From contig NZ_CP047943.1 in NCBI RefSeq assembly GCF_014279595.1, positions 930,001-994,000 of the forward strand: DNA of 64,000 nt, given 5' to 3'. The notes beneath the pieces were generated by a model. The model ran no database searches. It saw only the letters and a list, made by a program, of their open reading frames with translations, and was not told the DNA's origin. The DNA comes from Synechococcus sp. RS9909 (lineage in GTDB: Bacteria; Cyanobacteriota; Cyanobacteriia; PCC-6307; Cyanobiaceae). The number at the start of each line of letters is the position of its first letter. Position 1 is the first letter of the stretch. The translations under genes and the position numbers were made by a program. Below, in pieces: positions 1 through 64,000 of this stretch.

Positions 1-41
1 TCCAGCGCGTCGGCCGTGTGATCTGGCAGCGGCAGGGTTAA
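1..41 (+). CDS. 3' end of an unidentified plus-strand gene (partial)
   Basis: The first bases read open in frame 3 up to a TAA stop at 39-41, giving a C-terminal tail QRVGRVIWQRQG whose codons mostly end in G or C, as in real genes of this window. Nothing of the body is visible, so the family cannot be named. It would converge on the small minus-strand gene that follows. The tail is only 12 codons, so chance is possible. Confidence 0.25.
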   Translation, partial: QRVGRVIWQRQG

Positions 42-91
42 CCCCCTCAGAACCCCTCAGTCGATGTCGCCGTATTCCTCCAGCAGGGCGA

Positions 92-409
92 TCATGTCGC
101 GGGCTCGTCGGATGTGGGTGGCGTTGGGTTCGAGCTGGACTTGGAGTTGGAGACAATCGCATCGAGCCTGGCGTCGAGCGCGGCGAGCCGTTCGTCGAGC
201 TTCCTCAATCGCTCGTCTTCTTTCTGCATCTGCTCGTCTTCTTTCTTCATCTGCAGCAGCCTCTGCTCGATTGCGTATCGCTTCACTCTCAAGTCGACGA
301 CCGGTCGCCAGTTGAGCTTCTGCAACAGCCGTCGCCAGGGCGGCAGCGATGCAAGGAACTCCTGCTTGCTGCGGTAAATCGACGGTAAGGGCTCGAAAGA
401 GTTCGACAT
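92..409 (-). CDS. Small coiled-coil hypothetical protein, possibly part of a frameshifted membrane protein
   Basis: I do not recognise the family. The 105-residue product starts at ATG 409. It has a polar N-terminal third with an aromatic and arginine-rich patch, a charged coiled coil from about residue 45 to 85 (repeats such as KEDEQMQKEDERLRKLDERL), and a short Ser/Pro/Thr tail. Codons in this frame end mostly in G or C, the signature of real genes here. A second minus-strand frame, open from 494 to 57, overlaps it completely. Only the first roughly 28 codons of that frame (a transmembrane-like segment) and its last 13 codons show the same codon signature. The gene could be intact, or one membrane-anchored coiled-coil protein broken by two compensating frameshifts. 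Confidence 0.5.
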   Translation of the reverse strand: MSNSFEPLPSIYRSKQEFLASLPPWRRLLQKLNWRPVVDLRVKRYAIEQRLLQMKKEDEQMQKEDERLRKLDERLAALDARLDAIVSNSKSSSNPTPPTSDEPAT

Positions 410-507
410 GGTCGTAACTGGTGAACAACGTGATCAGGGCCAGCAGCACGGCGGCGATCACCGTGACCCATCCCTGTCGATCCAGTGCCATCACCGTAGC
501 CAGCCCA

Positions 508-1794
508 TCACGGTTGTTCTGGGCTGACGCGATAGCGCGGGCGCACCGCCTGCAGCAGCGGCAGCACCAGCAGGCACACGAGGGCCATCAGCAGCCACAG
601 CACCAGGCCGTGGCCCTGGCCATCGAGCAGCACCCCGGCCAGCAGCGGTGCGCCCGTGGCGCTGATGGCGAAGCACTGGGAGAACAGGGCCATCGCCAGG
701 CCCCGATGCTGTAGGGGCGTTTCTTCCACCATCGCCTCCGCGGCCGTGGGCAGAAACGCGGCTTCGGCGAAGGCCATCGGCAGCACCGCCAGCACAATCA
801 AGCCAACGCCACCAGTCCAGAGAGCGGAGCCGGCGAGCAGCACACAGCCGCCGCTGAAACTCACCAGCCCCACCCCCAGCCCAAACCGCAGGCTGCGGCC
901 GGCCACCCAGTTGCCCACCGGCCATTGCAGCAGCACCAGCAATCCCAGCTGCAGCGCAATCAGCCCCCCACTCCAGGCTTCGCTCAGCGCTGGCCGGTCG
1001 AGACCGCCGCGCACCAGATCCAGAGGCAGGGCGCTCTGCAGCAGGGAAATCATGCCGGTGGCCACGATGCTCACCGCCAGCACGGGCAACAGGGGCAGCA
1101 GCCAGCTGCCGTGGCCGCTTGCCCCATCACCATCCGTGAAGCCTCCCTGCCTCGATCCCTGCCTCGATCCCTGCCTTGGATGCAGCATCGCCTCCCGGCC
1201 ATCGGGCAGGGGCCGCCAGATCAGCACCAGCAGCATGCTCAGCACGGCCGAGGCCTCCACCAGAAACACGCCGCGGATCAGGCCCAGGCCGGCGAGCACC
1301 GCACCGATCAGGGCTCCCATCGCCACGCCGAGGGCATCGGCGCTGCGGGCCAAGGCGTAGCCGCGGCTGGAGGGAAAGGCCCCGGTGCTCAGCGGCACGG
1401 CCAGTTCGATCGCCGGGAAATAGAGGCCAGCGGCGATGCCGATCAACAGCTGGCCGATCACATAGCCCTGGAAGCCCTGGGCCTGCAGCAGCACCAGATC
1501 AGCCGCCAGGGCCAGCAGCGCCGCCGCCCGCACGGGCCAGGAGCAGCGGAGGCCTCGATCAAGCAGGAGTCCGCAGAGCAAGCGCGCCACCGTGCCGATC
1601 AGGGCCGATGCCGCCAACCCCTGCCCCACCTGACTGGCGGACAGGTTCGCCTGGTGAAAAATGATCGGGGTCATGTAGATCACCCCACCGGCTCCGAGCG
1701 ATGCCAGCCAGCGGATCACGGCCAACTCCTGCAGGGCTGCGGGAAACTGGTGCCACCAGTGCAGTGGTCTGGGCCTTGCGACGACAACGCTCAA
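508..1794 (-). CDS. Major facilitator superfamily transporter
   Basis: This is a 428-residue polytopic membrane protein with about twelve hydrophobic segments, the normal size for the major facilitator superfamily. The first helices carry the Gly-rich stretch and the short basic loop (LLCGLLLDRGLR) after helix 2 that resembles the family's loop 2-3 motif. A soluble loop near the middle is built on a short tandem repeat (RQGS units). The substrate cannot be told; drug or metabolite efflux is possible. The start at 1794 sits about 30 bases from the divergently oriented hydrolase gene, so the two share a very short promoter interval. The 3' end faces the small coiled-coil gene. Confidence 0.85.
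   Translation of the reverse strand: MSVVVARPRPLHWWHQFPAALQELAVIRWLASLGAGGVIYMTPIIFHQANLSASQVGQGLAASALIGTVARLLCGLLLDRGLRCSWPVRAAALLALAADLVLLQAQGFQGYVIGQLLIGIAAGLYFPAIELAVPLSTGAFPSSRGYALARSADALGVAMGALIGAVLAGLGLIRGVFLVEASAVLSMLLVLIWRPLPDGREAMLHPRQGSRQGSRQGGFTDGDGASGHGSWLLPLLPVLAVSIVATGMISLLQSALPLDLVRGGLDRPALSEAWSGGLIALQLGLLVLLQWPVGNWVAGRSLRFGLGVGLVSFSGGCVLLAGSALWTGGVGLIVLAVLPMAFAEAAFLPTAAEAMVEETPLQHRGLAMALFSQCFAISATGAPLLAGVLLDGQGHGLVLWLLMALVCLLVLPLLQAVRPRYRVSPEQP
1144..1179. repeat. Three 12-bp tandem units inside the MFS gene
   Basis: The unit TCCCTGCCTCGA occurs at 1144-1155 and 1156-1167, followed by a third copy with two changes. On the coding (minus) strand it encodes Arg-Gln-Gly-Ser units in the cytoplasmic-loop region of the transporter. 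The unit length keeps the reading frame, so copy number can vary without breaking the gene. Confidence 0.8.
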
Positions 1795-1823
1795 CAGGAC
1801 GGCCCCCGTCGTGGCGGGTGGGA

Positions 1824-3419
1824 ATGGGTCTGGTGGCCAGTCTGCTGGTCGCCGCCAGCCCAGTGCGGCCGCTGCGGGCGGCCGAACAGCTGCAGGTGCA
1901 GCTCGATGGCATGGTCATCCCGCTGCAGATCGATGATCTGGTGGCGTGGGGGCGCTCCGGCGGTGTCAGCAATTCCGAGCTGGGCATCTGGCTGAATCTG
2001 CTCGAGCCCGACAGCCGTGAAGGGGTGCTGGAGCTGTTGCGCGCCCCACTGATCAACGACCGGAGCATGGCGCGGCAATTGCTCGGCAGCTGGGCCGGAC
2101 GTCGCCTGCTCGATGAGGTGGCTGACATTGTGCGCGTCGATGACGACAGCGCTGGCGACACCCTGCTGAACACGTTGGACAGCCTGCTCAATCGCCAGGA
2201 GCAGGTGTCGAGCCTGGATCTGCTGGAGGCCCTGCCGGCCAGCCACGTACGGCTGGATCTGGATGCCCTGCTGCAGGCCGCTGGGCATTGGCGTCAGCAG
2301 CTGCAACGCCAGCAGCAACTCGTGCGCCGCCTCGCCAGCGCGGCGCGAGATCAGGGGGTGTCGCAGGGGGCGGCGTCGCCATGGCTGGCTGCTTCCAGGG
2401 CGGCGCTCGGAGCCCGCGAGCCCGAGATCCAGCTGCTGCCGGTGAACCACCGCGCCCAACCTCTGCGTCTGCAGCTCTGGCGGCCCCAGCCGGGAGCGCC
2501 CGCCCACAGCACCTGGCTGGTGTGGATGCCGGGGCTGGGGGGCAGCCCGGATCACTTCCGCTGGTTGGGCCGGGCCCTGAGCCGCCGCGGTTGGTCGGTG
2601 CTTGTGCTCGAGCATCCGGGCAGTGATGCCGAAGCGGTGAAGGCCCTGCTCGATGGCCGTCGGCCGCCGCCGGGGGCTGAAGTGGTCCCCGACCGTCTGC
2701 GCGATCTGGAGGCGGTGCTGGCGGCCCGCCGCCGCGGCACGATTGCCCTGCCCGGTGAGCAGCTTGTGCTCGGTGGCCATTCCCTCGGCGCACTGACGGC
2801 GTTGCTCGGGGCGGGAGCCCGGCCCCGGAGCGGCCTGGACCGCCGCTGTGCCACCGCCCTCGATGACATCCCCCTCAGCAACCTCTCCCGCCTGCTGCAG
2901 TGCCAGCTGGCTGAGGTGGCGTTGCCCTCGCCTCCTGCCGAGAGCACGCCACCGGCGGATCTGGTGGGCCTGATCGGCATGAACAGCTTCGGGAGCCTGC
3001 TCTGGCCCAGGAACCGGCCCCTGCAGCTGCCCGTCCCCATGCTCTTCAGTGGCGGCAGCCTCGATCTGATCACCCCGCCCCAGAGTGAACAGTTGGGGCT
3101 GATGCTGGCGCTGGCGTCCCATCCGGCCAGCCGTGCTGTAGTTGTTGATGGTGCCAGCCACTTCTCGCCGGTGCGGGTGGAAGGACAGGCGGGTGAGGGC
3201 CAGGGGGAGGATCTGTTCCGGCTTGGCAAGGAGCTGGTGGGCGTCCAGCCCCTGCAGGTTCAGGCTCTTTTGGAAGACGAAATTGTGGTGTTTCTTGAGC
3301 AGCTCGAAGGCTCCCGCCCAGAGGCGGCGGCACAGACCAGCAGCCTGCATCGCCGGATCGGCGATCTGCAGCTGCACCGCCTCAACCGCGACGCCGCTGC
3401 GCGCCTGCTGGCTGACTAG
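1824..3419 (+). CDS. Secreted alpha/beta hydrolase, cyanobacterial lipase-like
   Basis: The product belongs to the alpha/beta hydrolase fold. The chosen ATG at 1824 gives a hydrophobic signal peptide ending near LRAAEQ, so the enzyme should act in the periplasm or on a membrane face. The N-terminal 200 residues resemble the DUF1400-type domain that precedes cyanobacterial hydrolases of this kind. The catalytic part has the nucleophile elbow GGHSLG, a strand with SGGSLDLITPP holding the likely acid, and GASHFSPV holding the likely histidine. The substrate is unknown; an ester or lipid is the usual guess. An in-frame GTG at 1818 is an alternative start. The gene converges on the ABC permease gene with about 12 bases between stops. 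Confidence 0.8.
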   Translation: MGLVASLLVAASPVRPLRAAEQLQVQLDGMVIPLQIDDLVAWGRSGGVSNSELGIWLNLLEPDSREGVLELLRAPLINDRSMARQLLGSWAGRRLLDEVADIVRVDDDSAGDTLLNTLDSLLNRQEQVSSLDLLEALPASHVRLDLDALLQAAGHWRQQLQRQQQLVRRLASAARDQGVSQGAASPWLAASRAALGAREPEIQLLPVNHRAQPLRLQLWRPQPGAPAHSTWLVWMPGLGGSPDHFRWLGRALSRRGWSVLVLEHPGSDAEAVKALLDGRRPPPGAEVVPDRLRDLEAVLAARRRGTIALPGEQLVLGGHSLGALTALLGAGARPRSGLDRRCATALDDIPLSNLSRLLQCQLAEVALPSPPAESTPPADLVGLIGMNSFGSLLWPRNRPLQLPVPMLFSGGSLDLITPPQSEQLGLMLALASHPASRAVVVDGASHFSPVRVEGQAGEGQGEDLFRLGKELVGVQPLQVQALLEDEIVVFLEQLEGSRPEAAAQTSSLHRRIGDLQLHRLNRDAAARLLAD

Positions 3420-3431
3420 GGCCGCTGCCGT

Positions 3432-4451
3432 TCAGTAACGCACCCTGGGATCGAGCAGGGCCACCAGCAGATCCACGAGCACGCTCACCATCACCACCAG
3501 CGCCGCCACCACCACCACAATTCCCTGCACCACCGGGTAATCGCGTTGGTTGATGCTCTCCTGCAGCCGCAGGGCGATGCCCGGCCAGGAAAAGGTCACC
3601 TCGATCAGCAGGGCGCCGCCGATCAGGGACGCCACCGTGATCCCGGCGATGGTGAGCACCGGCAACAGGGCATTGGGGAGGGCGTGACGCAGCACCACCT
3701 GGGTTTCGCTCAGGCCGCGGCTCCGGGCTGCCTCCACGTAATCCGAGCGCAACGCCCGGCGCAGGTTGAGGCGTAGAGCGTTGGTGAAAATGCCGCTGAG
3801 CAGCAGCCCGAGGGTGCAGGCGGGCAGCAGCAGGTGACGCAAGGCCCCCTGCAGGGCGGGCCAGTCGCCACTGCGCCAGCTATCGAGAATCAGGAAACCA
3901 CTGCCATCGGGGGGCACCAGGCTTGGGGGGAAACGCCCGCCCACCGGCAGCCAGCCGAGGATCACCGCAAACAGCAGTTGCACCAGCATCGCCACCCAGA
4001 AGGGCGGCAGGGCGTAGGTGCCGATGCCGTAGAAGCGACCGGCCAGGTCGAGCTTGCCCTCCGGGCGGGCGATGCCACTGAAGCCCACCGCCAGGCCGCT
4101 CAGCGCCGCCACCAGCAGGGCTGTGAGGCTCAGCTCCAGACTGGCGGGCAGGGCGCGGCGGATGATCTCCCCCACCGGCTCCTGGTTGATCAGGGCCCGG
4201 CCCAGGTCGCCGTGGAGCAGGCCGTTGAGAAAGTCGAGATATTGATGAGCGAGGGGTTGGTCGAGGCCGAGACGCGCGCGCAGCAGGGCCTTGGCCGCCG
4301 CCGGTGCGCGGCTGCCGAGCACCGCATCCACCGGATCCCCCGGGGCGACCCGCAACAGCAGAAACACCAGACTGGCGATCAGCCAGAGCATCACCGGCGC
4401 CAGGGCGAGGCGGGTGGCGCCGTAACGCAGCAGCTCCCGAGCCCGCGCCAT
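3432..4451 (-). CDS. ABC transporter permease, DppB/OppB type
   Basis: This 339-residue membrane protein has the layout of peptide/nickel-type permease B subunits. An N-terminal helix runs into the LLRVAPGDPVDAVLG stretch typical of DppB, a periplasmic segment follows with LGLDQPLAHQYLDFL and GDLGRAL, and then the binding-protein-dependent transport core. The cytoplasmic EAA-like loop is YVEAARSRGLSETQVVLRHALPNA. Its ATG overlaps the stop of the upstream substrate-binding gene by one base (TGATG), so the two are translationally coupled. No second permease or ATPase gene lies nearby; these must be encoded elsewhere. Confidence 0.92.
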   Translation of the reverse strand: MARARELLRYGATRLALAPVMLWLIASLVFLLLRVAPGDPVDAVLGSRAPAAAKALLRARLGLDQPLAHQYLDFLNGLLHGDLGRALINQEPVGEIIRRALPASLELSLTALLVAALSGLAVGFSGIARPEGKLDLAGRFYGIGTYALPPFWVAMLVQLLFAVILGWLPVGGRFPPSLVPPDGSGFLILDSWRSGDWPALQGALRHLLLPACTLGLLLSGIFTNALRLNLRRALRSDYVEAARSRGLSETQVVLRHALPNALLPVLTIAGITVASLIGGALLIEVTFSWPGIALRLQESINQRDYPVVQGIVVVVAALVVMVSVLVDLLVALLDPRVRY

Positions 4452-6025
4452 CAGCTCTGGCTCCGCAGGCGGGCCAGATCCAACAAGCCGCTGCCATCAA
4501 AGCGCGGTGGTGCCATGTGGGTCTGGGCCCAGGCCTTGGGGGTCACCAGCCACACCGGCAGATAGGCGGCGCCTGCGGCCGCCATCGCATCGACGCGGTT
4601 CAGCTGCCGGAGCCGCGCCTCGCCCTGCAGGCTGTCGCTGCGGCGCAGGGCGGGCTCCAGGCCAGGCGTGGTCCAGAAACTGCCGCTGCTCACCGCTTCC
4701 CCGGCGTCGCAGACGTCACCACGGGAGCGGCTGCAGCTGAGCATCGGCACCAGAAACGCCTCCGGATCGGGATAGGTGGCTCCCCAGTCGAGCATCACCG
4801 CTTTGAACGCCCCCTCGCCGAGCTGACGGTAAACCGTGGTGGATTCCACGCCCTCCAGCTTCAGGTGCACGCAGTCGGGCAGATCCCGGGCCAGTTGGGC
4901 CTGCCAGGTGAGGGCCATCAGGCGGTCGGAGGGCACATTGGTGCGGTAGGTGAACGGCAGCGTCAACCGCGTGCCCTCGCAGTAGCCCGCCTGCCGGAAC
5001 AACTGGCGGGCCTGGTCTGGCGCATAGCGCGGCCAGGGTTCGCTGGCGCCGCCGCGCAGGTCGGGCGGGATCAGGGAGCGCAGCGGTCGGCGTTGATCGT
5101 GACTGACGCGCCGGCTGATCAGGGGCCGGTTGAGGCTGTGGGCCAGGGCCTGGCGCACGAGTCGGTTCTGCAGCGGTGGTGCATTGCTGAGCAGGGTGAT
5201 GTAGCCGATGTTGAGGGCGGGGCCGCTGCTCTGCAGCAGCAGCCCCTTGGCAGCGCGGCGATCCAGGGCCAGGCGCTGGTCTTCATCGATGGAATCCGAC
5301 AGCAGCACATCCACCTCGCCGCTGCGCAGGGCACCGAACAGGGCGGTGGAGTTGCTGAGGTGGATCAGGTCGAGGCCCTGATTGCTCGGTGCCTCGCCCC
5401 AGTAGGCGGCAAACGGGCTGAGCCGTTGCTGCGTGGAGCTGAACCGCACCAGCCGGTAGGGGCCGGTGCCCACGAAGTGATCGTTGAGGAAACGGTCTCC
5501 GTACTTGGCATAGGCCTGCGGCGACACCGGGGTGAGATAGGGAGAGGTGAGCAGACTTTCCAGGGAACTGGAGGGTCTGCTGAGCCGTAAGCGCAGCAGG
5601 AAAGGTGCGGGGGTCTCGATCGCATCGATCCGATCGCCCACCACATAGCTCTGGGTGCCGATGCGCAGGAAGCGCCGCAGGCTGAAGGCCATGGCGGCGG
5701 CATCAAAGCGGCTGCCGTCGTGGAAGCGCACATCGCGACGCAGGGGAATTGTTACCGTGCGGCCCCCATCGCTGAGTTGGGGCTGGCTGGCCGCCAGCTG
5801 GGGCGTCAGCCGGCCGTCCGCCTCCCGTTGATACAGGGTGTCGCCCAGGGCGCTGAGCAGTTGAAGGGTGCCGGTGGTGCTGGCCTGGGCCGGATCCAGC
5901 GACACGATCCGTCCAGCACTGGCCACGGTGAGGCGCTGGCGATCGCGAGGCGGTTGGCAGGCCAGTTGCGTGACGCTGAGGGCGGCCAGCAATGCCGCAG
6001 CTCGCCAGCCTGAACGCCTGACCAT
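4451..6025 (-). CDS. ABC transporter substrate-binding lipoprotein, family 5
   Basis: This 524-residue protein is a solute-binding protein of the peptide/opine/nickel family (SBP_bac_5). The N-terminus is a lipoprotein signal with a lipobox-like TQLAC, so Cys23 should be lipidated and the protein anchored in the periplasm. Family marks include SLDPAQASTTGTLQL near the start, a block reading RFHDGSRFDAAAMAFSLRR, and a NHFVGTGP-type segment (here DHFVGTGPYRLVRF). It likely binds oligopeptides or a related ligand and delivers it to the coupled permease just downstream. Its start abuts the stop of the small upstream gene with no gap. Confidence 0.9.
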   Translation of the reverse strand: MVRRSGWRAAALLAALSVTQLACQPPRDRQRLTVASAGRIVSLDPAQASTTGTLQLLSALGDTLYQREADGRLTPQLAASQPQLSDGGRTVTIPLRRDVRFHDGSRFDAAAMAFSLRRFLRIGTQSYVVGDRIDAIETPAPFLLRLRLSRPSSSLESLLTSPYLTPVSPQAYAKYGDRFLNDHFVGTGPYRLVRFSSTQQRLSPFAAYWGEAPSNQGLDLIHLSNSTALFGALRSGEVDVLLSDSIDEDQRLALDRRAAKGLLLQSSGPALNIGYITLLSNAPPLQNRLVRQALAHSLNRPLISRRVSHDQRRPLRSLIPPDLRGGASEPWPRYAPDQARQLFRQAGYCEGTRLTLPFTYRTNVPSDRLMALTWQAQLARDLPDCVHLKLEGVESTTVYRQLGEGAFKAVMLDWGATYPDPEAFLVPMLSCSRSRGDVCDAGEAVSSGSFWTTPGLEPALRRSDSLQGEARLRQLNRVDAMAAAGAAYLPVWLVTPKAWAQTHMAPPRFDGSGLLDLARLRSQS

Positions 6026-6295
6026 TCAGCGGTGCGGGGCCCGGCCGGACAGCGTCGTCGACTGCTCCCGGGGAATCTGTTGCAGGGGCACTTCAAACAC
6101 GCGGGAGCCACCCTTGGGCTGCAGGGGCCAGCGGCGCACCCAGCAGCGGTTGTGGGCATTGTCGACGCCGATCACCTGGAAGAGGTCGGTGCTGCTGTCG
6201 ATCCGGATGCAGTCACCCTGGTGCAGATCCATGGAGGGGTGCGACACGGTTGCGCTGCAGCGTTGCCCCGGGGCTGTGATCAGTTCGTTCGGCAT
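6026..6295 (-). CDS. Small conserved-type hypothetical protein
   Basis: The 89-residue product is soluble with no signal or membrane segment and is not a family I can name. It looks like a compact beta-rich domain: short strands alternate with turns, including a DCIRIDSSTDLFQVIGVD stretch and two tryptophans. Codons end mostly in G or C, supporting a real gene. Its stop directly abuts the ATG of the substrate-binding protein gene, so it is probably the first gene of the same transcript. A role in transport is not implied by the sequence. Confidence 0.7.
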   Translation of the reverse strand: MPNELITAPGQRCSATVSHPSMDLHQGDCIRIDSSTDLFQVIGVDNAHNRCWVRRWPLQPKGGSRVFEVPLQQIPREQSTTLSGRAPHR

Positions 6296-6409
6296 GAACC
6301 GCTGGGAGCACAGATCGGCAAATGCAGACCCGGCTTGTGATGGTTCTTACGACTTTGCCCCATGCCGGGGTGGGTGTGCCAGTGGGGGAACGCCACGGTC
6401 AGGGGTTCC

Positions 6410-7732
6410 TCAGAGACAGCCCAGATGGGCGGCGATGCCACGCACCTCCGCCTGGGTGGTGATGGCGGCCAGGGCCTGCTCGAGGTTGCCGTTGCTCACT
6501 TCATGGGTGATCACAACGATTTCGGCCCCTGCATCACTGGCATCGAACTGCACGATCGACTGGATGGAGACACCGTGTTGGCCGAAACAGGTGCCGATCT
6601 GGCCGATCACACCGGGTGCATCGTCTGTCTGGAAACGCAAATAGTTGCGTTGGCGGATCGCGCCGCTGTCCACCAGATGGCAAGCGCGCCAGCTGCTGGC
6701 GGCCAGCAGGGGATCGAGGTTGCCGTCCGCATCGTCGAGTTGGCGGATGCCGGCGATGTTGAGAATGTCGGCCACCACCGCGGACGCGGTGGGTCCGGCC
6801 CCGGCTCCCGGTCCGTAGAACATCACCCGACCGATCGGATCCCCTTCCACCAGGATCGCGTTGTTCACCCCGTGCACACCGGCGAGGGGGTGGTCGTGGG
6901 GCACGAGGGTGGGTTGCACGCGCACGGCCAGCGGCAGGGCATGGCTGCTGCCGTCAAGGCCAGCGCCATCCATCCGCTCGGCCACGGCCAGCAGCTTGAC
7001 GCTGTAGTCGAGTTGGGTGGCGTAATCCACATCCCGGCCCTGCAGGCGGCTGATGCCGGCGGTGGGAATGCCGCTGCGGGGGATCGGCCCACCGAAGGCC
7101 AGGCCGGCGAGAATTGCGATCTTGTCGGCCGCATCGAGACCATCCACATCGGCGGCCGGGTCGGCTTCCGCATAGCCCAGCTCCTGGGCCTGACGCAGCA
7201 CCTCGGTGTAGTCGGCGCCCTCCTGGGCCATGCGGCTCAGGATGTAGTTGGTGGTGCCATTGATGATGCCGCTCACCCGCTCGATCCGGTTGCCGCCGAG
7301 CGACTGCTTGAGCGGCTCAATGATCGGGATGCCGCCACCCACCGCCGCTTCAATCAGCACGTACACCCCGGCTGCGGCAGCAGCGGCGGCGATTTCTTCG
7401 CCATGGCGGGCGATCACCGCCTTGTTGGCGGTGACCACCGATTTGCCGGCGGCGATGGCGCGCATGATCAGGGTGCGGGCCGGCTCCAGCCCGCCCATCA
7501 CCTCCACCACCACCTGCACGGCGGGATCATCCACCACCGCCTCCGGGTCGGTGGTGAGCACGGCGGGATCGAGCGCCACCGGTCGGGGCCGATCGAGATC
7601 GCGCACCGCCACCCGCACGAGGTCCAGGTCGGCCACCAGGGGGTGACGGCCATCCGGCGTCTGCAGAATCTGCGCGACGCCGCCACCGACGGTGCCCAGG
7701 CCCAGCAGGCCGATGCCGATCCTCGTCGTCAT
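6410..7732 (-). CDS. hom: Homoserine dehydrogenase
   Basis: This cytosolic enzyme reduces aspartate semialdehyde to homoserine, the branch point to threonine and methionine. The N-terminus has the Rossmann glycine motif GIGLLGLGTVGGGV. The central catalytic domain contains the family block NGTTNYILSRM and the region GLDAADKIAILAGLAFGG. The last 80 residues form an ACT domain (APGVIGQIGTCFGQHGVSIQ), the usual site of threonine feedback control. At 440 residues it has the full length of bacterial monofunctional enzymes. The gene is followed on the same strand by the ABC transport genes after a gap of about 115 bases and preceded by sufE. Confidence 0.96.
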   Translation of the reverse strand: MTTRIGIGLLGLGTVGGGVAQILQTPDGRHPLVADLDLVRVAVRDLDRPRPVALDPAVLTTDPEAVVDDPAVQVVVEVMGGLEPARTLIMRAIAAGKSVVTANKAVIARHGEEIAAAAAAAGVYVLIEAAVGGGIPIIEPLKQSLGGNRIERVSGIINGTTNYILSRMAQEGADYTEVLRQAQELGYAEADPAADVDGLDAADKIAILAGLAFGGPIPRSGIPTAGISRLQGRDVDYATQLDYSVKLLAVAERMDGAGLDGSSHALPLAVRVQPTLVPHDHPLAGVHGVNNAILVEGDPIGRVMFYGPGAGAGPTASAVVADILNIAGIRQLDDADGNLDPLLAASSWRACHLVDSGAIRQRNYLRFQTDDAPGVIGQIGTCFGQHGVSIQSIVQFDASDAGAEIVVITHEVSNGNLEQALAAITTQAEVRGIAAHLGCL

Positions 7733-7768
7733 GGCGTCGTGTCCGATCCAGTCGTCAATCCAACGACT

Positions 7769-8230
7769 TTATGCAGCGGTGGGATCGCTGGAACGGCTGA
7801 GTTGAGCGGCCTGGGCCTGCATCATGCGCAGGATGTTGAGAAAGCCGTTGGCCCTCGACGGTGTGAGGCTCGCCTGGAGGCCGGTGGCGGCGATGAAGCT
7901 GGGATCCACGGCCTGCACCTGGTCGGGGCTGAGATCACGCAGGCCCTGGATCAACAGAGCGAGCAGTCCCTTGGTGATCAGGGCATCGGAGGCGCCTTGC
8001 CACTGCACGCTGCCATCCACCAGCCTGGCGTCCACGAACACCTGGGAGACGCAGCCCTGCACCTTGCGTTCCTCGGTCTGCAGTTCCTGGGGCATGTCCG
8101 GCAGTTTTTTGGCCAGCCAGAGCACGTATTCGTAGCGCTTGCGTGGATCGCTGGTGCTGCTGAGCCGCTCCACCAGCTTGTCCAGGTTCGGGCTGCCGTA
8201 GCGGCTCACTGCGCTGTCCCGTTCCTGCAT
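7769..8230 (-). CDS. sufE: SufE-type cysteine desulfurase activator
   Basis: The 153-residue protein matches SufE, which accepts persulfide sulfur from the cysteine desulfurase SufS for iron-sulfur cluster assembly. The active cysteine is Cys60 in VQGCVSQV, the hallmark motif. The N-terminal helices contain the RYEYVLWLAKKLPDMP block, and the C-terminal half has the family's ALITKGLLALLI and LSPDQV helices. It lies between hom and an exported membrane protein gene on the same strand. Iron-sulfur supply fits an organism rich in photosynthetic and ferredoxin proteins. Confidence 0.95.
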   Translation of the reverse strand: MQERDSAVSRYGSPNLDKLVERLSSTSDPRKRYEYVLWLAKKLPDMPQELQTEERKVQGCVSQVFVDARLVDGSVQWQGASDALITKGLLALLIQGLRDLSPDQVQAVDPSFIAATGLQASLTPSRANGFLNILRMMQAQAAQLSRSSDPTAA

Positions 8231-8236
8231 CGCGTC

Positions 8237-8743
8237 TCAACCCTGGCGTGAGCGCCGCACCTTAACCAGCCAGCCGGCGCTGCCGATCAGGGCAACACCG
8301 CCGAGCAGCCCGGCCGATGGCCAGAGCTCCCGGTGGTGGTGAGGCCCTTCGCTCACCTGATCGAGTTGCACCCGGCCCTGGCGAACCGGCAGTTCCAGAT
8401 AGTCGCGATGCCCGGGGCCTCCATCCACCTGCAGTTCCACGCTGCCGTTCTGAAGCTCGGCGGGCAGGGTCACCTGGAGGCGGCCGTCAGCGTCGAGACG
8501 CCCGAGCTCCGCACCGGGGCTGCCATCGGCCTTGAGAAGCCGCACCACCGCATCCTTGGTGGGTTCCCCTGAGGAGAAGCTGCTGCTGAGTTGGAGCGAC
8601 CCATCGAGGTAGGTGAGGGTGCTCTCGATGGCGTGGGCCGAGGCCGGGCGAGGCATCAGGGGCAGCAGGCTGGCCAAGCCCAGGAGCAGCAGCAGGCCGA
8701 AACGGGAGGCGGCGGGCATGGCATCGGGATCAGTGGGCTTCAT
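8237..8743 (-). CDS. Exported, membrane-anchored hypothetical protein with an N-terminal histidine after processing
   Basis: I do not recognise a named family. The 168-residue product has a signal peptide whose hydrophobic core ends at PRPASA, followed by HAIESTLTYLDG. Cleavage after ASA would leave histidine as the first residue. A beta-sandwich-like region follows, with wording like carboxypeptidase-regulatory or NikM/DUF4198-type domains (SGEPTKDAVVRLL then LGRLDADGRLQVTLP). Near residue 135 comes HHHREL, then a C-terminal transmembrane helix and a basic tail. The domain would therefore face the periplasm or lumen. An exposed N-terminal histidine and a histidine cluster suggest metal binding, which is inference. 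The stop lies six bases before the sufE start. Confidence 0.75.
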   Translation of the reverse strand: MKPTDPDAMPAASRFGLLLLLGLASLLPLMPRPASAHAIESTLTYLDGSLQLSSSFSSGEPTKDAVVRLLKADGSPGAELGRLDADGRLQVTLPAELQNGSVELQVDGGPGHRDYLELPVRQGRVQLDQVSEGPHHHRELWPSAGLLGGVALIGSAGWLVKVRRSRQG

Positions 8744-8797
8744 CCTGAGGGATCCGCCGCTCTTGTGCCAGAGGCCCTGAGCGTCAGGTCCTGGGCG

Positions 8798-9028
8798 TCA
8801 GCGGGCTGCTGACCAGCGGCGTGCACTGGTGGAGCGGGGCGCTTGCACCATCGTGCCCATGGCCTGCAGCATCATTTCCAGAGCCTGACTTCCTTCCCGA
8901 CGACCGGCCAGTTCCCGGGCGATCACCTGTTGGACCAGGGTGGGTGCTTCCTGGCTGTGCTGTTCCAGTCGCTGGGCGGGACTGATCGGATGGGCTTCAG
9001 GCACGGCATCGCACGGCACTTCAGTCAT
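8798..9028 (-). CDS. Small hypothetical protein
   Basis: A 76-residue product beginning MTEVPCDAVPEAHPISP is the most likely form; an upstream in-frame ATG (near 9052) would add eight residues. Most of it is predicted helical (QRLEQHSQEAPTLVQQVIARELAGRREGSQALEMMLQAMG), followed by a basic Ser/Arg tail. There are no signal or membrane segments and no recognisable family. Codon third positions are mostly G or C. It lies between the folate cyclo-ligase gene and the exported protein gene on the same strand. Confidence 0.5.
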   Translation of the reverse strand: MTEVPCDAVPEAHPISPAQRLEQHSQEAPTLVQQVIARELAGRREGSQALEMMLQAMGTMVQAPRSTSARRWSAAR

Positions 9029-9072
9029 CCTGTCAAACCCTCGCTGCATTCCATAATTGTTGTGCGTGTTGC

Positions 9073-9675
9073 TCAACAGCCTGTAAGGCAAGTGCAACCG
9101 CATTCGCTGATCCAGCCATCAAAGGGTTGATCCCAGGGGTCTCGGGGTAGCGGTTCCTGGCTGACGCAGGCGTCGGGCAGCACCACCAGGGCCGGTACGG
9201 CTCGCCAGGCCGCCTGGGCGCGCAGACGGTCGTAGTAGCCACCGCCGTAACCCAGCCGGATGCCTGTGCGGTCGATCGCCAGGGCCGGCACCAGCAGCAG
9301 GGCCAGCTGCTGCGGTGGCAGCGCCGGTTGATCCCGTGGCGCCGGGATGCCGCAGCCATCCGGTGCCAACGGGCTCGCTCCCCAGAGGTGATAGTGCAAC
9401 CGGCCTTCGCCATCAGCGGCGGGAAGGGCAACGGGCTGACCAGGGCTTGGCTGGAGTCTGCGCAGATCCACCTCGCCGGCTAACGGCCAATAGATCCCCA
9501 CGGTTCCCTGCAGGAGTCCGAGGCGTTCGCGACGTGTGAGCTCCAGCTCCACCTGATGGCGGATCTGCTCCTCTGGATCGATCGGATCCTTCGACGCCGC
9601 CAGGGCGGCACGCCGCTGTTGGCGGTAGTGCCGCCGAAGCTCGATTTTTTCGGCAGCCGGGTCTGGATCCCTCAT
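9073..9675 (-). CDS. fthC: 5-formyltetrahydrofolate cyclo-ligase
   Basis: This enzyme converts 5-formyltetrahydrofolate to 5,10-methenyltetrahydrofolate using ATP, recycling folate in the cytosol. The N-terminal basic helix LRRHYRQQRRAAL and the C-terminal signature DRTGIRLGYGGGYYDRL are diagnostic. The length of 200 residues is normal. Its start overlaps the stop of ruvC by four bases (ATGA), so the two are likely translated together. The unrelated function of the pair suggests that the coupling is positional rather than functional. Confidence 0.93.
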   Translation of the reverse strand: MRDPDPAAEKIELRRHYRQQRRAALAASKDPIDPEEQIRHQVELELTRRERLGLLQGTVGIYWPLAGEVDLRRLQPSPGQPVALPAADGEGRLHYHLWGASPLAPDGCGIPAPRDQPALPPQQLALLLVPALAIDRTGIRLGYGGGYYDRLRAQAAWRAVPALVVLPDACVSQEPLPRDPWDQPFDGWISECGCTCLTGC

Positions 9676-10154
9676 CGCTGGAACCAGCCGGTGAGCGCCA
9701 CCGCCAGGGCATCGGCGGCGTCATCGGGTCGGGGCGGTTCGCTCAGATCGAGTTCGCGCATCACCGCTTCCAACACCTCATCTTTTTCGGCGTGGCCATG
9801 ACCGGTGAGTGCCTGCTTGATCTGCATCGGCGGAAACTCCACAGCCGGAATGCGGAACCGCGCCAGGGTCATCATCAAGACCCCGCGGGCCTGCACCACC
9901 GCAATCGTGGTGCTGGAGCGATAGAAGAAAAACTTCTCCACCGCCGCCAGATCCGGTTTCCAGCTGCGGATCAGCAGGCGCAGATCGTGGGCGATCTCCA
10001 CCATTCGCTCACCCTCGCTGCGGCCGGGGTCGGTGCGGATCATGCCGCAGTCGAGCATGCGCTGCGTTCCGGCACTCACGCCCGAGCCAGCCGTCACCTC
10101 GATCAGGCCATAGCCCACGCGGGCGAGGCCTGGGTCAAGACCGAGGATGCGCAT
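9672..10154 (-). CDS. ruvC: Holliday junction endonuclease RuvC
   Basis: RuvC resolves Holliday junctions made by RecA and driven by RuvAB. The 160-residue protein starts MRILGLDPGLARVGYG and has the expected acidic active-site residues: Asp7, Glu73 in AVEKFFF, and the C-terminal pair in DDAADALAVA (about Asp145 and Asp148). FFFYRSSTT and the AEKDEV region are also typical. The gene sits downstream of chlI with a short gap and overlaps the folate cyclo-ligase gene by four bases. Confidence 0.97.
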   Translation of the reverse strand: MRILGLDPGLARVGYGLIEVTAGSGVSAGTQRMLDCGMIRTDPGRSEGERMVEIAHDLRLLIRSWKPDLAAVEKFFFYRSSTTIAVVQARGVLMMTLARFRIPAVEFPPMQIKQALTGHGHAEKDEVLEAVMRELDLSEPPRPDDAADALAVALTGWFQR

Positions 10155-10177
10155 GGGGGCTGACGTTGACGGGTGCG

Positions 10178-11266
10178 TCAGGCGGCCAGGGCGAGTTCGA
10201 AGGCGCCGCGGTCGTTGCTTTCACCCCGCTCGAACACCTTGCAGAACACTTTCACGACGCGGTCGCCGGAATCCACCTGCTCGAGTGGATCCTTGCGGAG
10301 GCGGTGGCGGAGGCAGCAGGAGGCGACGCGGGCCACATCCTCTTCAGTGACTTCGGTGCGGCCCTCAAAGGCCGCCAGGGCCCGGGCGGCCCGATTGGTC
10401 ACGATGTCGCCGCGCAGGCCATCCACATCCAGTTCACCGCAGATCGCCGAGATGCGCAGGCGCAGGTCAGCATCGATCTGCACCTGGGACAGGCGACCCT
10501 GGGCTTCCACCACCCGCTGTTGCAGCGCCTGCTGATTGGCCTCCACCGCCGCACTGAACCCCTCAGGATCGCTGTCGAAGGCGGTGCGTTGATCCACCAC
10601 CTGCACGCGCAGCTCGGGGTCACGCACCGTGCGCACCTCCACACTCATGCCGAAGCGATCGAGCAGCTGGGGCCGTAGTTCCCCCTCCTCCGGGTTGCCG
10701 GAGCCGATCAGCACGAAGCGGGCCGGGTGGCGCACCGACACGCCCTCCCGTTCCACGGTGTTCCAACCCGAGGCGGCGGAATCGAGCAGCACATCCACGA
10801 GGTGATCGTCGAGCAGATTCACCTCATCCACGTAGAGCAGGCCGCGGTTGGCCTTGGCCAGCAGCCCGGGTTCAAACGCACGAACCCCCTCGCTCAGCGC
10901 TTTCTCGATGTCGATCGTGCCGCAGAGGCGGTCTTCGGTGGCGCCCAGGGGCAGGTCCACCATGGGCACCTGGCGGGTTTCGGTGGCCAGGCTCTCGCCA
11001 TGCTCCAGGCGCTGGCGCACCTCGCTGCTCTGGAGATCGGGGTCGGTGGCGGAGCTGTTGTAGGGATCGCCAGCCACCACCTCAATGCCCGGGAGCAGGT
11101 CGGCGAGGGCGCGAATCGTGGTGGATTTCCCGGTGCCACGGTCGCCCATGATCATCACGCCGCCGATGCGCGGGTCGATCACATTGAGCAGCAGGGCCAG
11201 CTTCATCTCTTCCTGGCCGATCACGGCGGTGAAGGGGAAGACCCTGCGCTTCCGGGTTGAACTCAC
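10178..11266 (-). CDS. chlI: Magnesium chelatase ATPase subunit I
   Basis: ChlI is the AAA+ motor subunit of magnesium chelatase (with ChlD and ChlH), inserting magnesium into protoporphyrin IX for chlorophyll synthesis. Walker A is GDRGTGKST at residues 41-49, Walker B is LLYVDEVNLLDD, and the VLIGSGNPEEGELRPQLLDRFG block (sensor 1 and arginine finger region) follows. The length of 362 residues is normal. Its ATG overlaps the stop of the DUF3370 gene by four bases, so it is the last gene of a coupled trio with that gene and the beta-lactamase-fold gene. Confidence 0.97.
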   Translation of the reverse strand: MSSTRKRRVFPFTAVIGQEEMKLALLLNVIDPRIGGVMIMGDRGTGKSTTIRALADLLPGIEVVAGDPYNSSATDPDLQSSEVRQRLEHGESLATETRQVPMVDLPLGATEDRLCGTIDIEKALSEGVRAFEPGLLAKANRGLLYVDEVNLLDDHLVDVLLDSAASGWNTVEREGVSVRHPARFVLIGSGNPEEGELRPQLLDRFGMSVEVRTVRDPELRVQVVDQRTAFDSDPEGFSAAVEANQQALQQRVVEAQGRLSQVQIDADLRLRISAICGELDVDGLRGDIVTNRAARALAAFEGRTEVTEEDVARVASCCLRHRLRKDPLEQVDSGDRVVKVFCKVFERGESNDRGAFELALAA

Positions 11267-12675
11267 GGGCTGACGCTCGGCACAGGGGTGGATTGTTTCA
11301 CAGGCAGGATGGAGAGCACCTGGGGCGGTGTCGCATCGGCGGGATAGATCAGCCGCACCCGCACCCGACGACTTTCGCCCGGTGCAAGCGTCACCGTGCC
11401 CAGCGCTGGCCCCTCCTCCCCCTGGCGCAGCACCAGATGGAAGCGGCGCGCTCCGGCTGGCCGGCCCTGGCTGCCGTCGAGGCCGCTCACCTCGATCGGT
11501 CCGCGGAACATCACCGGGCCTTTGGCGGGCGATTGGAAGCGCAGGCTGCGGTTGGTGCTGCCGTTCTTGAAGGGAGAGTCCAGCGCCACCACCACCCGGC
11601 GCCGCCCAGGCCCGGGATTGCGCAGGGGGAGGGTGAGGTCGTACTCCACGCCGTAGTTGCCATGGGCGGCCCAGGCCGTGCCCTCGGAGAACACCTTCAG
11701 CTCGGCGGTCTGCACCTGGCCGGTGCCGAGATCGCCCCGCTCCAGGCTGCTGATCGGCCAGGAGATCGGCGCCTCCTGTACGTTCAGGCTGTTGGCGCCG
11801 GGGTCGGTGAGGGTGGCCTGCCAGAGGCTGCCGATCTGCACGCCGCTGACGCGGGAGTAGATGATCTTGCCTCGGCTGCCGCGTGGGGTGGGCGTGTGTT
11901 CTTTCGGGCTGAGCGTGCCGGAGGCCAGCAGCTCCTGCCAGCGGGCGAGCGTGGGGGCGCGTTTGCCGCTGCCGTAGGCGGCCAGGGTGGCGAGATGCAC
12001 GGGAGCGGAACTGCGCAGCCGCATCTGCAGATTGCGGCCGTTGAGCAGCGGATCCAGGCCGGCCACCGGGATCGGCAGCACCACCAGGGCGCTGGCCTGG
12101 CCGGGGGCGATCTCCCAGCGGGTCGGCAGCTCCGGCGCCCGTTCGCGCCGGAGCAGATCGCCGGCCACCCGGCTGCCGGGCCCGGCAGCGATCGGTGTGC
12201 TGGTTTCCGCCATCAGGTTGGGCAGGGGCAGGAACGGTGCTGCGGTCTGTCCCTTGCGGGTGGCCTGGGAGAGGGAGGTGCTGCCACCGAGAAGCTCCAG
12301 CGTCACCGGTTGCTCACCCACCGGCTGCACCAGCACCGCCAACCAGAGGGTGGAGTCGAGCTCCTCCGGCTTGCCGGCATACACGTGATGGCTGAACAGA
12401 TCAAAGCGACCGTTGAGAGCCAGATTGAGGCCGGGCGATGCGGGGAAGGTGGAGAGCAGGATGCCCTCGCCTGTGATCAGCTCGGGATTGTTGTCGTTCA
12501 CCATCAGCACGCCATCGAGCTGACCTGGCAGGGGCCTCAGCTGCTGCTGGCGCTGCTGGTCGCTCACCGCCGGTGTCGATGCTGCAGGGCCGGGGCCGTT
12601 GGCCCTGGCCACCGGCAGGGGAGCCAGTACCAGGGGAAGGGCGGCGAGGGTGCGAAGCAGGCGCGGGGCCGTCAT
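11263..12675 (-). CDS. DUF3370-type exported protein
   Basis: The 470-residue product begins with a signal peptide (LAALPLVLAPLPVARA) and is largely beta-structured, matching the cyanobacterial DUF3370 family by blocks such as VLMVNDNNPELITGEGI and FDLFSHHVYAG. The function of that family is not known. It should act in the periplasm or cell envelope. It overlaps both neighbours by four bases: a beta-lactamase-fold hydrolase upstream and chlI downstream. Co-translation with an envelope hydrolase is compatible with a cell-surface role. Confidence 0.85.
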   Translation of the reverse strand: MTAPRLLRTLAALPLVLAPLPVARANGPGPAASTPAVSDQQRQQQLRPLPGQLDGVLMVNDNNPELITGEGILLSTFPASPGLNLALNGRFDLFSHHVYAGKPEELDSTLWLAVLVQPVGEQPVTLELLGGSTSLSQATRKGQTAAPFLPLPNLMAETSTPIAAGPGSRVAGDLLRRERAPELPTRWEIAPGQASALVVLPIPVAGLDPLLNGRNLQMRLRSSAPVHLATLAAYGSGKRAPTLARWQELLASGTLSPKEHTPTPRGSRGKIIYSRVSGVQIGSLWQATLTDPGANSLNVQEAPISWPISSLERGDLGTGQVQTAELKVFSEGTAWAAHGNYGVEYDLTLPLRNPGPGRRRVVVALDSPFKNGSTNRSLRFQSPAKGPVMFRGPIEVSGLDGSQGRPAGARRFHLVLRQGEEGPALGTVTLAPGESRRVRVRLIYPADATPPQVLSILPVKQSTPVPSVSP

Positions 12676-13829
12676 GGCTGCGGTGGAGCTGGCGCCACTG
12701 TTTTAGGTGACTTGCGCGGCAGCGGCGGTTTGGGCTTGAGCACCGGCGCCATGGCTGCTGCCATGGCGCGGATCAGTTCGGTGGAGCGGGGGTCATTGAA
12801 GGGGCCCTTCACCAGAAAGGCCGCCACGGCCCGACTGCCGTCGGGCAATTCGATCAGGCCCGCATCGGCGTAGGCGATGCCGATGTCTCCGGTTTTGTTC
12901 AGCACCCGGTAGCCCTTCACCATCAGGCTGTCGTCCGGTTCTCCCTGTTCGCCGCCCAGGCCCTTGAGCAGCCCTCCGGGCAGCAGGCGGTTGGTGCGCG
13001 AGGTTGCCATCACCTCCCGGAACAGATCGCGGCTGCGGGTGCTCAACACCTCGCCGGTGTCCACCAGGGCGATCGAACGGGCGAGATCGCGGGCGCTGGT
13101 GGTGTTGGTGCCCTCCAGATCGGGCAGCCAGTTGTTCACCACCGTGGCGCTGAGGCCCAGGGCGTTGAAGCGTTCATTGAGCAACTCCTTTCCTCCGACC
13201 CGCTCGATCAACAGATTGGTGGCGGTGTTGTCGCTCACCCGGATCATTTCTGTGGCCACCTCATGGGTGGGGAAGCGACTGCCCAGAGGTTTCGAGGCCA
13301 TCCAGCCGGCGCCCCCACCCACCGTGGTTTTGCTGAGGGTGAGCGGTTCGTTCCAGCTGAGGTCGCCGGCATCGAGCAGCTCAAGCGCCACCAGCAGGAT
13401 CGGTGTTTTGATCGAGCTGGCGGCGGGCAAGGCCGTGTCGGGGCTCAATTCCGCGTAGCGCCCATCATCGAGTTTCAGCAGAAAGGCGCTGGCCTGGAGA
13501 TCTTTCTCAGCAGCTGCAAGCGCTCGCCAGCGTTGGCTCAGGGCGGTGATTTCCTCCTTCGTCTCGAACCGCCCCAGGCTGGTGGCCATGGTGCTGGCGG
13601 TGTTGGTGGCCTGGGGCTGGCGTCCCGGGGCGAGGGCTGCCCCCTGAAGCCGATCGAGATTGAGCCAGGCGGGGAGTGTCACGTTGCCCTGCTGCACCTG
13701 GGGCGCCAGCATCTTCAAGGCGGATCCGCTGATCACACCCAGCCCCACGCCCATCAGCAGCAGGCGCAGCAGCAGCAGGAGGGGGCGGCGCCAGCCAGGA
13801 TCTTGACGTCTGGAACGGCTGCTGCTCAC
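12672..13829 (-). CDS. Class A beta-lactamase-fold serine hydrolase
   Basis: The protein has the fold shared by class A beta-lactamases and D-Ala-D-Ala peptidases. After a basic N-terminus comes a membrane anchor (about residues 16-36), so the enzyme faces the periplasm. The three active-site motifs are visible: S138-S-I-K141, SDN at 199-201 and KTG at 312-314. A segment LEGTNTTSARDLA aligns with the omega-loop region but lacks the standard ExxLN wording, so penicillin hydrolysis is not assured; a peptidoglycan-related role is equally likely. It is the first gene of a coupled run with the DUF3370 gene and chlI. Confidence 0.88.
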   Translation of the reverse strand: MSSSRSRRQDPGWRRPLLLLLRLLLMGVGLGVISGSALKMLAPQVQQGNVTLPAWLNLDRLQGAALAPGRQPQATNTASTMATSLGRFETKEEITALSQRWRALAAAEKDLQASAFLLKLDDGRYAELSPDTALPAASSIKTPILLVALELLDAGDLSWNEPLTLSKTTVGGGAGWMASKPLGSRFPTHEVATEMIRVSDNTATNLLIERVGGKELLNERFNALGLSATVVNNWLPDLEGTNTTSARDLARSIALVDTGEVLSTRSRDLFREVMATSRTNRLLPGGLLKGLGGEQGEPDDSLMVKGYRVLNKTGDIGIAYADAGLIELPDGSRAVAAFLVKGPFNDPRSTELIRAMAAAMAPVLKPKPPLPRKSPKTVAPAPPQP

Positions 13830-13856
13830 CGGGGGGTTGCGTTGGCTCGCCCGAGG

Positions 13857-14621
13857 TTAAGAGCGTTGTTGCCTCAGTGCCCAGCGCAGTTGACGCACCA
13901 TGCCGCGGAGCATGGCCACCTCATCGCTACGGATCAGGGCCCGTTGCAACAGCCCCCGCACTTTGGCCATGCGGGCATGGGCGGTGTGCTCCAGCAGGAA
14001 CCCCGTCTCCAGGAGCAGGCTGCGGGCCGCCTCAAGGCAATCCTCCAGCTGTTGCGGCGCGGCCGGATCCAGATCCAGGGCAGGGGCGGCAACCGGTTGG
14101 CGCCGGCAACGCTCCAGCTCGTGCAGCACCACAGCCACGGCGTGCGACAGGTTGAGGGAGGGATAGTGGGGATCGCTGTACAGAGCGATCACCCGCTGGC
14201 TGAGCAGCAATTCGTCATTGCTCAGGCCGCGGTCCTCGCGCCCGAACACGAGGGCAGCGGCGGCCTGGCTCGCTTCCGCTGCGCCATGGTCAGCCAGCAG
14301 CCAGGGCAGCACCTGTTCCGGCGGATGCAGTGGGATCGTGCCATGGTCGAGGCGGCCGCAGGTGGCCACCACGCGGCGGCAACCGTGGAGAGCGCTGATC
14401 AGGTCGGGATAGTGCGTCGCCGAGTCCAGAACGGCCTGGCCATGCACGGCCATGCGGCGGGCCTCCGGGTCGGCGGGGTTGCAGCGTGGTGCCACCAGGC
14501 GCAGATCGGTGATGGCGTAGTTGGCGCAGAGGCGGGCGACGCTGCCCAGGTTGATCGGTCCAGCCGGCTCCACCAGCACCACACAGAGCCGTGGTGCGCC
14601 AGGGGCGTTGACCTGGCTCAT
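13857..14621 (-). CDS. trmJ: TrmJ-like RNA 2'-O-methyltransferase (SPOUT)
   Basis: The protein belongs to the SpoU/TrmH superfamily of knotted methyltransferases that modify tRNA or rRNA ribose. Family marks are the N-terminal VEPAGPINLGSVARLCAN (motif 1 with the catalytic Asn/Arg), VFGREDRGLSNDEL (motif 2) and YPSLNLSHAVAVVLHEL (motif 3, the knot). The length of 254 residues and the helical C-terminal extension fit TrmJ, which methylates position 32 of tRNAs. The precise target is inferred. Its stop region abuts the cytM gene, whose coding end overlaps the TrmJ start by four bases. Confidence 0.9.
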   Translation of the reverse strand: MSQVNAPGAPRLCVVLVEPAGPINLGSVARLCANYAITDLRLVAPRCNPADPEARRMAVHGQAVLDSATHYPDLISALHGCRRVVATCGRLDHGTIPLHPPEQVLPWLLADHGAAEASQAAAALVFGREDRGLSNDELLLSQRVIALYSDPHYPSLNLSHAVAVVLHELERCRRQPVAAPALDLDPAAPQQLEDCLEAARSLLLETGFLLEHTAHARMAKVRGLLQRALIRSDEVAMLRGMVRQLRWALRQQRS

Positions 14622-15004
14622 TCCAGGGATTTCAGGTAGGCGAGCAGATCGGCCATCGTCTGAGGTTCCACCTCAAAACGGGGCATGGGAGGAGTCGCGC
14701 CGCTGACGACCTGATGGATGAGCGAGGGGTCGCTGCGACGGTCCGCCACGCCATGAAGGTTGGGGCCCACAAGCCCTTGGGCGGCAATGCCATGGCAGCC
14801 GGCGCAGTTGATGCGGAACACCTGGCCGCCGTGGTCCGCATCGCCGTTGAGCATGCGGGTGGCCTGCACGTAGGGATCGCGGCTGGCGTTGCCCATCACC
14901 CAGACCACCAGCACGATGCAGGCGACAGCCGCCAGGATCACCAGCCCGGTGATCAGACCCCGATGGCGACCGGCGGGCGCTGCAGCGGTTGATGACGGTG
15001 CCAT
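14618..15004 (-). CDS. cytM: Cytochrome cM
   Basis: CytM is a small membrane-anchored c-type cytochrome unique to cyanobacteria, proposed to influence respiratory versus photosynthetic electron flow. The 128-residue product (ATG at 15004) has an uncleaved N-terminal hydrophobic helix (about residues 17-38), the haem motif CAGCH at 67-71, and a candidate Met ligand in [10 protein letters not shown]. The C-terminus ends in the typical [11 protein letters not shown] helix. The gene is divergent from petG with about 60 bases between starts, and overlaps trmJ by four bases downstream. Confidence 0.92.
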
Positions 15005-15063
15005 CGCAAAAGCGTCCCGGCCATGGAACAATTGTGCTCAATCTTTTCATCGGGCGCGACTCC

Positions 15064-15177
15064 ATGATCGAACCCCTGCTCTGCGGCATCGTTCTCGGTC
15101 TGATCCCGGTCACCCTGCTCGGTCTGTTTGTGGCGGCCTGGAATCAGTACCGCCGGGGCAGTGCTCTGGGAGGCTGA
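15064..15177 (+). CDS. petG: Cytochrome b6-f complex subunit PetG
   Basis: PetG is a single-helix subunit required for cytochrome b6-f stability in the thylakoid membrane. The 37-residue protein begins [17 protein letters not shown] and ends with the conserved [12 protein letters not shown] stretch, matching the family in length and sequence. The ATG is at 15064. The last 68 bases overlap the 3' end of the rsmD gene on the opposite strand, so the two transcripts are antisense there. Confidence 0.96.
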
Positions 15178-15745
15178 GCACCAGCACGCCACAGCTGCCG
15201 TAGCGCCTTCGATCAATCAGATCCCAGCTCCCTTCCACAGTGGGGGGATCGTGGCTGGCGTGCTCGCAGATCACCAGAGCCCCCGGCCGTAGCCATGCGC
15301 CGCAGCGCAGCGCCTCCAGGCCTGGGCTGTAGAGCCTGGCGGCGTAAGGAGGGTCGAAATAGACCAGATCGAAGCCGGGATCGTCGCTGGGGCGGCCTCG
15401 GTTCAGCCAATGGATCAGATCGGCGCTCACCACCTGCACTGTGGGGGCTGGATCCACGCCTGAGGCGATGGTGTCCAGGTTGGTTCGGCAGATCGCGGCC
15501 GTGCCGCGATGACGTTCGATCGCCACCACGCGGGAGGCCCCTCGTTCGATCGCTTCGCATGCCATCACGCCGCTGCCGCTGCACAGATCGAGCCAATGGC
15601 AGCCGTGCAGACGCGGGGCGAGCCTGTTCATCACGGCGGCGCGCACCAGTCCTGTGGTCGGACGGGTTTCGGGGCCGCGTGGGCTCTGGAGCCGTCGACC
15701 GCTGCTCAGTCGCAGCTGAGCTCTCGCACCACCCTTCCGGTTCAC
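15110..15745 (-). CDS. rsmD: 16S rRNA (guanine966-N2)-methyltransferase RsmD
   Basis: RsmD methylates G966 of 16S rRNA on the assembling 30S subunit using S-adenosylmethionine. The sequence shows the N-terminal [15 protein letters not shown] block, the SAM-binding [19 protein letters not shown] loop and the catalytic YFDPPYAA motif. The 211-residue length includes a slightly extended C-terminus that runs 68 bases into the petG gene on the other strand. The gene follows hisH by four bases on the same strand. Confidence 0.93.
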
Positions 15746-15749
15746 ATCG

Positions 15750-16394
15750 TCACGCTGAACTGCCCGTTGGGGGAGCGCCCTGTTGCAGCCAGCTCAGCCA
15801 ATGCTGGAGCAGGCGCTGGCCGGCGCGAGCCGATTTTTCAGGGTGGAACTGGCAGGCGCCGATGCGGCCTTGCCACACGATCGCGGTGGCGTCGCCGCCG
15901 CCGAAGCGGGCGCTGGCGGCGCGCACTGAGGCGTTGCCGGGATGGGCCGCATAGGAATGCACGAAATACATCCATGCCTCCGTGTCGTCGGGATGCAGCA
16001 CCGGGCAGGGATGGAGTCGCTGCAGACGGGCCCAGCCCATATGGGGAATTCTCTCGCCAGCATCCTCAGGCAGCCGGGTGACGCGGCCGCGCAACAGGCC
16101 GAGCCCGGCGCGCTGGCCTTCCTCGCTGCTGTCAAACAGCAACTGCAAACCGAGGCAGATGCCCAGCAAGGGTCGGTCCTGCTTGCCCCAGAACTTCAGC
16201 TGGGGGACCAGCCCGGTGGCCTCCAGTTGCTGCATGGCGGGGTCAAACGCCCCCACGCCAGGAAGAATCAGGGCGTCGCAGCTCTGCAGATGGTCCGGAG
16301 TCTGAACGGTGTCCAGGCTCACGCCCAAACGCTGGAAGGACGTCTGCACGGAGTGCAGGTTCCCCATGCCGTAATCGATCAGGCCGATCCGCAA
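15750..16394 (-). CDS. hisH: Imidazole glycerol phosphate synthase glutaminase subunit HisH
   Basis: HisH supplies ammonia from glutamine to HisF in histidine biosynthesis. It is a class I glutamine amidotransferase: the nucleophile is Cys80 in LLGICLGLQLLF, and the His-Glu partners sit in ACQFHPEKSA. The N-terminus MRIGLIDYGMGNLHSV is characteristic. The length of 214 residues is normal. It lies just downstream of trxA and four bases upstream of rsmD, suggesting a trxA-hisH-rsmD transcript. Confidence 0.97.
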   Translation of the reverse strand: MRIGLIDYGMGNLHSVQTSFQRLGVSLDTVQTPDHLQSCDALILPGVGAFDPAMQQLEATGLVPQLKFWGKQDRPLLGICLGLQLLFDSSEEGQRAGLGLLRGRVTRLPEDAGERIPHMGWARLQRLHPCPVLHPDDTEAWMYFVHSYAAHPGNASVRAASARFGGGDATAIVWQGRIGACQFHPEKSARAGQRLLQHWLSWLQQGAPPTGSSA

Positions 16395-16408
16395 AGGTGA
16401 CGGCGCCT

Positions 16409-16732
16409 TCAGATGTATTTGGAGATGGTGCCTGAGAGGGTGGCTTTGGGAACAGCACCCACCACGGTGTCCACCTTCTGGCCGCCTTTGAAAACCATCA
16501 GGGTCGGAATGCTGCGGATGCCGTACTGACTGGCAACGTTGGGATTTTCGTCGGTGTTGAGCTTGAAGACCTTGATCTTGCCTTCAAATTCCTTGGAGAT
16601 CTCATCCACGATCGGGGCCACCATGCGGCAGGGGCCACACCAGGGAGCCCAGAAATCCACCAGCACAGGCACGTCGCTCTGGAGGACGTCCTGTTCGAAG
16701 GATGCGTCGGTGACGGCAGCAGCGCTGGACAT
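16409..16732 (-). CDS. trxA: Thioredoxin
   Basis: This 107-residue m-type thioredoxin is the main disulfide reductant linking ferredoxin-thioredoxin reductase to Calvin-cycle and other targets. The redox motif WCGPC spans residues 31-35 in [12 protein letters not shown], and the cis-proline is in [13 protein letters not shown]. The gene lies between Yfr1 RNA (upstream) and hisH (downstream), an arrangement known around Yfr1 in cyanobacteria. Confidence 0.97.
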
Positions 16733-16843
16733 TCGATCTGACCGTTGGTTGAGCGAAATTTAGCAACCGGGATCGGGATTTTTTCAGAACAGCAGCCGTG
16801 CTGGTGCGAACTGTGATCCTGTGATCCACCGTTGCCGGGAAGA

Positions 16844-16908
16844 CAAAAAGCCCGAACGCGTCGGGCCGGGGGGTGTGAGGAGTGTGTGGGCCGAAGCCCC
16901 CACACCAG
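16844..16908 (-). ncRNA. yfr1: Yfr1 small RNA
   Basis: On the minus strand the interval between guaB3 and trxA carries the Yfr1 signature. There is a 5' hairpin (GTGTGGG pairing with CCCACAC, 16884-16905), then the unpaired core ACTCCTCACAC (complement of 16873-16883), then a GC-rich hairpin with a T run. Yfr1 is a trans-acting cyanobacterial small RNA whose unpaired CU-rich core pairs with target mRNAs, and its usual location is beside trxA. The ends are estimates. A TTAATC box on the same strand (about 16911-16916) is placed to act as a -10 element. Confidence 0.88.
16845..16866 (-). terminator. Rho-independent terminator of Yfr1
   Basis: A 6-bp perfect stem (GCCCGA/TCGGGC around the ACGCG loop, 16850-16866) is followed on the minus strand by five T residues (16849-16845). 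It forms the 3' hairpin of Yfr1 and may also stop transcripts from guaB3 before trxA. Confidence 0.85.
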
Positions 16909-16980
16909 AAGATTAACGCTTGTCTCGCTCCTCTCCAGTGAGACGCAAGCTGGGTGCTGGTGTGAGGTTGGGCTTGCTTG

Positions 16981-18144
16981 TTACTTGCCCATGCCCAGTT
17001 GCTGCGCTTTTTGATACACCTTGCCTTCGGTGAGCAAGGACGGGGCGACGACCACCTCCACCTGCTGCATGTCGCGGAGCGACTGGGCGCCGAGGGTACC
17101 CATCGAGGTTTTGAGGCAGCCGAGGAGGTTGTGGGTGCCGTCATCGAGTTTGGCGGGGCCGCGCAGAATCCGCTCCAGGCTGCCCGTGCTGCCCACGTTG
17201 ATCCGGGTGCCCCGCGGCAGCACAGGGCTGGGGGTGGCCATGCCCCAGTGAAAGCCCCGGCCAGGAGCCTCTTCTGCTCGGGCAATCGGCGATCCGATCA
17301 TCACCGCGTCGGCACCGCAGGCGATGCATTTGCAGATGTCACCACCGGTCACAATGCCGCCGTCGGCAATGATTGGCACGTAGCGGCCCGATTCCTGCTC
17401 ATAGTCCGCCCGAGCGGCAGCGCAGTCGGCGACTGCGGTGGCCTGGGGGATGCCCACCCCTAAAACGCCCCGCGAGGTGCAGGCCGCGCCGGGTCCGATG
17501 CCCACCATCACGCCGGCAGCGCCAGCACGCATCAGTTGCAAGGCCACGTCATAGGTGACGCAATTGCCGATCACCACCGGCACCCCCATGTCGCGACACA
17601 GGGCTTCCAGGTCGAGGGTGCCCTGCCCTTCCGGGCCGATGTGGTTGGTGGACACCACGGTGGCCTGCACGAAGAAGAGGTCGGCCCCGGCTTCGGCGAT
17701 CGCCTTGCCGAAGCGCAGAGCCGCGACGGGCGTGCCGCTCACGGCGGCAATGCCTCCTTTGGCCTTGATCGCTTCGATCCGCTGGCGAATCAGCTTCTCC
17801 TGCACCGGTTGGCTGTAGATCTCCTGCATCAAGGGCACGAAGGCGTCCTTGCCCACAGCGGCAATCCGATCGAGCACGCTGTTGGGATCCTCGTAGCGGG
17901 TCTGGACCCCTTCGAGATTCAGAACGCCGAGTGCACCCAGCTTGGAGAGGCGCACAGCCATGTCCACATCCACGACGCCGTCCATGGCGCTGGCGATGAT
18001 CGGGATCTCCCGTTCGATGCCCCCCAGGCTCCAGCGGGTGTCAGTGACCTCCGGATCGACGGTGCGACCGCCCGGAACCAGGGCGATTTCATCGATGCCA
18101 TAGGCCCGGCGAACAACCTTGGAGCGACCGAGCTGAATGTTCAC
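16981..18144 (-). CDS. guaB3: GuaB3-type IMP dehydrogenase-related protein
   Basis: The 387-residue protein is the short IMP dehydrogenase/GMP reductase-family member (GuaB3) of actinobacteria and cyanobacteria, lacking the CBS domain insertion of full-size enzymes. It has the TIM-barrel blocks [16 protein letters not shown], the catalytic loop cysteine in [15 protein letters not shown], and the phosphate-binding [13 protein letters not shown]. It should act on a purine nucleotide (IMP or GMP); the exact reaction cannot be read from sequence. It lies upstream of Yfr1 and trxA on the same strand. Confidence 0.92.
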
Positions 18145-18214
18145 CGCGAGCCAATGAAGAATCGAGACAAACTACCAAGCGGCGCCCTGGTCACCTGGTG
18201 ATCGGCGCATCAGC

Positions 18215-18676
18215 TCATTTGGCTGGTTGGCCGCTGCCGCCACGGAAGGCCTGCCAGCGCTGGCTAAGCCCTGACACCACTTTGCGGCGCTCGTCGCTGC
18301 GGATCAGCCGGGTAACGCTGAACCAGGCCAGCCAGGAGACGCCAACCAATTCGAACAGGCGCGGCGCCAGGGGCACGCTGGCAATGGCCGCCAGCACGGC
18401 GCTGTAGATGCGCAGCACCAGAATCAGTCCCACCAGGCCTCCGGCGAGCAGCAACGGCTTGCGCAGGCGTTGCCATTGCTCACCCAGATTCTGGTCTTGC
18501 CACCAACCGCCGATCTTGGCGCTCAGTTGCTCCCATTCCCCGCCGGATTCTGACGCGTCGCCGTTGGCGGCCTGGGCCTTGGTCAGGGCAGGAATCGTGA
18601 CCTGGCTGGCGATCGCCGGGTCGAGTTCTGGTGCTGTGGTCTCGGCGGGGGTGCTGCTGGTGGGGTCGGTCGTCAT
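18215..18676 (-). CDS. CAAD-domain membrane protein
   Basis: The product (about 153 residues from ATG 18676) has an acidic, Thr/Ala-rich N-terminal tail, then an amphipathic segment (EWEQLSAKIGGWWQDQ) and two hydrophobic helices separated by a short turn (LLLAGGLVGLILVLRIYSAVLAAI, then LFELVGVSWLAWFSVTRLI). This is the CAAD domain, found alone or appended to cyanobacterial aminoacyl-tRNA synthetases and related to the plant CURT1 thylakoid-curvature proteins. It should sit in the thylakoid membrane and may shape or tether it. It is divergent from gyrA. Confidence 0.85.
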   Translation of the reverse strand: MTTDPTSSTPAETTAPELDPAIASQVTIPALTKAQAANGDASESGGEWEQLSAKIGGWWQDQNLGEQWQRLRKPLLLAGGLVGLILVLRIYSAVLAAIASVPLAPRLFELVGVSWLAWFSVTRLIRSDERRKVVSGLSQRWQAFRGGSGQPAK

Positions 18677-18773
18677 GGCAGGCCGCACGGATCAGGGGAA
18701 GGAGCATAGGGGGAGTGGCCCCTGCGGGTCTGTGCCGGTCGCGATAAAGTAAACAGCGGCAATCAGGTCTTTT

Positions 18774-21449
<2,676 letters not shown>

Positions 21450-21466
21450 ACCCCAGTCCCCTCCCC

Positions 21467-22600
21467 ATGGCCGACTTCTGGATCGCCAACACCATCCGCG
21501 ATCTGATTCAGGGCGATGTGAACGAGCACCTGCCCATGGAGCGCATTCCTCTCCAGGGTGATGTGTTGGGGCTGGGTACCACCACCAGCATCGACAACGG
21601 GGAGCTCATCTTCCTGCAGGATGCCGATGGCCTGGCCACCACGATCTGGAAATGCCAGGCCAGCGATGGCGGGATCCGCTCCCTGCGGGCAGGGGATGGC
21701 AGCAGTCACTTCCCCTACGTGTGCTTCAGCGGTGATGCCACCGCGGCGCGAACCCCTGTGGATTTGGCCAGTTTCGGCGAGGTGCGGGGCCGGCCACTGC
21801 AGGAGCTCGTGGCCGAGGCGATTGCCCAGCTGCGCCAGCAGGGGCGCCTTGTGGAGGCACCGATCTATGGCCTGCGCCTGGTGGCTCAGTGGGAGTCGCT
21901 GGTGATCACCGTGGCCTCCAAGCTGTGCATGGGGCAGCAGCGGCGCAACACCGCCGTGGCCAGCAGTGCGGCCAGCGACGGCACCGCATCGCGCAGCATC
22001 TATCAACTGCTTCAGCACTACCGGTTGGCGCCGGAGGATCCCGGGAATCCCAGCGATCCGATCCGGTTTCTGGGCCGCTCTCTGGAGTGGGATTGCTGTG
22101 GCTTCTTCGATTCCGATCCGGCCCAGGGCCGTGTCACCATCCCCGATCCTCACGCCCATCTGCATCTGCATGGCTGTAGCACCGATCTGCGCTACGGCGG
22201 TCACCTGCACCACGAACATCCCGACACGCGGCTGACATCCCTCCAGCGGCTGGTGCTCTATCCCCTGCAGCAACTGCACCGGCTGGTCAGCGATCTGGCC
22301 ATTGAGACCCTGCAATTCCGCGATGGCAGCGCCCACTTCACCGTGGTCAATCGCGGGGCCATGGATGTCAGCGATGTGGGGGTCGCCGTGGTGGTCAACG
22401 ACCGCTACAGCGGTCATCGCTACCTACGGCTCCCTTGGCTGGCGGCCGGTGCCAGCGAAACCTTTGTCGTGCCTTTGCAGCTCCCGGCGGGGCCGCACCG
22501 CCTTGAGGTGATTGCCGATCCCGAGGGTCACATCCTCGAGGACGCGGCTCTCCAGCTCAACAATCGCGCCACCCTCGAGATTCAGTTGCCAGATGTCTGA
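21467..22600 (+). CDS. Acetolactate-decarboxylase-like protein with C-terminal CARDB-like domain
   Basis: The first roughly 255 of 377 residues align by eye with alpha-acetolactate decarboxylase: GDVLGLGTTTSIDNGELIFLQDADG (family: GLGTF..LDGE.I..DG), APIYGLRL (the IR strand), and a histidine-rich strand. In that strand H233-x-H235-x10-H246 has exactly the spacing of the three zinc-binding histidines of the family. Glu46 and Arg137 match the positions of catalytic Glu and Arg. The last 110 residues read like a CARDB-type Ig fold (LQFRDGSAHFTVVNRGAMDVSDVGVAVVVND). There is no signal peptide. A stretch of about 60 residues before the zinc strand is longer than in the enzyme. Its stop overlaps the crtL start by eight bases. 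Activity is unproven. Confidence 0.7.
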   Translation: MADFWIANTIRDLIQGDVNEHLPMERIPLQGDVLGLGTTTSIDNGELIFLQDADGLATTIWKCQASDGGIRSLRAGDGSSHFPYVCFSGDATAARTPVDLASFGEVRGRPLQELVAEAIAQLRQQGRLVEAPIYGLRLVAQWESLVITVASKLCMGQQRRNTAVASSAASDGTASRSIYQLLQHYRLAPEDPGNPSDPIRFLGRSLEWDCCGFFDSDPAQGRVTIPDPHAHLHLHGCSTDLRYGGHLHHEHPDTRLTSLQRLVLYPLQQLHRLVSDLAIETLQFRDGSAHFTVVNRGAMDVSDVGVAVVVNDRYSGHRYLRLPWLAAGASETFVVPLQLPAGPHRLEVIADPEGHILEDAALQLNNRATLEIQLPDV

Positions 22601-23888
22601 CGTGCTGGTTTCTGATGTGCTGGTGGTGGGTGGCGGTCCGGCGGCCCTGAGCATCGCGGCGGCCCTGGCCGCGGAGGGGCTGGTGGTGGCGTTGCTGGCC
22701 CCCCACGATCCACGGGCACCGTGGCCCAACACCTACGGCATCTGGGGCGACGAGGTGGATGCCCTTGGCCTGGCTCACCTGCTGGAGCACCGTTGGAGTC
22801 ACACGGTGAGCTACTTCGGCTCCGGCAGCAGCGATCCTGCTGATCCGGCCAACGCCCCTACCCGCCACGGCCGCGACTACGGCCTGTTCAACCGCGAGGC
22901 GCTGCAGGGCCACTGGCTCACGGCCTGTGAGCGTGGCGGCGTGCAGCTGCTCCAGGGCCAGGCCGAGCGCCTGGAGTTCGAGCCCGCACATGACGGTCGT
23001 GAGGATGGCGGTAGCGTGCTCCACACTGCCGATGGCCGCCAGCTGCGGGCCCGCCTGGTGGTGGATGCCACCGGTCACCAGCCGTTGCTGGTGCGGCGAC
23101 CCGATGAGGGGCCAGTGGCCGGTCAGGCCGCCTACGGGATCGTGGGGCGCTTTTCGGCGCCGCCGGTGGAGCCTGGCCAATTTGTGCTGATGGACTACCG
23201 CTCTGACCATCTCAGCGATGCGGAGCGCGCCGAGCCCCCCACCTTTCTCTATGCGATGGATCTGGGCGAGGGGCGCTTCTTCGTGGAGGAGACCTCCCTG
23301 GCCCTGGCGCCGCCGGTGCCCTACGACACCCTGCAGCAACGCCTGCAGCGGCGCCTGGCCCACCGCGGCGTCGCGGTGCTGGAGGTGGAGCACGAGGAGT
23401 TCTGCCTGTTTCCGATGAACCTGCCGTTGCCGGATCTGCAGCAGCCGGTGCTGGGCTTCGGCGGAGCGGCCTCGATGGTGCACCCCGCCTCGGGCTACAT
23501 GGTGGGCGCGTTGCTGCGACGCGGCCCCGATCTCGCTCAGGCGCTGGCGGCGGCGCTGGCGAATCCAGCCCTGGGGTCAGCGGCTTTGGCGCAGTGCGGC
23601 TGGCAGGCGCTCTGGCCTGCCGAACGGGTGTGGCGTCATCGCCTCTATCAATTTGGTCTGGGGCGGTTGATGGGCTTCCCTGAGGATTTGCTGCGCCGTC
23701 ACTTCGCCACCTTCTTTGCCTTGCCCACGGAGGATTGGTTTGGCTTCCTCACCAACACGCTGCCCTTGCACCGGCTGATGGCTGTGATGCTCAAACTGTT
23801 TGCCCTTGCGCCCTGGGAGCTGCGGCGCGGCCTGGTGCTGGGGGCCGGGAACGCTCAAGCTCCCCGCTTTCGCCAGTCAGCCGGTTGA
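22593..23888 (+). CDS. crtL: Lycopene beta-cyclase
   Basis: CrtL closes the ends of lycopene into beta rings, giving beta-carotene in the thylakoid or plasma membrane. The N-terminus has the FAD/NAD dinucleotide motif VLVVGGGPAALSIA, then WGDEVDALGL, and GGAASMVHPASGYMVGALL near residue 285, all typical of plant/cyanobacterial cyclases. The start at 22593 lies inside the end of the preceding gene (ATGTCTGA). The 3' end overlaps the convergent GH57 gene by 34 bases. Length about 431 residues. Confidence 0.95.
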   Translation: MSDVLVSDVLVVGGGPAALSIAAALAAEGLVVALLAPHDPRAPWPNTYGIWGDEVDALGLAHLLEHRWSHTVSYFGSGSSDPADPANAPTRHGRDYGLFNREALQGHWLTACERGGVQLLQGQAERLEFEPAHDGREDGGSVLHTADGRQLRARLVVDATGHQPLLVRRPDEGPVAGQAAYGIVGRFSAPPVEPGQFVLMDYRSDHLSDAERAEPPTFLYAMDLGEGRFFVEETSLALAPPVPYDTLQQRLQRRLAHRGVAVLEVEHEEFCLFPMNLPLPDLQQPVLGFGGAASMVHPASGYMVGALLRRGPDLAQALAAALANPALGSAALAQCGWQALWPAERVWRHRLYQFGLGRLMGFPEDLLRRHFATFFALPTEDWFGFLTNTLPLHRLMAVMLKLFALAPWELRRGLVLGAGNAQAPRFRQSAG

Positions 23889-25459
23889 ATCAGGGGGAAG
23901 AGGGCATCCTCCTCTTCCACGTGCTCCAGCCAGTGCTCCGGTAAGTCGTCGCGCCGATCGATGGCGGCCATCAGGCGCCAGAAGCGTTCGAGGTGGCGTT
24001 CGATCCTTTCTCTGGCGAGTTCGGTGGTGGTGCCGGCCCGCAGGATGAAGCTCCAGTCCGAAGACTGGGCCAGCAGCAGCTCCCGGCCCGCCTGGTGCAG
24101 CAAGCGCAGGTCTGCTTCGCTGGCCACGCCGCGGCTGCAACGCTCCACCATCGCCCGTCCGGCCCGGCTCCATTCCGGCACGATCCAGGCGTTGCTGTCG
24201 TTGAGCCAGTAGTCGTGGAAGCCCCCCTGGCCCCAGCTCGACGGGCAGGGTTCACAGAGCTGGAGCTGGGGTTGATCCGCCAGCACCCCGCGCAGGGTGG
24301 TGAAGCGCACCCCTTCCCTGGCCGCCTGGCGAAACAGCTCGGCAAGAAAACGGGGCCCTTCAAACCACCAGTGGCCGAAGAGCTCCGCATCGAAGGGCGC
24401 CACCAGCAGGGGCGGTATGGCCATGCCGGCCTGGAGGCGCTCCAGCTGGGTTCGGCGACCCTGCAGGTAATCGCGAGCGTGCACCTGGCAGCGTTGGTTC
24501 GCGGCCTCCGGCTCGTAGGGCAGTTTCTGATCGAGGGGGGCGTTGAGGTCGCTGACGCGGTGGAGTTTGAGGCCGAGGGGGCGCTGGCCGGGCAACCCGA
24601 GGCTGGTCAGGTCGTCCTGGGGGAGATCCCAGCCGAGATCGCGATGGAATTCGCGGTAGGTGGGATCGCCCGGATAGCCGTCCCGGGCCGACCACACCGG
24701 CAGGGTGGCGTCGCTGTCGCGCCCGAAGAAGGCCACACCCTGGCGGCTCACGATCGGGGCGTAGACCCCGTAGCGCGGACGCGGCGTGGCATGGAGCAGG
24801 CCATGGCCATCGAGCACGGCGTAGCGCAGCCCGGCATCGCGCAACCAGTGATCCAGGCCTTCGTAGTAGGCGCATTCCGGCAGCCAGATGCCCAGGGGGC
24901 GTTCCCCGATCAGGCGGTGGTGTTCGCGCACTGCCGTGCGCAGCTGGGCCCGCACGGCTTCCGGGTGTTCGCGCAGCAGCGGCAGGTAGCCGTGGGTGGC
25001 CCCGCAGGTGAGCAGATCGAGCACGCCTTGCCGTTGCAGGGCGGCGAAGCGGCGGATCAGATCGCCGTCGCAGGCGGTCCAGCTGTCGAGATGGCGTTGG
25101 AAGCCGGCGGCCAGGTGCTCAGCGGCTTCGCTCTGGTCGACCGGCGCTTTCTCGAGCAACTGCAGGCGGATGGCGATCCAGCCCGGGAAACGCTGGCGCA
25201 GGGTGGAATCGGCCAGCAGCGAGAGCAGGGTGGGCGAGAGCCCCATGGTGAGTCGGGGCTGCTGATCCGCTGCGGTAGCAGTCTGTTCGAGCACCTCCAG
25301 CAGGGGCAGATAGCACTCGATCAGGGCCTGAAAGAACCAGTCCTCCTCCAGGGAGTCGGGCTCCGAGGCGCGCACGTAGGGCAAGTGGGCGTGGAGAACG
25401 AGGGCCAGGGCTCCTTCGGCCACGATCCATCCATGCCGGGGCCTTGAATCTACCGGCAC
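23855..25459 (-). CDS. Glycoside hydrolase family 57 protein, probable 1,4-alpha-glucan branching enzyme
   Basis: The 534-residue protein has the GH57 hallmarks: an N-terminal LVLHAHLPYVR, GATHGYLPLL, the nucleophile Glu195 in IWLPECAYY, and a C-terminal helical domain. The LPEC motif and the C-terminal domain point to the group that includes GH57 branching enzymes, which introduce alpha-1,6 branches in glycogen; an amylase-type activity is the alternative. It acts in the cytosol. It converges with crtL (34 bases overlap) and is divergent from leuA. Confidence 0.9.
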   Translation of the reverse strand: MPVDSRPRHGWIVAEGALALVLHAHLPYVRASEPDSLEEDWFFQALIECYLPLLEVLEQTATAADQQPRLTMGLSPTLLSLLADSTLRQRFPGWIAIRLQLLEKAPVDQSEAAEHLAAGFQRHLDSWTACDGDLIRRFAALQRQGVLDLLTCGATHGYLPLLREHPEAVRAQLRTAVREHHRLIGERPLGIWLPECAYYEGLDHWLRDAGLRYAVLDGHGLLHATPRPRYGVYAPIVSRQGVAFFGRDSDATLPVWSARDGYPGDPTYREFHRDLGWDLPQDDLTSLGLPGQRPLGLKLHRVSDLNAPLDQKLPYEPEAANQRCQVHARDYLQGRRTQLERLQAGMAIPPLLVAPFDAELFGHWWFEGPRFLAELFRQAAREGVRFTTLRGVLADQPQLQLCEPCPSSWGQGGFHDYWLNDSNAWIVPEWSRAGRAMVERCSRGVASEADLRLLHQAGRELLLAQSSDWSFILRAGTTTELARERIERHLERFWRLMAAIDRRDDLPEHWLEHVEEEDALFPLIQPADWRKRGA

Positions 25460-25533
25460 CTCCCGCTCGGGCTGGTCACCTAGGATGGGCTAACTCATAG
25501 TCATTCCGACTAACCACCGTCGAGGCTGCTGCC

Positions 25534-27156
<1,623 letters not shown>

Positions 27157-27161
27157 CCACC

Positions 27162-27998
27162 ATGACCACCCGCGTGCGCTCCCGTTTCGCTCCGGTGCTG
27201 CAGCTGCTCGTGCTGATTCTGTTGGCGCTTGTGGTGCTGGTGCCCCTGCTCTGGTTGGTGAGCACTTCGCTCAAAGGTCCTTCAGAAGACATCTTCACCA
27301 GCCCACCGGCGCTCTTGCCTGCAGCACCGAGCCTTGAGGCCTACGGCCGCCTCTTCCGGGATAACCCCCTGGGGCTTTATCTGATCAACAGCACGATCGT
27401 CAGCGTGCTGGCGGTGGTGGCCAATTTGCTGTTCTGCTCCCTGGCCGCCTATCCACTGGCACGCATGCGCTTTGCAGGTCGTGGCTTGGTGTTGGCTCTG
27501 GTGGTGGCCACGATCCTGATTCCGTTTCAGGTGGTGATGATTCCGCTTTATCTGCTGATGGTGCAGCTCGGCCTGCGCAACACCCTGCTGGCCCTGGTGA
27601 TTCCCCAGGCCGCCACCGCCTTCGGTCTCTACCTGTTGCGTCAGAGTTTTCTCGCCGTGCCGGTGGAGTTGGAGGAGGCGGCTCGCATCGATGGCTGCAG
27701 CAAGCTCGGCGAGTGGTGGAACGTGATGATCCCAGCGGCCCGGGCTGATCTGATCACCCTGGCGATGTTTGTGTTCATCGGCACCTGGAGTGATTTCCTC
27801 TGGCCTCTGGTGATCCTCGATGACCCCCAGCTCTACACCCTGCCCCTCGGACTGCAGCAGCTGGCGAGCAGTTTTTCGCTCGACTGGCGCATCGTCGCCG
27901 CTGGATCGGTGGTGTCGATTCTGCCGGTGCTCGTGCTGTTTGTGTTGCTGCAGCGCTACATCCTTCCCAGTGCCAGCAGCGATGCGGTGAAGGGTTAA
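27162..27998 (+). CDS. ABC transporter permease, MalG/sugar type (orphan)
   Basis: This 278-residue inner-membrane protein is the MalG-type subunit of a carbohydrate or glucosylglycerol ABC importer. Six hydrophobic segments surround the cytoplasmic EAA loop (VELEEAARIDGCSKLGEWWNVMIPAA). There is no partner permease, binding protein or ATPase gene next to it; leuA precedes it by six bases. It may belong to a system whose other genes are elsewhere (for instance a Ggt-like osmolyte importer), which is inference. The stop overlaps the convergent gene by four bases. Confidence 0.9.
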   Translation: MTTRVRSRFAPVLQLLVLILLALVVLVPLLWLVSTSLKGPSEDIFTSPPALLPAAPSLEAYGRLFRDNPLGLYLINSTIVSVLAVVANLLFCSLAAYPLARMRFAGRGLVLALVVATILIPFQVVMIPLYLLMVQLGLRNTLLALVIPQAATAFGLYLLRQSFLAVPVELEEAARIDGCSKLGEWWNVMIPAARADLITLAMFVFIGTWSDFLWPLVILDDPQLYTLPLGLQQLASSFSLDWRIVAAGSVVSILPVLVLFVLLQRYILPSASSDAVKG

Positions 27999-28369
27999 TC
28001 CTGGCTTGGCGGTTCATGGCCAGCCGGGGGTTGCGGTGGCAGCAGGAACGGCTGGCGCTCGAGCTCGGCCTGGCGTTTCGCTGTTTGCCGTTCCCGTTCT
28101 CGGGCTGCCGCCTGCTCTTTTTCAAGGGCTTGCAGCAGATCGCTGAACTGCGTGTCCAGCGCCTGTTGCCGTTGCCTCAGGGTGCCCATCTGCTCCTCCA
28201 ACAGCTGACGGTTGTTCACCTGTTCCCGCTGCTCGATCGACTCGACCTGTTCCCGCAGGCGGCGCATGGCGCTGGTCTGCTGCCCCAGCGCTTGCCAGAG
28301 CACCACAAACAAGACCGTCAGCAGGGCGGTGAGGGCGACGGGGAGCAGACTCCAGCGAGATCCAGGCAT
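27995..28369 (-). CDS. Hypothetical protein with one membrane helix and a long coiled coil
   Basis: The 124-residue product has an N-terminal transmembrane helix (about residues 8-28: LLPVALTALLTVLFVVLWQAL), then a long heptad-rich region (roughly residues 33-98) dominated by Gln, Glu and Arg, and a Pro-rich tail. No family is recognised. The helix-plus-coiled-coil plan suggests a membrane tether or spacer. The helix could place the coiled coil on either side of the membrane. Its 3' end overlaps the permease gene by four bases. Confidence 0.7.
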   Translation of the reverse strand: MPGSRWSLLPVALTALLTVLFVVLWQALGQQTSAMRRLREQVESIEQREQVNNRQLLEEQMGTLRQRQQALDTQFSDLLQALEKEQAAARERERQTAKRQAELERQPFLLPPQPPAGHEPPSQD

Positions 28370-28385
28370 GTCAGCGGAGCCTGCT

Positions 28386-28865
28386 TCAGTTGCAGCCCTG
28401 TACGGAGATGCGGTAGCTGAAACCGGTGGAATTGGGATCGCTGCCGGTGCCGATCTTGAAGTTGATCTGGCTCACGGTCTTGCCCTGGGGAGCGGTGAAG
28501 GGGCCGAACATGCGCCCTTTGCCGATCGGCGGCGTCATCGATTCCTGCACAATGCGCAGGTTGCTGCCGTCGGTGAATTTGAGAAAGGCCTCCACCGGAT
28601 AGGTGCCACTGGCGGTGGAGTCAGCGGTGAAGAAGAGCTTGTAGCTGCGGTAGGGGCCGTTCACCGCGAAGTCGGTGTTCCAGTTGGTGCGACCGATCAG
28701 CTTCGGCTTGCCCACCCGTTTGGTCACGATGTTGCTGTTGCCGTTCCCCCCCACCGGCGGCAGGAAGGTGCAAGCTGCCTCCGCGGCGTCGGCATGGCCG
28801 ACAACGACGGCCAGGGCCATCGCTGCCCCGAAACCGCTGCTCTGAACGCGCGTGCTGCGGATCAT
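28386..28865 (-). CDS. Exported beta-rich hypothetical protein with two flanking cysteines
   Basis: From ATG 28865 the product has a signal peptide (MIRSTRVQSSGFGAAMALAVVVGHADAAEA, cleavage near AEA). The mature part, of about 130 residues, is rich in beta strands, Gly, Ser and Thr. It opens with ACTFLPP and ends with SVQGCN, so two cysteines near the ends of the mature chain may form a disulfide. In-frame ATGs at 28898 and 28919 are alternatives. No family is recognised; a surface or periplasmic domain is likely. Codon use is normal for the window. Confidence 0.65.
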   Translation of the reverse strand: MIRSTRVQSSGFGAAMALAVVVGHADAAEAACTFLPPVGGNGNSNIVTKRVGKPKLIGRTNWNTDFAVNGPYRSYKLFFTADSTASGTYPVEAFLKFTDGSNLRIVQESMTPPIGKGRMFGPFTAPQGKTVSQINFKIGTGSDPNSTGFSYRISVQGCN

Positions 28866-28952
28866 CGCTCCATTCACCAACTGCTTGCTCTCTAGCATTG
28901 CGCCGTTGGGATGGCCCATGCCCTAGACCTTGGACGTGGGTGAGGACAAACC

Positions 28953-29198
28953 ATGGCCTTGGCGGATCTGGATCGGTTGCTCGAGCTGCGCGGCCAAGAC
29001 CCGGAATTGGCGCAGACCATGGCCGAACCTTTGGCGATGGACCAGTTGATCGCCCTGGCGGCGGCCAGGGGCCTGGCGGTGACGGAGGCGGATGTGCTCG
29101 CGGCTCAGGAGCGCGCCGATGCGGCCATGGCGCCGCAACAGTTGCAGGAACGGGTCGCGCAGGAGGCCCGGCGCTTACGCCATTTCATCCAGGGGTGA
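28953..29198 (+). CDS. Nif11-domain small protein
   Basis: The 81-residue protein matches the Nif11 domain: an N-terminal helix with an LEL-RGQDPELAQ block, then MDQLIALAAARGLAVTEADVLAAQ, which is the domain's characteristic GFxVTxEDL-like helix. In many picocyanobacteria this domain serves as the leader of lanthipeptide-type precursors, but here the chain ends in a basic helix (RRLRHFIQG) without a GG/GA cleavage site or a Cys/Ser/Thr-rich core. It is therefore more likely a free-standing Nif11 protein. The start follows the divergent exported protein gene by about 85 bases. Confidence 0.8.
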   Translation: MALADLDRLLELRGQDPELAQTMAEPLAMDQLIALAAARGLAVTEADVLAAQERADAAMAPQQLQERVAQEARRLRHFIQG

Positions 29199-29324
29199 CC
29201 GTTGGGCCTCGCGCCAGGGCGCTTGATCCTTGGGGTGGCCTTGATGACGTGAGACGGTGTCGCTCGACACGGCAGCCTGATGCCCGTCACGCCGAATCTT
29301 GGTCGAGATTGCCAAGGCTGAGAC
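29199..29324. other. Intergenic stretch before the 54-codon gene
   Basis: This stretch contains a short hairpin (GTGTCG-CT-CGACAC, about 29250-29270) and no convincing frame of its own on either strand. The next 165 bases hold a 54-codon gene, so the apparently empty gap between the Nif11 gene and the ferredoxin gene is only partly empty. Confidence 0.5.
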
Positions 29325-29489
29325 GTGACGTTCTGGAAAGACTGGGCTCCTGCGGAGCAGGCAGTGCTGGCAACCGTTGAATGGTTCCGTGAAGACGATA
29401 ACTTCACCCCGATCTGCCACCGCGATCCCGCCGATCCTGTCGATCAGGACTCGTTTCTCTCTTGGGATGACCTGATCGGTCAGAGGTGA
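29325..29489 (+). CDS. 54-residue hypothetical protein (short gene)
   Basis: A GTG at 29325 opens a frame of 54 codons ending in TGA at 29487-29489. The product begins MTFWKDWAPAEQAVLATVEW and continues with an acidic FREDDNF segment, DPADPVDQD and a WDDLIGQR end. It is acidic, with four tryptophans and two helical stretches, and reads like a folded small protein rather than a shadow. A stop lies immediately upstream in frame, so GTG is the first possible start. It sits between the Nif11 and ferredoxin genes on the same strand. No family is recognised; the domain is too short to assign. Confidence 0.55.
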   Translation: MTFWKDWAPAEQAVLATVEWFREDDNFTPICHRDPADPVDQDSFLSWDDLIGQR

Positions 29490-29566
29490 GCCTGTCAGCA
29501 CTCGCTGACCGATGGACACCGCCTCGCCGCCGCTCCCTAGGACTACGTTGACCTCTCCGGTTCGTC

Positions 29567-29848
29567 ATGGCTTCGTTCACCATCTCCATCGACGGTGGCT
29601 CCAGCTTCAGTTGCGCCGATGACCAATACATCCTTGATGCAGCTGAAGAGCAGGGCATCGATCTCCCTTATTCCTGCCGAGCCGGCGCCTGCAGCACCTG
29701 TGCCGGCAAAATTCTCAGCGGCAGTGTGGATCAATCCGATCAGAGCTTTCTGGATGATGACCAGATCGCCAAGGGATATGCCCTCCTCTGTGTGAGCTAT
29801 CCCCTGAGCGACTGCAGTGTCAAAACCGACGTCGAGGACGAGCTCTGA
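29567..29848 (+). CDS. Plant-type [2Fe-2S] ferredoxin
   Basis: The 93-residue protein is a plant-type ferredoxin, a soluble one-electron carrier. The cluster ligands are Cys37, Cys42, Cys45 and Cys75 in [12 protein letters not shown] and LLCVSYP. Its acidic C-terminus (DVEDEL) is typical. The N-terminal strands ([16 protein letters not shown]) are slightly unlike the main photosynthetic PetF, and [11 protein letters not shown] differs from the usual CVAYPTSD, so it may be a minor ferredoxin rather than the photosystem I partner. It is surrounded by small unknown genes. Confidence 0.93.
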
Positions 29849-29850
29849 TC

Positions 29851-30078
29851 TCAGCGGAGCATCACCACATCGGGGGTTTCGTCCATGATCTGTCCCATCC
29901 AGCGAGCATGGGTGATGGCCCCCTCATGGCTGTGGAAGGCCCAGGCGGTGTCGGGCGAATCCACATTTTCAATCCGTTGATCCTGATCGTTGACGCGGAA
30001 GTAGGTGCCGGCTTTGGGGCTGCGGAGCACATAACGCTCAAGATGGGTTGTCGTCATGCCGTTCTCGGTGAGACTCAT
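29851..30078 (-). CDS. Small hypothetical protein
   Basis: From ATG 30078 the product has 75 residues (MSLTENGMTTTHLERYVLRS). It is soluble with a mixed alpha/beta pattern. A Tyr-Phe-Arg strand (AGTYFRVND) and FHSHEGAITHARWMG suggest a compact fold, and it ends VVMLR. ATG 30057 would make it 68 residues. No known family. It is convergent with the ferredoxin gene, with stops three bases apart. Confidence 0.6.
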   Translation of the reverse strand: MSLTENGMTTTHLERYVLRSPKAGTYFRVNDQDQRIENVDSPDTAWAFHSHEGAITHARWMGQIMDETPDVVMLR

Positions 30079-30158
30079 TCCATGCCTAGCGGTGCCGTTG
30101 CTGGCCTCTGACTGTCTTCGCAATTCCTGCGTTTTTCTGCCCGCGAATGTTTTCCTGC

Positions 30159-30183
30159 GCACCTCCTGGGGTGCACCTCCTGG
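30159..30183. repeat. 11-bp direct repeat
   Basis: GCACCTCCTGG occurs at 30159-30169 and again at 30173-30183 (period 14) between two small minus-strand genes. It is too short to assign a role. Confidence 0.6.
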
Positions 30184-30193
30184 ATTGACGCGT

Positions 30194-30625
30194 TCAGCCC
30201 GCTAGGGGAGAGCAGCGCCTCCAGCAGAGCTCCTGCGGAGGCTCCAGCCAGCTCTGATGGCCGCCATCGCGGAACCAGGGCTCGGACCGAGGCGTCAAGG
30301 GAGGCAGCGCCAGGTCCCATTGGGCAGCGAAATAGGCCGCAGCTTCTTTGGCGGTCGCCGCATGGGGTTGCTGCCAGTGCACGAGGGCGAGCCGGGTGGC
30401 GCGGATCGTGAGGATCGCCATGCGGGGCCCTTCTGTGGCCTCGGCCCGGGGCTCGATGCGCTCGTTCACGTCTTCGTTCAGCACGAATAGTCGAAGCGGA
30501 GAGGGGCTGTCACGCCCGTCCAGGTCGTATTTGTTGAGATAGAGGCTGCGGGCCCGGTGAAACAGGGGGGAGGGTGCCGTGTGCATCAGCCGCTCGAAGG
30601 CGGCCTGAAGGGAGCGAACGCTCAT
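30194..30625 (-). CDS. Hypothetical protein, soluble, Trp/Arg-rich C-terminus
   Basis: The product has 143 residues from ATG 30625 (MSVRSLQAAFERLMHTAPSP). It is helical at first, then has a strand-rich centre (SPLRLFVLNEDVNER, RMAILTIRATRLALVH) and a C-terminal part with several Trp and Arg residues and a terminal WRRCSPLAG. No signal peptide or membrane helix. The family is not recognised. It is divergent from the 80-residue gene beginning 52 bases away. Confidence 0.6.
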   Translation of the reverse strand: MSVRSLQAAFERLMHTAPSPLFHRARSLYLNKYDLDGRDSPSPLRLFVLNEDVNERIEPRAEATEGPRMAILTIRATRLALVHWQQPHAATAKEAAAYFAAQWDLALPPLTPRSEPWFRDGGHQSWLEPPQELCWRRCSPLAG

Positions 30626-30676
30626 GACAAAGGGTGATGGGCGTGGGATGATGGTGACAGTTCTCAAGGTGGACCG

Positions 30677-30919
30677 ATGGGGGATCCAGGACGCTCCGTC
30701 TATCGGCTCGCGTCCCTCGATGGAGCTCCCCATCCGGTCCTGGATGCCCCCTATGACTCCCTGGAGGCGGCGGAATTGGCCGCGCAGCGCTGGTGCACCG
30801 GCCAGGGGCGGCAGTCGGGGCTGGCGGAGCGGGGGATTGCGGTGGAGGTGCAGACCAGCGCCGGGGCCTGGCGCACCGTGGACTACCCGCTGAGCTGCCT
30901 GAGAAGCGCTAGACCTTGA
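30677..30919 (+). CDS. Small hypothetical protein
   Basis: The 80-residue product starts at ATG 30677 with a good ribosome-binding site (AAGGTGG) just upstream. It is soluble, with an alternating pattern (SVYRLASLDG; LEAAELAAQRWC; VEVQTSAGAWRTVDY), suggesting a small beta-alpha-beta domain. No family recognised. It precedes the thiamine-binding-type gene on the same strand. Confidence 0.6.
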   Translation: MGDPGRSVYRLASLDGAPHPVLDAPYDSLEAAELAAQRWCTGQGRQSGLAERGIAVEVQTSAGAWRTVDYPLSCLRSARP

Positions 30920-30938
30920 GCAGTGAGGCGCTGGCGAG

Positions 30939-31244
30939 ATGCAGGTGAGCGTGGATCTCTGTGTGGTGCCCCTGGGGGTAGGGGTGTCCTTGGCGCCCTA
31001 TGTGGCCGCCTGTCAGCAGGTGATCGAGGCGGCCGGCCTCGACCATGAACTCGGTCCGAACGGCACGGCGATCGAGGGTGAGTGGGAGGCGGTGTTCGCC
31101 TGTGTGCGGGAGTGTCATGACGCCGTGCATCGGCTCGGTGCGCCGCGGATTTACACCACGTTGAAGGTGAACACCCGCGCCGATCGTGAGCAATCGTTCC
31201 GCGAGAAGGTGCCCAGCGTCGAGGCCAGTCGGGGCGAGCGTTAG
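30939..31244 (+). CDS. MTH1187-family (DUF77) thiamine-binding-type protein
   Basis: The 101-residue protein fits the MTH1187/YkoF-like family of ferredoxin-fold proteins, some of which bind thiamine or its pyrimidine moiety. Its first strand (VSVDLCVVPLGVGVSLAPYVAACQQVI) and the IEGEWEAVFACVRECHDAVHRLGAPRIYTTLKVNTRAD segment are the family's pattern. A role in thiamine salvage is only suggested. It is one of the few nameable genes in a run of small unknowns. Confidence 0.8.
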   Translation: MQVSVDLCVVPLGVGVSLAPYVAACQQVIEAAGLDHELGPNGTAIEGEWEAVFACVRECHDAVHRLGAPRIYTTLKVNTRADREQSFREKVPSVEASRGER

Positions 31245-31295
31245 GCCCAATCGGTAGAACTTCGGAGCAAACGCACCATCTCGCTCCCGGCATGG

Positions 31296-31309
31296 GTCTA
31301 CTAAGACCA
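31296..31309. promoter_or_regulatory. Small inverted repeat upstream of an exported protein gene
   Basis: GGTCT-ACTA-AGACC forms a 5-bp perfect stem about 17 bases upstream of the GTG/ATG of the next gene. It could be an operator, an mRNA 5' structure or a weak terminator for the preceding gene; no T run follows. Confidence 0.35.
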
Positions 31310-31325
31310 GGACTGAGGGGTTGTG

Positions 31326-31823
31326 ATGGGGCATTGGTGGGCCTGGGTCTGGTGTGCGGCGGCTGGGGCGGTTCTGCCGGGCTTGGCGCCCCCCGTGGCC
31401 GCTGAAAGCTGGGATCGCATCGGCCGTTATGCCGACCTGATCCGACAGGCGGGCACCCAGACCCTGGTGGCGAACGATTGCCCGCCGGCGCTGCTGGGCG
31501 CCTTTCATGAGGGCCGCAATGCTCTTCTGCTCTGCGCCAACAACCTGGCCAATGATCCGGTGCAGATCTGGACCGTGCTCGCCCATGAATCGGCCCATGT
31601 GATGCAGCACTGCCACAGCGGGCCATTGCTGGCGGTGGAACAGCTTGGTGAGGCCAGGGAAACGGTCCGGAAGCAGTCCTCCCAGGCTTTGCGGGAGCTG
31701 CGCCTTTATCACCCCAGTCAGCAACGGGAGGAGCTCGAAGCCCGACTGGTGCAGGGTCTGCCAGCGGCTGAGGTGGAGGCCCTCTTTCGGCGCTTCTGTG
31801 CCGAACGCCTGATCCGGCGCTAA
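31326..31823 (+). CDS. Exported protein with an HExxH motif
   Basis: The product has a signal peptide (MGHWWAWVWCAAAGAVLPGLAPPVAAES) and about 140 mature residues, mostly helical. It contains H87-E-S-A-H91 in VLAHESAHVMQHC, the HExxH arrangement of zinc metallopeptidases, with extra His and Cys after it. ANDCPP and LCANN precede it. There is no clear third ligand, and the protein is short, so a peptidase activity is a guess. An in-frame GTG at 31323 is an alternative start. It is followed by an acidic small protein gene. Confidence 0.7.
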   Translation: MGHWWAWVWCAAAGAVLPGLAPPVAAESWDRIGRYADLIRQAGTQTLVANDCPPALLGAFHEGRNALLLCANNLANDPVQIWTVLAHESAHVMQHCHSGPLLAVEQLGEARETVRKQSSQALRELRLYHPSQQREELEARLVQGLPAAEVEALFRRFCAERLIRR

Positions 31824-31872
31824 CCCATGGAGCAGGTGCAGCTCGGAGGTGCCTGTGATCGGGAGGGGAGCG

Positions 31873-32217
31873 ATGGATGATGGCGATCACCCGGTCACCC
31901 CGCTCACCGGCCCCACCCTCGATGCGGAGGGGCGGCTCACCTACATCGGCGAGGACGGTCGGCGCTATGTGGTGGTGGACGGGGTGGAACTCGATGCCGA
32001 AGGCTCGGCCCGGGTGATGGAGGCCCTGCAGGCAGCCGGGCCTCTGTTTCAGGAGATCGAAGCGCTCTGCCACGGCTGGTTGGAGCGGGTCAGTCGGGCG
32101 CCGCTGCAGCGGCAGGAGGCGATCGCCCTGCTCTTGGCGACGCTCGAGACCGTGCTGGAGGTGGCTGAAGACGACGACGACACCATTGCAGATGGGAACG
32201 GTGCTGGCGATCCCTGA
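31873..32217 (+). CDS. Acidic small hypothetical protein
   Basis: ATG 31873 is preceded by a GGGAGGGG ribosome-binding site. The 114-residue product has an N-terminal strand-rich region with two repeated DAEG turns (GPTLDAEGRLTYIGEDGRRY, VELDAEGSARVMEAL), a helical middle and a very acidic end (EVAEDDDDT). The family is not recognised. It is soluble. The following membrane-protein gene starts after its stop. Confidence 0.6.
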   Translation: MDDGDHPVTPLTGPTLDAEGRLTYIGEDGRRYVVVDGVELDAEGSARVMEALQAAGPLFQEIEALCHGWLERVSRAPLQRQEAIALLLATLETVLEVAEDDDDTIADGNGAGDP

Positions 32218-32260
32218 GCGGCTGTGCGTACGGTGTGGAGGCTTTGCAGAGTCGGCTTCG

Positions 32261-32677
32261 ATGGCTACCGCAGTTCGCGGCTTCTGGCTGATGACCTGGT
32301 GCGGTTTGGTGGGCAATGTGCTCGCCCTGCCCCTGATCGGCTGGTTTGCCTTCACCTCCACCGCTCTGCGGGCCGCCAACATCAGCGTGGCCTTCAGCCT
32401 GGCCTGGCCTGCGGCGATCGTGGGGATCGTTGCCAGTGCGGGGCTGCTGGCGCGCCGTCGCTGGGGGGTGATTGTGGCCATCGTCGCCCTCTCCATGGCT
32501 CTGGCCGCCTCCCTCCCCTACGGCATTGTGCGCCTGGCTCTGATCTCCGTGGGAGCTGATCCGGAGGCCCTTCCCCTGGGAGGGTTGTCGTTGCTGTTGG
32601 CGCTGGTCAACCTGCTGGCGCTCCTGTACTGGTGCCGCCCCGAGCATCGCCAGTTTCTACGCAGCAGCCTGCTCTGA
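32261..32677 (+). CDS. Four-helix hypothetical membrane protein
   Basis: From ATG 32261 the product has 138 residues and four hydrophobic helices (for example LMTWCGLVGNVLALPLIGWFA, and LGGLSLLLALVNLLALLYW at the end). Short basic loops follow helix 2 (LLARRRWG). No recognised family. A longer form from 32186 would overlap the preceding gene. It converges on the large HD phosphohydrolase gene. Confidence 0.65.
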   Translation: MATAVRGFWLMTWCGLVGNVLALPLIGWFAFTSTALRAANISVAFSLAWPAAIVGIVASAGLLARRRWGVIVAIVALSMALAASLPYGIVRLALISVGADPEALPLGGLSLLLALVNLLALLYWCRPEHRQFLRSSLL

Positions 32678-32682
32678 TCGCC

Positions 32683-34800
32683 TCAGGCGGGATATCCCTT
32701 GTGGGCAGGAATCGGGTAGGGGATGCGGCGGTGGCGCATGCGGCGCCACACCCGCACAAACGCCCGCACCAGTAATTCCACTTCGGCCCGACTGAGGCTG
32801 CTCAGCCGTAACTGGCCATCGCGCAGGCGCGATTCCACGATCCGGCGCACGGTGTCACGCGCCTGGGCGTCGCTGGTGTCGGGGGGGAGGGAGCGCAGGG
32901 CGGCTTCGCAGCCATCGGCCAGCATCAGGATGCCCGTTTCCCTTGAGCGGGGGGTGGGCCCGCGGTAACGGAACCGCTTCTCGGCCACGTTGGGATCGTT
33001 CTGCCGGGCCCGATGCAGGAAGTAGCCCATCTTCAGGGTTCCCTGGTGTTCGGGGATGAAATCGGCTACGGCGCGGGGCAGGCGATAGCGGCGGGCCAGG
33101 CGCAGACCTTCATCCACATGCGCCTGCAGCACACCCGCGCTGGCGAAGGGATCGTCCAGCCGGTCGTGGGGATTGTTGTCCGGTTGGGTCTGGTTCTCGA
33201 TGAACCACTCCGGTGCATGCAATTTGCCCACGTCGTGATACAGCGCCCCGGTGCGAATCAGATCCACGTCGGCCCCGATCGCGCGGGCCCCTTCTTCCGC
33301 CAGGCTGCAGATCATCAGCGTGTGTTCAAACGTGCCGGGTGCCTCCGAGGAGAGCCGGCGCAGCAGGGGCCGTTCCTGGTCGGCCAGTTCCATCAGTCGG
33401 GCGCGGGTGAGCAGCCCGAAGGAGCTTTCCAGCAAGGGGATCATCAGGATTGTGCCCATCAGCAGAATCCCCATCAGCAGGGCTTCGGAGGCCAGTTCTC
33501 CCGCATTGGGGGCCAGCCGGGTCCAGGCGCTTGCGCCGGCATTGATCTGACTGCGCAGCAGCAGCCATTCGATCGCCAGGGCCGCGACGGGGAGCAGCAC
33601 CGCCAGCTGCAACAGCTGTGCGCGACTGCGCAGCCGACCCGCCTGCAGGGCCGCCACCGCCGCAATCGCCGCGGCGATCATCAACCGCCCTTCACCCAAG
33701 CCATTCACCGGCAAGGGCCAGATCAGGCTGGCGATCGCCATCCAGGCCAGGCCGCAGGTGGTGCCCAATCCCTGGGCCAGCAGCAACGTGGGTGGCACCA
33801 CCACCGCCAGGGGGCTCACGGCAGCCCCGAACCAGAGCTTGCAGCCCTGGGTGATCAACAGCAGGGCCAGGGCCAGCAGGCCGTGGGAGGCTTCCAGGCA
33901 GGGACGTTCGCGCCGCATGATCAACAGCAGCACGCCGCAGCCCGCCAGGGCCTCGGTGAAGCGGGCCAGCCAGGTGCCCAGACGTGGACTGCGGCTCACC
34001 AAGCCGAAGTAATCGAGGACGTCGTAGGCCTGGGGACTGATCGGTTCCCCTTTGCGGGTGATCAGGTCACCGCGATTCACCTCGATTGTGGGAATCCCCT
34101 GTTTGGTGATCAGTTCTTCGATCAGGCGTTGACTGCGGCCCGGGTCGGTGCGCAGGTTGCTGGCGCCCTGGAAGCTGCTGGCGAGCAATTTGCTGCCCAG
34201 GGTGCGTTGTGGGGTCTCCGCAGCTCCGAGGTCAGCGAGCTGGAGCGAGGCCGCCTGCCGCAGCTGTTCGATCGCCAGGGTGTTGACGATCCCCTGGCTG
34301 AGCATGCGGTTGGCGGCCCGCCGCAGCGCCATGTCCCAGCGTTTGCGCTCGAGCTGACTGCGGGCGGTGAGCCATTGCTGCTCCGTTTCGTTCAGATTGA
34401 CCGGACCGATCCGTTCGGCGTCATCGCTGCGGGCCACCCGCTCCAGTTCGGCGAGCTGGCGTTCGAGTCGCTGGCGCAGCCGCTTGGTTTCCTCCAGATC
34501 CAGCACCTGCACGAAGGTGCGTGGCACCAGGCTGGAGCGTCGTTGTTCCAGCGCCTCGCTGTCGACCACCCGGGCATCCTTCGGAGCCACGGCATCGAAG
34601 GGGGCTGGCAGGCCGGGGCGCAGGTTGGGCTCCACCAGCCAGGGCCAGCTCGAGACCAAGGCCACGAGCAGGCAACTCAGCAGCAGCCCGCTTTTCTGAA
34701 GACGCCGCCAACGCAGCACAGGGCGGCGCGGCGACTCGCTGCGCAACCAGCTCCGCCAGAGCCGACTGAGGCGATCGAACCGAAACACAGCAGCGGGCAT
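32683..34800 (-). CDS. 7TM receptor-type HD phosphohydrolase (PgpH-like)
   Basis: The 705-residue protein has the architecture of PgpH-type proteins, some of which hydrolyse cyclic di-AMP. It has a first membrane helix, an extracytoplasmic 7TMR-HDED domain (coiled and acidic, about residues 60-275), seven membrane helices (about 280-450), then a cytoplasmic HD domain with SLAEEGARAIGADVDLIRTGALYHDVGKLHAPEWF. The HD motif is YHDVGKL. The substrate is inferred from the family. It is divergent from folD. Confidence 0.93.
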   Translation of the reverse strand: MPAAVFRFDRLSRLWRSWLRSESPRRPVLRWRRLQKSGLLLSCLLVALVSSWPWLVEPNLRPGLPAPFDAVAPKDARVVDSEALEQRRSSLVPRTFVQVLDLEETKRLRQRLERQLAELERVARSDDAERIGPVNLNETEQQWLTARSQLERKRWDMALRRAANRMLSQGIVNTLAIEQLRQAASLQLADLGAAETPQRTLGSKLLASSFQGASNLRTDPGRSQRLIEELITKQGIPTIEVNRGDLITRKGEPISPQAYDVLDYFGLVSRSPRLGTWLARFTEALAGCGVLLLIMRRERPCLEASHGLLALALLLITQGCKLWFGAAVSPLAVVVPPTLLLAQGLGTTCGLAWMAIASLIWPLPVNGLGEGRLMIAAAIAAVAALQAGRLRSRAQLLQLAVLLPVAALAIEWLLLRSQINAGASAWTRLAPNAGELASEALLMGILLMGTILMIPLLESSFGLLTRARLMELADQERPLLRRLSSEAPGTFEHTLMICSLAEEGARAIGADVDLIRTGALYHDVGKLHAPEWFIENQTQPDNNPHDRLDDPFASAGVLQAHVDEGLRLARRYRLPRAVADFIPEHQGTLKMGYFLHRARQNDPNVAEKRFRYRGPTPRSRETGILMLADGCEAALRSLPPDTSDAQARDTVRRIVESRLRDGQLRLSSLSRAEVELLVRAFVRVWRRMRHRRIPYPIPAHKGYPA

Positions 34801-34857
34801 TCTCAGAAACGCTAGCTCTCCCGGCCGGGCATGCTGGGTTCAGGTTCCAACGTGGCG

Positions 34858-35766
34858 ATGGCCCTGAAGCTGGATGGTCGAACGCTGGCCGCCGCAATCG
34901 AGCAGCGACTGCAGCAGGTGGTGCGTCAACAAAGCGACCGGGCCGGTCGGCCTCCGGGCCTGGCTGTGCTCCGGGTCGGTGATGATCCCGCCAGCGGGGT
35001 GTATGTGGCCAATAAGGAGAAGGCCTGCGCCCGGAACGGCATCGCCAGTTTCGGTTCCCACCTCCCGGCCGACACCAGCCAGGCGGAGGTGCTGGCCACG
35101 ATCGAGGCGCTGAACGGTGATGACCGTGTGGACGGCATCCTGCTCCAGCTGCCCCTGCCCCCCGGCCTGAAGGAGCGTCCGCTGATCGCCGCGATTGACC
35201 CGGACAAGGACGCCGATGGGTTGCACACCCTCAACCTCGGCCGGCTGCTCAAGGGGGAGCCGGGGCCGCGCAGTTGCACCCCCGCCGGGGTGATGGCCCT
35301 GCTTCGCAGTCATTCCATCCCTCTGGAGGGCCGCCGGGCCGTGGTGGTGGGGCGCAGCATCCTGGTGGGGCAGCCCATGGCCCTGATGCTCCAGGCGGCC
35401 AATGCCACCGTCACCGTGGCCCATTCCCGCACCCGCGACCTCGCTGCAATGACGCGGCAGGCGGAGGTGTTGGTGGTGGCCGCCGGCCAACCACGGATGA
35501 TCGGTGCCGATCACGTCGCTCCGGGTGCGGTGGTGGTGGATGTGGGCATCCATCGGTTGCCGCCGCCTGAAGGGTCGCCGGAGGGTACGAAGGCCAAGCT
35601 GTGCGGCGATGTGCGCGCCGAAGAGCTGGAGAACGTGGCTGGGGCGCTCTCGCCCGTTCCCGGCGGCGTCGGGCCGATGACCGTCACCATGTTGTTGGTC
35701 AACACGGTGGTGGCCTGGTCGCGTCGCCACGGTGTCGGCCATGGCCTCGATGATCTGGTGGTGTGA
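34858..35766 (+). CDS. folD: Methylenetetrahydrofolate dehydrogenase/methenyl-THF cyclohydrolase FolD
   Basis: FolD interconverts one-carbon folates, forming 10-formyl-THF for purine synthesis and making NADPH. ATG 34858 is preferred because its product begins [18 protein letters not shown]. Signature segments are [39 protein letters not shown] and the NADP motif [28 protein letters not shown] is near the end. The length of about 302 residues is normal. It lies about 100 bases upstream of crtE. Confidence 0.97.
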
Positions 35767-35869
35767 GGGGGTGGTTCCAGCGGCAGGCAGCCGCAGGCTC
35801 GCGTTCTGTGTCACTGGACCCTTGCAGGCGCCTTCGGCCTGAGAGAATCCCGCCAGCGATCGATGCTCC

Positions 35870-36817
35870 ATGACCGCCGCGGCGACCAGTCCCGACAGTG
35901 CTCCGCCGGCGGGAGCGGCTCAGGGCTTCGACTTCAACGCCTACCTGGCGGCTCGAAAAGCTGAAGTGGAGTCGGCTCTGGATGCCTCCCTGCCGCCGGA
36001 ACGGCCGGAATCGCTGCGTGAAGCGATGCGCTATTCCCTGTTGGCGGGTGGCAAGCGTCTGCGCCCGATTCTTTGCCTGGCGGCCTGCGAGCTGGCCGGT
36101 GGCGATCCGGCTCTGGCGATGCCGACGGCGGTGGCGCTGGAGATGATCCACACCATGTCGCTGATCCATGACGATCTGCCCGCCATGGACGATGACGACC
36201 TGCGCCGTGGTCGCCCCACCAACCACAAGGTGTATGGCGAGGCGGTGGCGATTCTCGCCGGTGATGCCCTGCTCACCCGGGCCTTTGAAATGGTGGCGCT
36301 GCGCAGCCCCGGGGTGCCAGCCGAGCGGCTGTTGCAGGTGGTGGCCGAGCTCTCCCTGGTGGCCGGTGCGCCTGGCCTGGTCGGGGGCCAGGTGGTGGAT
36401 CTGGAGAGTGAGGGCAAGCAGGTCGACCTCGAGACCCTGGAGTACATCCATCTCCATAAGACCGGGGCACTGCTGCGCGCCTGTGTGATCACCGGCGCCT
36501 TGATTGCCGGAGCTGATGCCTCCCGGATCGACTCCCTGCGCACCTATGCCCGCGGCATCGGCCTGGCCTTCCAGATCGTCGACGACATCCTCGATGTCAC
36601 CGCCAGCAGCGATGTGCTCGGCAAAACGGCCGGCAAGGATCTGATCGCCGACAAAACCACCTACCCGAAGCTGCTCGGCCTGGAGGAATCCAGGCAACGG
36701 GCCAAGGCGCTGGTGGAGGAGGCGAAGGCGTCGCTCGCGGCGTTCAAGCCGACAGAGCCCGCCAAGGCCTCGCCTCTGCTCGCTCTGGCCGATTACGTGA
36801 TCGGTCGCGATCGATGA
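35870..36817 (+). CDS. crtE: Geranylgeranyl diphosphate synthase CrtE
   Basis: CrtE elongates prenyl diphosphates to the C20 precursor of carotenoids and chlorophyll phytyl tails. The first Asp-rich motif is [10 protein letters not shown] at residues 101-110, the second is VDDILDVT near 240. [16 protein letters not shown] is the family block. Its stop overlaps the next ATG by four bases (ATGA), and that gene overlaps the helicase gene in turn, giving a coupled trio. Confidence 0.97.
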
Positions 36818-37323
36818 CGGTGGCCCCATCCCCCGATGCCAGTCTGGCCCTGCTCGATAACGCCGTACTCGCCTGGGGCCTGGCCGCCTGTGGTCTGGCC
36901 CAGCTCTCGAAGCTGTTCATCGAGTTGGCGTGGCATCGGCGCTGGCGCCCGGCCGTGTTGATCGAGACCGGTGGCATGCCTTCAAGCCATTCCGCTCTGG
37001 TGACCGGCACGGCCGCCGGAGTGGGCTGGCAGCTCGGTTTCGCCGATCCGGTGTTTGCGCTGGCCGCCACGGTGGCTTTCGTGGTGATGTACGACGCCAG
37101 CGGCATCCGCCGTGCCGCCGGCTCCACCGCTGCGCGCGTCAATGCCCTGCCGGAGACCAGCTGGCCGCAGCCGCCAGCCAAACCGCTCAAGGAGAGCCTG
37201 GGGCACACCAGGCTTGAGGTGTTGGTGGGCAGCCTGATCGGCCCGGCGATTGCCCTGCCCGGGCTGGCGCTGGTGGGCTCCCCCTGGCAGCTGGGCACCC
37301 AGATCGCCCAGGCCCTGGGGTGA
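36814..37323 (+). CDS. Divergent PAP2-family membrane protein (DUF212)
   Basis: The 169-residue membrane protein is the small divergent PAP2/DUF212 family found next to crtE in many cyanobacteria. It has four or five helices, the motif [11 protein letters not shown] that resembles the phosphatase PSGH block, and a central [15 protein letters not shown]. Phosphatase activity (prenyl or lipid phosphate) is inferred. Its start overlaps crtE and its stop overlaps the helicase gene (GTGA), a strong sign of coupled translation. Confidence 0.92.
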
Positions 37324-38798
37324 GCCAGTTCCCCCAGGCTGCGATCGAGCTCACCGGAGATCAAGACAGGGCGCTGGCAGCCTTCACCGACTGGTTGAGG
37401 GGCGAGCAGCCGGATGTGCCCTTTGTGTTGAGCGGTTACGCCGGCAGCGGCAAGACCTTTCTGTCGATGCGCTTGCTGCGGCAGGTGGAGGCCAGCGGGC
37501 TGTGCTGGACCGTGGTTGCCCCGACGCACAAAGCGGTGGGGGTATTGCGCCAGGCCTTGAGTCTTGAGGGCTTGCAACCCACCTGGTACCCCTCCACGAT
37601 TCATCGTCTGCTGCGGTTGAAGTTGCGCCGGCAGGGGGATCGGGAGCTCTGTGAATCGACGGAGCAGACGGCGATGGCCCTGGAGCACCTCGGCCTGGTG
37701 CTGATCGATGAGGCCTCGATGGTCGACAGCGCACTGTTGACCATCGCCCTTCAGTGCGCCCATCCGTTCCGCACGCGCCTGGTGTTCGTGGGCGATCCGG
37801 CCCAGCTCCCCCCCGTGGGAGAAGCGGAGAGCCCGGTGTTTGCCTTGCAGCGGGCCCGCAGCGCCTGCCTCACGCAGGTGGTGCGCCATCAGGGGCCGGT
37901 GCTGCAGCTGGCCAGTTGCCTGCGCGATGGTCGGATCGCCTGTGAGCGGCCTCCCCTGTTGCAGCCCTGGCGTACGTCCCAGGGGTGTGTGGCCGCCCTG
38001 GAACGTCAGGCCTGGCTGGGGCGGGCCCAGGCGGCGTTGAAGCAGGCGTCGATCAGCGACAACCCGGATGCCGCCCGCATCCTTTGCTGGACCAACCGCA
38101 GTCTGGAGCAGCTGGTGCCCCATGCCCGGCGCGCCATTCATGGCGAACTCGCCGATCAGATGCCCGTGCTGCCCGGCGAGGTGCTGATCACGCGCACGGC
38201 CGTGATGGCCCCCGCCTCCCGCGATGGCGGTGAAACCGGTGAGGAACCGGATCTGGTGCTGGGCTCGAATCGGGAGCTGGTGGTGGAAGACGTGACCCCG
38301 GAGCGCTGCGATCTGCTGGACTTCGGGCTCAGCGCCGCGGATCTTCAGACCGACGGGTTGCTGGCGCCAGTGATCGACACCCAGATGGCCCAGGTGCGCT
38401 GCGGCGAACTGGAACTGAGCCTGCGCTTGCTGCCTCCCGCAGGCTCTGAACCGCGTCAGCAACTCGATCGTTGCCTCCAGCGTCTGCGTCAGCAGGCTCG
38501 GGAGGCTGGCAAGCGGGACGGTCGCAGCCTCTGGCGTCGCTTCTTCCTGGTGCGCGATGCCTTCGCCTCCCTGGGGCCGGCCGCCGTGCTGACGGTGCAT
38601 CGCAGCCAGGGCAGCAGTTTCGGTGAGGTGTTCGTTGCCGACGATGTGTTCTGGCCCCAGGATCTCGACCTGCGTCGCCAGCTCGTGTACGTGGCGGTGA
38701 GCCGTGCCCGGGAGGGGGTCTGGATGGTGGGACGCGGTGGCGCCGGCAACGCCGCGGAGCGTTGGCAGGCGGCGCTCAGATCAGATGGAGACCGCTGA
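37320..38798 (+). CDS. RecD-like ATP-dependent helicase
   Basis: The 492-residue protein is a superfamily 1 helicase of the RecD-like/AAA type. Walker A is AGSGKT at 41-46, Walker B is LVLIDEASMVD, QLPPVGEAES is motif III, and a UvrD-like C-terminal motif reads AAVLTVHRSQGSSFGEVFV, then VYVAVSRAREGV. No RecB/RecC partner is visible, so it is the free-standing type seen in cyanobacteria. It begins with GTG overlapping the PAP2-like gene. The end overlaps the convergent GAP-family gene by about 22 bases. Confidence 0.92.
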   Translation: MSQFPQAAIELTGDQDRALAAFTDWLRGEQPDVPFVLSGYAGSGKTFLSMRLLRQVEASGLCWTVVAPTHKAVGVLRQALSLEGLQPTWYPSTIHRLLRLKLRRQGDRELCESTEQTAMALEHLGLVLIDEASMVDSALLTIALQCAHPFRTRLVFVGDPAQLPPVGEAESPVFALQRARSACLTQVVRHQGPVLQLASCLRDGRIACERPPLLQPWRTSQGCVAALERQAWLGRAQAALKQASISDNPDAARILCWTNRSLEQLVPHARRAIHGELADQMPVLPGEVLITRTAVMAPASRDGGETGEEPDLVLGSNRELVVEDVTPERCDLLDFGLSAADLQTDGLLAPVIDTQMAQVRCGELELSLRLLPPAGSEPRQQLDRCLQRLRQQAREAGKRDGRSLWRRFFLVRDAFASLGPAAVLTVHRSQGSSFGEVFVADDVFWPQDLDLRRQLVYVAVSRAREGVWMVGRGGAGNAAERWQAALRSDGDR

Positions 38799-39462
38799 TG
38801 CCCTGCCAGCCGAGGTAGACCCCGAGCCCCAGGCTCACGCCACCCACCACCAGGCCGCTGCGGGCGAAGAGCACCTGCTTGCCCTTCTCCAGGAGGGGCA
38901 GCACCTTGTCGCGACCGATGATCACCGCCAGCAATGGGGTGAGCAGGAACAGGCTGGCGCCCATCGTGAAGGCCACCAGACCCACCACTTCCTGCCAGGT
39001 GGGCAACTGCGCCGCCAACACCACCCCGGCGGATTTGGCGAACAGCACCAGATCGTCGGGGCTGATCACTTCACCGACGGCCCCGAGCAGGAGCAGCAGG
39101 GGGAGGGGCATGGCCACGAACCGATCGATGCCCGTCGTCCAGGCCGGGGGCTCCGAGCCGTCGGCGAAGGAGCGCAGCAGTTCACGACCGCCCAGCGCCA
39201 CCAGCGCGCCCCCCGCCAGCAGATCGAGGCCGGTGCGGTGGTGGGAGCCATGGCTCATGTCGAGCAGCAAGACGTGTCCCACGGTGAGCAGCAGGATGGC
39301 GGTGAGCAGGGTGGTCACGATCCAGCCCGTCACGAACCAGCTGCCGCGCCAGAGCGGACGCGGACCAAGCAGCAGCAGTATCAGCACGGCGATATGGATC
39401 GGCGACAGGCCGATGCCGGTGCCGTAGGCCAGCAGTTCGGCCCAGAGCGTCGTGTCATTCAT
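38776..39462 (-). CDS. GAP-family (Sap-like) membrane protein
   Basis: The product, about 228 residues from ATG 39462, has six or seven hydrophobic helices and matches the cyanobacterial GAP (sulfolipid-1-addressing-protein-like) family. It has an N-terminal AYGTGIGLSPIHIAVLILLLLGPRPLWRG, then a GSHHRTGLDLLAGG block and VGEVISPDDLVLFAKSAG. Substrate and direction are unknown. It converges on the helicase gene and follows the histidine phosphatase gene by five bases. Confidence 0.85.
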   Translation of the reverse strand: MNDTTLWAELLAYGTGIGLSPIHIAVLILLLLGPRPLWRGSWFVTGWIVTTLLTAILLLTVGHVLLLDMSHGSHHRTGLDLLAGGALVALGGRELLRSFADGSEPPAWTTGIDRFVAMPLPLLLLLGAVGEVISPDDLVLFAKSAGVVLAAQLPTWQEVVGLVAFTMGASLFLLTPLLAVIIGRDKVLPLLEKGKQVLFARSGLVVGGVSLGLGVYLGWQGISGLHLI

Positions 39463-39467
39463 GGAGA

Positions 39468-40061
39468 TCAGAACATCCCGTCGGTGGGGGCATTCCAACG
39501 GCTGATCGCCCGGCTGCCCCGCTCAAAGCCAAGCACGCAGATGCTGCCGGTGTTGAGTTTGAGCAGCCGGCCGCCTGTGGCGCCCAGGCCGAGCCAGGTG
39601 CCGGCGAGGGCGCGCAGCAGGTGGCCATGGGCAAACAGGGCGACATCGCCTTCACCCTGCACCGCCAGGGCCTGGTCGATCGCGCGCTGGCAGCGCGCCT
39701 GCACGGCGGGAGCCGCTTCACCGCCCGGACAGCCGTGGCTCCACACGGTCCAGTCGGGCACGGTCTGGCGGATCTCGGCGGTGGTGATGCCCTCATAGTC
39801 GCCGTAGTTCCACTCCAGCAGCTCCTCCATCACCTTGGCCTGGGCGCCCAGGCCCCCCAGCTCGCAGGTGCGTCGCGCCCGCTGCAGGGGGGAGGTGAAC
39901 ACGGCCGCAAAATCCTGGGCCTGCAGCACCGGCGCCAGGCGCCGCGCCTCCGCTTCTCCCTCCGGGAGGAGTGGCAGATCGGTGCTGCCGGTGTGGCGGC
40001 CGTTGCGGGCCCATTCGGTGGCGCCATGGCGCAGCAGCCACAGCTGACGTTCCCGGCTCAT
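39468..40061 (-). CDS. Histidine phosphatase family protein
   Basis: The 197-residue protein has the LLRHGATEWARNGRHTGSTD motif (R11-H12-G13), the phosphohistidine signature, and a second His in FAHGHLLRALAG; Glu in LEEWNYGDYEG is also typical. It may be a phosphoglycerate mutase-like or sugar-phosphate phosphatase; the substrate cannot be read. It overlaps the acylphosphatase gene by four bases and precedes the GAP-family gene, forming a compact row. Confidence 0.9.
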   Translation of the reverse strand: MSRERQLWLLRHGATEWARNGRHTGSTDLPLLPEGEAEARRLAPVLQAQDFAAVFTSPLQRARRTCELGGLGAQAKVMEELLEWNYGDYEGITTAEIRQTVPDWTVWSHGCPGGEAAPAVQARCQRAIDQALAVQGEGDVALFAHGHLLRALAGTWLGLGATGGRLLKLNTGSICVLGFERGSRAISRWNAPTDGMF

Positions 40062-40402
40062 GCTTTCACCTCAAACCAGTCGTCGCCCGTGACGGGCAGA
40101 TGGCTGAACCGCACCAGGCGCACTTGGGCCCCAGCGGGCCCTCGCTCACACCAGAGTCGCAGCTCATTCAAGGCGAGCGGATCCCCTTCCGCCTGCACCT
40201 CCACCCGACCGTTGCTGAGGTTGCGCACCCAGCCGCTCAAGCCGAGGTCGGTGGCGCGGCGGCTGCAGCTGCTGCGGAAGCCCACCCCCTGAACCTCGCC
40301 TTCCACCATCAGCCGCCAGCGTTCCTTGAGTGCGTAGGGGCGGGGCGGCTGGCGCTTCAGAAAGCGGTTGCTTTCGCTGCGGTTTCGAGCGCGCCGCGCC
40401 AT
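40058..40402 (-). CDS. acyP: Acylphosphatase
   Basis: The C-terminal 85 residues are a standard acylphosphatase, which hydrolyses acyl phosphates. The motif RWRLMVEGEVQGVGFRSSCSRRA contains the catalytic arginine (GFR), and the asparagine is in GWVRNLSNGRVEVQAEG. The start is uncertain: ATG 40402 keeps the first beta strand but adds a basic leader and overlaps cobB by about 46 bases; ATG 40309 would cut the first strand. The stop overlaps the phosphatase gene. Confidence 0.85.
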   Translation of the reverse strand: MARRARNRSESNRFLKRQPPRPYALKERWRLMVEGEVQGVGFRSSCSRRATDLGLSGWVRNLSNGRVEVQAEGDPLALNELRLWCERGPAGAQVRLVRFSHLPVTGDDWFEVKA

Positions 40403-41754
40403 CGGCATGGGATCGTCCAGGAGCCGCCCCAGTGGAGGTGAATCCAGCTGGCGTGCACGTTGGCTCTGTTCCATCCTTCCTCCTGTCGCTCCGTTCTCCA
40501 GCCCTCAACCTGCCACAGGCGTTCGCCGTTGCCCACAGCTGGATCACCCGCCAGCGGCTGCAGGCGCCAGCGATGGAATTCATGGCCCATCCAGCGCTCC
40601 CCCCGGCGCAGCAGCAGGCTGTCCGCGCTCGCCGTCAGCTGGCGATAGCCCACCTGAAGCCTGTCCTTGGCTGCTCGGAAGGGAAGCAGCCCGGCCATGG
40701 CATGGGCGCTGCCCTGCAGGTCGGTGAGGCTGTGGCCCAGCAGGAGCATGCCGCCGCATTCGGCGTAGAGCGGCCGGCGGCCAAACCAGTTGCGGAGGGC
40801 CGCCAGGCTGCGCTGGCACTGGCTCAGGGCGGCGGCATGTTGTTCGGGGAAACCGCCGGGCAGGATCAGACCGATCGCCTCGCTCGGAATCGGTGCATCC
40901 TCCAGGGGGCTCCAGGGAAGCACCGGCATGCCCAGGATCTCCAGGGCATCCTGCATTTCCGGGTAGCGGAAGTGGAAGGCGGCATCCTGGGCGACGGCCA
41001 CCGGTAGGGGCGTCGTGGTCGGCATCTCCGGCGTGGTGTGTCGCTCGAGCTGGGCCTGCAGCGGGTCGATGCCACCGCTGGGTGCCGTGAGCAGCGGCCG
41101 CAGGCGGGCGAGGTCGAGGTGACGCTCGGCGAGCTCAGCCCAGGCGGCGAGGCGGCCGGCGAAGCGCTCGATCTCATGGGCGGGGGCCAGGCCCAGATGG
41201 CGGCTGGGCAGGTCCAGCTGCAGATCCCGGGGCAGGGCCCCGAGCAGGGGCACCTCGATGCTGCGCAACACATCCGCAAGCAGCTCGCGATGGCGATCAC
41301 TGCTGACGCGGTTGAGCACCACCCCGGCCAGCTGTACACGCGGTTCATGGCTCTGAAACCCCCGCACCAGGGCGGCCAGCGATTGCGCCTGACCGCCCGC
41401 ATCCACCACCAGCAGCACGGGCAGGTTCAGCTCCCGGGCCACGGCGGCGCTGCTGCCGTCGCTGCCACTGCCGATGCCATCGAACAGCCCCATCACTCCC
41501 TCCACCAGGGCCAGATCCGTGCGGCCGCCATGGCCGTGAAAGCTCTGCCGCACCCATTCGCTGCCGCACAGGGGCAGATCAAGGTTGCGGCAGGGGCGGC
41601 CGGCGGCGACCGAGAGCAGCTGGGGATCGAGATAGTCGGGCCCCACCTTGAAGGGCTGCACGCTGAGGCCCTGTCGACGGGCCCAGGCGATCAGACTGAG
41701 GCTGAACAGGGTCTTGCCGCTGCCGCTCGCAGGAGCGGCGATCAGACAGGCCAT
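40357..41754 (-). CDS. cobB: Cobyrinic acid a,c-diamide synthase CobB
   Basis: CobB amidates the a and c side chains of (hydrogeno)byrinic or cobyrinic acid in vitamin B12 synthesis, using glutamine and ATP. ATG 41754 gives a product starting MACLIAAPASGSGKT with the Walker A loop. The C-terminal half is a class I amidotransferase: PLYAECGGMLLLG with nucleophile Cys, and the histidine in HASWIHLHWGG. The following gene (acylphosphatase) overlaps it. Confidence 0.94.
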   Translation of the reverse strand: MACLIAAPASGSGKTLFSLSLIAWARRQGLSVQPFKVGPDYLDPQLLSVAAGRPCRNLDLPLCGSEWVRQSFHGHGGRTDLALVEGVMGLFDGIGSGSDGSSAAVARELNLPVLLVVDAGGQAQSLAALVRGFQSHEPRVQLAGVVLNRVSSDRHRELLADVLRSIEVPLLGALPRDLQLDLPSRHLGLAPAHEIERFAGRLAAWAELAERHLDLARLRPLLTAPSGGIDPLQAQLERHTTPEMPTTTPLPVAVAQDAAFHFRYPEMQDALEILGMPVLPWSPLEDAPIPSEAIGLILPGGFPEQHAAALSQCQRSLAALRNWFGRRPLYAECGGMLLLGHSLTDLQGSAHAMAGLLPFRAAKDRLQVGYRQLTASADSLLLRRGERWMGHEFHRWRLQPLAGDPAVGNGERLWQVEGWRTERQEEGWNRANVHASWIHLHWGGSWTIPCRWRGALETAAKATAF

Positions 41755-41770
41755 GCAGCAGCTCGGTGGG

Positions 41771-43060
41771 TCAGCTGAGCAGCTTGGCAGCCAGGGGAGC
41801 GGCGGCGGCGAGGAGGGGGTTGGTGGTGTCGTGGCCACCCTCCAGCAGGCGGGCCACATCCGCTTCCACGGACTGGCTCTGAACCGGCACCACCTCCTCC
41901 AGCAGTTCCATGCTCGCCATGCCACCGGCCTCCAGCCGCATGCAGCCCCCCGATTCGGCGCAGAGAATCACGCACATCGCCGGGGCGGATTCGGGCTTGC
42001 TGATCAGGCGCAGCCCGACGATCTGGCCGGGATGAATGCTGGGGGCGCCCATGGGCACCGGAGCAATGCGTATCTGCACAGCCACCCCATCCGGGCGCTG
42101 GAATTCGGCGCTGATGCCGTGATCCTCGTTGCGCTGCGATCCCTTGAGGTGCCAGCCGAGGCGGTCGGCGATCCAGGCCGCCAGCAGCAGCCCCTGCACC
42201 GGATGCTCGCCTTCCACGTCGAGATCCAGCTGCACCACATGGCTGAGGGCATCGCGCCGGTGCGGCGGATCGAACACCATCGCCAGCGTTTCGCGCCAGC
42301 TCCGCAACCGCAGCCAATTGAGATCGTTCACCGCCAGGCGGGCGTCGATGCGGGCGGCGAGCAGGTCGAGACAGGCGAGCGGGTTGCCGAGGGCGGAATC
42401 GATGATCAGCCGCCGGGGCCCGATCGCCAGCTGGCGCAGGAGATCCGGTGCTTCATCCAGGTTGCCGTTCCACCACACCCAGGAGGGCAGGTCTTCGGGC
42501 AGCAGGGGTTGAAGAATGCCGAGTCCACGCTTGAGGGCGTCATGGCCGCCCCGCAGCACCACCACATCGCCGCAGGCGGCCGTACCACCACCCTCCTCCG
42601 GCAGGGGGCAGTAGGCCGCCACCAGGGTTTCCAGCTCCTGGGTGGCGTCCAGGGTCGGTGCCAGGGTGATCAGGCGCCGGGGCCGCAGGGTGCTCACCGA
42701 GGCATCCACGTGCTGGCCGCGCAGGTCTTCCGCCGTGGTGTCCCCTGCCAGGCCCGCGAGGGCTGCCGCCACGGCGGCGCTCAGCGGTGGGGTGCTCAGG
42801 GGGAGATCCATCTCGATCACGGCCTGACGGGCCGCGGCGATCAGCTCCTGACGCTGCACCCCGGTGATCGGTCCGCTCAGCCGTCCGGTGCGGATCAGCT
42901 GTTGCTCGGTCCAGGCCGGTTGCCAGATCAGCAGACAGAAGGTGTGGGCGCCGGCGTTGCCGGTGCTGGGTTGATCCTGACCCCAGAGCTGCTCGAGGTA
43001 GGCGGGAACGTCGGCGGGCGGGAGTTCGAGCGGGGTCTGGAGGGTGAGCTGGGGAGACAT
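41771..43060 (-). CDS. opcA: Glucose-6-phosphate dehydrogenase assembly protein OpcA
   Basis: OpcA helps assemble or redox-regulate the dehydrogenase (Zwf) in cyanobacteria, promoting oxidative pentose phosphate activity in the dark. ATG 43060 gives MSPQLTLQTPLELPPADV at the start. The middle has RRLIIDSALGNPLACLDLLAARI and the C-terminal GDVVVLRGG and LNWLRLRSWRE patterns of the family, and the cysteines CVILCAESGGC are present near the end. It lies immediately downstream of zwf, the usual partner. Confidence 0.93.
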   Translation of the reverse strand: MSPQLTLQTPLELPPADVPAYLEQLWGQDQPSTGNAGAHTFCLLIWQPAWTEQQLIRTGRLSGPITGVQRQELIAAARQAVIEMDLPLSTPPLSAAVAAALAGLAGDTTAEDLRGQHVDASVSTLRPRRLITLAPTLDATQELETLVAAYCPLPEEGGGTAACGDVVVLRGGHDALKRGLGILQPLLPEDLPSWVWWNGNLDEAPDLLRQLAIGPRRLIIDSALGNPLACLDLLAARIDARLAVNDLNWLRLRSWRETLAMVFDPPHRRDALSHVVQLDLDVEGEHPVQGLLLAAWIADRLGWHLKGSQRNEDHGISAEFQRPDGVAVQIRIAPVPMGAPSIHPGQIVGLRLISKPESAPAMCVILCAESGGCMRLEAGGMASMELLEEVVPVQSQSVEADVARLLEGGHDTTNPLLAAAAPLAAKLLS

Positions 43061-43112
43061 GGCTGGCCTGGAGGGGGAGGGCGTCGGGGTGAGGAGCTGG
43101 GGTGAGCAGAGG

Positions 43113-44636
43113 TCAGGGGCGGCGCCAGAGCAGACCGTCGCGGGCCAGCAGGGCATCCGATGCGGCCGGTCCCCAGGTGCGCGATTCGTAGGGATGGATC
43201 GGGAGCTGCCAGGGACTGTCTTCAATCAGTTCCAGCAGGGGGGTGTACAGCCGCCAGGCTGCTTCCACCTCATCGCTGCGGGTGAACAGGGTGGGATCGC
43301 CGAGCATCGCGTCGGCCAGCAGACGGACGTAGCCCTCATCGGAGGGTTCACCGAAGGATTCGTCGTAGGAGAACTCCATCTCCACCGGACGGCTGCGCAT
43401 GCCTGAGCCGGGGGATTTCACATCGAAGCGGAATTCCGCCCCCTCATCCGGCTGGATGCGCAGGATCAGCTGATTGGCTGTGGGGCTGCCACCGGCGGCA
43501 TCAAAGAGATGCACCGGGGCCTCCCGGAAGGTGAGCACCACTTCGCTCAGCCGTTTGGGCAGGCGTTTGCCCGTGCGCACGTAGAAGGGAACCCCCTGCC
43601 AGCGCCAGTTGTCGATGAACAGCTTCATCGCCACGTAGGTCTCCGTGGTGCTGTTCGGATCCACGCCAGGTTCCTGGCGGTAGCCGGCCAGGGGAGCGAC
43701 CTGGCTGCCGCCCGGTCCGTACTGACCACGAATGCAGCAGTTCCAGGGTTCCTGTTCGTCGGCGAGGCGAGCGGCCTGCAGCACCTTCGCCTTCTCGCTG
43801 CGGATCGCCTCCGGGTCAAACCGACCCGGGGTTTCCATGGCGGTGATCGCCAGCATCTGGGTGAGGTGGTTCTGCACCATGTCGCGCAGGGCGCCGGAGG
43901 TCTCGTAGTACCCGGCCCGCTCCTCCACCCCCACCGTTTCGGCGGCGGTGATCTGAACGCTGGAGATGTAATTCCGATTCCAGATCGGTTCGAAGATGGT
44001 GTTGGCGAAGCGCAGCACCATGATGTTCTGCACCGTCTCCTTGCCCAGGTAGTGGTCGATGCGGAAGATCTGCTTCTCCTGGCCGCAGGCCTGCACCACC
44101 TTGTTGAGCGCCTGGGCGCTGCTGTAGTCGCGGCCGAAGGGCTTCTCGATCACGACGCGACTGCGATCCGGATCCTTGAGCAGCCCGGCATCCGCCAGGG
44201 CGCGGCAGCCGCTGCCGTAAAACTTCGGTGATACCGAGAGGTAAAAGGTGCGGTTGCTCCGCGTCGCCCGCAACCGATCGATCTCCTGGAGGCGATGCCC
44301 CAGCTTCACCAGATCCTCCGGCTGCTGCAGGTCGACCGGTTCATAAAACATGCCGGCTGAGAACTGGTCCCAGGCCATCCGGTTGTCGCTGACTTTCGCG
44401 CCCATGGCCTCCGCCATCTTCTGGCGGAACTCCTCGTCGCTCCAGGGGCGGCGGGCACAGCCGAGCAGGGCGAATTCGCTGGGAAGACGCCGTTGCTGGA
44501 ACAGTTCGAACAGGGCCGGCACCAGCTTGCGGTGGGTCAGGTCACCGCTGGCGCCAAAGATGATCAGGCACTGGGGGGCGATGACCCGTTCCTGACGCAG
44601 GCCGACCCGCAGCGGGTTCGTGATCGTTGCGCTCAT
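43113..44636 (-). CDS. zwf: Glucose-6-phosphate 1-dehydrogenase
   Basis: Zwf is the NADP-dependent entry enzyme of the oxidative pentose phosphate pathway. Visible blocks: LIIFGASGDLTHRKLVPALFEL (nucleotide site), the active-site RIDHYLGKETVQN, and the FIDNWRWQGVPFYVRTGKRLPKR substrate-binding region. The length of 507 residues is normal. opcA follows at 53 bases. A strong terminator separates it from the petH gene upstream. Confidence 0.97.
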   Translation of the reverse strand: MSATITNPLRVGLRQERVIAPQCLIIFGASGDLTHRKLVPALFELFQQRRLPSEFALLGCARRPWSDEEFRQKMAEAMGAKVSDNRMAWDQFSAGMFYEPVDLQQPEDLVKLGHRLQEIDRLRATRSNRTFYLSVSPKFYGSGCRALADAGLLKDPDRSRVVIEKPFGRDYSSAQALNKVVQACGQEKQIFRIDHYLGKETVQNIMVLRFANTIFEPIWNRNYISSVQITAAETVGVEERAGYYETSGALRDMVQNHLTQMLAITAMETPGRFDPEAIRSEKAKVLQAARLADEQEPWNCCIRGQYGPGGSQVAPLAGYRQEPGVDPNSTTETYVAMKLFIDNWRWQGVPFYVRTGKRLPKRLSEVVLTFREAPVHLFDAAGGSPTANQLILRIQPDEGAEFRFDVKSPGSGMRSRPVEMEFSYDESFGEPSDEGYVRLLADAMLGDPTLFTRSDEVEAAWRLYTPLLELIEDSPWQLPIHPYESRTWGPAASDALLARDGLLWRRP

Positions 44637-44721
44637 GCCACGGAGAGATCTGCTGGATGTTTAACCAGGAATCCGCGGCCTGACAGTGCTCCAGAACAAC
44701 CCGCCATGGTTTCGCCATCAA

Positions 44722-44745
44722 AAAGCCCGCCTGATGGCGGGCTTT
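44722..44745 (-). terminator. Rho-independent terminator after petH
   Basis: A perfect 10-bp stem (AAAGCCCGCC and GGCGGGCTTT around TGAT) ends with a T-rich run on the minus strand. It sits about 22 bases past the petH stop and about 85 bases before the zwf start. On the plus strand the same stem is followed by TTTC, so it could work weakly in that direction too. Confidence 0.9.
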
Positions 44746-44767
44746 CGGATCACTCCGATCAATCGGA

Positions 44768-45979
<1,212 letters not shown>

Positions 45980-46126
45980 TTACGTTTGCCGACTGCAGCA
46001 CTCCTGCCGTTCACCGCTGCACAACGCTTTCCTTAGGATTTTCGGATCAACTCATTCAGTTTTCCCTGCGGAGTTCTGCTGTTGACGTCCACTGATCTGC
46101 CACTGCAGCAGTCCATCGCCCCTGGC

Positions 46127-46642
46127 ATGGCACCGGTGAAAGGTGTGCGGCGCCAGACCATCGAGCAGACGATGGAGCGGCTGCCCCAGGGGGTACGTCG
46201 CCTGGCGGTGCAGCTGCGCACGCCCATCAGTGTGGATCTGCTCTGGTCGGTGCTCACCGATTACGACCAGCTGAGCCGCTTCATTCCCAACCTCAGCAGC
46301 AGCACGTTGGATTGGCGTGAGGCCAATCGCGTGCGCCTGTCGCAGGTGGGCAGTCAGCAGTTGCTGGGCCTGCGTTTCTCCGCCTCGGTGCAGTTGGAGC
46401 TCGTGGAGCATCGGCCCGAAGGCCTGCTCCAGTTCCGCATGCTCAAGGGCGACTTCCGTCGTTTTGAGGGCTCCTGGCGTCTGCAGACCCTGCCAGACGG
46501 CAGTTCGTTGGTTTATGACCTCACCGTCCAGGGATGTTTAGGCATGCCCGTGGCGCTGATCGAGCAGCGGCTGCGCAGCGATCTCTCCGCCAATCTGCTC
46601 GCCGTGGAGCGGGAGGCACAGCGACGGTTCGCGCTGTCCTGA
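46127..46642 (+). CDS. SRPBCC (START-like) family protein
   Basis: The product has a ligand-binding SRPBCC/COQ10-type fold of about 170 residues. ATG 46127 gives MAPVKGVRRQTIEQTMERL; a TTG at 46082 would add 15 residues. The family pattern is visible in LRTPISVDLLWSVLTDYDQLSRFIPNLSSS, the strand VGSQQLLGLRFSASVQLELVEHRP and RFEGSWRLQTLPDGSSLVYDLTV. It may bind a lipid, quinone or pigment; the ligand is unknown. It is divergent from petH. Confidence 0.82.
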   Translation: MAPVKGVRRQTIEQTMERLPQGVRRLAVQLRTPISVDLLWSVLTDYDQLSRFIPNLSSSTLDWREANRVRLSQVGSQQLLGLRFSASVQLELVEHRPEGLLQFRMLKGDFRRFEGSWRLQTLPDGSSLVYDLTVQGCLGMPVALIEQRLRSDLSANLLAVEREAQRRFALS

Positions 46643-46732
46643 ATCTGCAACTTCAGATCGATAATAAATTTGAAACTATTGAAGCTATTTATTGCCGCTA
46701 TTTAGAGCGGTCGTAACGTCAATATTGAGTCA
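46643..46732. other. AT-rich intergenic stretch with small inverted repeats
   Basis: This 90-base gap is strikingly AT-rich against a GC-rich background. It holds ATCTG-CAACTT-CAGAT just after the SRPBCC gene stop, AATAAAT and ATTTATT in inverted order, and CCGCT-ATTTAG-AGCGG before the tRNA. Any of these may act as a terminator or processing site; none has a clear T run. There is no gene. Confidence 0.5.
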
Positions 46733-46805
46733 TACCCCCAAGGGGATTCGAACCCCTGTCGCCTCCGTGAAAGGGAGGTGTCCTAGGCCTCTAGACGATG
46801 GGGGC
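46733..46805 (-). tRNA. tRNA-Glu (anticodon TTC)
   Basis: The minus strand folds into a complete cloverleaf of 73 bases. The acceptor stem is GCCCCCA, the anticodon arm is CCTCC-CTTTCAC-GGAGG with anticodon TTC, and the T arm is AGGGG-TTCGAAT-CCCCT. The 3' CCA is not encoded. tRNA-Glu also feeds chlorophyll and haem synthesis via glutamyl-tRNA reductase. Confidence 0.95.
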
Positions 46806-46848
46806 GAGGCCGTGACCGCTCGGATGTGCTCCCGATCACTCAGTGAAA

Positions 46849-48030
46849 TTAGGCGTCTGACTGACCCTCCGTCAAGGACGCCACCGGGTTGATCTGATCC
46901 TGTCCTTGCCAGACTGGAACGGTGAAGAAAAAGCAGGCGCCCTCCCGCGGTTCGGAAACCACCCAGATCTTGCCGCCATGCACCTCCACAATCCGTCGGC
47001 ACACCGACAGGCCCACGCCGAATCCTGAGGTGCCGCCGGAGGTCTGTGGCAGTCGCACCCGATCCTGAAAGATGCGTTGCTGCTCCTCCTCGGGAATCCC
47101 CGGGCCGCTGTCGCAGATGCTGATCTGCAACCACTGACTGGTGCGGTGCAGCATGGTCAGGGCGATGCGACCACCGTCCTGGGTGTATTTCAGGGCGTTC
47201 TCCAACAGGTTGAGCAACACCTGGCGCATGCGCCGCTGATCGGCGTAGACCTTCGGCAGATCTGAGGGGATGTCGGTGTGAATCGCCACATCCCGGCCCA
47301 GCCAGAGTTTTTCCAGCTCAAGAATCGCTTCCGCCGCCACGCTGGCCAGGTCGAGCCGTTGGGGATTGAACAGGGCCTCCCAGCGCGTGCTTCCCACTTC
47401 CAACAGGTCCTTGGAGAGCAGGGCGATCTCGTCGAGGCGGCGTTTGAGCACATCCTGGAAGCGCTCCAGGTCGATCTGTCCGAGTTGTTGGCTCTGCAGG
47501 GCGAGAGTGGCTGCCGTCAGCGGTGTGCGCAGTTCGTGGGCCACCATGCGCAGCAGGCGTTCCTGAGCGCCGAGGCGGTCGATCAGGGTTTCGTTTTCCT
47601 GGCGCAACACCAACAGTTGGTCTTCCAGTTGCAGCTCGCGCTGGGTGCGGCTGCCATCCAGTTCTGTGGGTTGCAGGCTGAGGCCAAGGCCGCTCACCAC
47701 CTCATCCTGTTGCCAGCGGGGCAGCCAGCTGCGCAGTTGCTGAAAAATGCTGCTGCCCGCAAACACCTGTTTCGTTGAGGGCTGCAGCTTCACCAGCGCC
47801 GGGGTCACCACCAGCCGATGCAGCTCGAGCAGTTCTGGTTGCTGGGTGGGGTCCGACATCTGAAGCGTGACGTCGAAACCGCAGTCTTCGTGTTCGAGAA
47901 ACTGAATCAGGGAGCGAAGATCGCCGCTGGAGAGGTGGTGCCTGGCGGCCACCAGCAGGAGCTTGAGCTGCTGTCGCGGATTGGGACCGTTCCCATCCAC
48001 AGGGCGATCAGAAGCAAAGATGACGCTCAC
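46849..48030 (-). CDS. sasA: Circadian clock histidine kinase SasA
   Basis: SasA is the output kinase that reads the KaiC rhythm and phosphorylates RpaA. The N-terminal domain (about residues 20-95) is the KaiB-like thioredoxin fold that binds KaiC. Then come a coiled segment, the dimerisation domain with phosphorylated His165 in [12 protein letters not shown], and the ATPase domain with [10 protein letters not shown] and [10 protein letters not shown] and [11 protein letters not shown]. The length of 393 residues matches. It is followed by tRNA-Glu on the same strand. Confidence 0.95.
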
Positions 48031-48104
48031 CTTATGGGGTTTTGCAGCCCGCGGCAGAGCCGCTATGACGAAGAGGTAAAGACTGTCGTTTCGCCGAGCG
48101 TTCC

Positions 48105-48677
48105 ATGCCGCTGTTGCCGCTTGAACGACGGGGAGTCTCCGAGCCCCCCGGAGATCCGCCGATCGTCCAGCGGCTGCCGCTGGACAGCCATCTGCGCCGT
48201 TGGTTCGCCCGCAATCTGGGTCTCTGGCATTCCCGTCGGCAGTACCTCTTTCCGGATGATGAGGTGCTCACCCTCACCATGATGATCCGGGTGGAGATCT
48301 TTGCTGATTCGCCCTCTGGCCTGCCCCGCTATCGCTTCACCTGGTGGCCCGAGCGCGACACGGATTTCTTTGAGCGCAAACCCCGCTATCGCCGCGAGGG
48401 CGTGATGGAGGCCACCCTCAATGGGCATCAGCTGCAGCGCGATCAGGCCTACCTGGAGGCCGTGCCGGTGCGCACCCGCATCCGGCAGGTGGATGAACAC
48501 GAGGTGATCTTTGAATCCCACTATGGCGACTGGCACATCCTGGAACACACCCGCTTGATCGATCAGGACCGCTATCGCTCAAGGGCCATCTACAGCTGGG
48601 AGAACGGGGAGCTGGCGATCGTGGAGCATCACCATGAAACCCGGACGGAGGATGCGTCGGCGCCGATCGCAAGTTGA
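48105..48677 (+). CDS. Lipocalin-like hypothetical protein
   Basis: The 190-residue protein is soluble and beta-rich. An [20 protein letters not shown] opening, the repeated strands [25 protein letters not shown] and [20 protein letters not shown], and a terminal [23 protein letters not shown] resemble the barrel of CpeS/CpcS phycobiliprotein lyases. The resemblance is by eye and the family is not certain. If right, it might attach bilins or bind a similar ligand. It is divergent from sasA, 74 bases away. Confidence 0.6.
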
Positions 48678-48741
48678 GCACCAGCACTGGCCCATCCCAG
48701 CTCGGATGGGGCAGCATGGCGCAGTTGTCTGACTCGGACTG

Positions 48742-49170
48742 TTGCTCTCCCTCCCCCGCCGACTCCGGCTTGTTCTTGCAGCTCCCCTGCTGATCTCCCC
48801 ACTGGCGCTGGTCGGTCCCTCCGTTCTCGCCCAGGGTGCTGGCAACGCCGATGCCAAACCCGCCACGAATGAGGATGTCTTCCTCTACCGCGGTATGGGG
48901 TCGTCCTATGTGTGCAACGCCCGTGCCGCTGGCGTTGAATTCCCCAAAGCGGTGGGCATCGCTGCCGCCACCTATGTGCAGATCCTCAATGGTCGTCACG
49001 GCGGCCAGGTGGCCTCGGCCGGCAACACAAAACTCACCAACGAGCAGTTGTTTGCCGGTGCAGAGTTTCAGATCATCACCGGAGCGCTGCAGTTCTGCCC
49101 GAAGGAAGTGCCCGCTGATGTGAAGGCGAAGGTGGAGGAAGCGCTGAAGAAGCAGAAGGCTGGCAACTGA
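48742..49170 (+). CDS. Exported hypothetical protein (TTG start)
   Basis: The frame from TTG 48742 encodes a signal peptide (LRLVLAAPLLISPLALVGPSVLAQG) followed by about 112 residues of a small helical domain with two cysteines (YVCNARAAGV; LQFCPKEVPADV). No in-frame ATG is near; the upstream ATG at 48716 is out of frame. The C-terminus is Lys-rich. The family is not recognised; periplasmic location is likely. It precedes pepN by about 60 bases. Confidence 0.7.
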   Translation: MLSLPRRLRLVLAAPLLISPLALVGPSVLAQGAGNADAKPATNEDVFLYRGMGSSYVCNARAAGVEFPKAVGIAAATYVQILNGRHGGQVASAGNTKLTNEQLFAGAEFQIITGALQFCPKEVPADVKAKVEEALKKQKAGN

Positions 49171-49231
49171 GGAGCCGCCTCCCGCAGTGGCCGAGGGCCA
49201 GGCGTCAGGATCTCAGGAACGAGAGCTGCGC

Positions 49232-51892
49232 ATGGCCCCCCTTTCAACCTCTCCCGATCAGACGAAAGCCCTGGTTCGCCTCTGCGACTACCGGCCCTAT
49301 CCCTTCCGGATCCCCACGATCGATCTCGATGTTGTGATCGGGGATCGGCAGGTGCAGGTCACCACCGTTCTGCGGATCGAGCCACGCTCGGATCAGGCGC
49401 CTGACGATCAGGTGACTGAGACGCTCGAACTGCGCGGTGTGGCGTTGGAGTTGGTCAGTCTTCAGGTGGATGGCCAGCCCTGGCCGGCCGAGGCCTATCG
49501 GCAGGATGCCACCACGCTGGTGCTGCATCAGCCACCGCAGGCGCCATTCAGCCTCACCACGGTCTGTCGCTTCGATCCCCACGCCAACACCTCGCTGGAG
49601 GGTCTCTATGCCAGCGGCGGCATGCTCACGACCCAGTGCGAGGCGGAGGGCTTTCGGCGCATCACTTTCCATCCCGACCGGCCGGATGTGCTCAGCCGTT
49701 TCCGGGTGCGCATCGAGGCCGACCGGGAGCGCTATCCAGTGCTGCTCTCTAACGGCAACGCCGTCAGCAGCGGACCTCTGGCGCGGGATCCCTCACGCCA
49801 TGAGGCGATCTGGGACGATCCTTTTCTTAAACCCTCCTATCTCTTTGCCCTGGTGGCGGGCAATCTGCGGGAGGTGCGTGATCGCTTCCTGACCCGTTCC
49901 GGCCGCAGCGTCAACCTGCGTCTGCATGTGGAACCCGGCGATGAGCCTTACACCGCCCATGCGATGGCCTCGTTGAAACGATCCATGGCCTGGGATGAAC
50001 AGGTGTATGGCCTCGAATACGACCTCGACGAGTTCAACACCGTCGCCGTGCGCCACTTCAACATGGGCGCGATGGAGAACAAGAGCCTCAATATCTTCAA
50101 CTCCAAACTGGTGTTGGCCGATGCGGAAACGGCCACCGATGGCGAACTGGAGAGGATTGAGAGCGTTGTTGCCCATGAATATTTCCATAACTGGTCGGGG
50201 AATCGGATCACCTGCCGCGACTGGTTCCAGCTCTCCCTCAAGGAGGGGCTCACCGTGTTCCGTGATCAGTGCTTCACCGCCGATCTCCATTCCGCTGCAC
50301 TGAAGCGAATCGAGGATGTGGCGATGTTGCGCAACACCCAGTTCCGCGAGGATGCCGGTCCAACGGCCCATCCGGTGAAGCCCGACGCCTATCAGGCGAT
50401 CGATAATTTCTACACAACTACGATCTACGAAAAGGGTGCCGAGCTGATCCGCATGTTGCGCACCCTGCTGGGGGAGGAGCGCTTCATGGCCGGCATGCGC
50501 CTCTACTTCCAGCGTCATGATGGCGAGGCAGCCACCACAGAGGATTTCGTGGCGGCCATTCTCGAGGGGGCCTGTGCCAAGGGCGAGCCCCTCAGCTTTG
50601 ATCCGAGCCAGTTTCAGCGTTGGTATCACCAGGCCGGCACGCCCACGGTGACCGTGCAGAGCCAGTGGGAGGCAGGCAAGGGGCGTCTGACGCTGGAGCT
50701 GCAGCAGGCCACTCCCCCCACCCCAGGCCAGGCGCAGAAGCAGCCGCTGGTGATTCCCCTGCTCTGGGCGCTGATTGGATCGGATGGGCGGCTCGGTGAG
50801 GAGCGGCTGCTGGTGCTGGATCAGGCGGAGCAGACACTGGTGGTGGAGGGGTTACCCGTCGCCGAGCAGCCACCGGCCCTGTCGCTGTTCCGGCAGTTTT
50901 CCGCTCCGGTGCACTGGCAGGCCCACCAGGGCGACGACGCCTTGTTCACCCTGTTCGCCCACGACGACGATGCCTTCGCTCGCTGGGATGCGGGGCAGCA
51001 GCTCTGGCGTCGCCTCTTGCTTGCCCGGGCCAACGGCAGCGGCGATGCGGCGCTGGAGCAGCGCATGGTGACGGCGCTCTCGGTGCTGCTCGGGCCCGAT
51101 GGCGAGTCGGATCCTGCCGTGCTCGCCACCCTGCTCGGTTTTCCCGGTGCTGCCGAGTTGGAAGGTCTGCAGGCGGAGGCGGATCCGCCGGCGCTCTACC
51201 GCGCTGCCTGCGCGCTGCGGAGTGCGCTCGGAACGGCGCTGGCCCCGCTGTTGCAGCGGCGTCTGGCGGAGGCGGCATCCGGCCTGGCCCGGCCCTGGCC
51301 CGAGGGGCAGGGGGAGCGGCAACTCACGGCCCTGATCTGGAGCTGGTTGGCGGCCGCGGCGAATGGCGCCGTGCGGGCTGAGGCTCTCGCCGCGGTGAAC
51401 GGCCCCTCCATGACCCTGGCGCGGGCCGCCCTGCGCGCCCTGCAGCCGATCGATTGCGCCGAACGGGATCAGGCCCTGCAGGCTTTCCATGACCGCTGGC
51501 TGGAGCGGCCTGTGATTTTCGACAGCTGGTTTGCCCTGGAGGCGTCCACACCACGGCCGGATGGCCTGGAGCGGGTGGCCGCCTTGCTGCGCCACCCGCG
51601 TTTTGATCCGATGGCACCGAATGCCGTTCGCGCCGTGCTGGGCGGATTTGCCGCCAACCCTTTGCTGTTCCATGCCCCTGATGGCAGTGGCTACCGCTTC
51701 ATGGCCGAGCAGATCGCCGTGGTCGATCAACGCAATCCGATCACCGCCTCACGCATGGCCAAGGTGTTCAGCCGTTGGCGGAGTTACGCCCCAGCTCGGC
51801 AGGACGCGGTGCAACAGGCCCTGAAGGCTCTCGATAGTGCCGATCTCTCCACGAACACGCGGGAGGTGGTGGGTCTGATGCTGGCGAGCTGA
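49232..51892 (+). CDS. pepN: Aminopeptidase N
   Basis: PepN is an M1-family zinc aminopeptidase that trims peptides in the cytosol. From ATG 49232 the exopeptidase motif GAMEN falls at 279-283 and the zinc site HEYFH at 315-319, with the distal Glu about 19 residues later (LKEGLTVFRDQ). The four-domain length (886 residues) is that of bacterial PepN. A GTG at 49187 would add 15 residues. There is no signal peptide. The gene converges on the GHL10 gene. Confidence 0.96.
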   Translation: MAPLSTSPDQTKALVRLCDYRPYPFRIPTIDLDVVIGDRQVQVTTVLRIEPRSDQAPDDQVTETLELRGVALELVSLQVDGQPWPAEAYRQDATTLVLHQPPQAPFSLTTVCRFDPHANTSLEGLYASGGMLTTQCEAEGFRRITFHPDRPDVLSRFRVRIEADRERYPVLLSNGNAVSSGPLARDPSRHEAIWDDPFLKPSYLFALVAGNLREVRDRFLTRSGRSVNLRLHVEPGDEPYTAHAMASLKRSMAWDEQVYGLEYDLDEFNTVAVRHFNMGAMENKSLNIFNSKLVLADAETATDGELERIESVVAHEYFHNWSGNRITCRDWFQLSLKEGLTVFRDQCFTADLHSAALKRIEDVAMLRNTQFREDAGPTAHPVKPDAYQAIDNFYTTTIYEKGAELIRMLRTLLGEERFMAGMRLYFQRHDGEAATTEDFVAAILEGACAKGEPLSFDPSQFQRWYHQAGTPTVTVQSQWEAGKGRLTLELQQATPPTPGQAQKQPLVIPLLWALIGSDGRLGEERLLVLDQAEQTLVVEGLPVAEQPPALSLFRQFSAPVHWQAHQGDDALFTLFAHDDDAFARWDAGQQLWRRLLLARANGSGDAALEQRMVTALSVLLGPDGESDPAVLATLLGFPGAAELEGLQAEADPPALYRAACALRSALGTALAPLLQRRLAEAASGLARPWPEGQGERQLTALIWSWLAAAANGAVRAEALAAVNGPSMTLARAALRALQPIDCAERDQALQAFHDRWLERPVIFDSWFALEASTPRPDGLERVAALLRHPRFDPMAPNAVRAVLGGFAANPLLFHAPDGSGYRFMAEQIAVVDQRNPITASRMAKVFSRWRSYAPARQDAVQQALKALDSADLSTNTREVVGLMLAS

Positions 51893-51910
51893 GGCTTGAG
51901 GGCAAGGCGC

Positions 51911-53146
51911 TCATCGGCCGTTGGCGCCGAGGGCCTGGAAGGCGGCCCGCCTGAGGGCGGGCCCCTCCTCGCCGGCGTGTTCTCCCCAGAGCCCCTCCCA
52001 GTAGAAGAAGATCACGCCGTGGCCGCGTTCACGGGCAAGGCGCACTTTTTCGCGCAACACCGGCATCGGTGTGGTTCGCTTGCCGAAACCGGCGAGCACC
52101 CCGATCTGCACCGGCAAGCCCCAGTCGCGCGCTTTGCGCAAGGCCGGTTGATCGAGATCGCGCGCGAAGCCCTTGAGGGAGTAGGCGTAGTTCTGCACCA
52201 CCAGATCATCGATCAGTTCGCCGACCGCCCAGAGCTCCCAGTCTTGAAGCCAGTGGTTGTAAGCGAAGCGGAAGGGGCCTGGCGAGAGGCTGATCCGTTG
52301 CGGCAGGGCTCGCTTCTCCAGGCTGGCGCGCAGCTCCCGCAGCAGGCCGGTGAGTTTGCGACGACGCCAGGTCATCCAGGCCCGGTTGGTGTGGTCGCGG
52401 GGCGGTGGCGCGCCGGTTTCGCGGCTGTAGAGCGCCACGGTGTAAGGGTCATAGCCCAACTCCACCGGCCAGGCGAAATGGTCGTCGAGCTGGAGCCCAT
52501 CCATGCGGCAGCGCTGCATCACCTCGAGCACCAGACCGATGAAGCGCTCCCGCACCTGGGGATGGGCGGGATTGAGCCACACCATCGGTTTGTTGTGCAG
52601 CATCGTGATCGGGCTGCCATCGGCTTTCTGCAGCACCCATTCGGGGTGCTCTTTCACCACCGCGGCATCGGCTGGCTCCATCAGGCCGTATTCGAACCAG
52701 GGAATCACCCGCAGGTCGCGGGCATGGGCTTCCTCGCTCAGGGTGCAGATCGGATCGATGGCGACCCCGGCGGCGGCGAGGGCCGGTTCCACGGGGGCAA
52801 AGCGACTGCGGTGGAAGGTGGTGCCCCGACTCCACACATTCGGATAGAGCGTGGTGAACCCGGCCTGATGGAGCTCCTCGACGGCATCCGCCAGGCGCCG
52901 CCGGTCGTAGTAGAGGGGGCTGGGGCTGTTGGTGAGCCAGACCCCAAGGGTCTCCTTGCGCCCCACCGAGGCCAGGCGACTCTTGAGGCTGCTGAACTGG
53001 GTTGATGCTGGTCGGAGGGCAGCCGCCGCGCCCATCGGTGGCGGCGGCGGCGGCAGGGGGGCCGCCTGGAGCGTCGGGGTGACTGCCGCTGTCAGAGCCC
53101 CCAGCAGGCCGAGTGCAGCGGACCACCGCCAGTCGCAGTTGTTCAT
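51911..53146 (-). CDS. Family 10 glycosyl hydrolase-like (GHL10) exported protein
   Basis: The 411-residue product has a signal peptide (ALGLLGALTAAVTPTLQA) and a Pro-rich spacer, then a TIM-barrel domain of the GHL10/DUF187 type. Marks are LGVWLTNSPSPLYYDRRRLADAVEEL, FTTLYPNVWSRG, WFEYGLMEPAD, MDGLQLDDHFAWPVE (with likely catalytic acids) and VIFFYWEGLWGE. It should act on a polysaccharide in the periplasm; the substrate is unknown. It is convergent with pepN and follows prs by a base or two. Confidence 0.88.
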   Translation of the reverse strand: MNNCDWRWSAALGLLGALTAAVTPTLQAAPLPPPPPPMGAAAALRPASTQFSSLKSRLASVGRKETLGVWLTNSPSPLYYDRRRLADAVEELHQAGFTTLYPNVWSRGTTFHRSRFAPVEPALAAAGVAIDPICTLSEEAHARDLRVIPWFEYGLMEPADAAVVKEHPEWVLQKADGSPITMLHNKPMVWLNPAHPQVRERFIGLVLEVMQRCRMDGLQLDDHFAWPVELGYDPYTVALYSRETGAPPPRDHTNRAWMTWRRRKLTGLLRELRASLEKRALPQRISLSPGPFRFAYNHWLQDWELWAVGELIDDLVVQNYAYSLKGFARDLDQPALRKARDWGLPVQIGVLAGFGKRTTPMPVLREKVRLARERGHGVIFFYWEGLWGEHAGEEGPALRRAAFQALGANGR

Positions 53147-53147
53147 C

Positions 53148-54143
53148 TCAGCGGAACATCGAGCTCACGGAGCTCTCCTCATGGATGCGCCAGATCGCTT
53201 CCCCGAGCATGTTGGCCACCGAGAGCACCTGGAGCTGGGGGAAGGTGCGGTCGGCGGGGATCGGGATGCTGTTGGTGACCACCACCTGCTCGAACAGGCC
53301 ATCGGCGGAGAGTCGTTCGCAGGCCGGCGGCGAAAACACCGCATGGGTGGCGCAGGCGATCACCCGTTTGGCGCCCTGCTGACGCAACAGCCTTGCTCCG
53401 GCACAGATCGTGCCACCCGTGTCGATCATGTCGTCGATCAGGATGGCGGTGCGATCGGCCACATCACCGATCACGGTGAGGCTTTCGGCCATGTTGTGAC
53501 CGGTGCGGCGCTTGTCGATGATCGCGAGGGGCGCGTCCTGCATCTGTTTGGCGAAGGCGCGGGCCCGGGCGACGCCGCCCACATCTGGTGACACCACCAC
53601 CACATCACCCAGATCCTGCGCCGAGAGGTAATCCACGAGCACCGGCGAGCCGTAGATGTGATCGCAGGGGATGTCGAAATAGCCCTGGATCTGGGCTGAG
53701 TGGAGATCCATCGCCAGCACCCGATCCACCCCCGAGGTCACCAGCAGGTTGGCGGTGAGTTTGGCGGTGATCGATTCCCGCCCGGCGGTTTTGCGGTCGG
53801 CGCGGGCGTAGCCGTAGTAGGGCACCACGGCCGTGATCTGCCGGGCCGAGGCACGCCGGCAGGCATCCACCATGATCAGCAGCTCCATCAGGTGGTCGTT
53901 CACCGGAGCGCAGGTGGGCTGGATCAGGAACACATCGCAGCCACGGATTGATTCCTGGATCTGCACGTAGAGCTCACCATCAGCGAAGCGCTTGCACACC
54001 CGAGGGCCATCGGGAACGCCCAGATAGGCCGCGATTTCCCGTGCCAGGGACGGGTTCGACGTGCCGCTGAAGAGGCGCAGGCGGCGGGTGTCTTGCTGGA
54101 TTTTCTCCTGTTCGGCACGGGCTGCAGTCAGGAAACTGGTCAC
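53148..54143 (-). CDS. prs: Ribose-phosphate pyrophosphokinase
   Basis: Prs makes phosphoribosyl pyrophosphate for nucleotides, histidine and tryptophan. Visible: the RLFSGTSNPSLAREIAAYLGV start, the RADRKTAGRESITAKL loop, the metal/substrate motif VVVSPDVGGVARARAFAK and the PRPP loop ILIDDMIDTGGTI. The length of 331 residues is normal. It is divergent from the next gene. Confidence 0.97.
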   Translation of the reverse strand: MTSFLTAARAEQEKIQQDTRRLRLFSGTSNPSLAREIAAYLGVPDGPRVCKRFADGELYVQIQESIRGCDVFLIQPTCAPVNDHLMELLIMVDACRRASARQITAVVPYYGYARADRKTAGRESITAKLTANLLVTSGVDRVLAMDLHSAQIQGYFDIPCDHIYGSPVLVDYLSAQDLGDVVVVSPDVGGVARARAFAKQMQDAPLAIIDKRRTGHNMAESLTVIGDVADRTAILIDDMIDTGGTICAGARLLRQQGAKRVIACATHAVFSPPACERLSADGLFEQVVVTNSIPIPADRTFPQLQVLSVANMLGEAIWRIHEESSVSSMFR

Positions 54144-54208
54144 GGGCCCGCAGACGAGGACAGTTGTTTCCGATGGTAGTGCTGCGTCGCTCCCGATAGG
54201 GTTGCGCC

Positions 54209-54778
54209 ATGCCCGAACACCACCTGGTTCTGATCGGTGCGGGCCTGCAGCCCGAGTTGCGGATGCGCCAGGCCGCTGATGCGCTGGCGAGTGCCTGGGG
54301 CCGTCCCCTGCGTCACCACGCCTGCGGTGAAGCCCCCGACCCCCTGCTGGCGGCCCTCGCCGGGGAACCCGACCCCGTGCTGCTGCGGTTGACTGGTGAT
54401 GCGGCGGCCGAGCGCCCCGATGGCGCCGGCTGGCTGGAGGCCCTGGCGGCCTGGCGCCAGCCCACGCTCCTGGTGGCCGCGCCCAGCGCCGATGGCACCA
54501 TCCCCGGCGTGGTGCCCGCCTACGCGGCGCTCTGCACCAGCCTTCGCGTGCCCCTGCTGGGGCTCGTTCAGCTGGGTGGTGCCTGGCGACCCGAGCGTCG
54601 CCGCCGCGATGGTCTGCCCTGGTGCGGGGTCTGCCTCGAACAGGGAGACCCCGCTGATGACCTCACCCCCCTGGTCGATCAGTTGAAGACCCGCCTGGCC
54701 AGAGGGGTCGGCTGGCATCCGCCTTCAACTGGCGCAGGGTCTGCTTGCCGGCGCGGGGCGCCAGGGGAAGCGTGCTGA
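54209..54778 (+). CDS. Hypothetical protein, Rossmann-like
   Basis: The 189-residue product has an alternating strand-helix pattern (HHLVLIGAGLQPELRMRQAADALASAW; PTLLVAAPSADGTIPGVVPAYAAL) and a WCGVCLEQGD segment with two cysteines. I cannot name the family. The last 35 or so residues (SACRRGAPGEAC end) lie in the convergent overlap with the LCP gene and look like antisense shadow, so the ancestral stop may have been earlier. It starts 65 bases from prs. Confidence 0.6.
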   Translation: MPEHHLVLIGAGLQPELRMRQAADALASAWGRPLRHHACGEAPDPLLAALAGEPDPVLLRLTGDAAAERPDGAGWLEALAAWRQPTLLVAAPSADGTIPGVVPAYAALCTSLRVPLLGLVQLGGAWRPERRRRDGLPWCGVCLEQGDPADDLTPLVDQLKTRLARGVGWHPPSTGAGSACRRGAPGEAC

Positions 54779-55634
54779 TCCGGGGCGGTTGGTCGCTGCT
54801 GAGGCTGGCCGCCGCCAGGCTCAGCCACTCGCCACTGCTGAGGTTGCTGTTCACCTCCGACGCCACTTCACCAAGCAGCCCGGGCAGGAGGGTGATGGCA
54901 TTGGGTTGACGCAACTGCTCGCTGATTGCCAGCAGCAGCCATTGCTGGCGAATGCGCCGCGCCTGTTCCTCGAGGGGCGTGGCACGGAAGCGCGCCAGTT
55001 GTTCGGCCTGGGCACCGTTCAGGGTCTGGCGTCCTGCCTGGAGGTTCACCTTGTAATTCTGGCTGCGGTCGGTGTGGCTGTACGACTGATTCAGGGTCAC
55101 CTCCACCTGACCGAGTCCATCCACCAGATCGCGGAGCGCCCGGCGCGGTACCACCACATACCGCTCCGGTTCATCCGCGGGCAGACCGACCAGCTCGCGC
55201 ACCACATCGGTCGTGAGCGCCACACCACCGAGGCGATAGCTGGCCCCCAGGGGTTGCATTGCTTTGCGACCGGGCAGATGCACGGCCAGCTCCACGGGCA
55301 GCTGCAGGATCTGGAGCGGTTGGCCGGCCAGGAACCGCACCAGCATCACCATGTCGGCATTCGGAGCGCCCTTGGGGGCGGCCTGATTGATCGAATCCTC
55401 CACCCGATCGGCATCGACGCCCACCACGAGCACCGTGACCGGGCGGCTGGGGAAGGGGGCGAGGCTGGTGGGATCCTCGGCGGAGGGCACATCAGCAGCC
55501 ACCCGATCCGCTTCAGGCCACACCAGGCTGAGGGCCGCCCCCACCAGGCCAACGGCCACCGCGGCGGTGGCGATCCGCAAGAGGGTGCGCGTCGGATGCT
55601 GGCCCAGCCAGCGGCGCTGCTGCGGGGTCATCAA
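54663..55634 (-). CDS. LytR-CpsA-Psr (LCP) family protein
   Basis: LCP proteins transfer glycopolymers to the cell wall. The 323-residue product has an N-terminal membrane anchor (RTLLRIATAAVAVGLVGAALSLVW) and an extracytoplasmic LCP domain with VTVLVVGVDADR, NADMVMLVRF, LQLPVELAVHLPGRKAM and LNGAQAEQLARFRATPLEEQARRIRQQWL. In a Gram-negative cyanobacterium the substrate may be a surface polysaccharide. Its 3' end overlaps the hypothetical gene by 116 bases on the other strand. Confidence 0.9.
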   Translation of the reverse strand: MMTPQQRRWLGQHPTRTLLRIATAAVAVGLVGAALSLVWPEADRVAADVPSAEDPTSLAPFPSRPVTVLVVGVDADRVEDSINQAAPKGAPNADMVMLVRFLAGQPLQILQLPVELAVHLPGRKAMQPLGASYRLGGVALTTDVVRELVGLPADEPERYVVVPRRALRDLVDGLGQVEVTLNQSYSHTDRSQNYKVNLQAGRQTLNGAQAEQLARFRATPLEEQARRIRQQWLLLAISEQLRQPNAITLLPGLLGEVASEVNSNLSSGEWLSLAAASLSSDQPPRISTLPLAPRAGKQTLRQLKADASRPLWPGGSSTDRPGG

Positions 55635-55714
55635 CCGGCCAGAACAGAACGACGCCCAGTCTCGCCCAGCTCCCGCTCATTAGCGTTGGAAGCCTCCCAG
55701 GACCCAACCGCTTC

Positions 55715-56923
55715 GTGACCCAGACTTCCGCGACTCCCGCCCCCCACGATCGGGCCCGGCCGATGGCGCGCGGCACGGTCCGCCCGGCCAGGGATCTCTG
55801 CAGTGACTGTGGTCTCTGCGATTCCCGCTGGGTGGCGTATGTCAAACGGGCCTGCGCCTTTCTGCACCAGGATTTCGAGGCGATGGAGCGGCGTTCTCAC
55901 GGTCGCTCCCGCGATCTCGATCAGGAGGACGAGCTCTATTTCGGTGTGCACGAGCGCATGGTCACCGCCCGGATGCGCGCGCCGATCGACGGTGCCCAGT
56001 GGACCGGCATCGTCAGCCATCTGGGGGCCAAGGCGCTGGAGCGAGGCCTGGTGGATGCCGTGCTCTGCGTGCAACAGAGTCCGGAGGATCGCTTCACCCC
56101 GGTGCCCGTGCTCGCCCGCACGCCCGAGGAGGTGATGGCGGCCCGCGTCAACAAACCGACCCTGTCCAACAACCTCTCGGTGTTGGAACAGCTGCCCGGC
56201 AGTGGCATCCGCAACCTGCTGGCGATCGGTGTCGGCTGTCAGATCCAGGCCTTGCGCGCCGTTGAGGACACCCTGCCGCTCGATGCGCTGTACGTGCTCG
56301 GTCTGCCCTGCGTTGACAACGTCTCACGCCAGGGGCTGCAGACGTTTCTGGAGAGCGCCAGCGATTCACCGGAGACGGTGGTGCACTACGAGTTCATGCA
56401 GGATTTCCGCATTCACTTCCGCCACCGCGACGGCCGCCAGGAAACGGTGCCGTTCTTCGGGCTCGACACGCCCCGCCTCAAGGATGTGTTCGCCCCCAGC
56501 TGCCTCAGCTGCTTCGACTATGTGAATGCGGGCGCGGATCTGGTGGTGGGCTACATGGGGGCGGAGTATGGCCGCCAGTGGTTGGTGGTGCGCAATCAAC
56601 GCGGCGCTGCCCTGCTCGATCTGATCGAGGCCGATCTCGATCTGGCGCCGGTCACCAGTCGCGGTGATCGCCGCGCCGCGGTGCAGCAGGGCATCGATGC
56701 CTACGACAAGGCGGTGCGCCTGCCGATGTGGCTGGCGGAGCTGGTGGGTTGGGTGGTGCAGCGCATCGGACCGAAGGGCCTGGAATATGGCCGTTTCTCG
56801 ATCGATTCCCACTTCACCCGTAACGCGCTCTGGTTACGTCGCCATCATCCGGAGGTGGTGGATCGGCATCTGCCGGCGTTCGCCCGTCGCATCGTGGAGC
56901 GCTATCGCCTCCCATCCACCTGA
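55715..56923 (+). CDS. bciB: Ferredoxin-dependent 8-vinyl reductase BciB
   Basis: The protein belongs to the F420-hydrogenase beta-subunit family and matches cyanobacterial BciB, the ferredoxin-dependent reductase that converts 3,8-divinyl to 8-ethyl chlorophyllides. Iron-sulfur ligands are in CSDCGLC near residue 30 and in PSCLSCFDYVN; the core has the VGCQIQALR and DYVNAGADLVVGYMG blocks. Length 402 with a GTG start. Its presence fits a monovinyl-chlorophyll organism. It is divergent from the LCP gene and precedes malQ by ten bases. Confidence 0.87.
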   Translation: MTQTSATPAPHDRARPMARGTVRPARDLCSDCGLCDSRWVAYVKRACAFLHQDFEAMERRSHGRSRDLDQEDELYFGVHERMVTARMRAPIDGAQWTGIVSHLGAKALERGLVDAVLCVQQSPEDRFTPVPVLARTPEEVMAARVNKPTLSNNLSVLEQLPGSGIRNLLAIGVGCQIQALRAVEDTLPLDALYVLGLPCVDNVSRQGLQTFLESASDSPETVVHYEFMQDFRIHFRHRDGRQETVPFFGLDTPRLKDVFAPSCLSCFDYVNAGADLVVGYMGAEYGRQWLVVRNQRGAALLDLIEADLDLAPVTSRGDRRAAVQQGIDAYDKAVRLPMWLAELVGWVVQRIGPKGLEYGRFSIDSHFTRNALWLRRHHPEVVDRHLPAFARRIVERYRLPST

Positions 56924-56932
56924 AGAGCCAAC

Positions 56933-58435
56933 ATGCGTGAACTCGGTGTGTTGCTGCACCCCACCGCCCTTCCAGGCAGTCCGGTGTGTGGCGGTTTCGG
57001 TGCTGCGGCCCAGCGCTGGCTGGAGTTGCTGGCTCGCCATGGCATCCGCGTCTGGCAGGTGCTGCCGTTGGCCCCTCCCGACGGCACCGGCTCTCCCTAC
57101 AGCTCACCGTCGAGCTTCGCGCTCAACCCCTGGTTTCTCGATGCCGATGCGCTGGTGGCGGAGGGCTACCTGGCGCCCGAGAGCCTGAGCGGCCTCCCCG
57201 GCCAGAACGCCCAGGCTTCCTCCGGTGGGGCGGTGGATCTGGCCCTGGCCGAGCGCCGGGCCGCCGCCCTCGGCGAGGCGCTGCTGGCGGCCTGGCCGCA
57301 GCAGTCGGCGGCGCGTCAGCGTCGTTTCGCGAGCTGGTGTTCCCAGCAGGCGTTCTGGTTGGAGGATCACGCCGCCTTCATGGAACTGCGTCGCCAGCAG
57401 GAGGGGCGGCCGTGGTGGACCTGGCCGGAGCCTTTGGCGCAACGTCAGCGCCGGGCCCTGGAGCAGTGGCGCCGGGAGCATGGGCCTGCGCTGCAGCGTC
57501 AGCGCCTGCTCCAGTGGCATGCCGATCGGCAGTGGCAGGCCCTCCGCAGCCTGGCCCAGGATCTGGGGGTGCGTCTGTTCGGCGATCTGCCCTTCTATGT
57601 GGCCCGCGACAGCGCCGATGTCTGGAGCCATCGCCAGCTCTTTGCGCTGACGCCGGCGGGGGAGCTCATGCTCCAGAGCGGTGTGCCGCCGGATTACTTC
57701 TCCGCCACGGGCCAGCTGTGGGGCACACCGGTGTATCGCTGGTGGCGGCATCGGCTCAGCCGCTTCCATTGGTGGCGCCAACGCTTCCGGCGTCAGTGGC
57801 AACTGGCGGATCTGCTCCGCCTCGACCATTTCCGTGCCCTGGCGGCTTACTGGGCGGTGCCCGGCGCTGATGACACGGCGATGCGGGGCAGTTGGCGGCC
57901 GTCGCCAGGAGCCTCGCTGCTGCGGCGACTTCGCCGCGATGCCGGGGGCGTGTTGCCCCTGGTGGCGGAGGATCTCGGTGTGGTCACCGCCGATGTGGAG
58001 CGGCTGCGGGATCGCTTTGCGCTGCCGGGCATGAAAATTCTTCAGTTCGCCTTTGACGGCAATCCCGACAACCCCTACCTGCCCGCCAACATCAAGGGGG
58101 AGCGCTGGGTTGTGTACACCGGTACCCACGACAACCCCACCAGCATCGGCTGGTGGCAGGGCCTGGATGAGGCGGCGCGGCAGCGGCTGACCGCTTTGGT
58201 GGGGGGGGCGGTGGAGGCGCCGGGTTGGCAGTTGCTGGAGCTGGGTCTGGCCACCAGCGCCTGGCTGGTGGTGGCACCGCTTCAGGATCTGCTCCATCTC
58301 GACGATGCCGCCCGCTTCAACACCCCCGGCACGGTGGGCGGCAACTGGACCTGGCGGCTGGCGGTGGAACCGGCGGCGCTGGAGGGGGCGCTCAAGGGTT
58401 ACGGAGAGCGCGGCGCCGTCTGGGGCAGGCGGTAA
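56933..58435 (+). CDS. malQ: 4-alpha-glucanotransferase MalQ
   Basis: MalQ transfers maltodextrin segments and helps process glycogen fragments. The 500-residue GH77 protein begins MRELGVLLHPTALPGSPVCGGFG and has the catalytic region with RLDHFRALAAYW (nucleophile Asp), PLVAEDLGVV (acid/base Glu) and YTGTHDNPTSIGWW. It is 10 bases downstream of bciB. The 3' end overlaps the RodZ-like gene by about 37 bases. Confidence 0.96.
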   Translation: MRELGVLLHPTALPGSPVCGGFGAAAQRWLELLARHGIRVWQVLPLAPPDGTGSPYSSPSSFALNPWFLDADALVAEGYLAPESLSGLPGQNAQASSGGAVDLALAERRAAALGEALLAAWPQQSAARQRRFASWCSQQAFWLEDHAAFMELRRQQEGRPWWTWPEPLAQRQRRALEQWRREHGPALQRQRLLQWHADRQWQALRSLAQDLGVRLFGDLPFYVARDSADVWSHRQLFALTPAGELMLQSGVPPDYFSATGQLWGTPVYRWWRHRLSRFHWWRQRFRRQWQLADLLRLDHFRALAAYWAVPGADDTAMRGSWRPSPGASLLRRLRRDAGGVLPLVAEDLGVVTADVERLRDRFALPGMKILQFAFDGNPDNPYLPANIKGERWVVYTGTHDNPTSIGWWQGLDEAARQRLTALVGGAVEAPGWQLLELGLATSAWLVVAPLQDLLHLDDAARFNTPGTVGGNWTWRLAVEPAALEGALKGYGERGAVWGRR

Positions 58436-59283
58436 GTGCCGGGTTGGTCTTTGCTGGCGCTGAGGGGAGCACCGTTCCAGAGCACCTGATCGGTGGCCGT
58501 GGGCGCTGGTTCGATGCTGAGGCTGAAGGGTGGGAGCAACTGGAGGCTGAGCTTGCCCTGGGCACCGTTGAGTTGGCTGCGATCGCCGCCGGCGCTGATG
58601 AAACGGATGGCGCTGGGGCGGTTGAGCGCCAGTTCCAGCACTCCGGTGCGGGCAGGGGTGTTGTTGGCTTCGGCTTCTTGCCGCGGCGGCAGCCATTGAC
58701 TGAGGGGGCGCCGGCGCGCTTCATCCAGTGGGCGCAGACCCTGGAGGGCCGGATCGCTGGCGGCGGGGGCGAGCTGGAGATCGTCGCTGCTGGGCGGAAT
58801 CGGGTTGAGGCTGAGGCTGTTGCGCATGGCGAGGTAGCGCTGTTGCTGATTCAGGGCCAGCAGGGACCCCACCATCACGAGGGCATACACGACGCTGCCC
58901 TGCCAGGTGGTGAAGATGTCAATGCTGCCGATCGTGAATCGGGACGCACCCCGTTGTCGGCCCTGCAGGCGTGAGGGCTGAACCGGGGGTAAGGCACCGT
59001 TGAGACTGCCTGGATCCAGATCCAGGTGGTGCTCCAGGCGGCTGAGCATGGCGCCCAGGTAGGCCGCTTCGGGCAGGCGGTCACGCCACCCTTTCTCCAG
59101 GGCCTCGAGCACCGGGGTGGTGATCCTCATGTCGCGGGAGAGATCGCGCAGGGAGAGGTTGCGTTCTTCCCGGCGTTCCCGCAGCAGCTGGCCGGCGGCG
59201 AGCAAGGGATCCACACCGTCGTTGCCGGGGCTCACCACAGCCTGATCGCGCTTGCGCCGTCGCCAGATCCCGGGAAACCTCAT
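58399..59283 (-). CDS. RodZ-like helix-turn-helix membrane protein
   Basis: From ATG 59283 the product (294 residues) starts with a basic segment and a RodZ-type helix-turn-helix (about residues 30-95: LLRERREERNLSLRDLSRDMRITTPVLEALE, RLPEAAYLGAMLSRLEHHLDLDP). A single membrane helix follows (SVVYALVMVGSLLALN), then a periplasmic Pro-rich beta domain. In rods, RodZ tethers MreB. In this lineage it is a membrane adaptor of uncertain role. Its ATG overlaps the pseudouridine synthase stop by four bases. Confidence 0.85.
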   Translation of the reverse strand: MRFPGIWRRRKRDQAVVSPGNDGVDPLLAAGQLLRERREERNLSLRDLSRDMRITTPVLEALEKGWRDRLPEAAYLGAMLSRLEHHLDLDPGSLNGALPPVQPSRLQGRQRGASRFTIGSIDIFTTWQGSVVYALVMVGSLLALNQQQRYLAMRNSLSLNPIPPSSDDLQLAPAASDPALQGLRPLDEARRRPLSQWLPPRQEAEANNTPARTGVLELALNRPSAIRFISAGGDRSQLNGAQGKLSLQLLPPFSLSIEPAPTATDQVLWNGAPLSASKDQPGTYRLPQTAPRSP

Positions 59284-60020
59284 CGGCGCGTCGTCGGCTG
59301 CCCCGTTTCGGGCATCAGATGGCGCCATTCTCCCCTGTGCAGGGCCCGCCATTCACCCTCCGCCAGGGATCCCAGCGGGATTCCGGCGATCGCGATCCGC
59401 TGCAGGTCGAGCACCGGATGGCCCAGCTGGTCCGCGGTGCGACGGATCTGGCGGTTGCGGCCCTCCTGCAGGGTCACCTCCAGCAGGGTGCGGCCGCCTT
59501 CGCGGCGGAGGCGTTGCACCGTCGCCGGCTGGGTGCGCTGCCCATCCAGCCACACCCCGTCGCGCCAGCTCTGCAGGTGCTGAGGCGATGGATCGCCCTC
59601 CAGCCAGACCCGGTAGGTCTTGCTGTGGGCATAGCGCGGATGGCTGAGCCTCAGGGTGAGCTGGCCGCGGTTGGTCAGCAGCAGGGCGCCGCGACTGTCG
59701 GCATCGAGCCGTCCGATCGGGTGGAGGCCGCGGCGGAGGTGGTTCGGAATCAGATCGAGCACGGTGCGACGGCCGCGGGGGTCATAGCAGCTGCTGATCA
59801 CCCCCACCGGTTTGTTGAGCAGCAGCAACCGGGTGGCCTCGGGGGCCCGCAAGGGCCGGCCATCCACACAGATCCGGTCCTGCTCCGGGTCAGCCCGATC
59901 GCCCAGCGCCACGATCTGGCCATTCACGCGCACCCGTTGCTGCCGCAGCAGCTCCTCCGCTTTGCGGCGGGAACAGAGGCCCGCGGCGGCGATCAGTTTC
60001 TGGAGGCGTTCCCCGGTCAA
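59280..60020 (-). CDS. RsuA/RluB-type rRNA pseudouridine synthase
   Basis: The enzyme makes pseudouridine in rRNA. It has an S4 RNA-binding domain (ERLQKLIAAAGLCSRRKAEELLRQQRVRVNG) and the catalytic domain with RLDADSRGALLLTN (catalytic Asp), KTYRVWLEGDPS and QEGRNRQIRR. The start is TTG 60020, overlapping the kinase stop (TTGA), because the S4 domain begins right after it and upstream in-frame sequence is kinase shadow. The rRNA position is not determinable. Confidence 0.9.
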   Translation of the reverse strand: MTGERLQKLIAAAGLCSRRKAEELLRQQRVRVNGQIVALGDRADPEQDRICVDGRPLRAPEATRLLLLNKPVGVISSCYDPRGRRTVLDLIPNHLRRGLHPIGRLDADSRGALLLTNRGQLTLRLSHPRYAHSKTYRVWLEGDPSPQHLQSWRDGVWLDGQRTQPATVQRLRREGGRTLLEVTLQEGRNRQIRRTADQLGHPVLDLQRIAIAGIPLGSLAEGEWRALHRGEWRHLMPETGQPTTRR

Positions 60021-61162
60021 GCTGCCTGGCCACCCTTGGGGAGCAGCAGCTCCACATTCGTGCCGCCTTCGGGGTGGTTCCGGGCCTGGATGCGTCCACC
60101 GTGATTGACGGCGATCTGCTGCACGATCGCCAGGCCGAGACCGCTGCCGCTGCGGTTCGAGCGCGCCCTGGAGGGATCGCCGCGGTAGAAGCGCTGGAAC
60201 ATGTTGCTGAGATCCTTCTCGCTGAGGCCGGGGCCATGGTCCCGGATCGAGAGCAGCCACCAGCCACCGCTGGGCAGGATCTCGACCTCCACCTGGCTGT
60301 GGTCGGGGGAATAGCGCAGGGCGTTGTCGAGCAGGTTCAGAATGGCCCGGTGCAGGCGCCGCTGGTCGCCGTGCAGGGGTGCCGGCTCATCGCTTTGCAG
60401 GGCCAGCGACACCCCGCGCTCTTCGGCGAGGGGGCGGATGCTCGTCCAGGCGTTCTCCACCAGGTTGTCGAGGCAGAGCGCGCTGTAGGCCTGGGCGTCG
60501 CGGGGCAGGCTGTTTTCGAGGCGCGAGAGTTCGAGCAGGTCTTCCACCATCAGCTGCAGCCGCCGTAACTCCTTCTGAAGGCGCTCCACCAGCACGGTGT
60601 CTTGCCCCTGCACGGCGGATTCGAGCCGATCGCTCACGAGCATCAGGGCGGTGAGGGGCGTTTTCAGTTCGTGGGCCACATCGCTGACCCAGCGCTCCTG
60701 TTGCTGTTGCTGGGCTTCGAGGGAGCGACAGCTCTGCAGCAGCACGAGCAGCCATTCATCCGATCCGGGCAGCACGATCGCTTCGAGTGGGTCGCTCTGC
60801 CACTCCCATTCCGTGCGCTGGGGACGTTGCTGGTGACGCACCTGCACGATCGCCTCCTCCAGCTCGGGAATGGAGAGCACCTCTTCGAGCGGTTGGCCGC
60901 GCACAAGCAGGTTGCGGGAGATCTGCAGCAACCGCTCCGCCTTTTCGTTGATGTAGGCGATGGTGAGGTCGGGGGTGAGGATCAGCCATCCCTGGGTGGC
61001 GGCATCGATCCAGGCGAGCAGCTGGGGGGTGGTGAGGGTCTTGCCCTGGAGCAGCGCACCCTGCTGAGACCGCCTCTGGCGCTGCTGTCGTTGGCCTGCC
61101 CAGCTGACGCCCACTCCGATCGCTGCCCCCAGCACCAGGCCCAGGCCGAGCTGTTCTGCCAT
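60017..61162 (-). CDS. phoR: Phosphate-type sensor histidine kinase PhoR/SphS
   Basis: The 381-residue kinase has one N-terminal membrane helix, a PAS-like domain (about residues 45-140), the dimerisation helix with His164 in SDVAHELKTPLTAL, and the ATPase with NLLDNALRYS and DHGPGLSEKD and GSGLGLAIVQQI. The small size with one helix matches SphS/PhoR, and it directly follows a PhoB-like regulator, so phosphate sensing is likely but inferred from neighbours and architecture. Confidence 0.88.
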   Translation of the reverse strand: MAEQLGLGLVLGAAIGVGVSWAGQRQQRQRRSQQGALLQGKTLTTPQLLAWIDAATQGWLILTPDLTIAYINEKAERLLQISRNLLVRGQPLEEVLSIPELEEAIVQVRHQQRPQRTEWEWQSDPLEAIVLPGSDEWLLVLLQSCRSLEAQQQQQERWVSDVAHELKTPLTALMLVSDRLESAVQGQDTVLVERLQKELRRLQLMVEDLLELSRLENSLPRDAQAYSALCLDNLVENAWTSIRPLAEERGVSLALQSDEPAPLHGDQRRLHRAILNLLDNALRYSPDHSQVEVEILPSGGWWLLSIRDHGPGLSEKDLSNMFQRFYRGDPSRARSNRSGSGLGLAIVQQIAVNHGGRIQARNHPEGGTNVELLLPKGGQAA

Positions 61163-61170
61163 CGCCTGCC

Positions 61171-61920
61171 TCAGCCGAAGCGGTAACCGAAACCGCGCAC
61201 GGTGCGGATGTGTTTCGGTGCGGAGGGTTCGTCTTCGATCTTCTCCCTGAGCCAGCGGATGTGCACATCCACGGTTTTGGTGTCGCCGACGAAATCGATG
61301 CCCCAGATGCGCTCCAGCAGTTGATCACGGCTCCACACCCGGCGGGGATTCTTGATGAACAGCTCGAGGATTTTGTATTCCTTCGGGGAGAGGCTCAGGT
61401 CCTTGTCATCGCGGCTGACACGGCATTCCTCGGCAAACAGGCAGAGGTTTTCGTGGCGGTACACCTGGGGCGGCGCTTCGCTGCTGGAGGGTTGCTGGGA
61501 GCGGCGCAACAAGGCGCGGCAGCGGGCCACCAGTTCGCGCAGGCCGAAGGGTTTGACCAGGTAATCGTCGGCACCCACCTCCAGGCCGAGCACGCGATCG
61601 GTTTCGCTGTCGCGGGCGCTGATCACCAGGATCGGGGTGCTGTTGTCGTTTTTGCGCAGCTGACGGCAGAGATCGAGACCACCGAGGCCGGGAAGCATCA
61701 GGTCCAGCACCACGAGATCGACCGGTTCGGCGGCGGCGTCGGTGAGGGCGGCCAGCGCTTCGGCGCCATCGCCGCAGGCCAGCACATCAAACCCTTCGGC
61801 TTTCAGGGCTTCGCGAACCGTTTCCCGGATCGATTCATCGTCTTCCACCAGGAGAAGCCGGGCCGTGCTGACGGCCGTGGCGGCTGGGCTGATCACCGGG
61901 AAGCTCCGCTCTTGCGCCAT
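61171..61920 (-). CDS. phoB: PhoB-like response regulator
   Basis: From ATG 61920 the 249-residue protein has a receiver domain (RLLLVEDDESIRETV; phosphorylated Asp73 in VLDLMLPGLG; Thr/Ser and Lys in SARDS, VKPFG) and an OmpR/PhoB winged helix (LSLSPKEYKILELFIKNPRRVWSRDQLLERIWG). An ATG 18 bases upstream is possible. It lies eight bases upstream of the sensor kinase gene, the usual phoB-phoR order. Pho regulation in marine cyanobacteria centres on this pair. Confidence 0.9.
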   Translation of the reverse strand: MAQERSFPVISPAATAVSTARLLLVEDDESIRETVREALKAEGFDVLACGDGAEALAALTDAAAEPVDLVVLDLMLPGLGGLDLCRQLRKNDNSTPILVISARDSETDRVLGLEVGADDYLVKPFGLRELVARCRALLRRSQQPSSSEAPPQVYRHENLCLFAEECRVSRDDKDLSLSPKEYKILELFIKNPRRVWSRDQLLERIWGIDFVGDTKTVDVHIRWLREKIEDEPSAPKHIRTVRGFGYRFG

Positions 61921-61976
61921 TCTGCCCAGGCGGTGCAACCTTGCCCGGGGAGGGCGGCGATGCCTGTAAACGATGG

Positions 61977-62004
61977 TAAATTACGAAACAGATCGGTTTC
62001 GTAA
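61977..62004 (+). promoter_or_regulatory. Perfect 9-bp palindrome over the sigma-factor promoter
   Basis: TTACGAAAC-AGATCG-GTTTCGTAA (61981-62004) is a perfect inverted repeat ending seven bases before the ATG of the sigma-factor gene. A TAAATT box at 61977-61982 could be the -10 element, placing the transcription start inside the palindrome. It may be an operator for a dimeric repressor, including autoregulation, or a 5' mRNA hairpin controlling translation. Confidence 0.65.
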
Positions 62005-62010
62005 TGACGC

Positions 62011-62976
62011 ATGGCTCCCCTGTCCGTTCTCTCTGACGTCGATCTGGTGCGCTCCTACCTGCGGGACATCGGTCGTGTGCCGTTGCTGAGCCATCAGCAG
62101 GAGATCACGTTGGGTCGCCAGGTGCAGGAGCTGATGGAGCTGGAGGCACTGGAGGCTGAGCTGCGCGATCAGCGCGGTGGTGAGGCGGTGCCGGCAGCGG
62201 AGCTGGCGACAGCGGCGGGGTTGAGTGCGCTGCAACTGAAGCGGAAGCTGCAGGCGGGCCGCCGCGCCAAGGAGCGGATGGTGGCGGCGAATCTGCGCTT
62301 GGTGGTGAGTGTGGCCAAGAAATACACCAAGCGGAATATGGAACTGCTGGACCTGATCCAGGAGGGAACGATCGGCCTGGTGCGGGGAGTGGAGAAATTC
62401 GATCCAACGCGGGGCTACAAGTTCAGCACGTATGCGTATTGGTGGATCCGGCAGGGGATCACGAGGGCGATAGCGGAGAAGAGCCGCACGATTCGGCTGC
62501 CGATCCATATCACCGAGATGCTCAACAAACTGAAGAAAGGGCAGCGAGAACTGAGCCAGGAGCTGGGGCGCACACCAACGGTGACGGAACTGGCGGGGTT
62601 TGTGGAACTGCCGGAGGAGGAGGTGAAAGACCTGATGTGCCGGGCACGTCAACCGGTGAGCCTGGAGATGAAGGTGGGGGATGGGGATGACACTGAATTG
62701 CTGGAGCTCCTGGCGGGTGATGGTGAATTGCCGGAGGAGCAGGTGGAGGTGGAGTGCCTGAAGGGCGACCTGCGGGATCTGTTGGAACAACTGCCAGACC
62801 TGCAACGGCGTGTGTTGCGGATGCGGTATGGGATGGACGGCGAAGAGCCGATGAGCCTCACCGGGATCGCCAAGTCGTTGCGGATGAGCCGTGATCGCAC
62901 CCGCCGGCTCGAGCGCGAAGGGCTGGAGATGCTGCGCCGCTTCGATGGCCAACTGGAGGCCTACGTGGCGGCTTGA
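62011..62976 (+). CDS. Group 2 sigma factor of the RpoD family
   Basis: The 321-residue protein has sigma region 1.2 (VDLVRSYLRDIGRVPLLSHQQEITLG), region 2 (ANLRLVVSVAKKYTKRNMELLDLIQEGTIGLVRGVEKFDPTRGYKFSTYAYWWIRQGITRAIAEKS) and a C-terminal region 4 (GIAKSLRMSRDRTRRLEREGLEML). It lacks the long N-terminal region 1.1 of the principal factor, so it is an alternative, non-essential sigma likely used in stress or growth-phase control. Codon style changes within the gene. The promoter has a perfect palindrome. Confidence 0.93.
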   Translation: MAPLSVLSDVDLVRSYLRDIGRVPLLSHQQEITLGRQVQELMELEALEAELRDQRGGEAVPAAELATAAGLSALQLKRKLQAGRRAKERMVAANLRLVVSVAKKYTKRNMELLDLIQEGTIGLVRGVEKFDPTRGYKFSTYAYWWIRQGITRAIAEKSRTIRLPIHITEMLNKLKKGQRELSQELGRTPTVTELAGFVELPEEEVKDLMCRARQPVSLEMKVGDGDDTELLELLAGDGELPEEQVEVECLKGDLRDLLEQLPDLQRRVLRMRYGMDGEEPMSLTGIAKSLRMSRDRTRRLEREGLEMLRRFDGQLEAYVAA

Positions 62977-62991
62977 GTTGGATTCAGAAAA

Positions 62992-63471
62992 TCAGAAAAA
63001 CTCGTCGAAGTTGTCGAAGTCGACCGCCTTGAAGTTGCCGCTCTCCACCTGGCGCATCAGCCGCTCCAGCTGCACCCACAGCGCCCCACCGGTGAGGAGC
63101 GACAGCAGCAGGGCAACGAGATAGGCAGCACCGGATGCAAAGCCGAACACCTGGAGCGAACCGCCGATGAACAGGGTGACGCCGAGCAGGGTGCCCGTGT
63201 AGCTCATCGTCGTTTCTGCCGTTCCCAGGGGCAGCAGCGCCAGCCGATCCTGCTTCCAGCCGTTCAGGCGATCCTGCACCAGCTGGGCAAAGGTGAGGCC
63301 GCAGAGCACGCCGATCGCCAAGCCGAGGCCGGCCACCAGATAGGGCGGCTGACTCAGCGGCGCGTACTCGAGCAGGATGTCGTTGGCGCTCAGGTCGCCG
63401 AAGGCACCGGAGAGCACATCGAGCTCGGCCTGTTGGGCATCGATCGGAGCGAAGTCGGGGACTGGTGCCAT
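62992..63471 (-). CDS. Hypothetical membrane protein
   Basis: From ATG 63471 the product has about 159 residues: a soluble acidic N-terminal part (MAPVPDFAPIDAQQAELDVL), then two or three hydrophobic helices (LVAGLGLAIGVLCGLTFAQLV; TLLGVTLFIGGSLQVFGF; YLVALLLSLLTGGALWV) and a short acidic end (DFDNFDEFF). No family recognised. It is convergent with the sigma-factor gene, 15 bases away. Longer upstream ATG starts exist. Confidence 0.65.
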   Translation of the reverse strand: MAPVPDFAPIDAQQAELDVLSGAFGDLSANDILLEYAPLSQPPYLVAGLGLAIGVLCGLTFAQLVQDRLNGWKQDRLALLPLGTAETTMSYTGTLLGVTLFIGGSLQVFGFASGAAYLVALLLSLLTGGALWVQLERLMRQVESGNFKAVDFDNFDEFF

Positions 63472-63524
63472 GGAGGGCCGAACTCCCTGTAGCAGGGCGG
63501 ATGCAAGCGCTGACCCTATCGGAC

Positions 63525-64000
63525 TCAAGCCACCGCGAGGGGGTTGAGCCGTTGCAACATGCCGCCGGCCACCCGTCTGGGGCTGAAGGTGCGCCTGAGC
63601 AGGCCCATCAGGGCGCCGATGTCGTCGGTGCTGAGCCGGTCATCCTTGATCAGCGTCAGCAGCAGCCGCTTGCGCAGATCGGAGCCATCCCGGCCGAACA
63701 GCAGCCTCAGGCCCGCTCCGGCCACGGGCAGCAGATCGAGGCCAGGGCTGGTCGCCTCCTCGCCCACCACGTTGAGCAGGTTCTCCAGGCGTTCAATCCG
63801 CAGATGGCCGTCGCCATCAAAGATCACCTCCAGGAGTTTCTCGCGCATCTCGCGGGTGTCGCCCGCCAGCAGCCGCCGCGCCACGTAGGGATAGGCCACG
63901 GCGATGATCCTGAAGTCGGGGTCGAGCCGCAGCGCCAGGCCCTCCTGGCTCACCACCGCCCGGATGATCAGGGCGAAACGGGCCGGCACCCGGAAGGGGT
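63525..64000 (-). CDS. ABC1/AarF-family kinase-like protein, 3' end (partial)
   Basis: The window ends inside this gene, so only the C-terminal 158 or so residues are visible; the start lies past 64000. The text RFALIIRAVVSQEGLALRLDPDFRIIAVAYPYVARRLLAGD is typical of ABC1/UbiB (AarF) family proteins, which are atypical kinases tied to quinone or lipid metabolism. The last 80 residues are a helical tail. The catalytic motifs are outside the window. Confidence 0.85.
   Translation of the reverse strand, partial: PFRVPARFALIIRAVVSQEGLALRLDPDFRIIAVAYPYVARRLLAGDTREMREKLLEVIFDGDGHLRIERLENLLNVVGEEATSPGLDLLPVAGAGLRLLFGRDGSDLRKRLLLTLIKDDRLSTDDIGALMGLLRRTFSPRRVAGGMLQRLNPLAVA

Follow-up and report, generated by a model that had tools for sequence, protein, structure and literature searches.

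Identification of a conserved gene between gyrA and crtL

What is encoded by the open reading frame that separates gyrA from the lycopene cyclase gene crtL in Synechococcus sp. RS9909? The gene, here called X, lies in a window of 64,000 nucleotides (contig NZ_CP047943.1, positions 930,001 to 994,000 of the forward strand), and positions below are those of the window unless a locus is named. A first-pass annotation had described X as a domain resembling alpha-acetolactate decarboxylase (ALDC; BudA/AlsD) fused to a C-terminal CARDB-like domain. The predicted reading frame was recovered as an intact gene for 377 residues on the plus strand, starting with ATG (21467..22600), and the segments H233-x-H235-x10-H246, GLGT...NGE46 and Y134GLR137L were all found at the residues given for them. 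Genome searches and a contig scan yielded about 50 homologues, of which an alignment of 46 (A1) is the basis of all residue-conservation counts. The dN/dS values of 0.07-0.20 across ten measurable homologue pairs indicate purifying selection and thus a maintained protein. A chance occurrence of the motifs was ruled out by the 46 homologues, the purifying selection and the fold described below. X is a real, conserved and unnamed family. Inspection of the N-terminal sequence revealed no evident signal peptide.

Predicted fold and domain organization

An AlphaFold2 model of X built from A1 has a mean pLDDT of 88.9 and a pTM of 0.86, with residues 156-181 as its sole poorly predicted region. Foldseek ranked ALDC first (E 1.3e-8) and CARDB next. 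In VIA-align comparisons, ALDC structures were the best PDB matches (Z 18.5-19.7 over 204-215 residues; for 6j92, Z 19.7 and rmsd 3.0 over 209 residues), followed by the CARDB structure 3idu (Z 14.5, rmsd 1.9 over 102 residues) and PTD012/C11orf54 (1xcr; Z 13.2, rmsd 4.5 over 223 residues). The predicted model thus supports the proposed BudA double barrel rather than an unrelated fold. The ALDC-fold domain extends from residue 1 to about 269 (21467..22273, plus strand), as also indicated by hhalign and by a Pfam AAL_decarboxy match that remains below its cut-off (PF03306, residues 7-51, 20.8 versus 25 bits); the same family matches weakly in all 46 homologues scanned.

The C-terminal CARDB assignment was confirmed by Pfam above the cut-off (PF07705, residues 289-360, E 9.4e-6, 26.2 versus 22.7 bits), and by structure the domain spans residues of about 270-377 (22274..22597, plus strand). 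Since PF07705 matches every one of the 46 homologues (at E up to 1), the fusion is lineage-wide. X differs from the known CARDB structures (3idu, 2kl6) in carrying this fold behind an apparently cytosolic, enzyme-like domain; our literature search found no paper on CARDB proteins in Synechococcus. An insertion of about 60 residues before the zinc strand had also been proposed. The total is right, as 246 residues of X align to 185 of BudA, but there is no single insert: the extra residues sit in at least two places in the hhalign alignment (about 104-131 and 161-206). That alignment stops at X residue 249, with the CARDB domain beyond it, whereas in the VIA alignments the last aligned model residue falls mostly within CARDB (357-361) and pairs with BudA residues of about 220-244. 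Read from these alignment end points alone, the model weakly hints that CARDB packs where the BudA tail starts.

Conservation and replacement of active-site residues

X was aligned by hhalign (E 1.2e-4) to 21 cyanobacterial BudA sequences (A2) and by three MAFFT modes to the ALDC structure 4bt2, from which the BudA numbering was taken. All four alignments concur in pairing E46 with Glu65, H233, H235 and H246 with His194, His196 and His207, K152 with Lys149, R137 with Lys134 and T148 with Arg145. Based on the ALDC literature, we take Glu65, Arg145 and Glu253 to be the catalytic residues of BudA. The three histidines (22163..22204, plus strand) are invariant in 46/46 homologues, as expected of the zinc site that had been proposed, and they are predicted zinc ligands. 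The proposal that Glu46 (codon 21602..21604, plus strand) represents the catalytic glutamate also held, this residue being present in all 45 homologues that cover the site.

The catalytic arginine is a different matter. Arg137 had been nominated for this role; however, it aligns with Lys134 and is Tyr in the cyanobacterial family f36. The position of Arg145, which is Arg in at least 90% of the A2 sequences, is occupied in X by Thr148 (codon 21908..21910, plus strand; 46/46). It follows that the catalytic arginine is absent from X, and K152 or R160 may replace it spatially. In addition, hhalign found no sequence counterpart of the C-terminal tail of BudA that carries Glu253, because the CARDB domain begins there. 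With Arg145 replaced and no counterpart of Glu253 found, catalysis may differ in kind from that of BudA.

Besides T148 and K152, residues C86, C154, R160, H184, H249 and H251 are invariant in A1 and set X apart from BudA. H249 and H251 (22211..22219, plus strand; 46/46) immediately follow the zinc motif and are not invariant in A2. Such X-specific residues could belong to a different catalytic set, in which H184, H249, H251 and T148 would serve a zinc-dependent hydrolase or another lyase or isomerase. The same-fold protein PTD012 indeed hydrolyzes p-nitrophenyl acetate (PMC12435205). We nevertheless consider this reading unlikely, as E46 and the zinc triad are retained and both natural reactions so far assigned to ALDC-fold proteins, those of ALDC and PTD012, are decarboxylations.

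Family placement and candidate reaction

Although X shares with BudA (PF03306, TIGR01252; 4bt2, 6j92) the predicted double barrel, the three zinc-type histidines and the counterparts of Glu65 and Lys149, structural identity is only 14-18%, and X carries the CARDB domain and about 60 extra residues. It also falls below both family cut-offs, scoring 18.3 bits against the 180.65 required by NCBIfam TIGR01252. The family cut-offs and the replacement of Arg145 rule out plain BudA membership, and on the basis of the cut-offs we treat X as the first representative of a family of its own with the ALDC fold.

PTD012 (DUF1907, PF08925) offers a precedent. It has a zinc-containing fold in common with X, but its structural match is weaker than that of ALDC, it lacks CARDB, and hmmscan at E up to 10 gave no PF08925 match in X. 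For a long time PTD012 was classed as an ester hydrolase; it has now been identified as a 3-dehydro-L-gulonate decarboxylase, and its structural relation to ALDC contributed to the argument (PMC12435205). It thus exemplifies a family of this fold that acts on another 3-oxo acid. The fold members with assigned natural substrates, ALDC and PTD012, both decarboxylate 3-oxo acids (PMC12435205).

Because the zinc triad and the glutamate are kept, the most likely reading is that X is a zinc-dependent 3-oxo-acid decarboxylase, to which we give about an even chance. Such an enzyme would be cytosolic and act on a small 2-hydroxy-3-oxo acid or another 3-keto acid. By analogy with the fold, zinc held by H233, H235 and H246 would bind the keto oxygen and the hydroxyl or carboxylate oxygens of the substrate, departure of CO2 would leave a zinc-stabilized enediolate, and E46 with nearby groups would handle the proton. 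The invariant K152 or R160, together with T148, might take over carboxylate binding from Arg145, while CARDB might occupy the place of the Glu253-bearing tail and help to close the site or aid assembly. Candidate substrates are acetolactate, a homologue of acetolactate, or a 3-keto sugar acid; acetolactate is possible but not favored over another 3-keto acid.

More specifically, and with somewhat less than even confidence, X may represent a third ALDC-fold enzyme family with an active-site set of its own (Thr for the catalytic Arg, extra invariant histidines, and CARDB in place of the C-terminal tail). In picocyanobacteria it would catalyze a decarboxylation that has not been described before, perhaps acting after a ThDP-dependent 2-ketoacid decarboxylase or carboligase. 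Natural reactions have been assigned to two families of the ALDC fold, for PTD012 not until 2025; a third such family, if true, would widen the range of zinc decarboxylases.

Genomic neighborhood of X

X follows gyrA (18774..21449, plus strand; Pfam) after a gap of 17 nt, and its stop codon region is overlapped by 8 nt by the start of crtL (22593..23888, plus strand; Pfam and sequence). Owing to this tight spacing, gyrA-X-crtL looks like one transcription unit. Among the larger loci, the order gyrA-X-crtL was observed in about 20 freshwater-type picocyanobacterial ones, in which gyrA is a conserved neighbor; two loci have gyrA-crtL-X (L037 and L103), and a single locus has X next to GH57-leuA (L100). 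X is found away from gyrA and crtL in marine strains, in Halieaceae and in f11 and f36, two cyanobacterial families outside the picocyanobacteria. In marine strains it is located near genes for an S66 LD-carboxypeptidase, a gamma-glutamyltranspeptidase (GGT) or an FBP aldolase, and these neighborhoods indicate no shared pathway. The linkage to gyrA and crtL was therefore rejected as a functional clue; the order is a lineage trait, in agreement with the earlier remark that function does not explain it.

A conserved place beside housekeeping genes would also suit a non-catalytic or regulatory protein that binds zinc or a ligand and uses CARDB as an interaction module. CARDB domains are mostly binding or adhesion modules, and the loss of Arg145 is in line with this idea as well. 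It appears distinctly improbable, however, because conservation across cyanobacterial families and Halieaceae is among the highest at the putative active-site residues.

For the decarboxylase reading, a potential metabolic lead came from family f36. In both of its X-containing genomes, X is preceded by an MFS transporter gene and by the gene of a ThDP 2-ketoacid decarboxylase (KDC) of the indolepyruvate/pyruvate decarboxylase type, and it lies 108 bp behind the KDC gene; in one of the two (G341), X is N-terminally truncated. Among the Synechococcus genomes tested, each at least 90% complete, KDC orthologues (45-47% identity) occur in 6/6 with X and 4/13 without it (Fisher p 0.011). The ilvB tree, whose small size precludes a correction for descent, contains only two phylogenetically independent pairs behind this link, and family f11 (G034) has X without a KDC gene. 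The co-occurrence is suggestive, a lead only, and inseparable from descent.

KDC genes (L096 4575-6302; L116-L125) are patchily distributed in Synechococcus with variable surroundings, and in two strains the gene lies directly behind that of an SDR dehydrogenase. X or BudA is present in 9 of the 10 KDC carriers among the 19 genomes tested (p 0.005, without correction for descent).

True BudA genes and acetoin formation

Other genomes of the same cyanobacterial family encode full-length BudA as a separate gene. The genome of the window contains it only as two relics, one of them joined to an N-terminal relic of the catabolic synthase AlsS. An alternative to a new activity is that X, despite its altered sequence, is a true acetolactate decarboxylase that converts acetolactate from the housekeeping synthase to acetoin and replaces a lost BudA. 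Fold, zinc histidines and the Glu65 counterpart are as in BudA, X is intact in this genome where both budA copies have decayed, and intact X and full-length BudA occur together in no genome of the genus. Against this, the Thr at the Arg145 position is universal among the homologues, the TIGR01252 score is about a tenth of the cut-off, one genome of the family (G350) carries X and full-length BudA, the mutual exclusion is not significant (p 0.13), and none of the same-genus genomes yielded a catabolic AlsS scoring above the cut-off. We regard this alternative as doubtful and, with a key catalytic residue exchanged, prefer a 3-oxo-acid decarboxylase whose substrate probably differs from acetolactate.

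Acetoin fermentation in deep Black Sea Synechococcus has been assigned through budA (PMC6776005, PMC8955281); that assignment concerns BudA as annotated there and not X. X cautions against taking weak BudA hits in picocyanobacterial genomes as a sign of acetoin fermentation.

The first relic, from a catabolic acetoin operon (L098 2383-2920, minus strand; G000:C1:465430-465886), joins the N-terminal ~70 residues of an AlsS-type synthase to the last third of BudA, the two parts lying in different frames. The second (L099 about 2430-2779, plus strand; G000:C1:1695430-1695780) is a BudA gene with internal deletions and a frameshift. Full-length cyanobacterial BudA proteins (L074, L083, L084 and L087) have an N-terminal extension of ~45 residues that resembles a ribbon-helix-helix (CopG) domain; a Pfam RHH_1 match was obtained only in L074, just below the cut-off (20.1 versus 20.5 bits).

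Distribution of X

Homologues of X occur in the picocyanobacteria Synechococcus, Cyanobium and Vulcanococcus, in one record titled Prochlorococcus, in families f11 and f36, and in two Halieaceae MAGs. The gene is common in freshwater and coastal picocyanobacteria, and its occurrence in the cultured model strain Synechococcus WH7803 makes a gene removal test feasible. No copy was found on plasmids.

The two gammaproteobacterial (Halieaceae) copies (L057 5983-7083 and L058 3517-4605) nest among picocyanobacterial sequences in the tree with modest support, which suggests horizontal transfer from cyanobacteria to Halieaceae; a search of 244 genomes drawn from the Haliea order detected no further X. 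Both copies have a PepSY-like gene upstream, and their downstream genes differ.

Broken copies of X, with stops, frameshifts, truncation or fragments, were observed in five genomes: G161 (L011), G221 (L017/L022), G341 (L020/L097), G396 (L015) and G402 (L021/L023/L024). X has thus been lost repeatedly.
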